In this document: in pieces, positions 1 to 50,451 of the stretch | Numbering within the stretch: position 1 is the stretch's first letter | Layout: each line of letters opens with the position of its first letter | From: Candidatus Omnitrophota bacterium | GTDB taxonomy: Bacteria; Omnitrophota; Gorgyraeia; Zapsychrales; Fredricksoniimonadaceae | Direction of reading: 5' to 3' | DNA: 50,451 nucleotides | Assembly (NCBI GenBank): GCA_015233145.1 | Contig: JADFYI010000009.1 | Coordinates: 1-50,451, forward strand | The notes under the pieces: model-generated | What the model saw: the letters and a program-made list of their open reading frames with translations, nothing else | Told to the model about the DNA's origin: nothing | The model's database searches: none | Position numbers and translations under genes: made by a program

Positions 1-132
1 GGCCATACCCAAAAGCCCGATGTCTCTTGTTTCACTGAAACTGAGCAAAACCAATTAAATGCCATGAAAGAACAGCGCCGCCAGGGCATGCATCAGGGGG
101 GTCATTATAAAAATTCAGGGTCTGGAGAATAG
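1..132 (+). CDS. 3' end of an upstream gene, unknown function (partial)
   Basis: The first frame is open from the window edge to a TAG at 130-132, giving 43 residues that are hydrophilic and rich in Gln, His and Gly. A strong intrinsic terminator begins 25 nt after the stop, which is what one expects of a genuine gene end. There is no recognisable domain, and the function cannot be read from this fragment. It could still be a chance open frame, because only 43 codons are visible. Confidence 0.45.
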   Translation, partial: GHTQKPDVSCFTETEQNQLNAMKEQRRQGMHQGGHYKNSGSGE

Positions 133-156
133 TCAGCCCATGAAACGCACCGTATT

Positions 157-197
157 AAGCCTGCCTGTCATTTTCTGATAGGCAGGCTTTGTTTTTA
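157..197 (+). terminator. Intrinsic terminator
   Basis: A 14-bp stem (157-170 with 176-189, one G-U pair) closes a 5-nt loop and is followed by a T-rich run (TTTGTTTTT). It separates the partial upstream gene from the sensor kinase at 271. Confidence 0.9.
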
Positions 198-270
198 TTG
201 GTAATATAAAAAATAGAGAAATTGGATTTTCCGCCTTTTTTATTGAACGAGCCAATAAAATAAGACGACA

Positions 271-2307
271 ATGACAAACAATCTATTAATGACGACACTC
301 AATTTTCTTTTTTGCACTTCGATAGCCCTTCTTGTCGCCTATCTGGCGGCCCGGAGTTATACGGTGAGGCGCGTTCCTTTGGAGAAAGCTTTTAACGAGA
401 ACGATGGCCGGTTAAAATTTGCGCTTGAGGCAAGCCATACAGGGGCATGGGATCTGGATTTGATTGATCACACGGCCGTGCGATCCCTGGAACATGACCG
501 AATATTCGGCTATACAGAGCTTTTGCCTTCATGGACTTATGAAGTATTCAGGGAACATGTGCTTCCCGAAGACCGCGAGACGGTGGATGCCAAATTTCGT
601 TACGCCATAGAGAATAAATCTGACTGGAACTTTGAGTGCCGCATCCGGCGCGCCGACGGCGTTGTCCGCTGGATCTGGGCGGTTGGGCAGCACCAGCGCG
701 ATAGTTCAGGCCAAGTTCGGCGCATGGCAGGGATTGTTCAGGACATTACCGAGCGCAAAGATGTGGAGGAGAAATTATCTGAGCTGAACCAGCGGCTGAC
801 TTACCATGTGGATAATTCGCCGTTGGCGGTGATTGAGTGGGGGCCGGATATGCGCCTGATCCGCTGGTCTGGTGCGGCTGAGCGTATTTTCGGATGGAAG
901 GCCGAGGAAGTGCTGGGGAAGAAAATGGAAGACTTCCGCTGGATTTACGAGGAAGACCAAAAACAGGTGAGCAATGTAAGCGACGATTTAACGACAGGTA
1001 CTAATCCGCGCCGTTTCTCGGCTAATCGCAATTACCGCAAGGATGGCGCTGTTGTTTATTGCGAGTGGTATAACTCTTCGCTGGTGGATAGTTTTGGGAA
1101 ATTACGTTCTATTTTGTCTTTGGTTCTGGATGTCACTGAGCGCAATCGCGCTGAAAAAGCGCTTAAAGACAGCGAAGAGCGCCTGCGCCGGTTTTATGAC
1201 GCCGGCCTAGTGGGTGTCATTTATTGGAATATGAAGGGTCAAATCACAGATGCCAATGACAAATTTCTTGAAATGACCGGTTACAGGCGCGAGGAGCTTG
1301 TTTCCGGAAAGATTGATTGGCTCAAGATGACACCGAGTGAATATCGCGCGTTGGATGAGGAATCTGCCAGGGAACTTAAAGCCACAGGTGTTAACAAAAA
1401 ACCGTTTGAAAAGGAATATATCCGCAGAGATGGCACCTACCTGCATGTCCTTGTGGCCGGGGCTATGCTCGACCAGGAGCGTTTTAACGGTGTTGCCTTT
1501 GTTTTGGATATCACGGATCGCAAGCAGGCGGAAGAAGTCCTCAAGCGCGATAAAGAGACCTTTGAAAAGATTGTTTATGAAAAGACGCGGGAGCTTATCG
1601 AGGCGCAAATGGAATTGGAGAGGTCTCGGCACCTTTCGGATATTGGAATATTGGCGGCCACTGTTGCCCACGAACTGCGAAACCCTTTGGCCGCGATCGG
1701 CATGGCGGCCCATAATATTAACCGAAAAGTAAAAAATTCGGATATTGATAAGCACATTGCCACCATTGAAAAGAAAGTGACTGAAAGCGATCAAATTATC
1801 AATAATTTGCTTTTTTATTCGCGTCTCAAGCCACCCCATTACGAGAGAGTGAATATTTTTGATGTTCTTGGGGAGTCTATTGAATCAATAAGCGATAAAG
1901 ACAAGAAAAGCGCAGCGATCGTCAGGGATATCGATCCTTTGAAAGATGTTTTTATTGAAATTGATCCTCTTCAGATTAAAGAGCTTTTTAATAATATATT
2001 GAATAATGCGTGTGATGCGGTTGCCCTTCAAAATGCCATGCTTAAAATCACGGCGCACAATGGAGATAATTTTATTAAAGTGGTTGTTGAGGATAATGGC
2101 GTCGGAATAGAAAAGCATGCCCTTGATAAAATATTTGATCCCTTCTTTACAACCAAGGCCAAGGGCACGGGGTTGGGGCTTTCTGTTTGCAAGCAGATCA
2201 TTAATATGCACGGGGGGAAAATAAGTGTGGAGAGTGAAGTGAAGAAAGGAACATCCGTGACTATTGTTTTACCTAAAAAAGAAAGAAAAAAAGAACAAGC
2301 GGCGTAG
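271..2307 (+). CDS. Membrane-tethered PAS-domain sensor histidine kinase
   Basis: A 678-residue kinase with one N-terminal membrane segment (about residues 5-27) and no periplasmic domain of note. Three PAS domains follow (about 45-165, 180-295 and 305-420); the first two end in the usual DITER/DVTER motif. The catalytic core has the phospho-acceptor His467 in HELRNPL, an N box around Asn575-Asn579, a G1 box at Asp608 and GTGLGL from Gly632. The PAS set suggests sensing of an internal small molecule, redox or energy signal. It has no receiver domain, so it must act on separate regulators, and several single receivers lie downstream. The last 230 residues are very similar to those of the kinase at 3363. 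The start has no clear ribosome binding site; ATG at 289 is an alternative. Confidence 0.93.
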   Translation: MTNNLLMTTLNFLFCTSIALLVAYLAARSYTVRRVPLEKAFNENDGRLKFALEASHTGAWDLDLIDHTAVRSLEHDRIFGYTELLPSWTYEVFREHVLPEDRETVDAKFRYAIENKSDWNFECRIRRADGVVRWIWAVGQHQRDSSGQVRRMAGIVQDITERKDVEEKLSELNQRLTYHVDNSPLAVIEWGPDMRLIRWSGAAERIFGWKAEEVLGKKMEDFRWIYEEDQKQVSNVSDDLTTGTNPRRFSANRNYRKDGAVVYCEWYNSSLVDSFGKLRSILSLVLDVTERNRAEKALKDSEERLRRFYDAGLVGVIYWNMKGQITDANDKFLEMTGYRREELVSGKIDWLKMTPSEYRALDEESARELKATGVNKKPFEKEYIRRDGTYLHVLVAGAMLDQERFNGVAFVLDITDRKQAEEVLKRDKETFEKIVYEKTRELIEAQMELERSRHLSDIGILAATVAHELRNPLAAIGMAAHNINRKVKNSDIDKHIATIEKKVTESDQIINNLLFYSRLKPPHYERVNIFDVLGESIESISDKDKKSAAIVRDIDPLKDVFIEIDPLQIKELFNNILNNACDAVALQNAMLKITAHNGDNFIKVVVEDNGVGIEKHALDKIFDPFFTTKAKGTGLGLSVCKQIINMHGGKISVESEVKKGTSVTIVLPKKERKKEQAA

Positions 2308-2353
2308 AGAAAATTGAGTGCGCCTGATGGGCCGTCGCGTGGCCTTCAGATGC

Positions 2354-2379
2354 ACTTCAAAAAGAATTCTTTTTGAAGT
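2354..2379. terminator. Perfect 26-bp palindrome, possible terminator
   Basis: ACTTCAAAAAG, AATT and CTTTTTGAAGT form an exact palindrome 47 nt after the kinase stop. As RNA it gives an 11-bp stem with a 4-nt loop, but the T run lies in the stem rather than after it. It could be a bidirectional terminator or an operator for the azoreductase gene. Confidence 0.45.
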
Positions 2380-2496
2380 AGATTTAAGTCAATAGATAGT
2401 GGATTTAGATTATTTAAGAGTTATTAAACATTAGTTATATTATTTACAAAAATAGTTTAATAACCTTTTGAGCTGTTTGAAAAGAAAAGAGTTGGT

Positions 2497-3120
2497 ATGA
2501 AAAAACTCCTGCACATTGTGGCAACGCCTCGTGGCAAAGATTCGAGAACATTGGAGGTTTCAGGCGAATTTCTTGATGTTTTTAAAGAAAAGCACGGCGA
2601 CTGGGTCGTTGAAGAGCTCGACCTTTCCAAAGAGACGTTGCCTTCGCTTTCGGTCAAGCGTGTGGACGGAAAGTATGTAGTTCTCAGTGGCAAGGAGCTT
2701 TCCGGGGAATTAAAAGAATCCTGGGAGGAGATTGTCGCACATATCGAGAAATTTCTGTCCGCAGATGCCTATCTTATCAGCACACCCATGTGGAATTTCA
2801 GCATTCCTTATATGCTCAAACACTATATCGATATTATTATCCAGCCGAAATATCTTTTTCGTTATACCACAACCGGCGTTGAAGGGCTTGTGAAGGGAAA
2901 AAAAATGTTGGTGGTGGCCAGCCGCGGCGGAGATTATTCCGCAGAGCCGATGCACAGTGCTGATTTTCAGGAGCCTTATTTACGCGCTATTTTCGGACTT
3001 GTCGGTATTAAGGACATTGATTTTATTGTGGCCCAACCCATGGACATGGGGCCGGCATTATCCGGGCCAAACCTACTCAAAGCGCAGGCGTTAGCCCGCC
3101 AGGCAGCTGCGCGTTTTTGA
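2497..3120 (+). CDS. azoR: FMN-dependent NADH-azoreductase (flavodoxin-like fold)
   Basis: The 207-residue length and the motif order fit the AzoR family. There is an N-terminal phosphate loop of the ATPRG type (about residues 9-13), a central PMWNF flavin loop (about 97-101) and RGGDYS (about 143-148). Family members are cytoplasmic homodimers that reduce quinones and azo compounds with NAD(P)H by a two-electron mechanism and are usually credited with quinone or thiol stress defence. The gene stands alone between two sensor kinases, with a 189-nt AT-rich leader. No strong ribosome binding site is seen; a purine stretch (AAAAGAG) lies about 7 nt before the ATG. Confidence 0.88.
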   Translation: MKKLLHIVATPRGKDSRTLEVSGEFLDVFKEKHGDWVVEELDLSKETLPSLSVKRVDGKYVVLSGKELSGELKESWEEIVAHIEKFLSADAYLISTPMWNFSIPYMLKHYIDIIIQPKYLFRYTTTGVEGLVKGKKMLVVASRGGDYSAEPMHSADFQEPYLRAIFGLVGIKDIDFIVAQPMDMGPALSGPNLLKAQALARQAAARF

Positions 3121-3206
3121 GAACTTAAATTTTATAATGTGAGCAATCTAAATACTCCCAGAAGAACAAAGATCCGGTTTTTTCTTTGGCCGGCGTTATT
3201 TAAAAA

Positions 3207-3235
3207 TTGCCTATCATTCGGTGCGCGTGTATAAT
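3207..3235 (+). promoter_or_regulatory. Sigma70-type promoter for the dCache kinase
   Basis: TTGCCT (3207-3212) and TATAAT (3230-3235) are separated by 17 bp, and a TG lies directly before the -10 box. It sits 128 nt upstream of the kinase start at 3363 and implies a leader of about 120 nt. Confidence 0.7.
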
Positions 3236-3339
3236 TTTGCTCTGGGAACAGGGGTTTTTAATAGAAAGAACCGGAAATGTCGTTAGAGCAGACAGGTAAA
3301 ATTGTCAATATTTTTGGCATTCATACGGCGGTATTGTTT

Positions 3340-3358
3340 GTCCTGTTGAGGACAGGAC
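3340..3358 (+). promoter_or_regulatory. Hairpin over the ribosome binding site
   Basis: GTCCTGT (3340-3346) pairs with ACAGGAC (3352-3358) across TGAGG. The only Shine-Dalgarno-like sequence for the kinase at 3363 (GAGGACAGGA, 3348-3357) lies in the loop and right arm. Translation may be modulated by this fold. A 33-codon frame (3277-3378) runs across it. Confidence 0.4.
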
Positions 3359-3362
3359 TTTT

Positions 3363-6218
3363 ATGTCTATCAGAATAAAACTTGTCAGTATTTTCATGGC
3401 TCTGGCGCTCATTCCTTTGCTTTTCGTCAGCATCATTACTTTCCGTAATTATAAGAATTCTCTTAAGGAAATCCGTCTTTCCCAATTGAAGGACATCGCG
3501 GCTCTTAAGGCGGAAAGATTGGCAGATTACTTTTCAGGATTACAGTCCAATATTGAAATTGTTCAGGGCCTTGTCAATATCAAGAGAAATCTTCCGGCCC
3601 TGATTCGCTTCGCCCAAAATCCCTCTAATCCGGAATTTGTAGCGGCCAAAAAGACGCTGGACGGACAGCTTCCCAAGATTCAGGAAATTTTAGGAATTAC
3701 AGATCTGATGCTGGTCAGCCCCGGGGGTGAGGTTGTTTATACCAGCAATTCGAAATATTATTCGGAGGAGTTTGGTCATCGTCTTCCCGATTATGAATGG
3801 GATTCTTTTCTCCAGGGGCAGAAGGGAGTTTATTTGTCCGAGATGTTCCGGAATAAGGCCGAGGATAATAAAATTGAAATTATGGTGTCTGCCCCGGCCT
3901 TTGGTTTGGATGGGGAGTCTATCGGGGTTATTGTTTTTGAAGTAGAGATGGGTCCTGTTTATACCCTTATCCAGAACAAAACAGGGCTCGGCCAAACAGG
4001 CGAAATCTTGATTGGGAAGAAAAAAGGGCAGGATGTCATATTTTTAAGCGATTTAAAGTATACGCTGGAGGATGATTTCAATAAGCATCTTAAGATTGGA
4101 TCGTCTTTGGGGATTGCCATCCAAAGGGCGGTGAGCGGCCAGAGCGGTGAGGGCCCGTCTATTGATTATCGTGGAAAAGAGACCATGGCCGCCTGGCAGT
4201 ATATTCCCTCCCTTAATTGGGGTGTCGTAGCCAAGATTGATGCTGAAGAGGCTTTTGCCAATGCCAATAAATTAAAGCGCCTGGTTGAATTCATTCTTTT
4301 TATTGTCACAATTCTGGGCGGTGTTATGGCCTTTTCTTTGGCCAGGTCTATTGCAAAGCCCATCAAGAAACTTGCCGAAGGCGCAAAGTTGATTGGCGCC
4401 GGCCACTTGGATCATAAGGTGGCCATTCCCGTAAAAGATGAAGTCGGCGACCTTTCGCGGGCCTTCGACAAAATGACGAGCGACCTTAAGGCGGTTGTGG
4501 CCTCAAGGGATGAGCTGAACCAGGAGATTGCCGACCGCAAGTTGATTGAACGTGCCCTCAAATGGCACGAAGCGCGTAATGCGATCCTTTCAGACTCCGG
4601 GGCGATCTTGCTCGCCTCCGATGATCCTCAAAAAATTATCGACCAGATTTGTCAACAAACCATGAGGTTCTTAAACTGCCAGGTCTTTTTTAATTTTTTG
4701 GCTATGCCTGTGGAAAAAAAACTCAGGCTCAACGCTTATGCCGGCATTCCTCAGGAAACGGCTCAAGGCATCGAATGGATTGATTATGGAGTGGCTGTAT
4801 GCGGTTTTGTAGCACAGACAGGAAAGCGCATTATTGCCGAAGATATTTTACAGACAAAGGATCCGCGAACCGATTTGGTGCGCGGTTTTGGCGTAAGGAG
4901 CTACTGCTGCCATCCGCTTTTGGCCGGAGAAAAAGTTCTGGGAACGATTTCATTTGGATCCACCCAGCGGGATAAGTTTAACGAGGCCGAGATTGCCATG
5001 ATGAAAGCCACGGCAGACATGGTGGCTGTGGCGCTTGAGCGCAACAGGGCTCTTGAAGCGGAACGCCGCGGCAGGATGGAATGGGAGCGCACCTTTGACA
5101 GCGTTCCGGATTTGATCGCTATTTTGGACAGCGAGCATCGTGTTGTTCAGGTGAACCAGGCCCTGGCGGCAAAGCTGGGAAAGAAACGGGAAGAATGTGT
5201 CGGATTGGCCTGTTTTAATGTCATTCATGGCACAAACGAGCCGCCTGTTTTTTGCCCGCATTCCCAAACCTTAAAAGACAGATGCGAACATTGTGTCGAG
5301 ATCAATGAACCAAGCCTTGGCGGAAATTTGCTTGTTACCACAACACCGCTTCTGGATGACAATGGCAAGCTGGTCGGGACTGTGCATGTTGCCCGGGACA
5401 TTACTGAACAGAAAAAAGCAGAGCAAATTTTGAAACGCGATAAAGAGACCTTTGAACGGCTTGTGACGGAGCGGACCAAAGAGCTTATGTCCGCCAAGGT
5501 GCAGCTTGAAATGGCTAAACGTCTCTCAGATATCGGTACTTTGTCAGCGACAGTGGCGCATGAACTGCGCAATCCTTTGGCCGCGATAGGCATGGCTGTT
5601 GAGAACATCAGGCGAAAGGCTCAAAATCCAGACCTTGAGAAACATCTGGCCAATATCGGAAAGAAGATTACGGAAAGCGACCAGATCATTAATAATCTTC
5701 TGTTTTATTCCCGCTTGAAGCCGCCGCATTATGAGGCTGTGAACATCGTGCATACCATGGATGAATGTGTTGAACTCGCAGAAAAACATACGAAGACTTC
5801 TGTCCAGATCACAAAAATGTTTGACTCGCTGGGAGATCCCGTGATTGATGCGGATCCCGTTCAGATGAGAGAGGTTTTCAGCAATATTTTAAATAATGCC
5901 TGCGATGCGCTTCCCGGCAACGGGGGAAGCATTGTGCTTAAAGGGGAGTCCCAGGATGGATTCATAACAGTTTTGGTTCAGGACAACGGCCACGGTATGA
6001 GTAGAGAGCATGCGGAAAGGGCGTTTGATCCCTTTTTTACGACCAAGGCCAAGGGCACTGGTTTGGGGTTGGCCGTCTGCCGTCAGGTGGTGAGCTTCCA
6101 CGGGGGGACGATTACGATTGACAGTGAACCCGGCAAAGGGACCGCTGTCATGGTGCGTTTGCCGAGAAAAAATGTCTTTAGGACAGAAGGTTCTGTTTCT
6201 CTCTCACAGATGAAATAA
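3363..6218 (+). CDS. dCache-HAMP-GAF-PAS sensor histidine kinase
   Basis: This 951-residue sensor has a first membrane segment at about 6-27, a periplasmic double-Cache-like domain (about 30-300), a second membrane segment (about 307-325), HAMP (about 325-380), a GAF domain (about 415-560), a PAS domain (about 575-690), and a HisKA/HATPase core with His733 in HELRNPL, Asp874 in the G1 box and a GTGLGL motif. Periplasmic Cache domains bind small ligands such as amino acids or carboxylates; GAF and PAS add a cytoplasmic input. The kinase core closely resembles that of the gene at 271, so the two probably share partners. The response regulator starting 41 nt downstream at 6260 is the likely target. 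Confidence 0.95.
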   Translation: MSIRIKLVSIFMALALIPLLFVSIITFRNYKNSLKEIRLSQLKDIAALKAERLADYFSGLQSNIEIVQGLVNIKRNLPALIRFAQNPSNPEFVAAKKTLDGQLPKIQEILGITDLMLVSPGGEVVYTSNSKYYSEEFGHRLPDYEWDSFLQGQKGVYLSEMFRNKAEDNKIEIMVSAPAFGLDGESIGVIVFEVEMGPVYTLIQNKTGLGQTGEILIGKKKGQDVIFLSDLKYTLEDDFNKHLKIGSSLGIAIQRAVSGQSGEGPSIDYRGKETMAAWQYIPSLNWGVVAKIDAEEAFANANKLKRLVEFILFIVTILGGVMAFSLARSIAKPIKKLAEGAKLIGAGHLDHKVAIPVKDEVGDLSRAFDKMTSDLKAVVASRDELNQEIADRKLIERALKWHEARNAILSDSGAILLASDDPQKIIDQICQQTMRFLNCQVFFNFLAMPVEKKLRLNAYAGIPQETAQGIEWIDYGVAVCGFVAQTGKRIIAEDILQTKDPRTDLVRGFGVRSYCCHPLLAGEKVLGTISFGSTQRDKFNEAEIAMMKATADMVAVALERNRALEAERRGRMEWERTFDSVPDLIAILDSEHRVVQVNQALAAKLGKKREECVGLACFNVIHGTNEPPVFCPHSQTLKDRCEHCVEINEPSLGGNLLVTTTPLLDDNGKLVGTVHVARDITEQKKAEQILKRDKETFERLVTERTKELMSAKVQLEMAKRLSDIGTLSATVAHELRNPLAAIGMAVENIRRKAQNPDLEKHLANIGKKITESDQIINNLLFYSRLKPPHYEAVNIVHTMDECVELAEKHTKTSVQITKMFDSLGDPVIDADPVQMREVFSNILNNACDALPGNGGSIVLKGESQDGFITVLVQDNGHGMSREHAERAFDPFFTTKAKGTGLGLAVCRQVVSFHGGTITIDSEPGKGTAVMVRLPRKNVFRTEGSVSLSQMK

Positions 6219-6259
6219 AGTCAGTAGAGCTTCGCAGCAATGGCAAAAGAGGAGATGTT

Positions 6260-7051
6260 ATGAACGGGAATGGTTACGATAACAGGGGCTTGGTTTCAGC
6301 AAAAATCCTTTTGGTGGATGACGACGATATTTTTCGCTCGGAATTCGCCGAGTTTTTGGAAGAAGGGTATCATGTCGTTGAGGCCTCAAGCGGAGAAGAG
6401 GCCTTAAGCCTCCTTCAGAAACCCAACGAGATTGACCTGGTTATTCTCGATGTGCGCATGTCAGGCATGGATGGCATTGAGGTCCTGGAAAGAATCAAGC
6501 AGCTCAAGCCCGAAATCCGTGTCGTGATATCAACAGGCTTTGGCTCCAAGGACATGGCGGTTGACGCGTTGCGGAGCCGTGCCGATGATTATATTGAAAA
6601 GCCCATTGTTTTTAAGACAGCGCTCGAAATCATTGCCAGGCATGTCGGGCATAAAGAAAAGATAAAGTACGGTGAGGGCATTGATGGCAAGATTGACCGT
6701 GTCAAGGATTACATCCGCCGTAATTGCGATAAAAAGATCACGCTCAAGGATGCGGCAGATATTGTGTGTCTTTGCCCTAAATATTTGAGCAGGATTTTTC
6801 AGGAGCGTACCAAGACCGGTTTTAATGAATTTGCGCTGTCTTTGAAAATGGAAAAGGCCAGGGTTTACCTGGAAAAAACAACCTTTACAGTGGAGCAGAC
6901 GGCTGAAAAGCTTGGTTATCTTAATTCTGAATCTTTTATCCGTCTTTTTAAGAAAATCGACGGGGTTACTCCTGCGGAATACCGCCGCAAAAGGGATCGG
7001 AAAGGGCTGCGGGCGGTTTTTAAGAAAAGCAGGAAGGGGCGGAATCGATGA
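6260..7051 (+). CDS. Response regulator, receiver plus AraC-type DNA-binding domain
   Basis: The protein is 263 residues long. A receiver domain (about 14-130) has the acidic pocket at 20-22, phospho-acceptor Asp64, Thr92 and Lys114. An AraC/XylS double helix-turn-helix follows (about 150-250), with the closing motif that includes GVTPAEYRR. It resembles the YesN type of regulator, which binds DNA on phosphorylation. A GAGGAG-type ribosome binding site precedes the ATG. The gene follows the dCache kinase closely and overlaps the next receiver gene by 4 nt (ATGA), so kinase, regulator and receiver are probably co-transcribed. Confidence 0.93.
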   Translation: MNGNGYDNRGLVSAKILLVDDDDIFRSEFAEFLEEGYHVVEASSGEEALSLLQKPNEIDLVILDVRMSGMDGIEVLERIKQLKPEIRVVISTGFGSKDMAVDALRSRADDYIEKPIVFKTALEIIARHVGHKEKIKYGEGIDGKIDRVKDYIRRNCDKKITLKDAADIVCLCPKYLSRIFQERTKTGFNEFALSLKMEKARVYLEKTTFTVEQTAEKLGYLNSESFIRLFKKIDGVTPAEYRRKRDRKGLRAVFKKSRKGRNR

Positions 7052-7431
7052 GCGCGCGGATGTTGATCGTGGATGACGACAAGACCTTGTGCGAGGAGCT
7101 GGCTGATTATTTTCAGGAAGCCGGTTTTAGCGCTGAGTATGTCTCTTTGCCGGAGGAAGGGATTGTTCGCCTCTCCCAAAACTCTTACGATGTGCTTTTG
7201 CTGGATTACAAGATGCCCCAGTTCGATGGTGTTGAATTCTTGAAACGGTCAAAAGAAAGCCTTGGGAACATGAAGGTTTTCTTAATCAGCGGAAGTCTGG
7301 CTGTTCCTCAAATGCTCAAAGAGCAGGGACTCTCGTCTTTTGTGACTCACGTTTTCCCTAAGCCTTTTAATATCCAAACACTCCATTCTGCGGTCAATGA
7401 TGCGGTTGAGCAAGTTGAGAAAAGTCAATAA
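7048..7431 (+). CDS. Single-domain response regulator (receiver)
   Basis: A 127-residue CheY-like receiver with no output domain. The acidic pair is at 9-11, the phospho-acceptor is Asp53, the switch Ser is near 81-83 and the conserved Lys is Lys105. Such proteins relay phosphate, act as sinks, or signal by protein binding. The start overlaps the stop of the AraC-type regulator by 4 nt, so translational coupling is likely. Confidence 0.9.
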   Translation: MSARMLIVDDDKTLCEELADYFQEAGFSAEYVSLPEEGIVRLSQNSYDVLLLDYKMPQFDGVEFLKRSKESLGNMKVFLISGSLAVPQMLKEQGLSSFVTHVFPKPFNIQTLHSAVNDAVEQVEKSQ

Positions 7432-7532
7432 AAGGTGGATTCAGGCCATCGCCGAGATCCTTCCTGAGTGGTATCGTTAACTCTATAGTGGCTTAATATT
7501 AACTTGATTTTGACTGCGCCAGGGATGATAAG

Positions 7533-7919
7533 ATGTTTAATAAAAGAGTCATGATTGTCGATGACGATGCGGTGTTCGCCGATGAGTTAAAAGATGTTTT
7601 AGCGTTCAACGGTTACGAAACAATCGTTGAAAATGATTCCATGATGGCTGTTAAGAGTGTTGGGCATTTTAATCCCGGCGTTGTGCTTCTTGATATTAAC
7701 ATGCCGATCAAAAACGGCTTTGATATCGCCAATGCGCTCAGGTATGGCGAGAAAAATTCCAAAGTTTTCATCATTGTGATAACAGGTTCTCACAAGCCCG
7801 CCTATGACCAGATTTTTAAGATGTACGGGATTGACAGATGCCTCCAAAAACCTTTTTCGCCCGAAGAACTCATTGCCATGATTGAGGGCGCTGATGAGTT
7901 AACCCCGGATCTGAAGTGA
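7533..7919 (+). CDS. Single-domain response regulator (receiver)
   Basis: A 128-residue receiver with acidic residues at 10-12, phospho-acceptor Asp54, Thr84 and Lys106; there is no output domain. It lies 101 nt after the previous receiver and is preceded by a weak GGGATGA purine stretch. It is clearly diverged from its neighbour and so is not a simple recent duplicate. Its partner kinase cannot be told from sequence; any of the three nearby kinases is possible. Confidence 0.9.
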   Translation: MFNKRVMIVDDDAVFADELKDVLAFNGYETIVENDSMMAVKSVGHFNPGVVLLDINMPIKNGFDIANALRYGEKNSKVFIIVITGSHKPAYDQIFKMYGIDRCLQKPFSPEELIAMIEGADELTPDLK

Positions 7920-7935
7920 CTCCCCATCTTTAATA

Positions 7936-7963
7936 TTGCGCCTCGCTATTATCAAAGTACAAT
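7936..7963 (+). promoter_or_regulatory. Promoter giving a nearly leaderless ABC ATPase mRNA
   Basis: TTGCGC (7936-7941) and TACAAT (7958-7963) are 16 bp apart. Only 10 nt separate the -10 box from the ATG at 7974, and there is no Shine-Dalgarno sequence, so transcription would begin within about 3 nt of the start codon. Confidence 0.55.
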
Positions 7964-7973
7964 ATCTTTTATT

Positions 7974-8786
7974 ATGAAAGCCCAAGCAAAAACAAAAACG
8001 ACTGCGTGCCCTTTATTGGAATTCAAGAATATTACAGTTTTTAAGGGCGAGGGCAGAAAAGTTTTGAATTCCCTGTCGCTCAAGATTTATGAAAAAGAGT
8101 GTGTTGCCGTATTAGGCCCTAACGGAGCCGGAAAATCGTCATTGATTAAAACCATTACCAGGGAATATTATCCGGTGCCTCAAAAGAATGGAGCATTTCG
8201 GATACTGGGGCAGGACCGGTGGAATGTTTTTGATTTAAGGTTTTTATTAGGGATTGTTTCCAATGACTTGCAGTACGCCTGCACAAGGGACATTACAGGC
8301 CTTGAAATGGTATTGTCAGGGTTCTTTAGCACCATAGGCCTTTTTAAAGAGCGCCTCACGCCTGCGATGAAACAGAAAGCCAGAAAGGTGATCGATTTTC
8401 TGGAAGTCGCGTCTCTTCAAAATAGAAAAATGAATGAGATGTCATCGGGCGAGGCCAGGCGTTTTTTAATCGGCAGGGCCCTTGTGCATGAGCCCAGGGC
8501 GCTGATCCTGGATGAGCCAACCAACAGCCTTGATTTGCATGCATTTTATAAATTCACTGATCTTTTGCGTAAAATAGCGAAATCAGGCACGAGCATCATC
8601 CTTGTGACTCAAAACATTTCGGACATCATCCCGGAAATCAAACGGGTTATTTTAATGAAGGAAGGGAAGTTTTATAAGGAGGGGCCCAAAGAAGCTATTC
8701 TGACGGATCTCAATATGACAAGGTTATTTTCTTCACCCGTGGAAATTAAGAAAAAAGACGGGTATTACTACGCTTTACGAGCTTGA
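7974..8786 (+). CDS. Orphan ABC-type ATPase, molybdate/ModF-like subgroup
   Basis: A 270-residue nucleotide-binding subunit with Walker A GPNGAGKSS at 48-56, a Q-loop region near SNDLQ, signature MSSGEARR and Walker B RALILDEPT followed by a switch region with Gln in place of the usual His (LVTQN). Overall it resembles the YlmA/ModF-like ATPases. No permease or binding protein gene is adjacent, so it either serves a transporter encoded elsewhere or acts without one. The replaced switch His may lower or alter ATP hydrolysis. The start follows a promoter so closely that the mRNA may be leaderless. Confidence 0.85.
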   Translation: MKAQAKTKTTACPLLEFKNITVFKGEGRKVLNSLSLKIYEKECVAVLGPNGAGKSSLIKTITREYYPVPQKNGAFRILGQDRWNVFDLRFLLGIVSNDLQYACTRDITGLEMVLSGFFSTIGLFKERLTPAMKQKARKVIDFLEVASLQNRKMNEMSSGEARRFLIGRALVHEPRALILDEPTNSLDLHAFYKFTDLLRKIAKSGTSIILVTQNISDIIPEIKRVILMKEGKFYKEGPKEAILTDLNMTRLFSSPVEIKKKDGYYYALRA

Positions 8787-8887
8787 AACGTAGCCCCCTG
8801 CCCAAGACTTTCTTCATAACCTGGAACTTTTTTCATAGTGCCTTGTCTAAATAGTGCAGGGGAAAATGATTTAAAAGGGAGGGCTTT

Positions 8888-9325
8888 ATGTGGAATATTA
8901 AGAGATTGTTGTGTGTCACTCTTTTGCTTGCTCTGGTTTTTTTCAGCCAGCAGCCGCAAGCCAATGCCGGGGTTTCGGTGGGAATTGGATTCGGCGGATG
9001 GCATCATCATGGAAGGGTTGCCATTGGAGGCTATGTTCCTTTGGGAGATTATTATGTTACCCGGGAATATTATGGCCCTTATTATCCAGTTACTTATTAT
9101 AGTTATATTGTTCAGCCCGCGCCTATTCTTGCACCCAGTGTAATTATTTCCAATGCCGCTTCGACCAATACCCAGGATGAATTTACCGTGAATATTCCCA
9201 ATGCGCAAGGAGGGTATACAGCGGTAAATATCAGGAGGTCTGGCGCTGGCTTTATTGGCCCGCAGGGGGAATTTTACAACGAATTTCCCAAAGTGACGCA
9301 ATTACAAGTCATGTACGGGAAATAG
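8888..9325 (+). CDS. Small exported Tyr/Gly-rich protein
   Basis: The 145-residue protein starts with a clear Sec signal peptide, with cleavage expected after ANA near residue 28. A Gly/His/Tyr-rich stretch follows (about 30-75, with GGWHHHG and many Tyr), then a more ordinary C-terminal part (about 95-145). A good ribosome binding site (AGGGAGGG) lies before the ATG. I recognise no family with certainty; glycine-rich small envelope proteins of this kind are common in Gram-negative bacteria. The lipoprotein gene 43 nt downstream suggests an envelope operon. Confidence 0.8.
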   Translation: MWNIKRLLCVTLLLALVFFSQQPQANAGVSVGIGFGGWHHHGRVAIGGYVPLGDYYVTREYYGPYYPVTYYSYIVQPAPILAPSVIISNAASTNTQDEFTVNIPNAQGGYTAVNIRRSGAGFIGPQGEFYNEFPKVTQLQVMYGK

Positions 9326-9368
9326 GCGGATGGCGTTTGATGTGTGGCTTTTTTTCAAGAGGACGGAT

Positions 9369-9815
9369 ATGAAAAGGATGCTTTTGCTTATGATACTTGT
9401 CCTGGGGGTGGCCGGGTGCGCGGTCAATACGAGGTATGTCAGTTATACGGCCCAGGAGTTCCCGCCTAAAGCGAAATATTATTTTGTAAGCATATATCCT
9501 GAGTCCCCGCAGATTTCATTTAAAGCGCCGTATACCGTGATTGGGCGGGTCGAGGCGTCAGGCCGCGCCAGTGAAGGAGTTACTGCGGATACTTTGGCTG
9601 ATGAGGCCCGGGGTATTGCCAGAGCCAAAGGCGCGGATGCCATTATTAATTCAAAAACAGAAGCTGCCAATTATGGCGGCATGGATGTCATTCCAGGACG
9701 CTGCGGGTATCGCCATTGCCGTCCGCCCACCTACATTCCCTATAATGACACGCTGTTGACCTTCAGGGGAGAATTGATCACGTATATTCCAGCGCAAACG
9801 CCTCAGAATAAATAA
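9369..9815 (+). CDS. Outer-membrane-type lipoprotein, unknown function
   Basis: I start this at ATG 9369, not at the in-frame ATG 9330, because the later start has an upstream GAGG and directly gives a lipoprotein signal (MKRMLLLMILVLGVAGC, Cys17 as lipid site). The mature part of about 130 residues contains a conserved-looking segment on processing to AKGADAIINSK (about 85-95), reminiscent of small lipoproteins with a YbjQ-like or heavy-metal-binding-like fold. Two Cys near a short His-containing loop (RCGYRHC) could form a disulfide or bind metal. The function is unknown. Confidence 0.78.
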   Translation: MKRMLLLMILVLGVAGCAVNTRYVSYTAQEFPPKAKYYFVSIYPESPQISFKAPYTVIGRVEASGRASEGVTADTLADEARGIARAKGADAIINSKTEAANYGGMDVIPGRCGYRHCRPPTYIPYNDTLLTFRGELITYIPAQTPQNK

Positions 9816-9834
9816 AGATTCTGACGGGGGCATC

Positions 9835-11598
9835 ATGGATACCTTCTTTAAAAAAACACTGCCTTACGCCGGCATGATGATCGTCGTCATTGTTGTCGGT
9901 TATTTTGCCAGGCAAAACCATAATATTTTTGAAAAAGATATTGTTGACCAGTATGAGCGGCAGCTTCTCGAAACAGCTCATTCCGAGGCAAGGCTTCTTA
10001 ATCAACAGGTTTTGAATCTGACGCAGGAGTTGGAAATACTTTCCACTGACGAGGCTGTTAAAAAAGCCTTTTCTTATAACTACAGAAAGGCAAAAGACGC
10101 TGGCTTTTTCTTGCTGGACGATTCCTACAGGGATGTGAAATCCATGGCAGTGTCCTTAAGCCTGATTGATGCCAAGGGCGTTGTTATTTATGAAGTCCCC
10201 TCTAAAGGCAATGCAGGGAAGGATTTCTCGTCAGAATTGGATATCCGAAAAGGATTGGTTGACCATCAAATATATGCCAGCGGCATCATTAAGGCGGCGG
10301 ATGGAGGGCTTGTCTTGACTTTTGAGCAGCCGGTGTTCAATCAGAAAAAATTTGTTGGGCTTCTCAGGGCTGTGATCAGCCTGGAAACCCTGCAGGCGAA
10401 TGTCATCCGCAATGAAAAAAAAGGATTGTATTCTTTTCTTCTCGACAATGAAAACCGGTTTTTAAGTTATCCGGACAGCCATTACCTGGGGCAAGGCGTA
10501 TCAACGCTTTTTGAGGATGGCCATTTGGCTTTGGGAAAAAGCCGGTTTAATCCTTTATTGGCAAAGATGGCCAAGGGGATGGAGGGATCAGGGGTGTGTC
10601 TGCTGTTTCCGTTAGACAGCCCTCATCAGGCGGAAGACGTGATCGTGGCGTTTTCTCCGGTATTTTTTGGCGGCAAGGCCTGGTCTTATGTGAGCGCGAT
10701 CGACTATGATGAGATCGCCGGCCCTGTCAACAAAAACGCGAGAGACAATATCCTTTTCGCGGGGGTTGTGTTTTTCCTGTTATTTTTATCTGCTTTTGCT
10801 TTTTATCAGGATCAAAAAAGAAAAAATGAGGAATTGCGGCGGCTTTATGAAAACCTGGCCAAAAATCTGGAAGAATTAAAATCAACGCAAGCCATGCTCA
10901 TCCAGTCTGCCAAGATGGAGAGTGTCGGCCAGCTGGCTGCCGGGGTGGCGCATGAAGTCAAAAACCCGTTGGCTATTATTTTATTAGTGGCGAAATACCT
11001 CAAAAATAATGTCAAATTTGAAGATGAGCATATTCCTGCCTTATTGGACGATATTGAAAATTCTGTGAATCGCGCTGACAGGATTGTTAAAGGGCTTTTA
11101 GATTTCTCATCGAGTTCTGATCTTAAAATAAAGCGACAGGATTTACACACCCTTATCGACCAATCTCTGGCTTTGGTGAAGCATCTTTTTGCACAGAACA
11201 ATGTCCATGTGACAAGAAATTTTGCGGATGAAGTTATTGTGTTAAGCGTGGATGGGAACAAGATTGAGCAGGTTTTTGTGAATCTTTTCATGAATGCCAT
11301 TCAGGCCATGCCTGGGGGCGGCGAGTTTTCTATAGAGACTTTTGAGGAAGACGCGGGTGATGACTATTGGGCTGTTGTCCGTATTGAAGATACCGGAAGC
11401 GGCCTGCCTGAGAAGGTTCAGAAAGACTTGTTCGTTCCTTTCACAACCACAAAACGGGGTTCAGGCGGAACAGGCCTTGGCCTTTCAATAGTCAGAAATA
11501 TCATGGAAATGCATGGAGGCCGGATCACTCTTGAAAACAGGACAGAAAAACAGGGTGTCCGGGTAACGTTACGGTTTAAGATGGGAGGTGGGGCATGA
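9835..11598 (+). CDS. Cache-domain sensor histidine kinase
   Basis: A 587-residue kinase with membrane segments at about 8-25 and 305-325 enclosing a periplasmic Cache-like sensor domain. It has a short coiled coil (about 330-360), then HisKA with His373 in HEVKNPLA and HATPase_c with a G1 box near Asp518 (EDTGSG) and GTGLGLS. There is no HAMP, PAS or GAF domain. The core is of a different subgroup from the two kinases upstream. It overlaps the receiver gene at 11595 by 4 nt, which makes that receiver the probable partner. Confidence 0.94.
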   Translation: MDTFFKKTLPYAGMMIVVIVVGYFARQNHNIFEKDIVDQYERQLLETAHSEARLLNQQVLNLTQELEILSTDEAVKKAFSYNYRKAKDAGFFLLDDSYRDVKSMAVSLSLIDAKGVVIYEVPSKGNAGKDFSSELDIRKGLVDHQIYASGIIKAADGGLVLTFEQPVFNQKKFVGLLRAVISLETLQANVIRNEKKGLYSFLLDNENRFLSYPDSHYLGQGVSTLFEDGHLALGKSRFNPLLAKMAKGMEGSGVCLLFPLDSPHQAEDVIVAFSPVFFGGKAWSYVSAIDYDEIAGPVNKNARDNILFAGVVFFLLFLSAFAFYQDQKRKNEELRRLYENLAKNLEELKSTQAMLIQSAKMESVGQLAAGVAHEVKNPLAIILLVAKYLKNNVKFEDEHIPALLDDIENSVNRADRIVKGLLDFSSSSDLKIKRQDLHTLIDQSLALVKHLFAQNNVHVTRNFADEVIVLSVDGNKIEQVFVNLFMNAIQAMPGGGEFSIETFEEDAGDDYWAVVRIEDTGSGLPEKVQKDLFVPFTTTKRGSGGTGLGLSIVRNIMEMHGGRITLENRTEKQGVRVTLRFKMGGGA

Positions 11599-11963
11599 AA
11601 AAGAAAAAAATATTGCTTGTTGATGACGAACCGGCTTTTACGCGGGCCGTTAAAGTGAATCTGCAGTCTCGTTACAATATCAGAATCGAAAACCAGGGGA
11701 GCCGTGTTTTTGATGCGGTCAGGGATTTTGGCCCGGATTTGATTTTGATGGATATCATGATGCCGGATATGGACGGCTGTGAGGCCGCAAGAAAGTTACG
11801 GGACAGTTTTTCTTTCCGTAATACCCCCATCGTCTTTGTCACAGCGCTTGTGACGAGAAACGAAACAGCTGACAAAAAGACAAAGGTCAACGACTATCCT
11901 TGCATCGCCAAGCCCGCCACACCCGAAGATCTGATGGCCTGCATTGAGGCGAATTTGCAATAG
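11595..11963 (+). CDS. Single-domain response regulator (receiver)
   Basis: A 122-residue receiver with acidic residues at 10-12, phospho-acceptor Asp53, Thr83 and Lys106; there is no output domain. It is translationally coupled to the Cache kinase (ATGA overlap), so the pair forms a two-component unit whose output must be another protein. Confidence 0.92.
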   Translation: MKKKKILLVDDEPAFTRAVKVNLQSRYNIRIENQGSRVFDAVRDFGPDLILMDIMMPDMDGCEAARKLRDSFSFRNTPIVFVTALVTRNETADKKTKVNDYPCIAKPATPEDLMACIEANLQ

Positions 11964-12104
11964 CTGGCGGAAGATGTCTCCTATATTTTTACAGGAATGG
12001 GCAAGGCTGTTTATTTGTTTTCTGGTATGATAAATATCAGGTATTTTTTAAAACTGTCGCACCATTTCGATTGATTATTTTCAGATAACAACATAAATAG
12101 AATA

Positions 12105-15100
12105 ATGACTTTATCAGAGACTTCCATAAAACGGCCTGTCTTTGCCTGGATGCTTATGTTCGGGCTCATTGTCTTTGGCGGGATTTCCTTTATGCGCATG
12201 GGAATCAGCCAGCTTCCTGATGTAGACTACCCCGTAGTTTCCGTGAATATCAGGCTCGAAGGCGCGGCTCCAGAGGTGATTGAAACCTCTATTGTGGACA
12301 TCATTGAAGACGCGGTGATGACTATCCAGAGCATCCGCAGTGTCACCTCCCAGTCCGAAGACAGTGAAGGCACGGTAACGATTGAGTTTGAGCTTAACCG
12401 TGACATTGATCTCGCGGTCCAGGACGTCCAGGCTAAGGTCTCCTCTGTTTTACAAAAACTTCCCAAAGAAATCACGTCCCCCACTATTCGCAAGTCTAAT
12501 CCCGAAGACCAGCCCATCATGCTGTTGACCTTGGAAAGCGATAAGTATCCCTTAAAAGATTTAATGTCTTACACCAATGACCGCATCAAAGACCAGTTCT
12601 CAACAGTGGCTGGAGTCGGCGACATTACCCTCGGCGGCTACCGTGACCCCAACCTTCGTATTTGGGTGGATGGCAAAACCCTTAATTTTTATGCGCTTTC
12701 GGTCAATGATGTCATCAGCACCATCCAAAACGAGCACATGGAAAGTCCTGCGGGTCAGTTGCAGGAGGGAACCCAGCAGTTGAATGTCCGGACCATGGGG
12801 GAAGCCAAAACGATTGAGGAATTCGGCAATCTGATTGTCAATCAGCGCGGCGGCCAGCCCAACTATACGCCTCTGCATTTGAACCAGGTCGCGCGGATCG
12901 AGGACGGCATGGCTGACGCTTTAAGCTTCAGTCGCGCCATGGGGACTCCCGGGGTTGCCTTAAACATCCTCAAACAGCGCGGGTCTAATGCTGTTGCTGT
13001 TGCCAAAGCTGTCAGGGCCAAGGTCGCAGAGGTTCAAAAAGGCTTGCCGGAAGGCATGAAACTCAGCATCAATTTTGACAGCACCCGTTATATCGAACAG
13101 GCTGTGCGCGAGTTAAATTTTACATTGCTGTTGTCTGCTCTTTTGACCGGGCTTGTGTGCTGGATGTTTTTAGGATCCTGGTCATCGACTTTGAACGTTT
13201 TGTTGGCGATCCCGACGTCAGTTGTCGGCACTTTTATTGTGCTTTATTTTGCAGGGTTTACATTAAATACGTTTACGTTGCTGGGTCTAAGCCTTTCCAT
13301 CGGGATCGTGGTGGATGACGCTATTATGGTGCTCGAAAATATTATCCGGCATCAGGAAAAGGGGAAAAGCAGGATTTTGGCGGCGCTGGTCGGCTCCCAG
13401 GAAATTACATTTGCGGCCATGGCCGCGACGATTTCTGTGGTGGCGATCTTTTTGCCCGTGGCTTTTATGAGCGGGGTGATCGGAAAATTTTTCTTTCAAT
13501 TCGGGGTAACTATTACCGTGGCCGTATTGTTGTCTCTTCTGGAGGCGCTCACCTTAACCCCTATGCGCTGCTCACAGTTTGTGAATATGGGAAAACGGAC
13601 GACCCGGTTTGGTAAAGGTGTCGAATGGGTCATGAACAAGACCCGTGACCTTTATGCCGGGTCGTTGAAAATTGCCTTGAAACACCGCATGATGGTGATT
13701 GTGGCCGCGTTGATCGTTTTCGCCTTAAGTTTTTCAGCCCTGATGTTTTTGAACAAGGAGTTTATTCCCTCCGAGGATCAGAGCCGGTTTAACATCCGGC
13801 TTAAAACTCCGGTCGGCTCCGCGCTTTCTTATTCGGATTCGAAATTCAGCGACGTTGAGAAATTTCTTTCGAAACGGCCGGAAGTCGACCGTTACGTCCT
13901 TCGGGTGGGTGGGGGGTCACCCGGCGACTCCAACAGCGGTTCTGTGCTTGTGACGATGAAGGATAAGGGCAAGCGCGGTATTGACCTCACGGCAGGGCAT
14001 GAACTGAGCCAGATGGAATTTATGGATGTTTGCAGAAAATCTCTTAAGAAGATTCCCGACGTGAGTGTGGTGATCCAGGATCTTTCGACAAGGGCGTTTA
14101 CAGCCTCGAGGGGCTTTCCAGTCGAGTTTACGGTTCAGGGCCCGGACTGGGACAAGCTGGCTCGCTATTCGAAACAAATCATGGACGGGATGGAAAAGAC
14201 AGGCCTTATGACAGACCTGGATACGAATTATTCTTTGGGTCAGCCGGAGTTGCATGTTGTGCCTGACCGCAAGAAAGCCACAGAATACGGGGTGAGCATT
14301 GCCAGTATTTCCCAGGTGGTGGAGGCCATGATCGGCGGAGTTCAGGTTGGGACTTATGAAAAAGGCGGACATCGTTACGACATCCGCGTAAAATTGGAAG
14401 AGACCAAAGAAGACCCCGGCGCCAAGATCAATAATCTTTTTGTCCGCAATAACCGCGGTGAGTTGACACCGCTTTCCAACCTGGTCACCATGGAGAGAAA
14501 GAAGTCCATGGTGTCCATCTGGCGCAGCAATCGTGAACGCTCCATCACCATTTACGCCAATGTGAAAGCCGGAGAGTCCCAGCAAAAAGCCCTCCTGGTT
14601 GCCCAGGACATTGCCAAGCGCCTCTTACCGCCGGAGTATCACATTGCCATGACCGGCAGTTCCCAGACATTTGCCGAATCGCTTCAGAGCCTTGTCTGGG
14701 TGCTTTTGCTTGGAATTATCGTGGCGTATATGGTGCTGGCATCGCAATTTAACAGCTTTATTGACCCGCTTTCGGTTTTGATGGCCTTGCCTTTCAGCAT
14801 TTCCGGGGCCCTGATGGCGCTCTATATTGCCCACCGGTCGATTAACATTTATAGCGTCATAGGGCTCATTTTACTCATGGGGATCGTCAAGAAAAACTCG
14901 ATCTTGCTGGTGGATTTTACGAACCAGGTGAGGGCGAGAGAAGAACTGTCTGTTTCAGGGGCGCTCCTTAAGGCGTGTCCCATCCGGTTGCGGCCGATTT
15001 TGATGACGTCGGTGGCGACCATTGCGGGTGCTGTTCCTGCGGCTCTGGCCTTTGGGCCAGGGGCTGAAAGCCGTAACCCTATGGCCATTGCCGTAATCGG

Positions 15101-15266
15101 CGGGGTCATTTTTTCAACGGCGCTTACGCTTTTTGTGGTACCTTGTTTTTATAGTGCCATGTCGCGCTTTGAAGGCAAGGAAAAGCATGAGAAGCTTTTG
15201 TCAGATGCCTTGGAAGAAAGAATAAAGCAAGCGAATGGGGAGCGCGAATGCGAATCCTTGTTATAG
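12105..15266 (+). CDS. RND efflux pump permease (AcrB/MdtBC-like, HAE1 family)
   Basis: The length of 1053 residues is typical. It has 12 expected membrane helices and two large periplasmic loops. Proton-relay residues Asp404-Asp405 lie in TM4 (IGIVVDDAIMVLEN) and Lys929-Lys930 in TM10 (GIVKKNSILLVDF, the MdtB/MdtC style). The N-terminus (SIKRPVFAWMLM) is the usual cytoplasmic helix. Such permeases use proton influx to expel drugs, detergents or metabolites and need a periplasmic adaptor and an outer-membrane channel. Neither is encoded nearby, so partners must lie elsewhere. The 3' end overlaps the response regulator gene by 19 nt, tying the pump to its regulators. Confidence 0.95.
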   Translation: MTLSETSIKRPVFAWMLMFGLIVFGGISFMRMGISQLPDVDYPVVSVNIRLEGAAPEVIETSIVDIIEDAVMTIQSIRSVTSQSEDSEGTVTIEFELNRDIDLAVQDVQAKVSSVLQKLPKEITSPTIRKSNPEDQPIMLLTLESDKYPLKDLMSYTNDRIKDQFSTVAGVGDITLGGYRDPNLRIWVDGKTLNFYALSVNDVISTIQNEHMESPAGQLQEGTQQLNVRTMGEAKTIEEFGNLIVNQRGGQPNYTPLHLNQVARIEDGMADALSFSRAMGTPGVALNILKQRGSNAVAVAKAVRAKVAEVQKGLPEGMKLSINFDSTRYIEQAVRELNFTLLLSALLTGLVCWMFLGSWSSTLNVLLAIPTSVVGTFIVLYFAGFTLNTFTLLGLSLSIGIVVDDAIMVLENIIRHQEKGKSRILAALVGSQEITFAAMAATISVVAIFLPVAFMSGVIGKFFFQFGVTITVAVLLSLLEALTLTPMRCSQFVNMGKRTTRFGKGVEWVMNKTRDLYAGSLKIALKHRMMVIVAALIVFALSFSALMFLNKEFIPSEDQSRFNIRLKTPVGSALSYSDSKFSDVEKFLSKRPEVDRYVLRVGGGSPGDSNSGSVLVTMKDKGKRGIDLTAGHELSQMEFMDVCRKSLKKIPDVSVVIQDLSTRAFTASRGFPVEFTVQGPDWDKLARYSKQIMDGMEKTGLMTDLDTNYSLGQPELHVVPDRKKATEYGVSIASISQVVEAMIGGVQVGTYEKGGHRYDIRVKLEETKEDPGAKINNLFVRNNRGELTPLSNLVTMERKKSMVSIWRSNRERSITIYANVKAGESQQKALLVAQDIAKRLLPPEYHIAMTGSSQTFAESLQSLVWVLLLGIIVAYMVLASQFNSFIDPLSVLMALPFSISGALMALYIAHRSINIYSVIGLILLMGIVKKNSILLVDFTNQVRAREELSVSGALLKACPIRLRPILMTSVATIAGAVPAALAFGPGAESRNPMAIAVIGGVIFSTALTLFVVPCFYSAMSRFEGKEKHEKLLSDALEERIKQANGERECESLL

Positions 15267-15916
15267 AAGATGAAAAACATATTGCTGATTTTATAAGGCA
15301 GGGCCTTAAAGAAGAGGGGTATGCCGTTGATGTGGCTTACGATGGAGAGAAGGGGTATTTTTTGGCCGGGACTGAGAATTATGACCTTATTATTCTGGAT
15401 CTTATGATTCCTAAAATGGACGGCATAACGCTTTGCAGGCGCTTGAGGCAGGATACGGTTAACACGCCCATCATCATGCTGACAGCCAAGCACAGCGTGG
15501 ATGACCGGGTGAATGGTTTGGAATCCGGGGCCAACGATTATTTGACAAAACCGTTTGCGTTTAAGGAATTGCTGGCCAGGGTCCGCGTTTTATTGAGGCA
15601 GGGCCCAGGCAAGGCGTTAACAATACTGCGGGCCGGCGATTTGACCATGGATGTCTTGGCACATAAAGTGACCAGGAATGGAGAAGAGATTTTTTTGACA
15701 ACGAAGGAATTCTTTCTTTTGGAATACCTTTTACAGCATGCCAATGAAGTCGTCACAAGGACCGCAATTTCAGAGCATGTGTGGGACATTCATTTTGACA
15801 CAACGACCAATGTCATTGACGTCCATATTAATGCCCTTCGCCGGAAGATTGATGCCGGCGCGGCAACGCCGCTCATCGAAACCATCAGGGGCCGCGGGTA
15901 CACCATAAGAACCTAA
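15248..15916 (+). CDS. OmpR/PhoB-family response regulator, CusR-like
   Basis: A 222-residue regulator with a receiver (Glu7-Asp8 acidic pocket, phospho-acceptor Asp51, MLTAK switch, Lys near residue 101) and a winged-helix DNA-binding domain from about 125 to the end. Sequence style and pairing match the CusR/CopR group of envelope and heavy-metal regulators. It overlaps the RND gene upstream and is followed 2 nt later by its kinase, so pump and regulators form one transcription unit and may be autoregulated. Confidence 0.93.
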   Translation: MRILVIEDEKHIADFIRQGLKEEGYAVDVAYDGEKGYFLAGTENYDLIILDLMIPKMDGITLCRRLRQDTVNTPIIMLTAKHSVDDRVNGLESGANDYLTKPFAFKELLARVRVLLRQGPGKALTILRAGDLTMDVLAHKVTRNGEEIFLTTKEFFLLEYLLQHANEVVTRTAISEHVWDIHFDTTTNVIDVHINALRRKIDAGAATPLIETIRGRGYTIRT

Positions 15917-15918
15917 AG

Positions 15919-17361
15919 ATGCCGATTAATTCCATATATTTCAGAATGACGTTTTGGTATGTCCTGGCTGTAGGGCTTATTGCCGGGATTTTGAGTGTCT
16001 GTCTGTATGCCAATTTCAGCCGCGTCCTTAACAAGGATTTTAATCATTTGCTCGAGACAAGGACCGAGGCCATTGGGCAGGTTATTAATGAGGCCATTAT
16101 TGACCAGGCCCGCGACAGCCGGGGCGGTATAACACCCGAAGTTCTTAACGCTGATTTTATGAGCACTTTGCGTAACGCCGTTGAATGGAGCCGCAGCGAA
16201 GGCTTTTTTATCCAGGTCTTCCGGCAAGACGGAACAGAGCTGATTCATTCCAGCAACAGCCCCGTTCCCTTGCCCTTAAACAGGATATCTTCCGACCGCC
16301 TCAAGAACGGCTTTTTCGACAGTCCAGTGGTAGCTTTCTCCAAAGAAGAGGCCTGGCCGCTGCGGACGTTTGTTTTATCTGTTAATAAGAATGGCGCGCT
16401 TTATTTTGTTCAGGCCACGGCGTCGTTAAGGCCGCTGGTGGTCAAGCTCGGCCGTATCAAAACAGTGCTGCTGATTTTTCTTCCCCTGGCCATGATTCTG
16501 GTGACTGTCATGGGCTTTTTTCTGACAAGAACCACGTTACGCCCGGTCGATAATATGACCAAAGCCATGCGCCAGATTACCTCCAGGAATTTGAAACAGC
16601 GCATCGAAGTGCCTGTTGTGAATGATGAAACCAAAAGGCTGGCCGAAACGTTTAATGATATGTTGACCCGCCTGGACAAGGCTTTTTCTTTGCAGCAACA
16701 ATTGATTCAGGACGTCTCGCATGAGCTGAGGACGCCTCTTACGGCCTTGAAAGGGAAGCAGGAAGTGGCCTTAAACAAACAGCGTTCTCCCGATGAGTAT
16801 GCGGAAATTTTGTCCATCAATCTGGAAGAAATCAACAAAATGAACAGGCTTGTGGAAAATCTTTTAGACCTGGCCCAACTGGACAGGGATGAGTATAAAC
16901 TCAATGTCCAGAAAGTGAATTTGACGGAGCTTATGAAAGAGGCTTTAGAAAATTTTCGGCCGCTGTCAGACCATAAAGGAATTCGCCTGGTATTTTTGGC
17001 CAGTGATGAAGTATGGGCTGAGGTGGATCAACATCAGATCGAGAGGGTGTTTGTCAATGTTGTTGATAATGCGGTGAAGTATACGCTCCCTCATGGCGAG
17101 GTTGCTGTTCGAGTTTCCCGGAAAGGTTCGCGGGGTGAGGTGACTGTGAATGACACCGGTCCTGGCATTGGCGCGGCAGAGTTGCCGCTGGTTTTCGACA
17201 GGTTTTACCGCGCGGAGAAATCCAGGAGCAGTCCAGGGTTTGGCCTTGGCTTAAGCATTGCCCAAGCGATCGTGACGGCCCATCAAGGAACAATCAGAGT
17301 CGAGAGCCAGCCAGACCAGGGCGCGACGTTTATTATTTCCCTTCCTCTTCATCAGGCATAA
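15919..17361 (+). CDS. Sensor histidine kinase, CusS-like
   Basis: A 480-residue kinase with two membrane segments (about 11-31 and 183-203) around a 150-residue periplasmic sensor, a HAMP domain (about 204-257), HisKA with His268 in SHELRTPL, and HATPase_c with NDTGPG near residue 412 and GLGLSIA. This is the usual partner of OmpR-type regulators that control RND pumps. The signal is not evident; the periplasmic part shows no His/Met-rich metal site. Confidence 0.93.
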   Translation: MPINSIYFRMTFWYVLAVGLIAGILSVCLYANFSRVLNKDFNHLLETRTEAIGQVINEAIIDQARDSRGGITPEVLNADFMSTLRNAVEWSRSEGFFIQVFRQDGTELIHSSNSPVPLPLNRISSDRLKNGFFDSPVVAFSKEEAWPLRTFVLSVNKNGALYFVQATASLRPLVVKLGRIKTVLLIFLPLAMILVTVMGFFLTRTTLRPVDNMTKAMRQITSRNLKQRIEVPVVNDETKRLAETFNDMLTRLDKAFSLQQQLIQDVSHELRTPLTALKGKQEVALNKQRSPDEYAEILSINLEEINKMNRLVENLLDLAQLDRDEYKLNVQKVNLTELMKEALENFRPLSDHKGIRLVFLASDEVWAEVDQHQIERVFVNVVDNAVKYTLPHGEVAVRVSRKGSRGEVTVNDTGPGIGAAELPLVFDRFYRAEKSRSSPGFGLGLSIAQAIVTAHQGTIRVESQPDQGATFIISLPLHQA

Positions 17362-17392
17362 AGCCTAATCCGGTTTAAAAGTTATATTAAAC

Positions 17393-17425
17393 AAGATTAA
17401 GAAAACTAAAGGTTTTCTTAATCTT
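17393..17425 (+). terminator. Stem-loop after the RND/two-component operon
   Basis: A perfect 14-bp AT-rich stem (17393-17406 with 17412-17425) has a 5-nt loop and lies 32 nt after the kinase stop. No pure T run follows directly, although the sequence is AT-rich. A weak terminator is the simplest reading. Confidence 0.55.
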
Positions 17426-17453
17426 GGCTTAATTATTTATTTCTTATTATATT
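17424..17453 (+). promoter_or_regulatory. Possible promoter of the hydrolase operon
   Basis: TTGGCT (17424-17429) and TATATT (17448-17453) are 18 bp apart in an AT-rich stretch, 37 nt before the start at 17490. The -35 box overlaps the end of the preceding stem-loop. Confidence 0.35.
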
Positions 17454-17489
17454 AAAAAAGTTCGCATAACTTTATTTCAGAGGCAAATA

Positions 17490-18389
17490 ATGAGCGTTAA
17501 GTTTTCTTTTCAATTGCCTAAAGTTCAGGAACAATCTGGCGCCAATCCCATGAGCCCCGGGATTTCCATGCGCGGAGGCAACGGCGTGGCAGTTATTTTA
17601 GTTCATGGATTAACCGGCACACCTAATGAAATGGGTTTTCTGGCGAACCGCCTGAACACGAGCGGCTTTTCCGTATTGTGCCCGCGCCTGGCCAACCATG
17701 ACCGTCCTTTGCAGGTTTTAAAAAATACGCCATGGCAGGATTTTTATGAAACCGTGCGCCAGGCGTATTTTAAAACCCGTGAATACAGCGACACTATTTT
17801 TGTGAGCGGACTATCCATGGGTGCATTGCTCGGGCTTTTACTGGCCGAGGAATTTTCGCAGTCTGTGGCCGGGGTGAGCTGTTTGTCTCCGACGTTGTTT
17901 TATGACGGGTGGAATTGTCCGTGGTACCGCTGTTTTCTGCCGGTTGTTTACTGGACCCGGTTGCATCATTTTCTTTATTTTGAGGAGAGCCCCCCTTACG
18001 GGATAAAAAACGAGTCTCTTCGCCGAAGGGTTCATGACTATTTTTCCAAAGCGGATGCAAAAAACCATTCTGATATTGATCGTTATGGTTATCCGCTTTT
18101 TCCTGTCAGCCAGCTGCGCCAGCTGGAACTTTTGGTCAAGCACCTCAAGCCCAGGCTTCCCAAGGTGACCTCGCCGGTTCAAATTATCCAGGCCAGGGAA
18201 GATGATATGACGAGCGTCAGGAACGCTGAATTTATTTACAACCGTGTTTCTTCCAAAGACAAGGAAATGGTTTTATTGAATGATTCTTATCACATTATTA
18301 CGGCCGATCAGGAGCGGGGCAAGGTTTTGGACAACATGAAGAATTTCTTTATGCGGTTTTCAAAACAAAGGGAGCCGGCGCATGTTTGA
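17490..18389 (+). CDS. Alpha/beta hydrolase, carboxylesterase-like
   Basis: A 299-residue serine hydrolase without a signal peptide. It has the oxyanion-hole motif HGLTGTP (39-45), nucleophile Ser109 in GLSMG, an acid at Asp238 or Asp239 and catalytic His268. It resembles monoglyceride lipase/Est30-type carboxylesterases. AGAGG lies 8 nt before the ATG. It is first in a four-gene operon and overlaps the HAD phosphatase by 8 nt, which suggests a biosynthetic or salvage role (ester or thioester cleavage) rather than general lipid breakdown. The substrate is not deducible. Confidence 0.88.
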   Translation: MSVKFSFQLPKVQEQSGANPMSPGISMRGGNGVAVILVHGLTGTPNEMGFLANRLNTSGFSVLCPRLANHDRPLQVLKNTPWQDFYETVRQAYFKTREYSDTIFVSGLSMGALLGLLLAEEFSQSVAGVSCLSPTLFYDGWNCPWYRCFLPVVYWTRLHHFLYFEESPPYGIKNESLRRRVHDYFSKADAKNHSDIDRYGYPLFPVSQLRQLELLVKHLKPRLPKVTSPVQIIQAREDDMTSVRNAEFIYNRVSSKDKEMVLLNDSYHIITADQERGKVLDNMKNFFMRFSKQREPAHV

Positions 18390-19128
18390 AATTCCGTCTT
18401 CCCAAAAGATTGATTTCTTGTCAAATGCCGCTTCCATCGGGCTTGATTTGGCGGATATGGCAGGGCGAGGTGTTGCCTTATCACAATGCCGGGTCTTTTT
18501 TGATTTTGACAATACGATATCGAAGATTGACGTCCTGGATGATTTGATTGAACGGTTTTCTATTGACCGAAAATGGCGTCTCCTGGAGCAGGAGTGGCAG
18601 GCCGGGAAAATAGGCTCGGAGGAATGCCTGCATGGGCAGCTGCGTTCCGTGCGCGTGACGCGTCACGAGCTTGTGGATTACCTTTCGGAAATCGACATTG
18701 ACCCTTATTTTCACCGCATCCTGGTTCTTTTAAAGAGCGCGGGTGTCCGTCCGATTGTTGTCAGCGACAGTTTTAATTTCCTGATTGAAACAATATTAAA
18801 AAGCAATGATGTGCATGGCGTTAAAATTTTGGCCAACCGTTTGCGTATCCATGAGGACCGCTTGACGCCGGTATTCCCTTACCGGAATCAGGCCTGCCTG
18901 CGGTGCGGCAATTGCAAAACGTCTCATCTGCGCAATGAGGACAGCTTTGGCAAAGTTTTGGTTTATGTCGGTGACGGGCTTTCGGATTGCTGTGCCTCCT
19001 TGCAGGCGCACCTGGTTTTTGCCAAGGACACCTTGGCAGGGCATTTGCGCGACAAGGAGAAAAAGTTTATCTGGTTTAAAAATTTACGGGATGTTTACGA
19101 CGGATTGAAAGGATTGTCGCATGGGTAA
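18382..19128 (+). CDS. HAD-superfamily phosphatase, MtnX/SerB-like
   Basis: A 248-residue HAD-IB phosphatase. Motif I DFDNT places the nucleophile at Asp41 and the acid at Asp43; motif II is VVSDS and motif IV is GDGLSD. A Cys cluster in the cap region (CLRCGNCK) is like that seen in MtnX-type enzymes. It should remove phosphate from a small metabolite. It overlaps both neighbours by 8 nt, so it is tightly coupled to the hydrolase and aminotransferase. No other methionine-salvage gene is nearby, so MtnX activity itself is unlikely. Confidence 0.85.
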   Translation: MFEIPSSQKIDFLSNAASIGLDLADMAGRGVALSQCRVFFDFDNTISKIDVLDDLIERFSIDRKWRLLEQEWQAGKIGSEECLHGQLRSVRVTRHELVDYLSEIDIDPYFHRILVLLKSAGVRPIVVSDSFNFLIETILKSNDVHGVKILANRLRIHEDRLTPVFPYRNQACLRCGNCKTSHLRNEDSFGKVLVYVGDGLSDCCASLQAHLVFAKDTLAGHLRDKEKKFIWFKNLRDVYDGLKGLSHG

Positions 19129-20524
19129 AACAAAAAAGTCTGATAGAAAATTATCTGATCCAGAGTTGCTGGAGCTTGAGGCAAGGCATTGCTCATGGGG
19201 CGATACAGTGCATTATGCCAAGGAACTTAATATTTTTACCCGCTGCGAGGGCAGTTATCTTTACGATGACAAGGGGACGCCTTTTCTGGATCTTCAGATG
19301 TGGTATTCGGCGGCCACGTTTGGCTATAACCATCCGCGTCTCAAGGCGGCGTTGGTTAAGCAAATCGAGACATTGCCACAACTGGCTTGCCAGTATCTGC
19401 ACAAGGAAAAAATTTTACTTTCAACCAGGATTGCGCAGGATGCTCAGAAAAAATTTGGCGCCCAGGGGAGAGTGCATTTTAATGTCGGCGGCGCTTCAGC
19501 GATTGAAGATGCCATCAAGGTTGTCAGGAATCACACGAAAAAGAATCCGGTTTTTGCTTTTATGGGCAGTTACCACGGCCGGACGTTGGGCGCCACAGCC
19601 ATAACCTCCAGCTACCGTTATCGTGAAAAGTTTGGCCATTTCGGTGACCGGGCTAATTTTGTGCCCTATCCCTATTGTTTCCGCTGCCCTTTGAAAAAAG
19701 ACAAAGAAACCTGCAATTTTGAATGCCTGCGCCAGTTTGAACGGCTTTTTGAGTCGGAATATTATTCGCTCGTTAATACCAAGACCCGCCAGTGCGAATT
19801 CGGCGCTTTTTTTGTGGAGCCGGTCCAGGCCACCGGAGGGTATATCATTCCGCCCAAAGGATATTTTAAGGAATTAAAAAAGATCCTCGACCGCTACAAG
19901 ATCCTTCTGGTGGACGACGAGATCCAGATGGGATTTTGCCGGACCGGCAAGCTCTGGGCCATTGAGCATTTTGACGTGACGCCCGACATTATGGTGCTGG
20001 GAAAGGCCCTGACCAATGGCCTAAACCCGATTTCCGCGATTTGGGCCAAAGAAGAGTTGATTTCGCCGGAAGTGTTTCCGCCGGGCTCAACGCATGCCAC
20101 TTTTTCTTCGAATCCCCTGGGCACTGCGGTAGGCCTGGAAGTGATGACCATGATTGAGGAGTCGGATTTTGAAAAGACAGTCCCTCAAAAAGGGCGGTAT
20201 TTTGTGTCGGCGTTAAAGGCCCTGCAGAAGAAATATCCCCAGGTCGGGGAAGTTGACGGGCTGGGGCTGGCGATTCGTATCGAGATGTGCCAGAAAGACG
20301 GGTTTACCCCCAACCGGGAACTGACGGACGCCATTATGAATATCGGTCTGAGCGGGCAATTGACGAGCGGCGGAAAGAAACGTGGGCTTGTCCTTGATGT
20401 CGGCGGTTATTATAAAAACGTTTTTACTCTTGCCCCGTCACTCGACATTACCGAAAAAGAGATTGATTTGGGTGTGGCGCTTTTTGAAGAAGCCCTGGCC
20501 AAAGGCCTTGTCGCAACCGCGTGA
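19121..20524 (+). CDS. Class III PLP-dependent aminotransferase
   Basis: A 467-residue fold-type I enzyme of the ornithine/4-aminobutyrate aminotransferase group. The PLP Lys is Lys295 in LGKALTNG; DDEIQMGF at 265-272 contains the Asp that contacts the pyridine nitrogen. GSYHGRTLGA is the conserved Tyr-His-Gly loop. An unusual insert with four Cys (CFRCPLKKDKETCNFEC) around residues 186-202 could hold a metal. It probably transfers an omega-amino group in the pathway encoded by this operon. The ATG overlaps the HAD gene by 8 nt. Confidence 0.9.
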   Translation: MGKTKKSDRKLSDPELLELEARHCSWGDTVHYAKELNIFTRCEGSYLYDDKGTPFLDLQMWYSAATFGYNHPRLKAALVKQIETLPQLACQYLHKEKILLSTRIAQDAQKKFGAQGRVHFNVGGASAIEDAIKVVRNHTKKNPVFAFMGSYHGRTLGATAITSSYRYREKFGHFGDRANFVPYPYCFRCPLKKDKETCNFECLRQFERLFESEYYSLVNTKTRQCEFGAFFVEPVQATGGYIIPPKGYFKELKKILDRYKILLVDDEIQMGFCRTGKLWAIEHFDVTPDIMVLGKALTNGLNPISAIWAKEELISPEVFPPGSTHATFSSNPLGTAVGLEVMTMIEESDFEKTVPQKGRYFVSALKALQKKYPQVGEVDGLGLAIRIEMCQKDGFTPNRELTDAIMNIGLSGQLTSGGKKRGLVLDVGGYYKNVFTLAPSLDITEKEIDLGVALFEEALAKGLVATA

Positions 20525-20537
20525 AGGGAGAGGTCTG

Positions 20538-21470
20538 ATGCTTTCAGATAAGATCAGAATCCTGAATTTTGATGATACGGTTGCCACGCAAAAGGCCTTG
20601 GTGACGCGCTATCATCCTGTCATTTCTGATTTAAGAGCCCTGGGCCCTGGTGTCAGGCTTTGGAGCAATGCCGCAAACGCCAGAAAAGTCAGTGCCGCCT
20701 TTGCGCCGGAATTTAAGAACGCCGTAACATTCTTAGGCTCTGGCGATTTTCATCATATCTCAAGCCTTTTGATGGACCAGTTTGAAGAGCCTGTCACCCT
20801 CATTGTTTTCGATCATCATCCGGATTGGGACGTTCTTCCTCCCAGGCTTGGCTGCGGCTCGTGGGTGTCCCGCACGCTCAAGCGTCCCAATGTTAAAAAG
20901 GTTGTTCTTTTAGGGGTCAGTTCCAACGACATCTCAAGCTATTCCATCCAGACCGGAAACTTGAAAGCCCTGGCCTCAAGCCGTGTGGAGATTTATCCTT
21001 ACCAGCACCGGGCCACGTCTACTTTTCTAAAGAAAGTGCCTGCCGATAATGTTTCTGTGAAAGTCCGCAACAAATTCCTTCGAAGCCGGATAGAGTGGCA
21101 GGAACTGCAGGGCAGGAACCTGGAGCAGTTTTTTGGGGAACTTCTCAAGCGTTTGCCGACAAAAAAAGTTTATGTGAGCCTTGATAAAGACTGCCTGGGG
21201 GCTTACTGGTCGCGGACGAACTGGGAAGAGGGTTTTTTTAAATTCCCCGAGGTTTTGCTTTTATTAAAGCTCATCCGAAAGAATTTGGATATCGCGGGTA
21301 TGGATATTACGGGAGATTATTCGCCTGCGCGTATGGATGGGGCTGTGAAGACTGTTTTGGCCAGGCTCGACCATCCGCGCGACTATACCGCCCGCGAGCA
21401 GACGTTTGCGGAAGTCCAGGCTGTGAACGAAAAGCTCAATATCCAGATTTTGGAATCGCTATCCCTTTAA
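20538..21470 (+). CDS. Arginase/agmatinase-fold protein
   Basis: I start at ATG 20538, preceded by GGGAGAGG; an earlier in-frame start would lie in the aminotransferase gene. The 310-residue product has the metal-ligand motifs of ureohydrolases in the right order: GDFHH (His72-His73), DHHPDWD (92-98) and SLDKDC (Asp216, Asp218). The exact GGDHS and DAHxD sequences of arginase are not kept, so the substrate may differ: another guanidino or amidine compound. Partnered with an aminotransferase, it may make or consume an amine. Its last 12 nt overlap the 3' end of the convergent transporter gene. Confidence 0.8.
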   Translation: MLSDKIRILNFDDTVATQKALVTRYHPVISDLRALGPGVRLWSNAANARKVSAAFAPEFKNAVTFLGSGDFHHISSLLMDQFEEPVTLIVFDHHPDWDVLPPRLGCGSWVSRTLKRPNVKKVVLLGVSSNDISSYSIQTGNLKALASSRVEIYPYQHRATSTFLKKVPADNVSVKVRNKFLRSRIEWQELQGRNLEQFFGELLKRLPTKKVYVSLDKDCLGAYWSRTNWEEGFFKFPEVLLLLKLIRKNLDIAGMDITGDYSPARMDGAVKTVLARLDHPRDYTAREQTFAEVQAVNEKLNIQILESLSL

Positions 21471-21833
21471 GACCAGAAAAACGCCCAGCATGACGAAGGC
21501 CGAACCGAGTGCCCGCGTCCAGTGGATGCGCTCTTTGAGGATAAAATATGAGACAGCGAAGATCAGGATATACTGCAGGCTGTCGACGAGAATAGCCACA
21601 TTCAAATCCACGTAAGTTAAGAGGGCAAACCAGAAAACCCAGCCTCCCGCAACAAGCACAAACCCCAGCCAGACTAAGGGTATTTTTAATGTTTGCCATG
21701 CGAAGGACAGGATATCGCGCAGGTTGCTCAAATGGTGGTCTTCGAGCCTGTCAGCCGCTTTCTTAAAAGCCACCTGTTCTGCGGTGGAGCAGATTTCGTG
21801 CAGGAATAAAAAAATGAAGGCGGCGAGGTTCAT
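21459..21833 (-). CDS. Half-size DMT transporter (EamA/SMR-like), subunit B
   Basis: A 124-residue protein with four predicted membrane helices and the EamA repeat signature at its end (RALGSAFVMLGVFLV). A Glu in the first helix (FLHEICST) is placed like the essential Glu of small multidrug and ArnE/ArnF-type transporters. Its start overlaps the other half-size transporter by 4 nt, so the two likely form a heterodimer that exports or flips a product of the neighbouring genes. It converges on the arginase-like gene with a 12-nt overlap. Confidence 0.82.
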   Translation of the reverse strand: MNLAAFIFLFLHEICSTAEQVAFKKAADRLEDHHLSNLRDILSFAWQTLKIPLVWLGFVLVAGGWVFWFALLTYVDLNVAILVDSLQYILIFAVSYFILKERIHWTRALGSAFVMLGVFLVLKG

Positions 21834-22246
21834 GATAAAAGCGGGTCCTTTTTCGATGATTGTGATATTAACGTGACGCCGATGATGATACAGGCCGCCC
21901 CCAGCCAGCGCACTATTGAAATTTTTTCATGGAGCGCAATCATGGAGAGAAACGGGATAATGATATAAGTGGCATTGCCGATAGGGAAGGCAATGCTTAA
22001 GTCAAGGCGCGACAAAACGGCCATCCAGAAAACAAAATTAGCCAGATAAATCAAAAGGCCCAGCCACAAAAAAGGCATGGTTGAGAGTTTTAAAAGAAAT
22101 GGAAAAAAGTTTTGAACAACAACATGGTCAACGCCCGTGGCCAGGACCGCCTTTTTGAACAGCAGTTCCCCGGCAGATTCCGTTAAGTCGGCCAAGAGCA
22201 TCAGGGAAACAATTTTAACTGTCAGGTTATGTGTGATTTTTGTCAT
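21830..22246 (-). CDS. Half-size DMT transporter (EamA/SMR-like), subunit A
   Basis: A 138-residue, four-helix protein with the EamA hallmark near the end (RWLGAACIIIGVTLI) and a Glu in helix 1 (LTESAGELLF). It is related to, but clearly diverged from, the next gene, in keeping with a heterodimeric pair. It begins inside the last 20 nt of the GNAT-like gene and overlaps the following gene by 4 nt, so the three are one operon. Confidence 0.82.
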   Translation of the reverse strand: MTKITHNLTVKIVSLMLLADLTESAGELLFKKAVLATGVDHVVVQNFFPFLLKLSTMPFLWLGLLIYLANFVFWMAVLSRLDLSIAFPIGNATYIIIPFLSMIALHEKISIVRWLGAACIIIGVTLISQSSKKDPLLS

Positions 22247-23384
22247 GGGACTTTGGTTTTTGAATGTCTTTTAAAATCGGGTCAAAGTTCTCCGGCTTAA
22301 TGATTTCCGCGAGCAGTCCAAAGAATACGTTCATGATTCGGTTACGGTGTTTCATATAAATAGTATGGGGTACAAAACGAAAGTCCAGCCTTTTTTTAGG
22401 GTCATAGTTTAAAGCGCCGCTTTCGTATTTTGTGACGTTATTTTGGATACACCAGTTCACAATATCGCGGAATGTGACATAATAAAGGTGATAATCGTAG
22501 GCGAGGGGATAATCCATTCCGATGTATTCGTCGACAAGGGTGTCGCCCTTGACCAGGCAAAGGTCAAAGGCCACAAGCTTGCCGTTGACGCGCCAGAGAA
22601 AATAGCGGGTTTCCTGGGGCATGTTCTTTGAGATCACAGAAAAAAATTCTTTGGTGAGGCGCTCAAACTGGACATCACTTTTTTGGAGGGTGTTTAAGTA
22701 AAGCGCGTAGGCTTCCTCCAAAAGGCTGCCGATATCGTTGGTGACTTCAAAAGAAACGGGGGGAAGATTTTCGATCTTTTGAAATTTTCTGCGCAGGTCC
22801 TTGCGCGTGGCCTTGCTCAGGGTTGCAAAATATTCTTCGAAGGAACGGTAAGGGATATCGAGGGCAACCGCAGGGTAGCTTGGAATCCTGTGCAGGCCCT
22901 GGCGGAGCAATGGCGTAAAGACCGGGAGGTAGTCATCGGGGAAATCCTTGAAGGCCACCAAAGAAATTTTTTCTTTCCTGGCCAGGGATTCCATTTCAGA
23001 TAAAAGCGCCTGGGCGATATCCTTGCGGTTGACATCAGCAATGCCGATACGGCCTTCGGCGGCTGTGCAGCCGCAGATGAGGATGCGCAGGTTGATTTTT
23101 TTCCTGAGTTTTGCCTCGAGCCAGTTGAGGGCGGATTTAAGGCCGCCGTCAAGGGTGGTATCCAAAGGATAATCCATGACAAAACACGGGGCAGCACAGG
23201 CCAAACGCGGGCCTTCATAAAGGGTGATATAAAAAGTTTTAAACTGCTCCTGGCATGTTTCTTCCAGGGTTTTAAAAAAATGGTAGCTTTCCGCAATAGG
23301 CGGGAAAACACTATCCCATTCGGATTGCGGGATATCGGTGACAGTTGTTGTGATGCGGCTTTGGAAAGCGGCATGGTCATTCAT
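22227..23384 (-). CDS. GNAT/FemAB-like acyl- or aminoacyl-transferase
   Basis: A 385-residue protein with two GNAT-like halves. The C-terminal half (about 180-350) has the pattern of the acetyltransferase_6/peptidogalycan-synthesis group: a basic RKDLRRKFQKI helix (about 193-205) and an ESGALNYDPKKRLDFRFVP segment near 315-335. Relatives transfer acyl or aminoacyl groups to amines on envelope or secondary metabolites. It has no signal peptide, so it acts in the cytoplasm. It is the first gene of the minus-strand operon and lies head-to-head with the DegT-type aminotransferase. A -10 box with TG extension lies 8 nt before its ATG. Confidence 0.75.
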   Translation of the reverse strand: MNDHAAFQSRITTTVTDIPQSEWDSVFPPIAESYHFFKTLEETCQEQFKTFYITLYEGPRLACAAPCFVMDYPLDTTLDGGLKSALNWLEAKLRKKINLRILICGCTAAEGRIGIADVNRKDIAQALLSEMESLARKEKISLVAFKDFPDDYLPVFTPLLRQGLHRIPSYPAVALDIPYRSFEEYFATLSKATRKDLRRKFQKIENLPPVSFEVTNDIGSLLEEAYALYLNTLQKSDVQFERLTKEFFSVISKNMPQETRYFLWRVNGKLVAFDLCLVKGDTLVDEYIGMDYPLAYDYHLYYVTFRDIVNWCIQNNVTKYESGALNYDPKKRLDFRFVPHTIYMKHRNRIMNVFFGLLAEIIKPENFDPILKDIQKPKSHDKNHT

Positions 23385-23392
23385 AAGGGTGA

Positions 23393-23401
23393 ATTATAAC
23401 A
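23393..23401 (-). promoter_or_regulatory. Extended -10 promoter, nearly leaderless GNAT mRNA
   Basis: On the minus strand TGTTATAAT (23401 to 23393) is an extended -10 element with no good -35 box. Only 8 nt separate it from the ATG at 23384 and no Shine-Dalgarno sequence is present. Confidence 0.5.
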
Positions 23402-23435
23402 TACGGATGTTAAACGAATAGCGGGAATCAACAGC

Positions 23436-24647
23436 ATGGGTATTGTCAGAGAAATTCCTCCGACAGCAGGGTTTGCTTTATCATTCCAAGAGCTTTTTGC
23501 CTCATGGAACAAGTCTGGCTTTCCCGGAACGCTGGAACAGGATTTTTCCACTTACTTAAACGCGTCGTATGCGCGGGTTGTGGCATCCGGCACGGCCGGC
23601 ATGTATTACATAGCAGCGGCGATCAAAGAGCTGTCTTTTAAGCGGACTATTATTGTGCCTGCCTATATTTGCCCGTCTGTTGTCCTCGCTATTGCGAGGG
23701 CAGGCTTGAAGGTTTATGCCTGCGATGTTAACGCGGATAATTTTGATTATGACAAGCATGAACTCGCCAGGGCCTGCGCACAGAACAAGGACATCGCGGC
23801 GATTGTGGCCATGCACCTCGGCGGGTTTCCTGCGGATTTGGACAGTGTTCTTGAGATTGCCCGAAAAAATAACATTCTTGTTATTGAAGATTGCGCTCAG
23901 TCTTTGGGCGCAGAATACCGCGGGCAAAAGGTCGGCACGATCGGCGATATTTCTTTTTTCAGCATGGCGCGGGGAAAGGGACTCACCATTTATGAGGGCG
24001 GGGTTGTGGCAACAAATTTGAGCCGTTACGCTGATCTTCTTGATAAAAAAATTATTGAACTTGAACAAGAAACTTTTTGGGGGGAAGCATTAACGGTTGC
24101 CCAACTGGCCGGGTATGCTGTGTTTTATCGGCCTCAGCTTTTGTGGTGGTTTTACCGTTTGCCTGAATTTTTTTGGCATGCCACAGGACAAAGGATGCGG
24201 GAGCTTTCCGAGCATTTCACCCTGGATTTTCCTGTCCAGAAAGTGTCAGGTTTTCGTAAAAGTGTCGGCCATGCCGAGTTCGCACGACTAAAGCAAGAGA
24301 TTGAGCGCCAGCGCCGCATGGCTGAGAAATATCGAAAAGAGCTGGCAAGCACACCAGAAGTGTCGTTTATGACCGAACCGGCTAATAGCCGGGCGACATA
24401 TCCTTATCTGACATTGATTCTAGATGACAATAAGGCCAAAAAGCTGATGCCTTTGAAGCAGTCGGGATGGGGGATTTCGGACCTCTTTAGCGCGGCCATC
24501 CCTGATTATGAATATTTGAAAAACTTTATGACAGCGGGGCCCTGCCCCCATGCGCGTTTTTTAAGCCAGCGGATTCTGACACTTTCAACCAGTTCTTTTC
24601 TGACGGATGAAGACTTTTTTAAAGTTTGTCGTTTAATAAAAAATTGA
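23436..24647 (+). CDS. DegT/DnrJ/EryC1/StrS-family PLP enzyme
   Basis: A 403-residue protein of the sugar/amine aminotransferase family. The family marks are a GTAGMYY region (52-58), Asp152 in VIEDCAQSLGA for the pyridine nitrogen, and Lys181 in FSMARGKGL as the expected Schiff-base Lys, followed by EGG. This family usually aminates nucleotide-linked keto-sugars. No sugar-nucleotide genes lie nearby, so another carbonyl substrate is equally possible. It is divergent from the GNAT operon across 51 nt and is followed 15 nt later by the antiporter gene. Confidence 0.87.
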   Translation: MGIVREIPPTAGFALSFQELFASWNKSGFPGTLEQDFSTYLNASYARVVASGTAGMYYIAAAIKELSFKRTIIVPAYICPSVVLAIARAGLKVYACDVNADNFDYDKHELARACAQNKDIAAIVAMHLGGFPADLDSVLEIARKNNILVIEDCAQSLGAEYRGQKVGTIGDISFFSMARGKGLTIYEGGVVATNLSRYADLLDKKIIELEQETFWGEALTVAQLAGYAVFYRPQLLWWFYRLPEFFWHATGQRMRELSEHFTLDFPVQKVSGFRKSVGHAEFARLKQEIERQRRMAEKYRKELASTPEVSFMTEPANSRATYPYLTLILDDNKAKKLMPLKQSGWGISDLFSAAIPDYEYLKNFMTAGPCPHARFLSQRILTLSTSSFLTDEDFFKVCRLIKN

Positions 24648-24662
24648 TGGAGAAAAATTTTT

Positions 24663-25862
24663 ATGGGAAACGTTTTTGCGATTGCCGCGCTCTGGATTGG
24701 CCTGGCTGTTTTTGCCAGTATCGTTGCGTTTCATTTACGGATGTCGATTGCCCTTGTGGAAATTTGTGTAGGCGTTGTGGTTGCTGCCATTGCCAATCAT
24801 TTTTGCGGGGCTGATGCCCTGGGCAGTAATCTTGAATGGCTGCGTTTTTTAGCGGCAACCGGGGCTGTGCTTCTGACCTTTCTGGCCGGAGCAGAACTCG
24901 ATCCCCGTGTGATCCGCACCAAATGGAAAGAGGTGTGTATTGTTGGCATTGTCGGATTTTTGGCGCCGTTTTTCGGTTGTACCGCAGTGGCAAGATTTAT
25001 TCTTCACTGGAACGTTCAGGCCAGCTGGCTGGCCGGGGTGGCATTGTCCACCACATCCATGGCTGTTGTTTACGCTGTCATGCTCGAGACAGGATTTAAC
25101 AAGACTGAATTCGGCAAAGGGATTTTAGGGGCATGCTTTGTCAATGACTTGGGAACCGTCCTTGCGCTCGGGCTTATATTTTCACCGTTTACTTATAAAA
25201 CAGTCGTGTTTATTGTTGTGAGTGCGGTTCTTCTTACGGTTTTTCCTTTTGCGACGTCATTTCTGACAAAGATTTACGGCAACAGGACTGCTGAAATCCG
25301 GGCCAAGTGGGTTATGTTTGTTTTATTCGCTCTGGGCGCGCTGGCGTATTGGTCGGGAAGCGAGGCCGTGTTGCCAGCCTATATCGCCGGCATCATGCTC
25401 GCGGAATTTGCCACCAAAGAAGAGCACTGGGTCAAGCGCCTGCGGACGCTGACCGTAGGATTTTTAACGCCGTTTTATTTCCTGCGCGCAGGAACGCTGG
25501 TGTCGGTTTCTGCTTTAATCACCGCGCCGCTTATTTTGCTGGTCTTATTGGCCGGGAAAGTGGCATCAAAAATTTTTGGATTATACCCTGTGATCGGCCA
25601 GTTTCGTGTCGAGCGCTCGGAAAGATGGTTTTACACGTTAATGATGTCCACAGGCCTCACGTTCGGCACCATTTCCGCGATTTACGGATTCTCCCACGGC
25701 ATTGTGACGCAGGAACAGTATTCTTTTCTCGTGGCCGCGGTTATTGCGAGCGCCGTCATTCCCACCATGATTGCCAATATGGTCTTTTTGCCAAGGCATC
25801 TTTTGCCCGGAGCTGTCAAAAAGACGAGCGGGCTTTCAGCCGCGGGCATGGATGAAGAATAA
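24663..25862 (+). CDS. Cation/proton antiporter, CPA2 family
   Basis: A 399-residue integral membrane protein with about 12 helices, a conserved FLAGAELDP segment (about 78-86) and the ND pair in FVNDLGTVLAL (about 160-170) typical of Na+(K+)/H+ exchangers. It has no RCK/TrkA-N regulatory tail, unlike KefB or KefC. It would exchange sodium or potassium for protons across the inner membrane. It probably shares an operon with the DegT-type gene (15-nt gap, GGAG about 10 nt before the ATG). Confidence 0.88.
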   Translation: MGNVFAIAALWIGLAVFASIVAFHLRMSIALVEICVGVVVAAIANHFCGADALGSNLEWLRFLAATGAVLLTFLAGAELDPRVIRTKWKEVCIVGIVGFLAPFFGCTAVARFILHWNVQASWLAGVALSTTSMAVVYAVMLETGFNKTEFGKGILGACFVNDLGTVLALGLIFSPFTYKTVVFIVVSAVLLTVFPFATSFLTKIYGNRTAEIRAKWVMFVLFALGALAYWSGSEAVLPAYIAGIMLAEFATKEEHWVKRLRTLTVGFLTPFYFLRAGTLVSVSALITAPLILLVLLAGKVASKIFGLYPVIGQFRVERSERWFYTLMMSTGLTFGTISAIYGFSHGIVTQEQYSFLVAAVIASAVIPTMIANMVFLPRHLLPGAVKKTSGLSAAGMDEE

Positions 25863-25963
25863 CCCGCCGGAAAAAAGTTGAGAAAAGAGTTCCTTGCCTG
25901 CGAAATTCCATTACAATAAAAATGTAGTTCTATTGTATGAAAAATTTAATTAAAGGAGAAACT

Positions 25964-27271
25964 ATGACGGTTTTATTCCTGCAGTTTTTTATAGCTTTTT
26001 TGCTTATTGGACTTAGCTCAACACAAGCTTTTGCCGTAGGTTCCGGCGCTTACCGCATCGAGGTCCCCGATGCCGGTGCGATGGGCATGGGCAGCGCTTT
26101 TGTTGGTGACGCGAGCTCTCCGGCAGCCGTTTACTATAATCCGGCGGGTATGACTCAGATTGTCAAAAGCAGTGTTTCTATCGGCGCGTCTTTGATTCAG
26201 CCCAAGATGGACCATACCTCAACCACTGGCGCAAAAACCAAAGAAGACCGTGATAGTTTTGTTATTCCTAATTTATTTTACGTAACGCATTTAGGCATGG
26301 AAAAGGTCGTGTTTGGCGTTGGCGCCACCTCGTCATGGGGGCTGGGCACAGAATGGGCCGGGGACAGTTTTGCCCGGTATAGTTCCACCAAAACATTGTT
26401 GCAGGATAAGGATTATTTAATTACAGCGGCGTATAAAATGAGCGAACAGGTGTCGCTGGCTTTGGGTGTGGTGATTGATGATTCTTCGATCGAAAAACAG
26501 AGAAAGCTGGACCAGGCTTTGTTCGGCGGGTCGGGTGATGCCAATGCCAAGCTTAAGGGCACAGATACTGCGCCTGGTTTTCTTATTTCCGGGATGTATA
26601 AATTGAACGATCAGCACCAGTTCGGCTTAACCTACAGAAGCGCGATACACCATAAATATACCGGAAAACTTCATTTGGATAATCTGGATACGGCTGCAGC
26701 GAACTTTGCCTTTGGAAGCGATTTTGCCAGTTCTTCTTATGAGACAAATATTAGTTCAAAATCAACCATTCCGCAGGCGCTTGCACTTGGCTATAGCTAT
26801 AAACCGACGGAGAAGTTGAAGATTAACGCTGATATTGAGTGGACAGATTGGTCGTCAACAAAGCATGAAGCTGTGAATTACACTTCGGAAACAAATACCG
26901 GAAAGTTGACCTTTTTGAATCTGGGGAATCCTGCGAACCGCGATTGGCATAGCGCCTGGGCGCTTTCGCTTGGCGGTGAGTATAAGGTGGATGACCGTCT
27001 GCGTTTAAGGAGCGGATATTTTTACCACCAGAGCCCGATTCCTGAGGCCACCTGGGATACGTGCCTGCCTGACGCGAACTCGCATTCCATTGCAGCGGGT
27101 TTTGGCTACGACATTACTAAGGCGTTAACGTTTGACTTGGCGTATTCGGCAATGTTTTTTGACGCCCATTCGATTAAAAATAATTCTGACGCGAATCATC
27201 CCGGTTCTTTGGACGGCAAGTACGAGCAGTGGGTGAACCTCGTTCTGGCGACAGCAACGTATTCATTCTAA
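25964..27271 (+). CDS. FadL/OMPP1/TodX-family outer-membrane porin
   Basis: The start at 25964 is chosen over the in-frame ATG 25937 because AAAGGAG lies exactly before it and the protein then begins with a standard signal peptide (cleavage near AFA, residue 24). The 435-residue product has the family's N-terminal hatch signature: GMGSAFVGDASSPAAVYYNPAGM split over residues 38-62, with the NPA turn. Beta-strand alternation follows, and it ends in YSF, an outer-membrane insertion signal. Relatives take up long-chain fatty acids or hydrophobic compounds. It is a single gene with a terminator-like hairpin downstream at 27343. Confidence 0.93.
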   Translation: MTVLFLQFFIAFLLIGLSSTQAFAVGSGAYRIEVPDAGAMGMGSAFVGDASSPAAVYYNPAGMTQIVKSSVSIGASLIQPKMDHTSTTGAKTKEDRDSFVIPNLFYVTHLGMEKVVFGVGATSSWGLGTEWAGDSFARYSSTKTLLQDKDYLITAAYKMSEQVSLALGVVIDDSSIEKQRKLDQALFGGSGDANAKLKGTDTAPGFLISGMYKLNDQHQFGLTYRSAIHHKYTGKLHLDNLDTAAANFAFGSDFASSSYETNISSKSTIPQALALGYSYKPTEKLKINADIEWTDWSSTKHEAVNYTSETNTGKLTFLNLGNPANRDWHSAWALSLGGEYKVDDRLRLRSGYFYHQSPIPEATWDTCLPDANSHSIAAGFGYDITKALTFDLAYSAMFFDAHSIKNNSDANHPGSLDGKYEQWVNLVLATATYSF

Positions 27272-27290
27272 TTTCTCAAAGATTTTTTTC

Positions 27291-27319
27291 TTGCGCTTTT
27301 TTGTGGCGCGCGGTAATAT
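27291..27319 (+). promoter_or_regulatory. Promoter for comEA
   Basis: TTGCGC (27291-27296) and TAATAT (27314-27319) are 17 bp apart, starting 19 nt after the FadL stop. Transcripts from here would pass through the terminator-like hairpin at 27343-27391 before reaching comEA. Confidence 0.5.
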
Positions 27320-27342
27320 CGCATACCCTTTAAATCCTTTCC

Positions 27343-27391
27343 AAAACCCTTCGGAGACGTGAAGAGCGCGTCCGGGAGGGTTTTATTTTTT
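27343..27391 (+). terminator. Terminator or attenuator overlapping the comEA start
   Basis: AAAACCCT (27343-27350) pairs with AGGGTTTT (27377-27384); an inner helix joins CGGA and CG (52-59) with CG and TCCG (69-74). The stem runs straight into ATTTTTTT. It looks like an intrinsic terminator for the FadL gene, but its right arm also contains the best ribosome binding site (GGGAGGG, 27374-27380) for comEA. Confidence 0.75.
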
Positions 27392-27723
27392 CTCTTACTC
27401 AACAAGAACGCCAGGTGCTTAAATTTGTGCTCATCACAACCGCGGCCGGGGCCTGCCTTGCGGGGTGTTTTAAGGCTTTTCCTTCCTTGCCGCGCGCTTT
27501 GGGCATCATGGACAATTCTTCTTATCGCCGGAAAATCGATATCAATAAAGCGTCTTACACAGAACTTGTGGGCGTCTCAGGAATCGGTCCGTCAAGCGCG
27601 GGGCGGATCATTGCGTACCGGGAAAAAACCGGAGGCATTAAAGATATAGAGGAACTTTCTCACATCAAACATCTCAACCCGGCCCTGGTGGGAAAAATAA
27701 AAGAATATTTCTATGTGCCGTAG
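27385..27723 (+). CDS. comEA: ComEA-like helix-hairpin-helix protein, probable AUU start
   Basis: The C-terminal half (about residues 50-112) is a ComEA-type double HhH DNA-binding unit (DINKASYTELVGVSGIG, then RIIAYREKTGG). The N-terminus has one membrane segment with the DNA-binding part outside. No ATG exists. The first standard start is GTG 27415, with no ribosome binding site. Starting at ATT 27385 gives MFSLTQQERQVLKF, which resembles the N-termini I know for this family, and places GGGAGGG 4 nt upstream; the product is then 112 residues. ComEA binds incoming DNA in natural transformation. comEC follows after the REP/RAYT insertion. Confidence 0.75.
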   Translation: MFSLTQQERQVLKFVLITTAAGACLAGCFKAFPSLPRALGIMDNSSYRRKIDINKASYTELVGVSGIGPSSAGRIIAYREKTGGIKDIEELSHIKHLNPALVGKIKEYFYVP

Positions 27724-27762
27724 AGGTTTTTGCGCAGGGACTCAATTTATCGTGGGGGCGCT

Positions 27763-27825
27763 ATTTATTGTAGGGGTTTTTAATATGTTCGTAGGGGCGC
27801 CATTTATGGCGCCCAGGAAGTAGCG
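27763..27825 (+). repeat. 63-nt direct repeat, copy A
   Basis: Identical over 63 nt to 28491-28553, on the other side of the transposase gene. It contains one 24-nt REP hairpin (27791-27814). The upstream flank 27747-27768 and the downstream flank 27827-27856 hold degenerate units of the form GTAGGNNTGCCATTTAT. Confidence 0.9.
27791..27814 (+). repeat. REP hairpin 1
   Basis: 24-nt element: GTAGGGG, CGCCAT, TT, ATGGCG, CCC. The stem GGGCGCCAT/ATGGCGCCC is perfect; the unpaired GTAG head marks orientation. It is plus-oriented, upstream of the transposase. Confidence 0.88.
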
Positions 27826-27856
27826 ACGCCATTTATCGTAGGAATGCCATTTATTC

Positions 27857-27880
27857 GTAGGGGCGCCATTTATGGCGCCC
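27857..27880 (+). repeat. REP hairpin 2
   Basis: Identical 24-nt element in the same orientation, ending 14 nt before the transposase ATG. Confidence 0.88.
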
Positions 27881-27894
27881 AAAAAAGAAATAAT

Positions 27895-28395
27895 ATGAAT
27901 ATTGTGAATAAATCCCCATCCAGAAAATCAACGCGTTTAAAGCAGTACGATTATTCTACCGCAGGGGAGTATTTTATTACGATTTGCGTTCAAGATGGGC
28001 GATGCTGTCTGGGGGGTGTTTCTGATGACATTTTTGTTCCGAGTAAAGTGGGACTCATTGTGGGGTTGATTTGGGATGAAACGTTCAATGTTTTCCGTGA
28101 TGTCACGCAAACAGGTCCGATTGTTATTATGCCAAATCATATTCATGCTTGTGTTGAACTGCTGGCAGATGGCGGTATATCCCTTGGAAAAATTGTGCGT
28201 TATTTTAAAGCGTTGAGCGTACGACAGGTGAGGATACAGGCGGATTCGGTTTTTGCGTGGCAACGAAATTACTATGATCATGTGATTAGAAACGAGAAGG
28301 ATCGTCATCGAGTATACGAATATATCGAAAACAATCCTTTGCAGTGGGCATTAGATGCCGAGAATCCTGAAGTTGTGGCATGCCGGGCGCCATAA
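27895..28395 (+). CDS. REP-associated tyrosine transposase (RAYT, Y1/HUH family)
   Basis: I start at ATG 27895; the earlier ATG 27844 lies within repeat DNA. The 166-residue product has the RAYT opening (RKSTRLKQYDYSTAGEYF), the metal-binding HUH motif His82-Ile83-His84 in MPNHIHAC, and the catalytic Tyr at 126 or 127 in NYYDHVIRN, followed by the ENNPLQW tail. These enzymes nick and join single-stranded DNA at REP hairpins and are single-copy, domesticated relatives of IS200/IS605 TnpA. REP hairpins flank the gene on both sides, and the TAA stop is part of the inverted downstream hairpin. It splits comEA from comEC. Confidence 0.93.
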   Translation: MNIVNKSPSRKSTRLKQYDYSTAGEYFITICVQDGRCCLGGVSDDIFVPSKVGLIVGLIWDETFNVFRDVTQTGPIVIMPNHIHACVELLADGGISLGKIVRYFKALSVRQVRIQADSVFAWQRNYYDHVIRNEKDRHRVYEYIENNPLQWALDAENPEVVACRAP

Positions 28396-28408
28396 ATGGC
28401 GCCCCTAC
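28385..28408 (-). repeat. REP hairpin 3 (inverted), containing the RAYT stop codon
   Basis: Exact reverse complement of REP 1 and 2, ending in CCCCTAC on the plus strand. The transposase stop codon (28393-28395) lies in its loop region, so the gene is bounded by an inverted pair. Confidence 0.88.
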
Positions 28409-28518
28409 ACAAGGCGTTAATTCGTAGGAATCCCTATGCGTAGGGGGTTCTTAATTTGTGCGTAGGCGCACCATTTATCGTAGGGATGCCATTTATTGTA
28501 GGGGTTTTTAATATGTTC
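28409..28518. repeat. Degenerate REP remnants
   Basis: Several broken GTAGG-type units occur (for example near 28423, 28440, 28460 and 28480), some joined to CCATTTAT. No gene is visible here. They look like decayed copies of the same element. Confidence 0.6.
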
Positions 28519-28553
28519 GTAGGGGCGCCATTTATGGCGCCCAGGAAGTAGCG
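28491..28553 (+). repeat. 63-nt direct repeat, copy B
   Basis: Identical to copy A at 27763-27825. The 728-nt offset brackets the transposase gene. Confidence 0.9.
28519..28542 (+). repeat. REP hairpin 4
   Basis: Plus-oriented 24-nt element identical to REP 1, inside direct repeat copy B. Confidence 0.88.
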
Positions 28554-28603
28554 GCGCAATTTGCGCTAATCTCCGAAAGGCATTTCGTCTAGGAAATGTA
28601 TTT

Positions 28604-30163
28604 ATGAAAACTTATCGTCCGTTATTTTGGGTAACGCTTGTGTTTGCGGCCGGGATTGTGGCGGCATCCGTATTCCATTGTTCACCCTGGATTCCTTTGG
28701 CCGCATGTTTTTTCTTTGTGTTTGGCGCTTTTTTCTTTCGACGGAAATTGTGGCTTAGGAATGCGTTTTGGCTGTGCGCAGCGTTTTTCCTCGGCGCGTT
28801 TTGTTACGCGCACAAGCTTGAATTGCCTTCTAACCATATTGTTCGTTTTGTCCAGCAGAAAAGAGGTGAGGAGCTTTTGGTCAAAGGCGTTATTGTGTCT
28901 GATGTTTCCGTTAATGAGGGCGAGCGGGGCGTGCGCACGACACTGACCATGAATACTTTTGAGGCCTGCGCGGCTTCACAGTGCCAGCCGGTTCAGGGGG
29001 CAGTGCTGGTTTCCTTATTTGGCGCAACAGAATTCAGGTTTGGCGACGCCATTGAGGTTAAGGGCAAATTGCATCGGCCATTTAATACGGAAACGAGAAA
29101 ACATTTGTCATACCGTGATTACCTGGAGCGCCGTGGCGTTTTTCTGGCGGTGACGGTCAAGAAGTCTTCTCCGGTTCTTCTTCTTGAGCATGGCCGCGGC
29201 AATGCTGTTTTCGGGCTTGCCCTGGCCTCTCAAAAAGCGTGTATTGACGTTTATAACCGATACCTGTCTTCAGGGGAGTCAGGCTTGATGAATGCGCTCA
29301 TGCTGGGCGACCGCAGCCGTATTCCTGATTATGTGCGTGACCTGTTTGTCCGCACGGGCACCGCCCATATTATTGCGATCAGCGGCATGAATATCACCAT
29401 GATTGCCTTTGGGTTCTTTTTGATCTTAAAAATGCTTCCTGTGGGGCGGCGGGCACAGATGGCATTAACCATCAGCGGGGTTATTTTTTACACGCTCATG
29501 GCAGGCGGCGGATCGCCGGTTGTACGCGCCGCGGTCATGAGCACAATTTTTTTGCTCAGCTTTATGATTGAGCGCGAGCAGGATGCGTTAAATACGCTTG
29601 CAGCCTCTGCATTGTTGATCCTTGTTTTCGACCCGGCCCAGGTGTTTGATATCGGGTTTCAGCTCACGTATGCCTGTGTGCTGGCGCTTATTGTCTGGGC
29701 GCCGGTTTTGTTAAGGCCGCTTAAGGTCCAGGGCTTTTGTCGCAATCCCATGGCCTGGTTTTTGGTGGAAAGCCTGACCATTTCGCTTGCGGCAACACTG
29801 GCCTCGAGCGGCATTATTGCCTATTATTTTGAACTGCTGACACCGGCCGCGCTTATGACCAATCTTCCTGCTGTGCCTTTGGTGGCTGTGGTCACGGCCT
29901 TTGGCGCAGGACTTTTGGTTGCGGCATGGGCTGTTCCTTTTTTGGCATGGCCTTTTGCCCTGTGCCTTAAAGTGTCCTTAAACCTTATGGTGTGGACGCT
30001 TTGGCTCGGCGCCAAAATCCCGGGAGGATGCCTGTCCACCGGCGAAGTGGCATTAGGGGGTGTTTTAGGCTATTACGCGGCTTTGCTCATAGGGTTTTGG
30101 GCGGCTGGAAAATACGCGCAGGCCATAGTCGCAGAGGCTCAACAAGCCTCTTCATCTGATTGA
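28604..30163 (+). CDS. comEC: ComEC/Rec2 DNA-uptake channel, no metallo-beta-lactamase domain
   Basis: A 519-residue membrane protein with an N-terminal soluble DUF4131-type domain (about 25-180) after two helices, and the Competence membrane domain (about 215-490) with the conserved segment GTAHIIAISGMNITM. It forms the inner-membrane channel for single-stranded DNA in transformation. Longer ComEC proteins end in a metallo-beta-lactamase-like domain of about 250 residues; this one stops after the channel. AGGAA lies 9 nt before the ATG. In order it follows comEA, as in Firmicutes. Confidence 0.92.
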   Translation: MKTYRPLFWVTLVFAAGIVAASVFHCSPWIPLAACFFFVFGAFFFRRKLWLRNAFWLCAAFFLGAFCYAHKLELPSNHIVRFVQQKRGEELLVKGVIVSDVSVNEGERGVRTTLTMNTFEACAASQCQPVQGAVLVSLFGATEFRFGDAIEVKGKLHRPFNTETRKHLSYRDYLERRGVFLAVTVKKSSPVLLLEHGRGNAVFGLALASQKACIDVYNRYLSSGESGLMNALMLGDRSRIPDYVRDLFVRTGTAHIIAISGMNITMIAFGFFLILKMLPVGRRAQMALTISGVIFYTLMAGGGSPVVRAAVMSTIFLLSFMIEREQDALNTLAASALLILVFDPAQVFDIGFQLTYACVLALIVWAPVLLRPLKVQGFCRNPMAWFLVESLTISLAATLASSGIIAYYFELLTPAALMTNLPAVPLVAVVTAFGAGLLVAAWAVPFLAWPFALCLKVSLNLMVWTLWLGAKIPGGCLSTGEVALGGVLGYYAALLIGFWAAGKYAQAIVAEAQQASSSD

Positions 30164-30189
30164 CAACCGCCTCTTTTCTGTGCTACAGT
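30160..30189 (+). promoter_or_regulatory. Strong promoter for bamD-lptE
   Basis: TTGACA (30160-30165) matches the -35 consensus; TACAGT (30184-30189) carries a TGC extension; the spacer is 18 bp. The -35 box overlaps the comEC stop codon. Confidence 0.75.
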
Positions 30190-30229
30190 GTCGGCATCAA
30201 TTTTTCAAACACTTTAATTATAAAAGGCT

Positions 30230-31195
30230 ATGAATATTAAAACAATTCTCCGAGTTTTTGTTCTGGCGTTGGTTGTTGGTGCGTTGAACATGGGGCCGGC
30301 GCATGCTTTCTGGATCTGGACACCCGAAAGCGGCAAATGGGTCAACCCCAAGTATTCTGTCAAGGAAAGCCCGGCGGAACAGCTGCAGTATGCCGATGGT
30401 TTTTTTGATGCCAAGCAGTATGCCGAGGCTATGCGGGAATACAAAAAGCTTCTCAAGCAATACCCCAAGGCGCGTGAAGCCGCGGAAGCCCAGTTTAATA
30501 TCGGCCGTTCCTGGGAAGAGCTGAAGAAATATAACCAGGCTGTTCAGGCTTATCAGATGGTTGTGGACAAGTATCCTTTTAGTGATCTTGGGCCAAAAGT
30601 TATTGAAAGAGAATATGTTATCGCGAATCTCCTGATGGAAGGGAAGGTCAAAGACAGCCAGTTAGCCGAGTCGCTTTTAGGGACTGAGCATAAAGTGGTT
30701 GAGATTTTCCGTAAAGTCATTAAAAATGATCCTTACGGCACTTACGCGCCGTCGTCGCAGTATAAAATCGGGCTGTATTACCAGGCCAGGGGAGAGTATC
30801 AGGAAGCCCGCGACGAATTTGAAAAAACTTTAAACGATTATCCGGATTCCAAATGGGCAGAATCAGCGCGGTATCAGATCGCCCTTTCCGATGCCAAGCG
30901 TTCGGTGAAAGCCCAGTACGACCAGAAAGTCACAGGCACCGCGGTCCAGGGGTTTGAAGACTTTGTGAAAACCCATCCGGAATCTGAACTGTCCAAGGAT
31001 GCGCAGGACCAGGTTAAAAAGCTTCGCGATAAAGAGGCGGAAAACAATTACCTTGTTGCGGAATATTATTGGAAAAACAGAAAATATTCTTCTGCAAAGA
31101 CGTATTATACGCTGGTGGTGGAGAAGTATGACGGGACGATTTGGGCGTTAAGGTCCTCGGCAAAATTAAAGACAATTCCTGTAGGTACCAAATGA
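30230..31195 (+). CDS. bamD: BamD/YfiO-like tetratricopeptide protein of outer-membrane assembly
   Basis: The 321-residue exported protein has TPR repeats of the BamD kind (FFDAKQYAEAMREYKKLLKQYP from residue about 58, split here by function; further repeats near 90, 185 and 215, and one near 285). BamD supports insertion of beta-barrel proteins. Here the signal peptide ends in AHA (about residue 24) and there is no Cys, so the protein is not a standard lipoprotein. It could be another periplasmic TPR protein of the YbgF/CpoB type. It overlaps the LptE-like gene by 4 nt, consistent with envelope assembly. Confidence 0.78.
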   Translation: MNIKTILRVFVLALVVGALNMGPAHAFWIWTPESGKWVNPKYSVKESPAEQLQYADGFFDAKQYAEAMREYKKLLKQYPKAREAAEAQFNIGRSWEELKKYNQAVQAYQMVVDKYPFSDLGPKVIEREYVIANLLMEGKVKDSQLAESLLGTEHKVVEIFRKVIKNDPYGTYAPSSQYKIGLYYQARGEYQEARDEFEKTLNDYPDSKWAESARYQIALSDAKRSVKAQYDQKVTGTAVQGFEDFVKTHPESELSKDAQDQVKKLRDKEAENNYLVAEYYWKNRKYSSAKTYYTLVVEKYDGTIWALRSSAKLKTIPVGTK

Positions 31196-31722
31196 AAAAA
31201 TTAATCCTTCTTTCGTGCCTTTTTTTAACCGGGCTTATGATCGCGGGCTGTGGATATACGACAGGTTCGGTGATTTCAAGCCGGTTCAAGACGATTTATG
31301 TTGAGCCGTTTGAGAACAAGATTGATTACATGAACGCGGTTCAGCGCAATGTTTATATCCCCCAGATGGAAACAAAAGTTCACAGCACGGTTGTTGACCG
31401 TTTTATGTTTGACGGGAATTTGAAAGTTGTTGAGAAGGGCAATTCGGATTTGGTTTTAAAAGGGCAGCTGGTCGGCTATGACCGCGATGAACTGCGGCTG
31501 ACCTCGAATGAAGATGTCAAGGAGTACCGCATTACGATCAGGATGGCGCTCAAGCTTTGGGACCCGGTCAGCGAGAAGGTTGTTTGGGAAGAGCCCTCGT
31601 TTGCGGGCGATACCACGTTTTTTACAACCGGCCCCCTGGCCAAGTCAGAAGATGCCGCGATCCAGGATGCTTTGACTGACCTCGCGCGCAGGATTGTGGC
31701 CCGTACTATTGAAGATTGGTGA
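31192..31722 (+). CDS. lptE: LptE-like LPS-assembly lipoprotein
   Basis: The start ATG 31192 overlaps the previous stop (ATGA) and gives a lipoprotein signal ending in LMIAGC (Cys20). The 176-residue product has the N-terminal CGYTTGS motif and the alternating strand pattern of the LptE/LptC-related family, including KTIYVEPFEN and the final DLARRIVARTIEDW helix. LptE plugs the LptD barrel and delivers lipopolysaccharide to the cell surface. Its presence argues for an LPS-bearing outer membrane. Confidence 0.85.
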   Translation: MKKLILLSCLFLTGLMIAGCGYTTGSVISSRFKTIYVEPFENKIDYMNAVQRNVYIPQMETKVHSTVVDRFMFDGNLKVVEKGNSDLVLKGQLVGYDRDELRLTSNEDVKEYRITIRMALKLWDPVSEKVVWEEPSFAGDTTFFTTGPLAKSEDAAIQDALTDLARRIVARTIEDW

Positions 31723-31746
31723 TTTGACAAGGATTCTTGTCAAATC
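31721..31746 (+). terminator. Stem-loop directly after lptE
   Basis: GATTTGACAAG (31721-31731) pairs perfectly with CTTGTCAAATC (31736-31746) over a 4-nt loop. It starts within the stop codon. No T run follows, so it may stabilise the 3' end rather than terminate. Confidence 0.5.
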
Positions 31747-31798
31747 ATCCTTAAGACCACCAGAGGCCAACAGGCCTCGGGGTCTTAAGGATTGAAAA
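31742..31798 (+). repeat. 57-nt hairpin repeat, copy 1
   Basis: It contains a 40-nt hairpin (31750-31789): an outer 9-bp stem CTTAAGACC/GGTCTTAAG and an inner 6-bp stem GAGGCC/GGCCTC with loop AACA. TTGAAAA follows. Confidence 0.85.
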
Positions 31799-31827
31799 GA
31801 AGCATAAGGACAGTTTGACGTCTTTGA

Positions 31828-31884
31828 AAATCATGCTTAAGACCACCAGAGGCCAACAGGCCTCGGGGTCTTAAGGGTTGAAAA
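31828..31884 (+). repeat. 57-nt hairpin repeat, copy 2
   Basis: Same unit 86 nt downstream with two mismatches, both outside the 40-nt hairpin (31836-31875), which is identical to that of copy 1. It lies 23 nt before the holA start. Confidence 0.85.
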
Positions 31885-31906
31885 ATTACCCCCGGGATTT
31901 CCTCCG

Positions 31907-32575
31907 ATGTCCATGCATTATTTGTTCCTTAACCTTGAATTCGAGGTGCGGGACAGAAAACTGAAAGCATTAAAAGCCAATATTTTTACCAGCGCCGATG
32001 CCGTCAAGCTTGACTGCGAAGATTTGGACGGCCATAAACTTTCCAACGAAACTTTAAAAGTGGCCTTGACGTCTGTTCCGGCCATGTCGGTCCGCAAACT
32101 TGTTATTGTCCGCCGTGCTGAAAAGCTTACGGAAGATAATCTCACCCTGATTGAAAATTTCCTGAAAGACGCGACTGAAAATCCTGTGCTTGTGCTGGAA
32201 GCCGCCAGGTGGGATTCCAAGACCGAGCTTAAAAAGAATATCCGCGCGCGTGTCAATGTTATGGCCGGCGCTGAAAAAGAGGCACCCGCCAGCGCTTTTC
32301 ATATGATGGACGCGTTATCTAAGGGAGAGACAGTCGAGGCGCTTAAAACCTTGAAAGACCTGGTAACCGCCGGGGACGCTGAGGAAATGATTTTAGGCGC
32401 CATGATCTGGAAATGGTCAAACCATGTCAAGGGCCGGGTCACGGCCGCGAAGTATAAAAAAGGCCTCCTGATTTTACAGGAGGCCGATAAAAATGTGAAA
32501 CGCAGCCGTTTTCCCCAAAGGGAACAGGCGATTGAAATAGCTTTGGTTAAGCTTTCGTTGCTTTTAAAAGCTTAG
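31907..32575 (+). CDS. holA: DNA polymerase III delta subunit-like protein (short)
   Basis: The 222-residue protein has the HolA pattern: an early segment on energy-dependent clamp-opening folds (SVPAMSVRKLVIVRRAEKL at about 56-74), ENFLKDATENPVLVL, and the C-terminal helical collar (EEMILGAMIWKWSNHVKG to the end). Typical delta subunits have about 330 residues; about 100 are missing in the middle and at the N-terminus. Delta opens the sliding clamp in the clamp loader. Position between comEC and rpsT, as in Bacillus, supports the call. ATG 31913 is an alternative start; neither has a good ribosome binding site. The 3' end overlaps rpsT by 29 nt, tail to tail. Confidence 0.75.
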   Translation: MSMHYLFLNLEFEVRDRKLKALKANIFTSADAVKLDCEDLDGHKLSNETLKVALTSVPAMSVRKLVIVRRAEKLTEDNLTLIENFLKDATENPVLVLEAARWDSKTELKKNIRARVNVMAGAEKEAPASAFHMMDALSKGETVEALKTLKDLVTAGDAEEMILGAMIWKWSNHVKGRVTAAKYKKGLLILQEADKNVKRSRFPQREQAIEIALVKLSLLLKA

Positions 32576-32810
32576 TAAAACGCGACTTGCGGCGGGCCGC
32601 GGTCTTTTTGCTGAAAATATTACGTTTGGCAGCCTTATCCAGCTTTTTGTAGAGCGTCGGCAGAAGCGAGGCCGCTTTCTTAACATCGGTTTTAACCGTT
32701 GCGACAAATTCTTTGGCGAACTTTTTTAAGTCCGACTTGATGTCAAGATTATGCATCTGGTGTTTTTGGCTTTGCTTGAGCGCTTTAACAGCACATTTAC
32801 GTTGAGGCAC
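32547..32810 (-). CDS. rpsT: Ribosomal protein bS20
   Basis: An 87-residue, Lys/Arg-rich, all-helical protein with the bS20 pattern: PQRKCAVKALKQSQKHQ at the start, SDLKKFAKEF in the middle and KTAARRKSRFTKLL at the end. It binds 16S rRNA in the small subunit. It starts at GTG with AAGGAG 8 nt upstream, and a near-consensus promoter precedes it. It overlaps the end of holA by 29 nt in convergent orientation. Confidence 0.93.
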   Translation of the reverse strand: MPQRKCAVKALKQSQKHQMHNLDIKSDLKKFAKEFVATVKTDVKKAASLLPTLYKKLDKAAKRNIFSKKTAARRKSRFTKLLKATKA

Positions 32811-32854
32811 TTCGTCTACTCCTTGTTAATCGTTAATGTCATCTTCGAGGCGAA

Positions 32855-32883
32855 AGTATAACAAAGCGGCTTTTATATGTCAA
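32855..32883 (-). promoter_or_regulatory. Near-consensus rpsT promoter
   Basis: On the minus strand TTGACA (32883-32878), a 17-bp spacer ending in TGT, and TATACT (32860-32855) make a strong extended promoter, as expected for a ribosomal protein. The -35 box covers the start codon region of the divergent murJ gene. Confidence 0.8.
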
Positions 32884-34433
32884 TTGATAAAAATCATCCT
32901 GTAAAAATCATGCGTTCAACCTCGGTCATGTCGTTGGGAACCCTGGCAAGCCGGATTTTGGGTTTTATCCGCGATATTATTTTTGCCCGGTTTTTCGGAA
33001 CTGCGGCTGGCGCAGACGCGTTTGTGGTGGCGTTTCGCCTGCCGAACCTTTTTCGCGACATGATCGGTGAAGGCGCGGCCAATTCTTCATTTGTGCCGGT
33101 CATGACAGAATACAAGGAAACGCGGCCCCAGGAACTCGCGGAATTCTTAAATGTTATTTTGGCCTGGGCGTTTATCATCCTTTGCGCGATTACGTTTTTG
33201 GGGGTTGTTTTGGCGCCGGTGGTGGTGAGGCTCATTGCGCCAGGCTTTGCCGCAGACCCCGGCAAGATCAATATGACTGTGATGCTCACGCGGATGATGT
33301 TTCCCTACCTTGTGTTTATCGGGCTTACCGCGCTTTTTTCCGCGATTCAGTTTACTTACGGCTCTTTTACCATGCCTGCGTTTGGGCCCTGCTGGCTGAA
33401 CGTGGCCCTCATTGCCTCAACCCTGGCTTCTGTATGGTGGATGAAACAGCCGGTTTACGGCCTGGCTTACGGGGTTTTGGCAGGCGGGGCCATACAACTT
33501 TATTTCCAGTGGCGGCCGTTAAGAAAACACGGTGTTAAGTTTTCATGGGCCTTGACCTTAAACCATCCCGGGGCGCGGCAGATCGGAAAATTGCTTTTAC
33601 CCCGGCTTGTGGGTTCGGCCGTGTATCAGCTCAATATTTTTGTGGACACCATTTGCGCGTCGTTAACCATGATTGTGGGCGCGGGCGGGATTGCCGCGAT
33701 TTATTATGCCAACCGCATTGTGCAGTTTCCCATGGGGATTTTTGGCGTGGCCCTGGCGTCCGCAGCTCTTCCGGCATTTTCCAGTTTTGCCGTGAGCGGG
33801 AAAACCGAGGATTTTAAAAGGACAGTGCTTTTTACCCTCGAAAACATCCTTCTTTTGATGCTGCCCATGACTATTTTTTTAAGCCTTTTTTCAACGCCGA
33901 TTGTGCATGCGGTTTTCCAGCGCGGGGAGTTTAACGCGTATTCAACGACCGTGACTTCATCCGCCCTGTTCTTTTTCAGCCTCGGCCTTTTGGGATATGG
34001 CGCGGTTAAAATTCTGGTATCAGCGTTTCATGCCATGCAGGACACCCAAACGCCGGTCAAGGTGGCGCTTGTATCGCTCGCGGTTAACGCGGGGCTGAAT
34101 GTGGCGTTGATGTTTCCAATGAAAATAAGCGGGATTGCTTTGGCGAGCGCCATCTCATCGGTTGTGAATGTTGTTCTTCTTTTGACCGCGCTTAAAAAAC
34201 GCGTGGGGAATTTTAGCAGCCAATTTGTGCCGTTTTTAGGAAAAATTATTGTCGCCGGGGCCGCTCAGGCCGCGGCGAGTTTTCTTGTGTGGCAGAACCT
34301 TTCAGGCTTGCATGAAACCTGGCGGCTTGGCATTGTTTTTGTGGCCGGGCTTTTGGTCTACGGTGCCATTTCCTGGATTTTGGGAATTGAGCAGGTTGTG
34401 GGCCTGAGGAAAATATTTTCCTTGCGAGTATAG
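32877..34433 (+). CDS. murJ: Lipid II flippase MurJ (MviN)
   Basis: A 518-residue polytopic protein (about 14 helices) with the family opening (STSVMSLGTLASRILGFIRD), the Arg/Asp-containing GTAAGADAFVVAFRLPN loop and the IGEGAANSSFVP segment. MurJ flips lipid-linked peptidoglycan precursor across the inner membrane. No ribosome binding site precedes the ATG. A TATAAC at 32857-32862 could serve as a -10 box, giving a leader of about 8 nt. It shares its start region with the rpsT promoter. Confidence 0.94.
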   Translation: MSIDKNHPVKIMRSTSVMSLGTLASRILGFIRDIIFARFFGTAAGADAFVVAFRLPNLFRDMIGEGAANSSFVPVMTEYKETRPQELAEFLNVILAWAFIILCAITFLGVVLAPVVVRLIAPGFAADPGKINMTVMLTRMMFPYLVFIGLTALFSAIQFTYGSFTMPAFGPCWLNVALIASTLASVWWMKQPVYGLAYGVLAGGAIQLYFQWRPLRKHGVKFSWALTLNHPGARQIGKLLLPRLVGSAVYQLNIFVDTICASLTMIVGAGGIAAIYYANRIVQFPMGIFGVALASAALPAFSSFAVSGKTEDFKRTVLFTLENILLLMLPMTIFLSLFSTPIVHAVFQRGEFNAYSTTVTSSALFFFSLGLLGYGAVKILVSAFHAMQDTQTPVKVALVSLAVNAGLNVALMFPMKISGIALASAISSVVNVVLLLTALKKRVGNFSSQFVPFLGKIIVAGAAQAAASFLVWQNLSGLHETWRLGIVFVAGLLVYGAISWILGIEQVVGLRKIFSLRV

Positions 34434-34492
34434 AATCATTTATGGCGTTTCAAGCGTAACTATTGAGTATGCAAGTGCGTGATATTGGAAAT

Positions 34493-35740
34493 ATGGACGC
34501 AGGGCTTAAAGAAAAGATTTCTTCGCTCCCGTTGACGAGCGGCGTATATCTCATGAAAGACGCCGGCGGCAACGTGATTTATGTGGGAAAGGCTGTTTCC
34601 CTGCGCCGCCGCGTGCAATCGTATTTCCGCGGAAAAACCCATAACGTCAAAACCGACCTTCTTGTCTCGAACATCACGGATGTTGATTATATCTCCACTC
34701 ACAGCGAGGCCGAGGCGCTTATCCTTGAGGCCGCGCTCGTTAAGCAGTATCAGCCCCGGTATAATATCGAGCTTAAGGATGGCAAGTCGTATCCTTTTAT
34801 TGAGATTACCGGTGAAGAGTTTCCGCGCATTTCGGTTGTGCGCATTGCCTCGCCTGAACAAAGAAAGTCCGGATGCTTTTATTTCGGGCCTTATGTGGAT
34901 GCCGCTCTCATTCGTGAGGCCCTGACCATCATCCGTAAAATTTTCCCCTACAGGACCTGCGACCCTTTTCCGAGGAAATCGTGCTTGTATTATTCGCTGG
35001 GGCTGTGCGACGCCCCGTGCATTGGCGAGATTTCGCCGCAGGATTATCATCGCAACATCAAAAGCATTGTCATGATCCTCGAGGGGCATAAAGACGAGCT
35101 TTACAAGACCCTTAAAGAAGAAATGGAATACCTGGCCAGTATCAAGGAATTTGAGGCAGCAGCTAACTTGCGCGACCAGCTGCGCGCCATAGGCGCCCTT
35201 TATTCATCCACGGGGGAGCTCAACTATTTTAAAGAAGCAGAGCAGTTGGAGCGCATTTTGACCCTCAAAAGGATGCCGGACAGAATTGAGTGCATTGATA
35301 TTTCCACCATCATGGGAGAACTTTCAGTCGGGTCTCTGGTGTCGTTTTTTAACGGCAAGCCTGACAAGGCGAATTACCGGCGTTTTCGCATTAAAGAAGT
35401 CAAGGGCATTGATGATGTCAGGATGGTGGCCGAGGTGGTGCGCCGGCGTTACGGCCGGTTAAAGCGCGAGGCTAAGGCCTTTCCTGATCTTATTGTGATT
35501 GATGGCGGCTTGGGACAGCTTGGCGCGGCTGCTGCTGAATTAAAGGCTTTGGGGTGCGATATCCCGGTTATTTCTCTGGCCAAGCGCGAAGAAGAGGTTT
35601 TTGTCCCTGGCAAGCGCGCCTCTATTCTTTTATCCAAAGACTCTCTGGCCCTTAAATTACTCCAGCGCGTGCGCGATGAAGCGCATCGCTTTGCCATCTC
35701 CTACCACCGCAAGCTCAGAGACAAAAAGGTTTTTGAGTAG
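34493..35740 (+). CDS. uvrC: Excinuclease UvrC lacking the C-terminal HhH region
   Basis: I use ATG 34493, since UvrC proteins begin a few residues before LKEKISSLPLTSGVYLM; TTG 34463 and ATG 34469 are open upstream. The 415-residue product has the GIY-YIG nuclease (about 10-95, GVYLMKD and IYVGKA), a four-Cys-containing segment (TCDPFPRKSCLYYSLGLCDAPC split across 153-178) that suggests an iron-sulfur or zinc site, a UVR helix pair (about 200-232), and the RNase H-like nuclease with DIS, VIDGG and DEAHR. It stops right after that domain, about 180 residues short of standard UvrC, losing the tandem HhH DNA-binding part. It makes both incisions in nucleotide excision repair. Confidence 0.88.
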   Translation: MDAGLKEKISSLPLTSGVYLMKDAGGNVIYVGKAVSLRRRVQSYFRGKTHNVKTDLLVSNITDVDYISTHSEAEALILEAALVKQYQPRYNIELKDGKSYPFIEITGEEFPRISVVRIASPEQRKSGCFYFGPYVDAALIREALTIIRKIFPYRTCDPFPRKSCLYYSLGLCDAPCIGEISPQDYHRNIKSIVMILEGHKDELYKTLKEEMEYLASIKEFEAAANLRDQLRAIGALYSSTGELNYFKEAEQLERILTLKRMPDRIECIDISTIMGELSVGSLVSFFNGKPDKANYRRFRIKEVKGIDDVRMVAEVVRRRYGRLKREAKAFPDLIVIDGGLGQLGAAAAELKALGCDIPVISLAKREEEVFVPGKRASILLSKDSLALKLLQRVRDEAHRFAISYHRKLRDKKVFE

Positions 35741-35876
35741 GCTTTATTCCAGAATATTCTTCCGGCTCTGCCCTTTATGCGAATTTTTGTTATTTCGGAA
35801 AACGTTTTCACCCTTATTCTCGCCCCCCCTTGTATTTAATATATATATAGTAAATACTTACCTTGATGACAGACAA

Positions 35877-35892
35877 ACCGCCCACAGGCGGT
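35877..35892 (+). promoter_or_regulatory. Leader hairpin of the first giant gene
   Basis: ACCGCC, CACA and GGCGGT form a 6-bp stem 29 nt before the ATG at 35922; GAGT/ACTC can form a second small stem (about 35896-35910), then AAAGGAAAG serves as ribosome binding site. The AT-rich stretch at 35830-35860 could hold the promoter. I do not recognise a riboswitch class. Confidence 0.35.
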
Positions 35893-35921
35893 GGAGAGTG
35901 GATTCTACTCAAAGGAAAGAT

Positions 35922-38900
35922 ATGCGTAACGGGTTTTTCACAAAATGGGTTTCTTTTGTGACGCTTTTAACATTTATTGTTTCAAGCATGGCGCCTGTTT
36001 ATGCCCAGGGGCTTTCCCTGGGCACCGGGGCAGGGGTTTTACCCGAGCCTGGAACCATGGTGTCCTTAAGCCAGAGCTTTAACCCGCCGATATTAAAAGG
36101 CGTCAAGGTTTACGCCAACAATCCGCTTAAATTTGATTTTATCCTGGATAAAGGGGATAACCCCACAGCTCTCAGCGCTGAATCTGAAAAACTCATCCGT
36201 TATTTCCTTGCTTCGCTCACAGTCCCTGAAAAAGACCTGTGGGTCAACCTTTCTCCTTATGAAAAAGACCGTATCATCCCCGACGCCTTTGGCCAGACTG
36301 AAATGGGCCGTGACCTGTTGGCTGAAGATTATATCCTTAAACAAATTACGGCTTCAGCACTTTACCCCCAGGACGCGCTGGGCCAGGGCTTCTGGAAAAA
36401 GGTTTACGCGAGGGCCTATGAGAAATACGGCACGACCGATATTCCTGTGGATACGTTTAACAAGGTGTGGATAGTCCCTGCGAAAGCTGTTGTATATGAG
36501 CGGTCAGGAGGCTCTTCTGGCGCTGATAAATCGGCAGTCGCTTATGTTGTGGAAAGCAAATTAAAGGTCATGCTCGAGAGCGATTATCTTGCGCAAGAAA
36601 AAAACGTAGGGGCTCAATTCATTGAGCCCGGTATGCATGGATCCATCGAACCCGGTATCCCGGGTGCGATGAATCGCACCCCTACGCAAGAATTCATCAA
36701 AGAAATTCTCCGCGAAATCGTGATCCCTGCGCTTGAAACAGAAGTGAATACGGGTAAGAATTTTGCTCCATTGCGCCAGGTTTACAATTCCCTGATCCTG
36801 GCCGCCTGGTATAAAAAGAAAATCAAGGAAAGCCTTTTGACCTCTGTGTATGTTGACCAAAAAAAATTGCAGGGCGTCAATGTCGAAGACCCTGCCATTA
36901 CGCAAAAAATCTGGGCGCAATACGTTGAGGCCTTTAAAAAGGGGGCCTTTAATTTTATCAAGGAAGAGCAGGATGAGCTCACGAATGAAATGATCCCCAG
37001 AAAGTATTTTTCAGGCGGGATGGATTTTGCCCAGGGCCTGGCCGCGGCCGTTCAATTTAAGACCGACGCGGCAACACTTCCGTTGGCTGCTTCTGACAGG
37101 GACATGATTGTTGAGGCTGATATTTCAACGCCGGATATGGCGCAAAGCGCAATACTGGATGCTCCGAACAAGGCTCCCAAAGCCTTGCGAAGAGCCCGGG
37201 CAGTCAACATCATGGATGAGGCGGATTTTGATAATTTCTGGAAAAGTATTTTGGATAAAGAGATTGATCAAGCTCCCAAGTCCTTGGCCGCGGAACTGAA
37301 GAAACTTCGTTTTGAGAAGGGAGATGGCACGCCCGCAGAGCCGGTGTTTAACGACACCCAGGCCGAGGCCATGTCGCTCAAGACGGATGAAATTTATGAA
37401 AGGCTTTTGTTTTTAAGAGAAATGCTGGAGTTTCGCCATGCCGATGGCTGGGGCTTGGCCGCTTCTAAGGCCGTGGATCTTTCATTAAGTTATCCATGGG
37501 GCGGGGAGTCTGCTGTCCGCAGGGAAATGAAAGCGTTGAGCAGTCCGGAGGCACTGGATACCTATTTAACGACACTGGCCAGCCCCACGGAAGAGGCGGG
37601 TGCGGCGTCTGAACAGCCGTCTGCCGTGGTATGGAAAGAGCCTGGTTTTTCAGCTGAGGAAGAACGCACGTTTAATGATGTCTTATCTAAAATAAAAGAC
37701 ATTGAGGGGAACCTGACAGCATTGGCCGGGCAGTTGGAACGCATCACTGTTAACGGCCAGGCCATTTCAGATAAGAAGGCCGAGAGACTGGCCAAGAGGG
37801 TTTTAGGAAACGGCAAAGTGGCTTACTCTAAGATGATGTTTTTCAGGGATGTTTTAGGATGGAAAAAGGCAAATTCAGGAAAAAGATTTTTTACATTGAT
37901 CCAGGCTTTGAATATTGCTATGTGGCCGGGAGAGGCCAGGCTGGAAGAAGTCAGAAAAGAGCTCGATGTGCTTCTTTCGTCATCTCTATTCGGCCCAGGG
38001 CAAATAACCTCGATGATTATCGTCAAGGATTTTACAGCCCAGTATATGGAAGAACTTCTCAAAACAGCTCAGAAAATGGGCATTAATGACGGGGCCAAGA
38101 TTTACCAGTTGGTTCTTAATACTGAAAAAGCCAGAGAAGTGCCTCAGCTGGCCGCAGTGCTTGATGAGATGGATTTAAGGGGAACGGCAGCGCGTCCACA
38201 GGACATTACCCTGCAAGCTGAAGGTAGCTCTGTGGATATTTCTGATCCAAAGAGTTTTGATGATTTCTTTGCAACCGTATGGGATGAGAACCTGGAGCTG
38301 GTGGCTTCTTCGTTTGACGGGAATGGGCCGCAGCAGGCTTCCAGCGTCATGAGATTTATTGATCTTGTTCGCCGTGATTATGGGATTGAGGTCAAAGAGA
38401 GTCAAGACCCGTTTGTAACGCTGGATAACATTTTAACGAGCGCGACTCTTTATGATCAATGGAGGAGAGACCCTGACAGCGTAGCAACAACAGAAATTCT
38501 TTTGTTGGCTGACCTGACCAGGGAAGCCCGCTCATTGCCTTATGCCCAGCTGAAAGCCGTTGAAAAGGAAAATATCAGGAAACTGAACCATCTGGTTTTG
38601 GAAAAAGCTTACCCTAATCGAATTTTACGCAGCCCGTCAATCAGGGGTGAGAAAATGCTTGCCTATTTGATGCGTCTGCAATTTAAAGGTAAAAATGTTT
38701 TTACGGCAACCGCGGCCAAAAGGATGGCAAGCATCAAAGACGTGTTTGGCAGCCTTGTATTCCTTAAGCGGGCCATCGAGGTGAAAGACTTGAGCGGCCA
38801 TGATTTATTTTCAACATTGTCTCCTTTAATGCACATTGTCCAAAGCAATCTCGCGGGAAAACAAGACGAGATGATTAATGAAATAGAACAGCTTACGCGC

Positions 38901-41078
38901 ATCACAGAAGATACGCCGGAAGGGAAACGGCAGTTTTTTGACCCGAATCACATCATGTTGATAGTCGCCAAAAGAAAAATGCCGTTGAACGAGAAGCTTC
39001 AAGGGATTGATGAGTTAAGAAAAATGAAGATATTCACCCCCTCCCAGATCAGTTTAATACTCTTCAGCTCTACGCCGGATGCGGTAGCTTTTGCCCGGGA
39101 ATTGAACCGTGAGGAGGCTGGCGGAAGGAAAATTTTAAACGGAACCCAGATTGTGGACATTATCCACCGGAATGTTTTTCGTGATCCCCAAAAGCGCCGG
39201 GAGTATATCGAGCATTTGAGGTCAAAAATTTCTGTTATCCCTGAGGTTTTGGAGGCGCGCAGCCTTGATATTGTTGAGGATGAGCTCCCTGATTATTGGC
39301 CCAAGTTGTCGCAGGTGGATCCCGGGGCCTTTGCCTCACAGCTTTTAAGGCTCAAATATGGTAATGAAACTATTTTTACCGAAGAGACTGCTGGAAAAAT
39401 AGTGGGTCGTGAGAGTGCTTATCAACGAGTGGCGTTCTTGCGAAAACTTTTGGCCTATCAGACGTCAGACCAGGAGTCGGTTTTTTCTCTCCAGCAGGCC
39501 AGTATCATGGCCGCAGATTATCCCGTAAGGGACGAGGATGTTATTTTGGAAAGATTGGAATGGCTGGTGGGACAGGAAAGGGCTGATGGCAAACCAGCAT
39601 TGACGGCAACGGATGTTCGCTATGTTTTGAATAATCCGGGACTTTTTTCATTGGAAAAGTTCAAAATGATTTGGGCCCGCCTCGCTTCGACGGATGTCCA
39701 GGCCAGAAAAATTCTTAATTATATGCTGAGGCCCGAGAAGTACCGTGATTTTATAAAAACCTGGATAACTGGCCCCATGGGCGAATGGCCGTATCTTGCG
39801 GCAAGGGCAAAGTATGTGCTTGTGGCCAGAAGTAAAATAAGCACAGAACAGGTGAAGTTTATGATGCAGGTTCTTTTTCCTGATCTTTCCGAAGACTTTA
39901 ACCGCTATGCCGACCGCTCTGTTGCCGAAGACCGGGAACTTGTCAAGACTTTGGATGAGAATACGCCTGCGCCGGATCAGGTGATTAAACAGCTTTTGAC
40001 AAGTTTTGATAACAACGTGAAGGAGACAACGCTTAAATTTTTGTTGCAATGGCTCAAGGACAAATACCTGTATATGGCAACTTCGATCGGAGAAAAAGAG
40101 GGCGAACTTGTCTTAAACCCTGACGGGGCCGATGCTTTTAACGCTCGTATTCTTCAATATGATTGGGCCAGGCCTGAGGCAGGATTGGAAAATTTGAAAT
40201 CTAATCTTAGGGATATTTATTTTGAGCGTTCTGAGTATGTGCATATCCAAAGTTTGACGCCGCGTCTAGCCCGTTTGTATAGAAGGGCTGGTGTTCTTCA
40301 GAGAATATATCTGAAAAATCATCCGGACAGGGTTCCTAAAGCGGGAAGATTTTCTAAGCCGGTGATTAGAAGGCTTTTAGATTCAGGTTATTCTAACGCT
40401 GAAATTTCCGCGGCATTATTTTTCCGCATGCCTTCCATGGATGCGCCGACTTCCGGCGCAGGAGAAAGAAAAACAACAAATCTGTACAGTGTGAAAGCCG
40501 CTCCTGAAAAAAAGGCCTACGAGATTTCTGACGGCACTTCTTTTGAGGATGATAACGGTGTTACGCAGGTAAAAATTATTCTTCCCGGGAACAAGGTGTT
40601 CTGGGTTTATGCCAATTCCTTACAGGAGGCCATGGCGTTATACCTTAGAGACTACCCTGAAAGCCGGGAAGTATGGCAGGCCATTGGCCGGGGTGATGGG
40701 CGTTATACAGTGACTTTTAAGAATAAAAAAGAGGAATTTGTGGTCTCTGATTTGAGAGATATTTTAACCATGGACCTGGACTATAACACCATGTTGATTG
40801 TCGCGGACAGCTCCATGGCCCCGGAAGAGAAGAAAGGTGGTATTGACTTTAATTCCGATCGCATGAACCTGGAAATGCGGGGAGACGGAAACGCTGTGAT
40901 GAAGTTTAATATGGACCCGGGACTCATGGAAAAGTTTAAATCTGCGCCGGGGTTTGTGCCGGTCATTATTAATATTTACCCCTTAAATAATTTGCAGAAG
41001 TTTTTGGGGGTTAATGAGGATTTAAAGAAGGGCTCTGTGGCGTGGAGTGCTGTAAAAGGAGTATCGAAAGCGGCATAG
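35922..41078 (+). CDS. Giant exported modular protein 1
   Basis: Start ATG 35922 has AAAGGAAAG before it; the longer frame upstream is not coding. The 1718-residue protein has a signal peptide (cleavage near Ala28), then a conserved N domain (about 30-390) almost identical in large parts to that of the next gene, including NPPILKGVKVYANNPLKFDF and LWVNLSPYEKDRIIPDAFGQ. The middle consists of diverged helical modules beginning near residues 428, 585, 771 and 1115, each with an LxRLxF...VFT...A..M pattern and a FLRxLL helix. The end has a GGIDF block (1639-1643) and an APGFVPVIINIYPLNN segment. Residues 229-255 are encoded by an inverted pair of REP hairpins. No enzymatic motif is seen; surface or periplasmic scaffold is a guess. 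Confidence 0.9.
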   Translation: MRNGFFTKWVSFVTLLTFIVSSMAPVYAQGLSLGTGAGVLPEPGTMVSLSQSFNPPILKGVKVYANNPLKFDFILDKGDNPTALSAESEKLIRYFLASLTVPEKDLWVNLSPYEKDRIIPDAFGQTEMGRDLLAEDYILKQITASALYPQDALGQGFWKKVYARAYEKYGTTDIPVDTFNKVWIVPAKAVVYERSGGSSGADKSAVAYVVESKLKVMLESDYLAQEKNVGAQFIEPGMHGSIEPGIPGAMNRTPTQEFIKEILREIVIPALETEVNTGKNFAPLRQVYNSLILAAWYKKKIKESLLTSVYVDQKKLQGVNVEDPAITQKIWAQYVEAFKKGAFNFIKEEQDELTNEMIPRKYFSGGMDFAQGLAAAVQFKTDAATLPLAASDRDMIVEADISTPDMAQSAILDAPNKAPKALRRARAVNIMDEADFDNFWKSILDKEIDQAPKSLAAELKKLRFEKGDGTPAEPVFNDTQAEAMSLKTDEIYERLLFLREMLEFRHADGWGLAASKAVDLSLSYPWGGESAVRREMKALSSPEALDTYLTTLASPTEEAGAASEQPSAVVWKEPGFSAEEERTFNDVLSKIKDIEGNLTALAGQLERITVNGQAISDKKAERLAKRVLGNGKVAYSKMMFFRDVLGWKKANSGKRFFTLIQALNIAMWPGEARLEEVRKELDVLLSSSLFGPGQITSMIIVKDFTAQYMEELLKTAQKMGINDGAKIYQLVLNTEKAREVPQLAAVLDEMDLRGTAARPQDITLQAEGSSVDISDPKSFDDFFATVWDENLELVASSFDGNGPQQASSVMRFIDLVRRDYGIEVKESQDPFVTLDNILTSATLYDQWRRDPDSVATTEILLLADLTREARSLPYAQLKAVEKENIRKLNHLVLEKAYPNRILRSPSIRGEKMLAYLMRLQFKGKNVFTATAAKRMASIKDVFGSLVFLKRAIEVKDLSGHDLFSTLSPLMHIVQSNLAGKQDEMINEIEQLTRITEDTPEGKRQFFDPNHIMLIVAKRKMPLNEKLQGIDELRKMKIFTPSQISLILFSSTPDAVAFARELNREEAGGRKILNGTQIVDIIHRNVFRDPQKRREYIEHLRSKISVIPEVLEARSLDIVEDELPDYWPKLSQVDPGAFASQLLRLKYGNETIFTEETAGKIVGRESAYQRVAFLRKLLAYQTSDQESVFSLQQASIMAADYPVRDEDVILERLEWLVGQERADGKPALTATDVRYVLNNPGLFSLEKFKMIWARLASTDVQARKILNYMLRPEKYRDFIKTWITGPMGEWPYLAARAKYVLVARSKISTEQVKFMMQVLFPDLSEDFNRYADRSVAEDRELVKTLDENTPAPDQVIKQLLTSFDNNVKETTLKFLLQWLKDKYLYMATSIGEKEGELVLNPDGADAFNARILQYDWARPEAGLENLKSNLRDIYFERSEYVHIQSLTPRLARLYRRAGVLQRIYLKNHPDRVPKAGRFSKPVIRRLLDSGYSNAEISAALFFRMPSMDAPTSGAGERKTTNLYSVKAAPEKKAYEISDGTSFEDDNGVTQVKIILPGNKVFWVYANSLQEAMALYLRDYPESREVWQAIGRGDGRYTVTFKNKKEEFVVSDLRDILTMDLDYNTMLIVADSSMAPEEKKGGIDFNSDRMNLEMRGDGNAVMKFNMDPGLMEKFKSAPGFVPVIINIYPLNNLQKFLGVNEDLKKGSVAWSAVKGVSKAA
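36606..36629 (+). repeat. REP hairpin inside the giant gene (left)
   Basis: 24 nt: GTAGGGG, CTCAAT, TC, ATTGAG, CCC. Same frame as the RAYT-linked hairpins, with a different but fully complementary stem. It is translated in frame. Confidence 0.85.
36662..36685 (-). repeat. REP hairpin inside the giant gene (right, inverted)
   Basis: Read on the minus strand: GTAGGGG, TGCGAT, TC, ATCGCA, CCC. It pairs with the left copy as an inverted couple around a 32-nt spacer that holds ATGGATCCAT and two CCCGGTAT repeats. Confidence 0.85.
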
Positions 41079-41095
41079 TTCAAGGAGCGGCAGGG

Positions 41096-44000
41096 ATGCG
41101 AAATTGGCTTTTCACAAAATGGGTTTCTTTTGTGACGCTTTTGACATTTATTGTTTCAGGCGCAGCACCCGCCTATGCCCAGGGGCTTTCTTTGGGCACC
41201 GGGGCAGGGGTTTTGCCTGAGCCAGGCACCATGGTGTCCTTAAGCCAGCCGTTTAACCCACCGATACTTAAAGGCATCAAGGTTTACGCCAATAACCCGC
41301 TTAAATTTGATTTTATTCTGGATAAGGGGGGTGAGGCGTCATCCTTGAAAACCGAGTCGGAAAAGCTTATCCGGTATTTTCTCGCCTCGCTCACTGTCCC
41401 TGAAAAAGACCTGTGGGTCAACCTTTCTCCCTATGAAAAAGACCGCATCATCCCCGACGCCTTTGGCCAGACAGAAATGGGCCGCGACCTGTTGGCTGAG
41501 GATTATATCCTTAAACAAATCACGGCCTCAGCACTTTACCCCCAGGACGCGCTGGGCCAGAGCTTCTGGAAAAAAGTTTATGCCAGGGCTTATGAGAAAT
41601 ACGGGACGACGGACATACCAGTTGATACCTTTAATAAAGTGTGGATAGTGCCTGCGAAAGCTGTCGTTTTTGAACGACAGCTTGAGCAGCCCCGCGAAGC
41701 CGACGCGAGTTTTTCCCAACTTGACAGGAAAAACGAAAGCGTCCTGGCGGAGCGGGGCCAGAAAGCTGTTGCTTATGTTGTGGAAAGCAAATTAAAGGTC
41801 ATGTTGGAAAGCGATTATCTTGCGCAAGAAAAAAACGTAAATCGTGCCCCTACGCAAGAAATCGCCAAAGATATTCTCCGCGAAGTTGTTATTCCTGCCC
41901 TTGAAACCGAAGTGAATACCGGCAAAAATTTCTCCCAGCTGCGCCAGGTCTATAACTCCATTATTCTCGCGGCATGGTACAAACGGAAAATCAAAGAGAG
42001 CCTTTTGTCCTCGGTATATGTTGATCAAAAAAAGGTGCAGGGCATCAACATCGAGGATTCGGAAATAACACAAAAGATCTGGCAGCAATACGTCGATGCC
42101 TTTAAAAAGGGAGCCTTTAATTTTATCAAAGAAGAACAGGATGAATTGAGCAGTGAAATGATCCCCAGGAAATATTTTTCGGGTGGAGCTGATTTTGCCC
42201 AGACGCTTCCTGCGGTCATTTCATTTACTGATAATTTTTCCAGCCTTCCGGAACTGTCTTCAGACCAGGCCATGATGACCGTCAGTGTCAATTTGGTTTC
42301 ATCATTAAAATTAGAATCCGAAGAAGGAATCGAAAGCGCCCGGGAAGTTGTTTCGGCCAATGATAATTTTGATGTGCTGGCCGGGCAAGTGGCTGGAATC
42401 CCGTTTAATGAAACGAACAGGGAAAAATTGGAAAATATTTTAATGGATATCGAGATGCGCGGACAGCCTGTTTTCACGGATGAGGCTGCTGCGAAAATGG
42501 TGGATAAGGCCAGGAGTAAATTGTATCCCAAGCTTGTTTTCCTGAAGGAGCTTTTAGAGTTTCAGGATGACAAGGGCCGTCCGCTCTTTTCTTTTCCCGA
42601 TGCTATCCGGATTGCCCGCGACAAGGTTGCGGACATGAAAGACGATCTTATGTTTGACATCTACACCTTGCTCAAAGTCGGCATTGAGGAGGGGGCGCAA
42701 TTCTTTAACGGAAACCAGATCCTGTATATTATTTTTGGCGCGGATGAGTTTGGGGCACAGCTTCAATTGATTGATGAATTGCGGCAGGACAAGAATTTTA
42801 CTTCGGATGACATTACACGTATTATTCGCGCCAGCGGAAGCTCTGACAAAAAAAGAAGCCTTGTTGCCCGTTGGAAAAAGCTTATGGCCGATAGTGGAGT
42901 GACTCCGTTACTTGGCGGGGCAGATATCGCCAAGTTTATTGACAAGCACCTGGATTTGCCTGAAAAAGAGAGCGATCTTAAGAAGGCTGTTACGAAAATA
43001 CAGGAAAAAATCAAAGAAGCGGCCGCATTATCAGCGGCCCAGGAGCCGTTAGGGACCCTTGATTTGGATATCAAGCGCGTGGCCACTGCCGACATGGCAA
43101 AGTTTGCCCAGCGATTGAACGATCTTGATGGGGATGAAGTGATCTCGCAATTATCGAGGTTGAAGCTGGCGGAAAAAGCTGTTTTTACGGATGAGCAGGC
43201 CGCGGCCCTGGCCCAGACAAGGGTACACCTTGGCAAGGGGATCGCTGAGCGGGTTTTATTCCTTCATTATGCCGTTCAAGAGTCTTTACGCGCCGGGAGG
43301 GACATTGAGAATATTTCAGAGCTGGTCGATTTGTCCATAAGTTATTCTTTAAAAAGAGAAGAGCAGGTTCGTGAAGAAATTTCCTGGCTTTTAAATTTTA
43401 AAGCGCCTCAAGAAGAAGGCCTTTTCTTTGAAATGTATGACATCGCGTTTATTATCCGGACAGCGGTGCCAACAGAGGAAAAGAAAACCCAGGCTGCTTA
43501 TCTTTTATCTGTGCCGGCCAGAGACGGGGTGGGGCGTTTCTTTACGCATGTCCAGGTTGCGCTTATGCTGGCGAATCAGGAAAGTCTGGTTGATAAAAAG
43601 AAGCTGGTTAGTTATGCGTTTAGCTTGTCAGCTTATAATGGCCAGCCGTTATTCAATAATAATGAGGTCACAAAGATTGTCAGAAGTCCGATACCGGGGG
43701 CAGAGAAGATGTCTTTGATTGCTGATTTGCATGACAAAAAGGCCTCTTTTGGGGGAGAGGATGTCCCTTTCTTGAGCGGGGCTGTTATTGCCGAGTTGCT
43801 GCTGCATCGATTTGACCGCGTGCCCCCCCAGGCGCAGGAAAGCCTGATCGACGAGCACAGGCAGGAATTCTTGAATACCAAGGCTCCGATGGGGACGCTA
43901 AAAGCCAGGGCTGTGCGGGCGGCTGTGGCTGCGTTTGGGAGAGTGGATATCATGAATGAAGATAAGTTCCTTCAGTTTCAGTCAGGTCTTAAAGGACTTT

Positions 44001-46765
44001 CGAAAGTTGAAGTTGCTGTGCAATTGCGGAGGTTAAGGTTTAACAGCCGTTATCTTTTTACCGAGGAACAGGCTGTTGCCATGTCTACAAGAAACGCAGC
44101 AGGCCGTGCGGGGTTTTTACGGGAACTTCTTAAGTGGCATGGAGAGCTTAAGCGCCCTGTGACAAACGAGGTCTTATCGACGATAATGAGGGTGGCCAAT
44201 TACTATTCTCCGTTGAGAGGCTCTGATTTCATTGAAGAAATGCATTGGTTTTTAGAGCAGGGGTTTACCGTTGCGCAGCTGGTTTACATTATTAATAAAA
44301 CGACAAGTTTTGCAGAAAAAAAGAAGCTGTATGAGTTTTTGCGTGAATTTAAAAAACCGGATGGGAAAGGAGATTTTTTTAGCCGCACAGAAATGGCCAT
44401 TATTTTGGATGCCGGCACACCGAAAGAAGGAAAAATTTACTGGGTTGGAAGATTGAAAGAAGAAAAAACGGCCGGCGCCAACGCAAGGCCTTTGCTCAGC
44501 GGTGAGGAAATCTCGGTTTTGATGACGAGGCGCTTTGACCTTAAAACGCCTGAGGAACAGCGTGAAATTATAGATAATTTTGTCAAGGCCGACACCCTGG
44601 CGCGGGGATCGCCCGATGATATTGCTGCCAGGGGGCTTGAGCTGACGCCTGTGGATATGATGGACGCTCAAAGTTTTAACAAATTCCTGGAAGCAATGGA
44701 TGCCATAAAAAACTATTCTTCAGCAACTGCAGCGCAGCTCAGGCGCTTGAAATTTCAAGGCCAGGATGCTTTTAGTGAGAGTGAAATCAAAGCAATGACT
44801 GAACGGGGAGAAAAAAGAAACAAGGTGATGCGGGGCCTCACGCAAAGGGTTCGTGCGTTTCAATACATTGTTCAGGAGTACCTTGGTTCCGGCCGGGAAA
44901 TATCCGACATCGTGCAGCTGGCGGATTTTGCCCGGGAATACCCCCTGGCAGAAGACACTGATATCGATGTTCGGCAGGAAACAAGAGAACTTTTCACGTT
45001 TAAAATATCGGGGCAGGAGGCGTTGTTTTTCAGCCTTCCCCAGATTCGCAGCCTTATCAGGAAGCTTGTGCCTCTCGATGAGATGCAGGGTCAAATTCGT
45101 TATTTATTGTCCTTTCCTGCGCAAGGCCGTAAGGGTTATTTCTTCAGCCCGGCAGATATTTCTGACCTGATTGATAAAAAGGACATATTTATCAGCCAGA
45201 AAGACATGCTTGAATATTTGGTCCAGCAGCGTGACGACGAAGGCCGTTCCGTGTTTACGGGCCATCAGGTCAAGACCATTTTAAAAGGCGATATGCCTCG
45301 CGACACAAAAACAAAAATGCTGGGGGAATTATTGAGCTTGAAGACAAAAGATAACAATCACCTTTTGGCCGGCGTAGACATCGCTCTTTTTATCCTCAAG
45401 TATCGTCACATCAGCCTGGAGTTGTTTCAAGGGATATGGAGGAATTTTGAAGACACGAATGTCACCGCGGGGCAAGTTATCGATGATATCGTAGCCCCCG
45501 AAGAAACAAGGCAGCTGTTGAATACATGGTTAACGGGAGAGACAAGAAATTTCACAGAACCGGTCTGGCGGGCAAGGCACGCTTTGGTTTTCGGACGGGG
45601 TAATAACGGCTCTGTAACGTCCGTCACGACACAGAGTATTAAGTTTTTGGCAGGGGCCCTTTTCCCTGATGAGAAGGCGTACTTTGAAAAAGCCATTGAT
45701 GAGGCTGTGCGAAAAGACCAGCAGTTAATCAAAGGATTAAGCCCTGACATGCCGCCGGATGATGTGGTCATAAAACAATTGCACAGCAGTCTTGATCCTG
45801 ATGTCCGCAAGCAGCTTTCTTCGCTTCTTCTGTCCTGGCTTAAAGACACTCTTTCGGCTGCGCATGAACGTTTATCGAAAGACTCGCGCACCGACCTTTC
45901 GAAATCGTGGGATGCCCTGGACAAGTATATTGAGAAATATGAGTGGTCCCGGGATAACGGAGGCCTTGAAAATTTAAAACGTAATATATACATCATGATC
46001 AGTAATCTAAGGTATACCACGTGGTTGTCTGAATTATCACCGCGCAGCAGGCAAATTATTTCGGCAACTTATTATTTAAAAAAAGATCCTTCAAGAACAA
46101 ATGAAGAGGTTAACCGCATATTGCGTAAGAAATTCAGCATCCAGGAAATTGAAACAGCCCGGGAAGGCAGTCCTGTTTCTTTGGATAAGACATTTTCAGA
46201 TGAGGAGCATAACCTTTATGATGTTTTGGGCCAGGAGTCACACAACGACATGGGCTGGGTCGAAGATGATGGCAATGAGGCTGTTTCAGAAAGCCGCGCC
46301 CCCACACAAGTCACAATCATTCTTATGGGCAAAACATATACTGTCCCGGCAGAAACAATTTCCGAAGCGTTTATCAAATTGGCACAAACAGGAGATGCTG
46401 ACGCTAAAGAAAACCTGCGGCGGGTTTTTGAGCCGGATGGCCTGTTCACCGCCCATCTGAATGGGGGCGAGCCTTTTGACCTGACAGATTTTAATGTTTT
46501 GGAAACCCCTTTATCTGAAGACAATAATACTTTGGTTATTCGAGGCCCGGATGATGCCATGGCCGCGGATAAGGGTGGTATTGATTTTAACTCCAGCCGG
46601 ATGACCCTCGAAACGCAGGGAAGCGCTGGTGCCATGGCATTTAACATTGATCCTGCCATCATGGAAGAGCTAAGGTCGGCGCCAGGCTTTGTACCGGTTG
46701 TGATCGGCATCCAGCCTTTAAACAGCCTTTCCGAATTCTTGTCTGTCAACCCCGCTGCCCGGTAA
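41096..46765 (+). CDS. Giant exported modular protein 2 (tandem paralogue)
   Basis: ATG 41096 has AAGGAG 8 nt upstream and lies 17 nt after the first giant gene, so the two are co-transcribed. The 1889-residue protein has the same signal peptide (cleavage near Ala28) and N domain, four modules starting near residues 421, 659, 949 and 1186 (spacing about 240-290), a C-terminal helical part, and the GGIDF block at 1827-1831 with APGFVPVVIGIQPLNS. Modules start with a VDxMDxxxF motif, then RLRF..xxxFTEEQAxAM, then FLREL. Two N-domain sites differ from the paralogue: an extra palindromic insertion at residues 188-225 and only a scar of the REP pair near residue 248. Function unknown. Confidence 0.9.
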   Translation: MRNWLFTKWVSFVTLLTFIVSGAAPAYAQGLSLGTGAGVLPEPGTMVSLSQPFNPPILKGIKVYANNPLKFDFILDKGGEASSLKTESEKLIRYFLASLTVPEKDLWVNLSPYEKDRIIPDAFGQTEMGRDLLAEDYILKQITASALYPQDALGQSFWKKVYARAYEKYGTTDIPVDTFNKVWIVPAKAVVFERQLEQPREADASFSQLDRKNESVLAERGQKAVAYVVESKLKVMLESDYLAQEKNVNRAPTQEIAKDILREVVIPALETEVNTGKNFSQLRQVYNSIILAAWYKRKIKESLLSSVYVDQKKVQGINIEDSEITQKIWQQYVDAFKKGAFNFIKEEQDELSSEMIPRKYFSGGADFAQTLPAVISFTDNFSSLPELSSDQAMMTVSVNLVSSLKLESEEGIESAREVVSANDNFDVLAGQVAGIPFNETNREKLENILMDIEMRGQPVFTDEAAAKMVDKARSKLYPKLVFLKELLEFQDDKGRPLFSFPDAIRIARDKVADMKDDLMFDIYTLLKVGIEEGAQFFNGNQILYIIFGADEFGAQLQLIDELRQDKNFTSDDITRIIRASGSSDKKRSLVARWKKLMADSGVTPLLGGADIAKFIDKHLDLPEKESDLKKAVTKIQEKIKEAAALSAAQEPLGTLDLDIKRVATADMAKFAQRLNDLDGDEVISQLSRLKLAEKAVFTDEQAAALAQTRVHLGKGIAERVLFLHYAVQESLRAGRDIENISELVDLSISYSLKREEQVREEISWLLNFKAPQEEGLFFEMYDIAFIIRTAVPTEEKKTQAAYLLSVPARDGVGRFFTHVQVALMLANQESLVDKKKLVSYAFSLSAYNGQPLFNNNEVTKIVRSPIPGAEKMSLIADLHDKKASFGGEDVPFLSGAVIAELLLHRFDRVPPQAQESLIDEHRQEFLNTKAPMGTLKARAVRAAVAAFGRVDIMNEDKFLQFQSGLKGLSKVEVAVQLRRLRFNSRYLFTEEQAVAMSTRNAAGRAGFLRELLKWHGELKRPVTNEVLSTIMRVANYYSPLRGSDFIEEMHWFLEQGFTVAQLVYIINKTTSFAEKKKLYEFLREFKKPDGKGDFFSRTEMAIILDAGTPKEGKIYWVGRLKEEKTAGANARPLLSGEEISVLMTRRFDLKTPEEQREIIDNFVKADTLARGSPDDIAARGLELTPVDMMDAQSFNKFLEAMDAIKNYSSATAAQLRRLKFQGQDAFSESEIKAMTERGEKRNKVMRGLTQRVRAFQYIVQEYLGSGREISDIVQLADFAREYPLAEDTDIDVRQETRELFTFKISGQEALFFSLPQIRSLIRKLVPLDEMQGQIRYLLSFPAQGRKGYFFSPADISDLIDKKDIFISQKDMLEYLVQQRDDEGRSVFTGHQVKTILKGDMPRDTKTKMLGELLSLKTKDNNHLLAGVDIALFILKYRHISLELFQGIWRNFEDTNVTAGQVIDDIVAPEETRQLLNTWLTGETRNFTEPVWRARHALVFGRGNNGSVTSVTTQSIKFLAGALFPDEKAYFEKAIDEAVRKDQQLIKGLSPDMPPDDVVIKQLHSSLDPDVRKQLSSLLLSWLKDTLSAAHERLSKDSRTDLSKSWDALDKYIEKYEWSRDNGGLENLKRNIYIMISNLRYTTWLSELSPRSRQIISATYYLKKDPSRTNEEVNRILRKKFSIQEIETAREGSPVSLDKTFSDEEHNLYDVLGQESHNDMGWVEDDGNEAVSESRAPTQVTIILMGKTYTVPAETISEAFIKLAQTGDADAKENLRRVFEPDGLFTAHLNGGEPFDLTDFNVLETPLSEDNNTLVIRGPDDAMAADKGGIDFNSSRMTLETQGSAGAMAFNIDPAIMEELRSAPGFVPVVIGIQPLNSLSEFLSVNPAAR
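41657..41771 (+). repeat. In-frame palindromic insertion in giant gene 2
   Basis: Absent from the paralogue. AAAGCTGTCG and AAAGCTGTTG border the segment as near-direct repeats. Inside, AAGCTGTCGTT/AACGACAGCTT form an 11-bp hairpin (41658-41683), and GCCCCGC (41689-41695) pairs with GCGGGGC (41752-41758), enclosing GACGC..TTTTTCC/GGAAAAAC..GCGTC. Confidence 0.7.
41837..41853 (-). repeat. REP half-element scar in giant gene 2
   Basis: GTAAATCGTGCCCCTAC occupies the position of the REP pair of giant gene 1. It keeps the ATCG..CCCCTAC half of the right element and GTA of the left one, as if the centre were deleted in frame. Confidence 0.6.
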
Positions 46766-46818
46766 TCCTTATAATTTTTATACAGATATTAAAAAAAGAA
46801 GACCGTCCGGGCAGTGTC

Positions 46819-46847
46819 TGTTACAATACGAACCTTTAGGTTATAAT
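46819..46847 (+). promoter_or_regulatory. Candidate promoter(s) of the ABC-F gene
   Basis: TGTTACAAT (46819-46827) is an extended -10 element. A second TATAAT lies at 46842-46847, 15 bp after TTACAA (46821-46826). Either could serve the gene at 46875. No terminator hairpin is seen after the giant gene. Confidence 0.4.
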
Positions 46848-46874
46848 AATTGTTAAATACAGGGATATAGTGCC

Positions 46875-48491
46875 ATGATTTCAGTCAATGGAGTTTCACT
46901 TCAGTACGGGCAGCGCAAGCTTTTCTCAGGGGTTAACATTGTTTTCTCGCCGGGAAACTGCTACGGGCTTATTGGCGCCAACGGTTCCGGGAAATCCACG
47001 TTTTTAAAGATTCTTTCCGGGGAAATTGATTCCACGGAAGGAGAGGTTGCTATCCCGCCTGGCAAGCGTGTTTCGGTCTTAAAGCAGGACCAGTTTGCCT
47101 TTGATGAATATACGGTTCTTATGGCCGTGGTCATGGGCCATAAAAAGCTTTATGACGTGATGGTGGAGAAAGACGCCATTTACGCAAAACCTGATTTTTC
47201 TGATGCTGACGGCCTGCGCGCCTCAGAACTGGAAGGGGAGTTTGCGGAGATGAACGGCTGGAATGCCGAGTCGGATGCGGCCAAGCTTTTGACCGATGTC
47301 GGGATTCCCACAGAACTGCACGGGCTTAATATGAAACAGCTTGAGTCCAGCCAAAAAGTACGGGTTCTTCTGGCCCAGGCGTTGTTTGGGAACCCTGATA
47401 TTCTCCTTTTGGACGAGCCCACCAACCATCTGGATGTGGAAACGTGCCTGTGGCTCGAAGATTTTTTGAGCGGGTTTGAAAACACGGCCGTGGTTGTTTC
47501 CCACGACAGGCATTTTCTGGATAATGTGTGCACGCATATCGCAGACATTGATTTTGGAAAGATTCAGATTTATTCCGGCAACTACACGTTCTGGTCAGAA
47601 TCGAGCCAGCTGGCGCTGCGCCAGCGCAGTGAGGCGAACAAGAAAATCGAAGACCGCCGCAAAGAACTGCAGGAGTTTATTGCGCGGTTCAGCTCCAACC
47701 TTTCCAAGTCCCGGCAGGCCACAAGTCGTAAAAAGGTTTTGGAAAAGTTGACTGTTGATGAAATCCAGCCGTCATCGAGAAAATACCCTTTTATCCATTT
47801 TGACCAGGAGCGCGAGGCAGGAAACGATATTTTAAGGATTGAGAACCTGTCAAAGTCCTTAGACGGGCAGGTGTTGTTTGAGAAGCTGTCTTTGACGATC
47901 GAGAAAAACGACAAGGTTGCCTTTGTGGGCCCCAACGGCCTTTTAAAAACCATGCTTTTTCAGATTTTAATGGGTGAGGAAAAGGCTGACAGCGGAAGTT
48001 TTAAATGGGGGGTCTCGACCAGCCGGGCCTATTTCCCCAAGGATAATACGAAATATTTTGATTCGACTTTGAGCATTGTGGACTGGCTCAGGCAATATTC
48101 CGAGGAGAAAAGCGAGATTTTTATCCGCGGCTTTCTGGGAAAGATGCTTTTTACAGGTGAGGAATCTTTAAAGGTAGTTAATGTCCTTTCGGGTGGAGAG
48201 AAGGTGCGCTGTATGCTGGCGCGGATGATGCTCGCCAAGCCCAACGTGGTTATCCTCGATGAGCCGACCAACCATCTGGACCTGGAATCGATCACTTCCC
48301 TTAACAAGGGCATGGAGCGTTTTAAAGGGAGCATGCTTTTTTCCTCACACGACCACACCCTGGTTCAGACTGTCGCAAACCGGATTATTGAACTGACGCC
48401 GAAGGGTGTCATTGACCGCATCGGCATGACGTTTGACGATTATTTGAACGATGAACGCATTAAGGCCCAGCGCAAAGAGCTTTATTCTTGA
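46875..48491 (+). CDS. ABC-F family ATPase, YbiT/YkpA-like
   Basis: A 538-residue protein with two ABC cassettes and no membrane part. Cassette 1 has Walker A GANGSGKST (about 34-42), LDEPTNHLD and a switch His in VVSHDRH. A linker helix pair (about 245-290) follows. Cassette 2 has a relaxed Walker A (GPNGLLKTML near 355), LSGGEKVR, LDEPTNHLDLES and SSHDH. The loss of the Gly in the second loop is usual in this subgroup. ABC-F proteins act at the ribosome to relieve stalled or drug-bound states; the exact role is unknown. Confidence 0.92.
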   Translation: MISVNGVSLQYGQRKLFSGVNIVFSPGNCYGLIGANGSGKSTFLKILSGEIDSTEGEVAIPPGKRVSVLKQDQFAFDEYTVLMAVVMGHKKLYDVMVEKDAIYAKPDFSDADGLRASELEGEFAEMNGWNAESDAAKLLTDVGIPTELHGLNMKQLESSQKVRVLLAQALFGNPDILLLDEPTNHLDVETCLWLEDFLSGFENTAVVVSHDRHFLDNVCTHIADIDFGKIQIYSGNYTFWSESSQLALRQRSEANKKIEDRRKELQEFIARFSSNLSKSRQATSRKKVLEKLTVDEIQPSSRKYPFIHFDQEREAGNDILRIENLSKSLDGQVLFEKLSLTIEKNDKVAFVGPNGLLKTMLFQILMGEEKADSGSFKWGVSTSRAYFPKDNTKYFDSTLSIVDWLRQYSEEKSEIFIRGFLGKMLFTGEESLKVVNVLSGGEKVRCMLARMMLAKPNVVILDEPTNHLDLESITSLNKGMERFKGSMLFSSHDHTLVQTVANRIIELTPKGVIDRIGMTFDDYLNDERIKAQRKELYS

Positions 48492-48559
48492 AGCGGCTCA
48501 CTGCGGAACTCGCTTGGTGACATGCCCCCGACGGCTCTTTTAGCGGATTATTACGGCAT

Positions 48560-49504
48560 ATGATACAAGACCAACTTATTAATTTATTAGAAACAGCGAT
48601 CGCAAAGCGACAGGCTTTGCGTGGCCAGACCAATGCCCTGCGCCTTGTGAATGGCTGGGGCGATGGCCTGGAAGGGCTTTTTCTTGAGCAATATGACAGG
48701 CATTTTGCAGCCCAGATTTTTGATAAGTCGTGGCTCTCTCACGGGGATGCCCTTGCATCCTTCCTTAAAGAGCGGCTTAATGCAGAGTATTTTATTGTCA
48801 AAGACCGTTCAAAGTCAGCCTCACCTGAGGCCATAACGCCGTATGTTTGGATTGATGCAGCGCCGTCTAAGACCGTTATCCATGAAAACAGCCTTAAATT
48901 CAGCGTGGACTTAAATGACGGGTTAAATAGCGGCCTTTTTCTGGATATGCGTTGTAACCGCAGGCTTGTGTCTGAATTGAGCAGGGATAAAAAAGTTTTG
49001 AATTGTTTTTCCTATACCTGTTCTTTCGGGGTGTATTGCCGCCGGGAAGGCGCGGGGGAGGTCGTTAATGTCGATATCAGCCGCAAGAGTCTTGAGCGGG
49101 GCCGGGCGAATTATGAATTAAACGGCCTTGCCTTTGCCAGGAACGAATTTATCAAGGCTGATGCGCGCGAGTATCTGGAGCGCGCGGCCCAGAAAGATAA
49201 CCGGTTTGACCTGATTATTTTAGACCCTCCGTCTTTTGCGCGCCATGAGGGAAAAACGTTTAGCGTGAAGAATGATTTTGCGGATTTGGTCAGTAAGAGC
49301 ATTAAGGTTTTGAATCCTGGCGGAGTGATTTTTTTGGCAACCAATTATAGCGCGATGTCCGAAGATAATTTGAATGGCCTGGTGCATGACGCGTTGGCAG
49401 GCCGGACAATCAGAAAGATGCGCGCCCTTGGCCAGGATGCGGATTTCCCTGGCACAAACACCATGCAGGAAAGTTATCTTGCTGCGGTATTGGTGGAGCT
49501 ATGA
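48560..49504 (+). CDS. RlmI/RlmK-like class I SAM-dependent methyltransferase
   Basis: A 314-residue protein with a short N-terminal part, a RNA-methyltransferase-like beta domain (about 25-125) and a Rossmann catalytic domain. It shows LNDGLNSGLFLDMR before the SAM site, LNCFSYTCSFGVYC as motif I, an acidic VNVDISRKSLE loop and LDPPSFAR as the catalytic motif. Relatives make 5-methylcytosine in 23S rRNA; there is no N-terminal PUA domain here. It overlaps the pseudouridine synthase gene by 4 nt, which supports a role in rRNA modification. Confidence 0.88.
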   Translation: MIQDQLINLLETAIAKRQALRGQTNALRLVNGWGDGLEGLFLEQYDRHFAAQIFDKSWLSHGDALASFLKERLNAEYFIVKDRSKSASPEAITPYVWIDAAPSKTVIHENSLKFSVDLNDGLNSGLFLDMRCNRRLVSELSRDKKVLNCFSYTCSFGVYCRREGAGEVVNVDISRKSLERGRANYELNGLAFARNEFIKADAREYLERAAQKDNRFDLIILDPPSFARHEGKTFSVKNDFADLVSKSIKVLNPGGVIFLATNYSAMSEDNLNGLVHDALAGRTIRKMRALGQDADFPGTNTMQESYLAAVLVEL

Positions 49505-50238
49505 GTGAACGGTTGGGAAAAGTCCCTTTGGAGCGCGCGCTGTCCAAGCTTGGCCTGGCGTCAAGGACACAGACAAGGGAATGGATCCTGGCCGGCCGTC
49601 TTTCCGTCAACGGCCGCGTCATCAAGGACTTGATGTTCCCTGTCACCCCCGAGACTGATCAATTTGTTTTGGATGGCAAAGTTTTAGAAAGAGGCTCGTG
49701 GCAGACGATTATGTTTTACAAGCCCCGCTCGGTTGTGACGACACGCAGTGACGAGCAGGGCCGAAAAACAATTTACGATATTTTGCCGCCGGAGTTTCAT
49801 CAGCTTCATTCCGTGGGCCGGCTGGACATGGCCAGCACCGGGCTTTTGCTTTTGACCAATGACACCCGGCTTTCCGATTATTTGACAGATCCCAGAAATG
49901 CCATCCCGAGAACGTATATCGTGACGGTTGAGGGAGCGTTTACGAATGAAGAAATGGCGATCGCGCTTGCCGGTGTTGAGGATGAGGGCGAAATTCTAAA
50001 ACCTTCCAAGATGACCATTTCCAAGGCCAGTCAAAAAGAGTCGCATATTGTTGTTGAATTGACGGAAGGAAAAAACCGCGAGCTCCGCCGCTTGTTTAAT
50101 ATTTTTAACCACAGGGTCCGCAAGCTTAAGCGGATTGCGTTTGGGCCTTTGACGATTGGGAACCTTGAGCCGGGAAAATACCGGGCCGTGACAAAAGAAG
50201 AGCTGGGGTGGGACGGTCAGCGCATTTCAACCGTATGA
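49501..50238 (+). CDS. rRNA pseudouridine synthase, RsuA/RluB/RluE family
   Basis: A 245-residue enzyme with an N-terminal S4 RNA-binding domain (about 6-60) and the catalytic domain containing GRLDMASTG with nucleophile Asp109, then LLLLTND, RTYIVTVEG and the final KNRELRRLF. It converts a specific uridine of 16S or 23S rRNA to pseudouridine. It overlaps the methyltransferase gene (ATGA). Which site it modifies cannot be told from sequence. Confidence 0.92.
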   Translation: MSERLGKVPLERALSKLGLASRTQTREWILAGRLSVNGRVIKDLMFPVTPETDQFVLDGKVLERGSWQTIMFYKPRSVVTTRSDEQGRKTIYDILPPEFHQLHSVGRLDMASTGLLLLTNDTRLSDYLTDPRNAIPRTYIVTVEGAFTNEEMAIALAGVEDEGEILKPSKMTISKASQKESHIVVELTEGKNRELRRLFNIFNHRVRKLKRIAFGPLTIGNLEPGKYRAVTKEELGWDGQRISTV

Positions 50239-50384
50239 CGGCGTTTCTTGAATTTATTGTAGTAAATGGTTTCAAGGACTTTGGCTGCAAAATCTTTTCC
50301 AGCCCTGGCAATAAAATTATTGGATTGGAAGCGCCACATCCGGCGCATGGCTTTACCGTCGCGGGTCATGTTCATGGTATGCAT
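50217..50384 (-). CDS. Small basic protein, unknown
   Basis: A 55-residue frame that is Arg/Lys/Met-rich (MTRDGKAMRRMWRF near the start, NKFKKRRH near the end). GAGG lies about 6 nt before the ATG. It starts inside the end of the partial gene upstream and overlaps the 3' end of the pseudouridine synthase gene by 22 nt in convergent orientation. An ATG at 50375 would give an exact ATGA overlap with the upstream stop. No family is recognised. Confidence 0.45.
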   Translation of the reverse strand: MHTMNMTRDGKAMRRMWRFQSNNFIARAGKDFAAKVLETIYYNKFKKRRHTVEMR

Positions 50385-50451
50385 GGGAGCCTCGTTTCTT
50401 TTCCGGCAAGCCGCTCGCCATACATCGCATTGATATCATTGACAACATCTT
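50372..50451 (-). CDS. 3' end of a minus-strand gene (partial)
   Basis: The frame enters from the right edge and ends at TGA (50374-50372); the last 26 residues include DVVNDINAMYGERLAG. The tight overlap with the small frame downstream suggests an operon. Too little is visible to name it. Confidence 0.45.
   Translation of the reverse strand, partial: DVVNDINAMYGERLAGKETRLPCIP

Follow-up and report, generated by a model that had tools for sequence, protein, structure and literature searches.

GTAG-tagged REPs within genes have been catalogued in several species, with many cases, and in more than half of the intragenic inserts the REPs form dimers or groups, coding for 20-30 residues; linkers were suggested to tolerate in-frame REPs, and related genes can have them at nearly the same position, as does recB in two Xanthomonas species (Di Nocera et al. 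2013, PMC3733652). The Rickettsia palindromic elements (Ogata 2000 and 2002), as they are described in PMC10969869, are in-frame palindromic repeats of ~150 bp that occur in unrelated genes and are kept as an extra peptide, which is conserved. Giant ORFs are known in Omnitrophota, and an adhesive role has been proposed for them in a paper that does not mention repeats (PMC10066038). A literature search that covered mainly open-access papers yielded no paper on Omnitrophota REPs or on REP insertion in linkers.

The stretch considered here, referred to as the window, is 50,451 nucleotides of contig JADFYI010000009.1 from a Candidatus Omnitrophota bacterium (assembly GCA_015233145.1). An initial annotation of it had pointed to a pair of hairpins translated inside a giant secreted protein and had regarded such a location as unusual for a REP of the RAYT (REP-associated tyrosine transposase) type. 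With the 2013 catalogue at hand, and a second in-frame pair in the same genome described below, the principle of in-frame GTAG REPs is already known; what is new, in that it was found in no paper searched, is that a single linker of an amplified family has been used repeatedly by several palindromes unrelated to each other.

Six exact GTAGGGG-N14-CCC units are present in the window as a whole, where the chance expectation is 0.07, and none of 100 shuffles attained six. Two of the units are in the giant gene. Unit 1 is on the forward strand at 36606-36629 and consists of GTAG followed by GGGCTCAAT-TC-ATTGAGCCC, read in codon phase 0 (GTA GGG ...), and unit 2, GTAG followed by GGGTGCGAT-TC-ATCGCACCC, is on the reverse strand at 36662-36685. 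Both have perfect 9-bp stems and a TC loop, they are mutually inverted, and the reading frame is open across both. The 32-nt forward-strand spacer between them (36630-36661) contains a third, half REP, CATCGAACCC, at 36644-36653, together with a duplicated motif, CCCGGTAT. The REPIN-like layout of two inverted units with a short in-frame spacer is thus as first annotated, and the gain of about 21 residues relative to the paralogous giant gene (41096-46765, forward strand) is matched by a measured net difference of 63 nt. RNA folding gives the 80-nt element as one long hairpin at -43.4 kcal/mol (z -5.5).

The pattern has 32 matches genome-wide, 31 with perfect stems and one chance-like, against six for a reversed control pattern. 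GTAG, a 9-bp stem and a 2-nt loop, the structure of the GTAG REP superfamily, are found in 31 of the 32 matches, and the 31 copies are dispersed over many contigs, mostly between genes with ~9 clearly within them, which contradicts the possibility, allowed for at the outset, that the genome has no other copies. Every stem variant in the genome is fully paired and the stems covary, so that, as had been proposed, the shape is kept rather than the sequence. The variable part of the stem had been put at 6 bp; the stems do vary and still pair, but genome-wide their centre is nearly fixed as ATTYAT (sometimes ATTGAT), leaving a variable part of 4 bp. The assignment of the window hairpins to multicopy GTAG-class REPs of RAYT type, translated in frame, is supported by these features.

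Further inverted REP pairs in the genome differ from the 36606-36685 pair in stems, unit order and spacers, and the exact pair recurs solely in a paralogue on contig C4 (L061), which carries an identical copy of unit 2 and has unit 1 interrupted by a 21-nt hairpin within its loop. A second in-frame pair is in a histidine kinase gene (G000:C15:15805-15870; L009, L010) with the opposite unit order; it lies after the N box and before the conserved stretch that follows, and an aligned kinase of the window does not have the segment. Three N-terminal in-frame REPs in other genes (L003, L016, L029) were discounted, as translation probably begins downstream of them.

The RAYT candidate is an ORF at 27898-28395 on the forward strand with a Y1_Tnp match above the Pfam cut-off; against NCBIfam REP_Tyr_transpos it scores 59 bits, under the cut-off of 80. 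Its HIH motif and RNYYDHVIRNEKD region we take to be RAYT-like, from the sequence and general knowledge. It is the sole Y1_Tnp match found in this genome, which is 80% complete, and the four remaining REPs of the window flank it, two upstream at 27791-27814 and, directly before its start, at 27857-27880 (both forward), one overlapping its 3′ end at 28385-28408 (reverse), and one downstream at 28519-28542 (forward). The candidate transposase noted earlier, 8 kb from the hairpins, is one flanked by the same repeats. The stem of the overlapping REP provides the TAA stop codon of the RAYT (28385-28395). Many degenerate REP-like pieces are also found around the gene, at 27740-27860 and 28410-28580, for instance CGTAGGAATGCCATTTATT and GTAGGGGTTTTTAATATGTTC, the latter repeated. 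In two related genomes, G016, which has two RAYTs, and G024, the RAYTs are 43-51% identical and each is flanked by its own genome's REP type, GTAGGGGNNGACCTTGTGTCNNCC; the protein linkers of both genomes carry this type as well. GTAG-class insertions would then be RAYT-driven.

The giant gene (35922-41078, forward strand) encodes a secreted-type protein with a signal peptide, and its start is likely the ATG at 35922, giving ~1718 aa, rather than the TTG at 35601. Pfam and NCBIfam gave no match for either giant protein. The conserved N-terminal module, the signal peptide plus ~350 residues (35922-37034, forward), is common to ~20-50 proteins in many Omnitrophota genomes. It was found in 52 of the 55 genomes searched, where named records are Candidatus Omnitrophota, with ~22 loci in this genome (31 matches, some of them split) and up to ~50 in relatives. 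A structural model of the module has a mean pLDDT of 75, and comparison with PDB folds gave no significant match (best E 0.16, probability 0.10). One paralogue of the module (G000:C35:13609-14422, L072) has internal stops in the matching stretch and is probably a decaying gene.

Alignment of the family shows conserved blocks up to ESDYLA and again from REVVIPALE, and between them a hypervariable linker of 18-73 residues. In the giant gene this linker (LAQEKN...KEIL; 36588-36710, forward) has 41 residues, modelled mostly with low confidence. The insert corresponds to residues 229-255, of which 231-245 have pLDDT values under 50. The close paralogues on C29, C35 and C52 do not have the segment, and in the tree the three REP-bearing paralogues (window 36606, C4 and window 41840) group at 97% support, nested among REP-less relatives. 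Together these argue that the segment is an insertion relative to the paralogues, one that predates the duplications of the three REP-bearing genes, and the alternative first raised, that it is an old conserved part of the protein, is not upheld. The paralogous giant gene of the window had served as the empty reference in the initial annotation. Relative to the giant gene it lacks 63 nt between GTA and AATCG, but it was rejected as a clean empty site because one arm of unit 2, AATCGTGCCCCTAC, remains at 41840-41853 (reverse strand); to judge from its sequence it looks like a deletion derivative. A search for an exact empty site in an orthologue found none, and in REP-less paralogues the linker has itself diverged.

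Small in-frame hairpins, often of ~21 nt, are found in or near the REP loop in several genomes (L061, at G000:C4:19741-20661, and L198, L170 and L163). Such cases of a palindrome within a palindrome suggest insertion or template switching at hairpin tips.

The linker is a place of palindromes well beyond this gene. The density of inverted repeats with arms of at least 8 is 10.6 per kb in linkers and 0.99 per kb over the remainder of the module, and 47 of 133 distinct linkers hold one where codon shuffling gives 4.0. GTAG hairpins of at least four types are in the linkers of 26 members, and other linkers hold ATTCCYGCGAAAGCGGGAATC, GAGCGAAGCGAAG, CCCTCCCC/GGGGAGGG or GGGGACATGTCCCC palindromes. 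On the tree, parsimony requires 15 changes to explain the GTAG hairpins and 29 when palindromes of any kind are counted, gains and losses not being distinguished. In three genomes the linker zones make up ~0.2-0.4% of the genome yet hold 9-27% of the repeats, figures counted from search matches and exact repeat copies per genome which are inflated as a measure of events, many linker REPs having been inherited through gene duplication. The same reading applies to the individual genomes, with seven of 31 REPs of this genome in linkers, spread over five of them, 16 of 59 in the linker zones of G016 (expected 0.16) and, in G021, seven of 79 copies of the non-GTAG palindrome ATTCCCGCGAAAGCGGGAATC (expected 0.30). 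The 79 exact copies make ATTCCCGCGAAAGCGGGAATC a high-copy palindrome in G021; it is present also in G025 and G031, and its translation in the linker is VIPAKAGIQ. Two further hotspots in the module are the KGDN..AES loop, hit in 16 members, and the VEDPAI loop, hit in nine. Palindromes, GTAGAGACGCAAAATTTTGCGTCTCTAC repeats included, are concentrated in the KGDNPTALSAES and VEDPAI loops, which correspond to ~36150-36190 and 36870-36900 of the window. As far as the sequences can tell, the same linker repeatedly collects palindromes in a family amplified across the phylum, a point absent from the initial annotation.

Linker GTAGGGG is in phase 0 in 21 cases, in phase 1 in four and never in phase 2, because there TAG would be read as a stop codon. 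CCCCTAC is in phase 1 in all 19 of its cases, a uniformity that partly reflects shared ancestry.

The explanation that probably holds is that a GTAG REP cluster was inserted in the module linker and tolerated as a loop, as one of many such events in a permissive landing place. Before the three REP-bearing paralogues diverged from their common ancestor, a cluster of two intact inverted units and a half unit would have entered the N-terminal module at its linker, most likely inserted by the RAYT, which as an HUH enzyme acts on hairpin DNA. Retention would have required avoidance only of the strongly barred phase, with TAG as a codon, and the linker loop would have accommodated the ~20 extra residues; the window paralogue would subsequently have lost 63 nt of the cluster. 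The same linker and the two other loops would have received GTAG REPs and unrelated palindromes in other paralogues and genomes.

What counts against passive tolerance is that the stems in one group of paralogues are kept far better than expected of neutral passengers. Across nine paralogues, drawn from three genomes, that share a 25-nt spacing, divergence at third codon positions is 5.6% in the stems, 45% in the spacer and 44% in the module (160 sites), though the nine were picked for recognisable REPs, an ascertainment that favours preserved stems. Draws of 12 module sites never came down to the stem value, and of 144 stem pairs 140 still pair. The linker unit types of G016 are also not a random sample of that genome's pool (p ~0.001, with classes tallied by hand). 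Stem conservation and non-random units hint at maintenance at the DNA level, which is a lead. It is possible, and put forward tentatively, that REP hairpins are long-term residents of the coding linker, kept as DNA or RNA structure through deep divergence of the paralogues by selection or REP-specific homogenisation even though they are translated. The narrower proposal that they are kept for a function within the gene, such as mRNA protection, ribosome pausing between folded parts or provision of binding or recombination sites, with the peptide incidental, draws on the same observations and on the strong fold of the 80-nt element; we consider it rather doubtful, given the sampling, the many paralogues without any linker palindrome, the filling of the same place by unrelated palindromes and the existence of decayed REPs (L181, L170 and the window paralogue).

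Spread of linker REPs chiefly through duplication and gene conversion among paralogues, with few insertions, would account for sister paralogues that are alike in position, phase and spacing (C38 and C4, and the 49-nt-offset pairs in G016). It is nonetheless unlikely, since GTAG subfamilies differ and non-GTAG palindromes occur across clades and genomes, this genome has two separate REP-bearing clades beside REP-free sisters, the changes on the tree are numerous, and conversion of the stems without the 25-nt spacer between them needs very short tracts. RAYTs and their IS200/IS605 relatives use short target motifs, and with recurrence at one place this could be taken to favour a specific DNA target of the RAYT within the linker. 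Such targeting is improbable and was set aside, as palindromes of non-RAYT kind occupy the same loops: in G021, where the search gave no RAYT, non-GTAG palindromes recur in the linker likewise, palindromes strike two more loops of the module, and this genome has REPs at intergenic sites and in the histidine kinase loop. The unrelated palindromes, the other loops and the kinase pair argue for loops that tolerate extra residues, with the module a permissive landing place and not a specific target, as what would account for the recurrence. That the segment is instead an old, ordinary part of the protein with palindromes arising by chance is scarcely credible. In its favour, linker variability extends to every member of the family, and parts of the segment recur in the two closest paralogues. 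It is contradicted by the hairpins matching exactly a genomic repeat of 31 copies whose stems are perfect, by the absence of the segment from close paralogues and by a palindrome excess far over shuffles.

Earlier intragenic REPs were single curiosities across unrelated genes, and here many comparable cases are in one linker. Filled, partly deleted and REP-less states, several repeat classes and tens of paralogues per genome permit measurement of palindrome entry into coding DNA, of the phases that survive, of decay and of selection on hairpins. If the structures are indeed maintained, the loops of the family would be a phylum-wide habitat for palindromic repeats. In annotation, linker peptides such as VGAQFIEP, RADTRSAPT and VIPAKAGIQ need to be recognized as translated repeats, not conserved protein motifs.

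Several known palindromes resemble those of the linker in part. The ATTCCCGCGAAAGCGGGAATC repeat of G021, G025 and G031 has the form of the Neisseria dRS3-like palindromes, ATTCCC-N8-GGGAAT, but it is in Omnitrophota, is translated in the same linker and is absent from the window genome. The inverted pair with its spacer, and a RAYT flanked by the same REPs, are as in REPINs and RAYTs (Bertels and Rainey 2011, PMC3116915), from which the present element, known from sequence, differs in that the stems of its two units are unlike, the spacer is not constant (here 32 nt, including a half REP) and it is translated. In-frame insertion in a protein gene is shared with the Rickettsia palindromic elements, which, by their description in PMC10969869, are set apart from 24-nt GTAG units that accompany a RAYT and are concentrated in the loops of one family. 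Closest are the GTAG-tagged REPs of PMC3733652, with the same tag, short stem, small loop, inverted dimers, RAYT association and in-frame insertion; in contrast to those cases, the host here is a multicopy family in which non-GTAG palindromes as well as several GTAG subfamilies have struck one linker repeatedly, across many of its paralogues and in many genomes.
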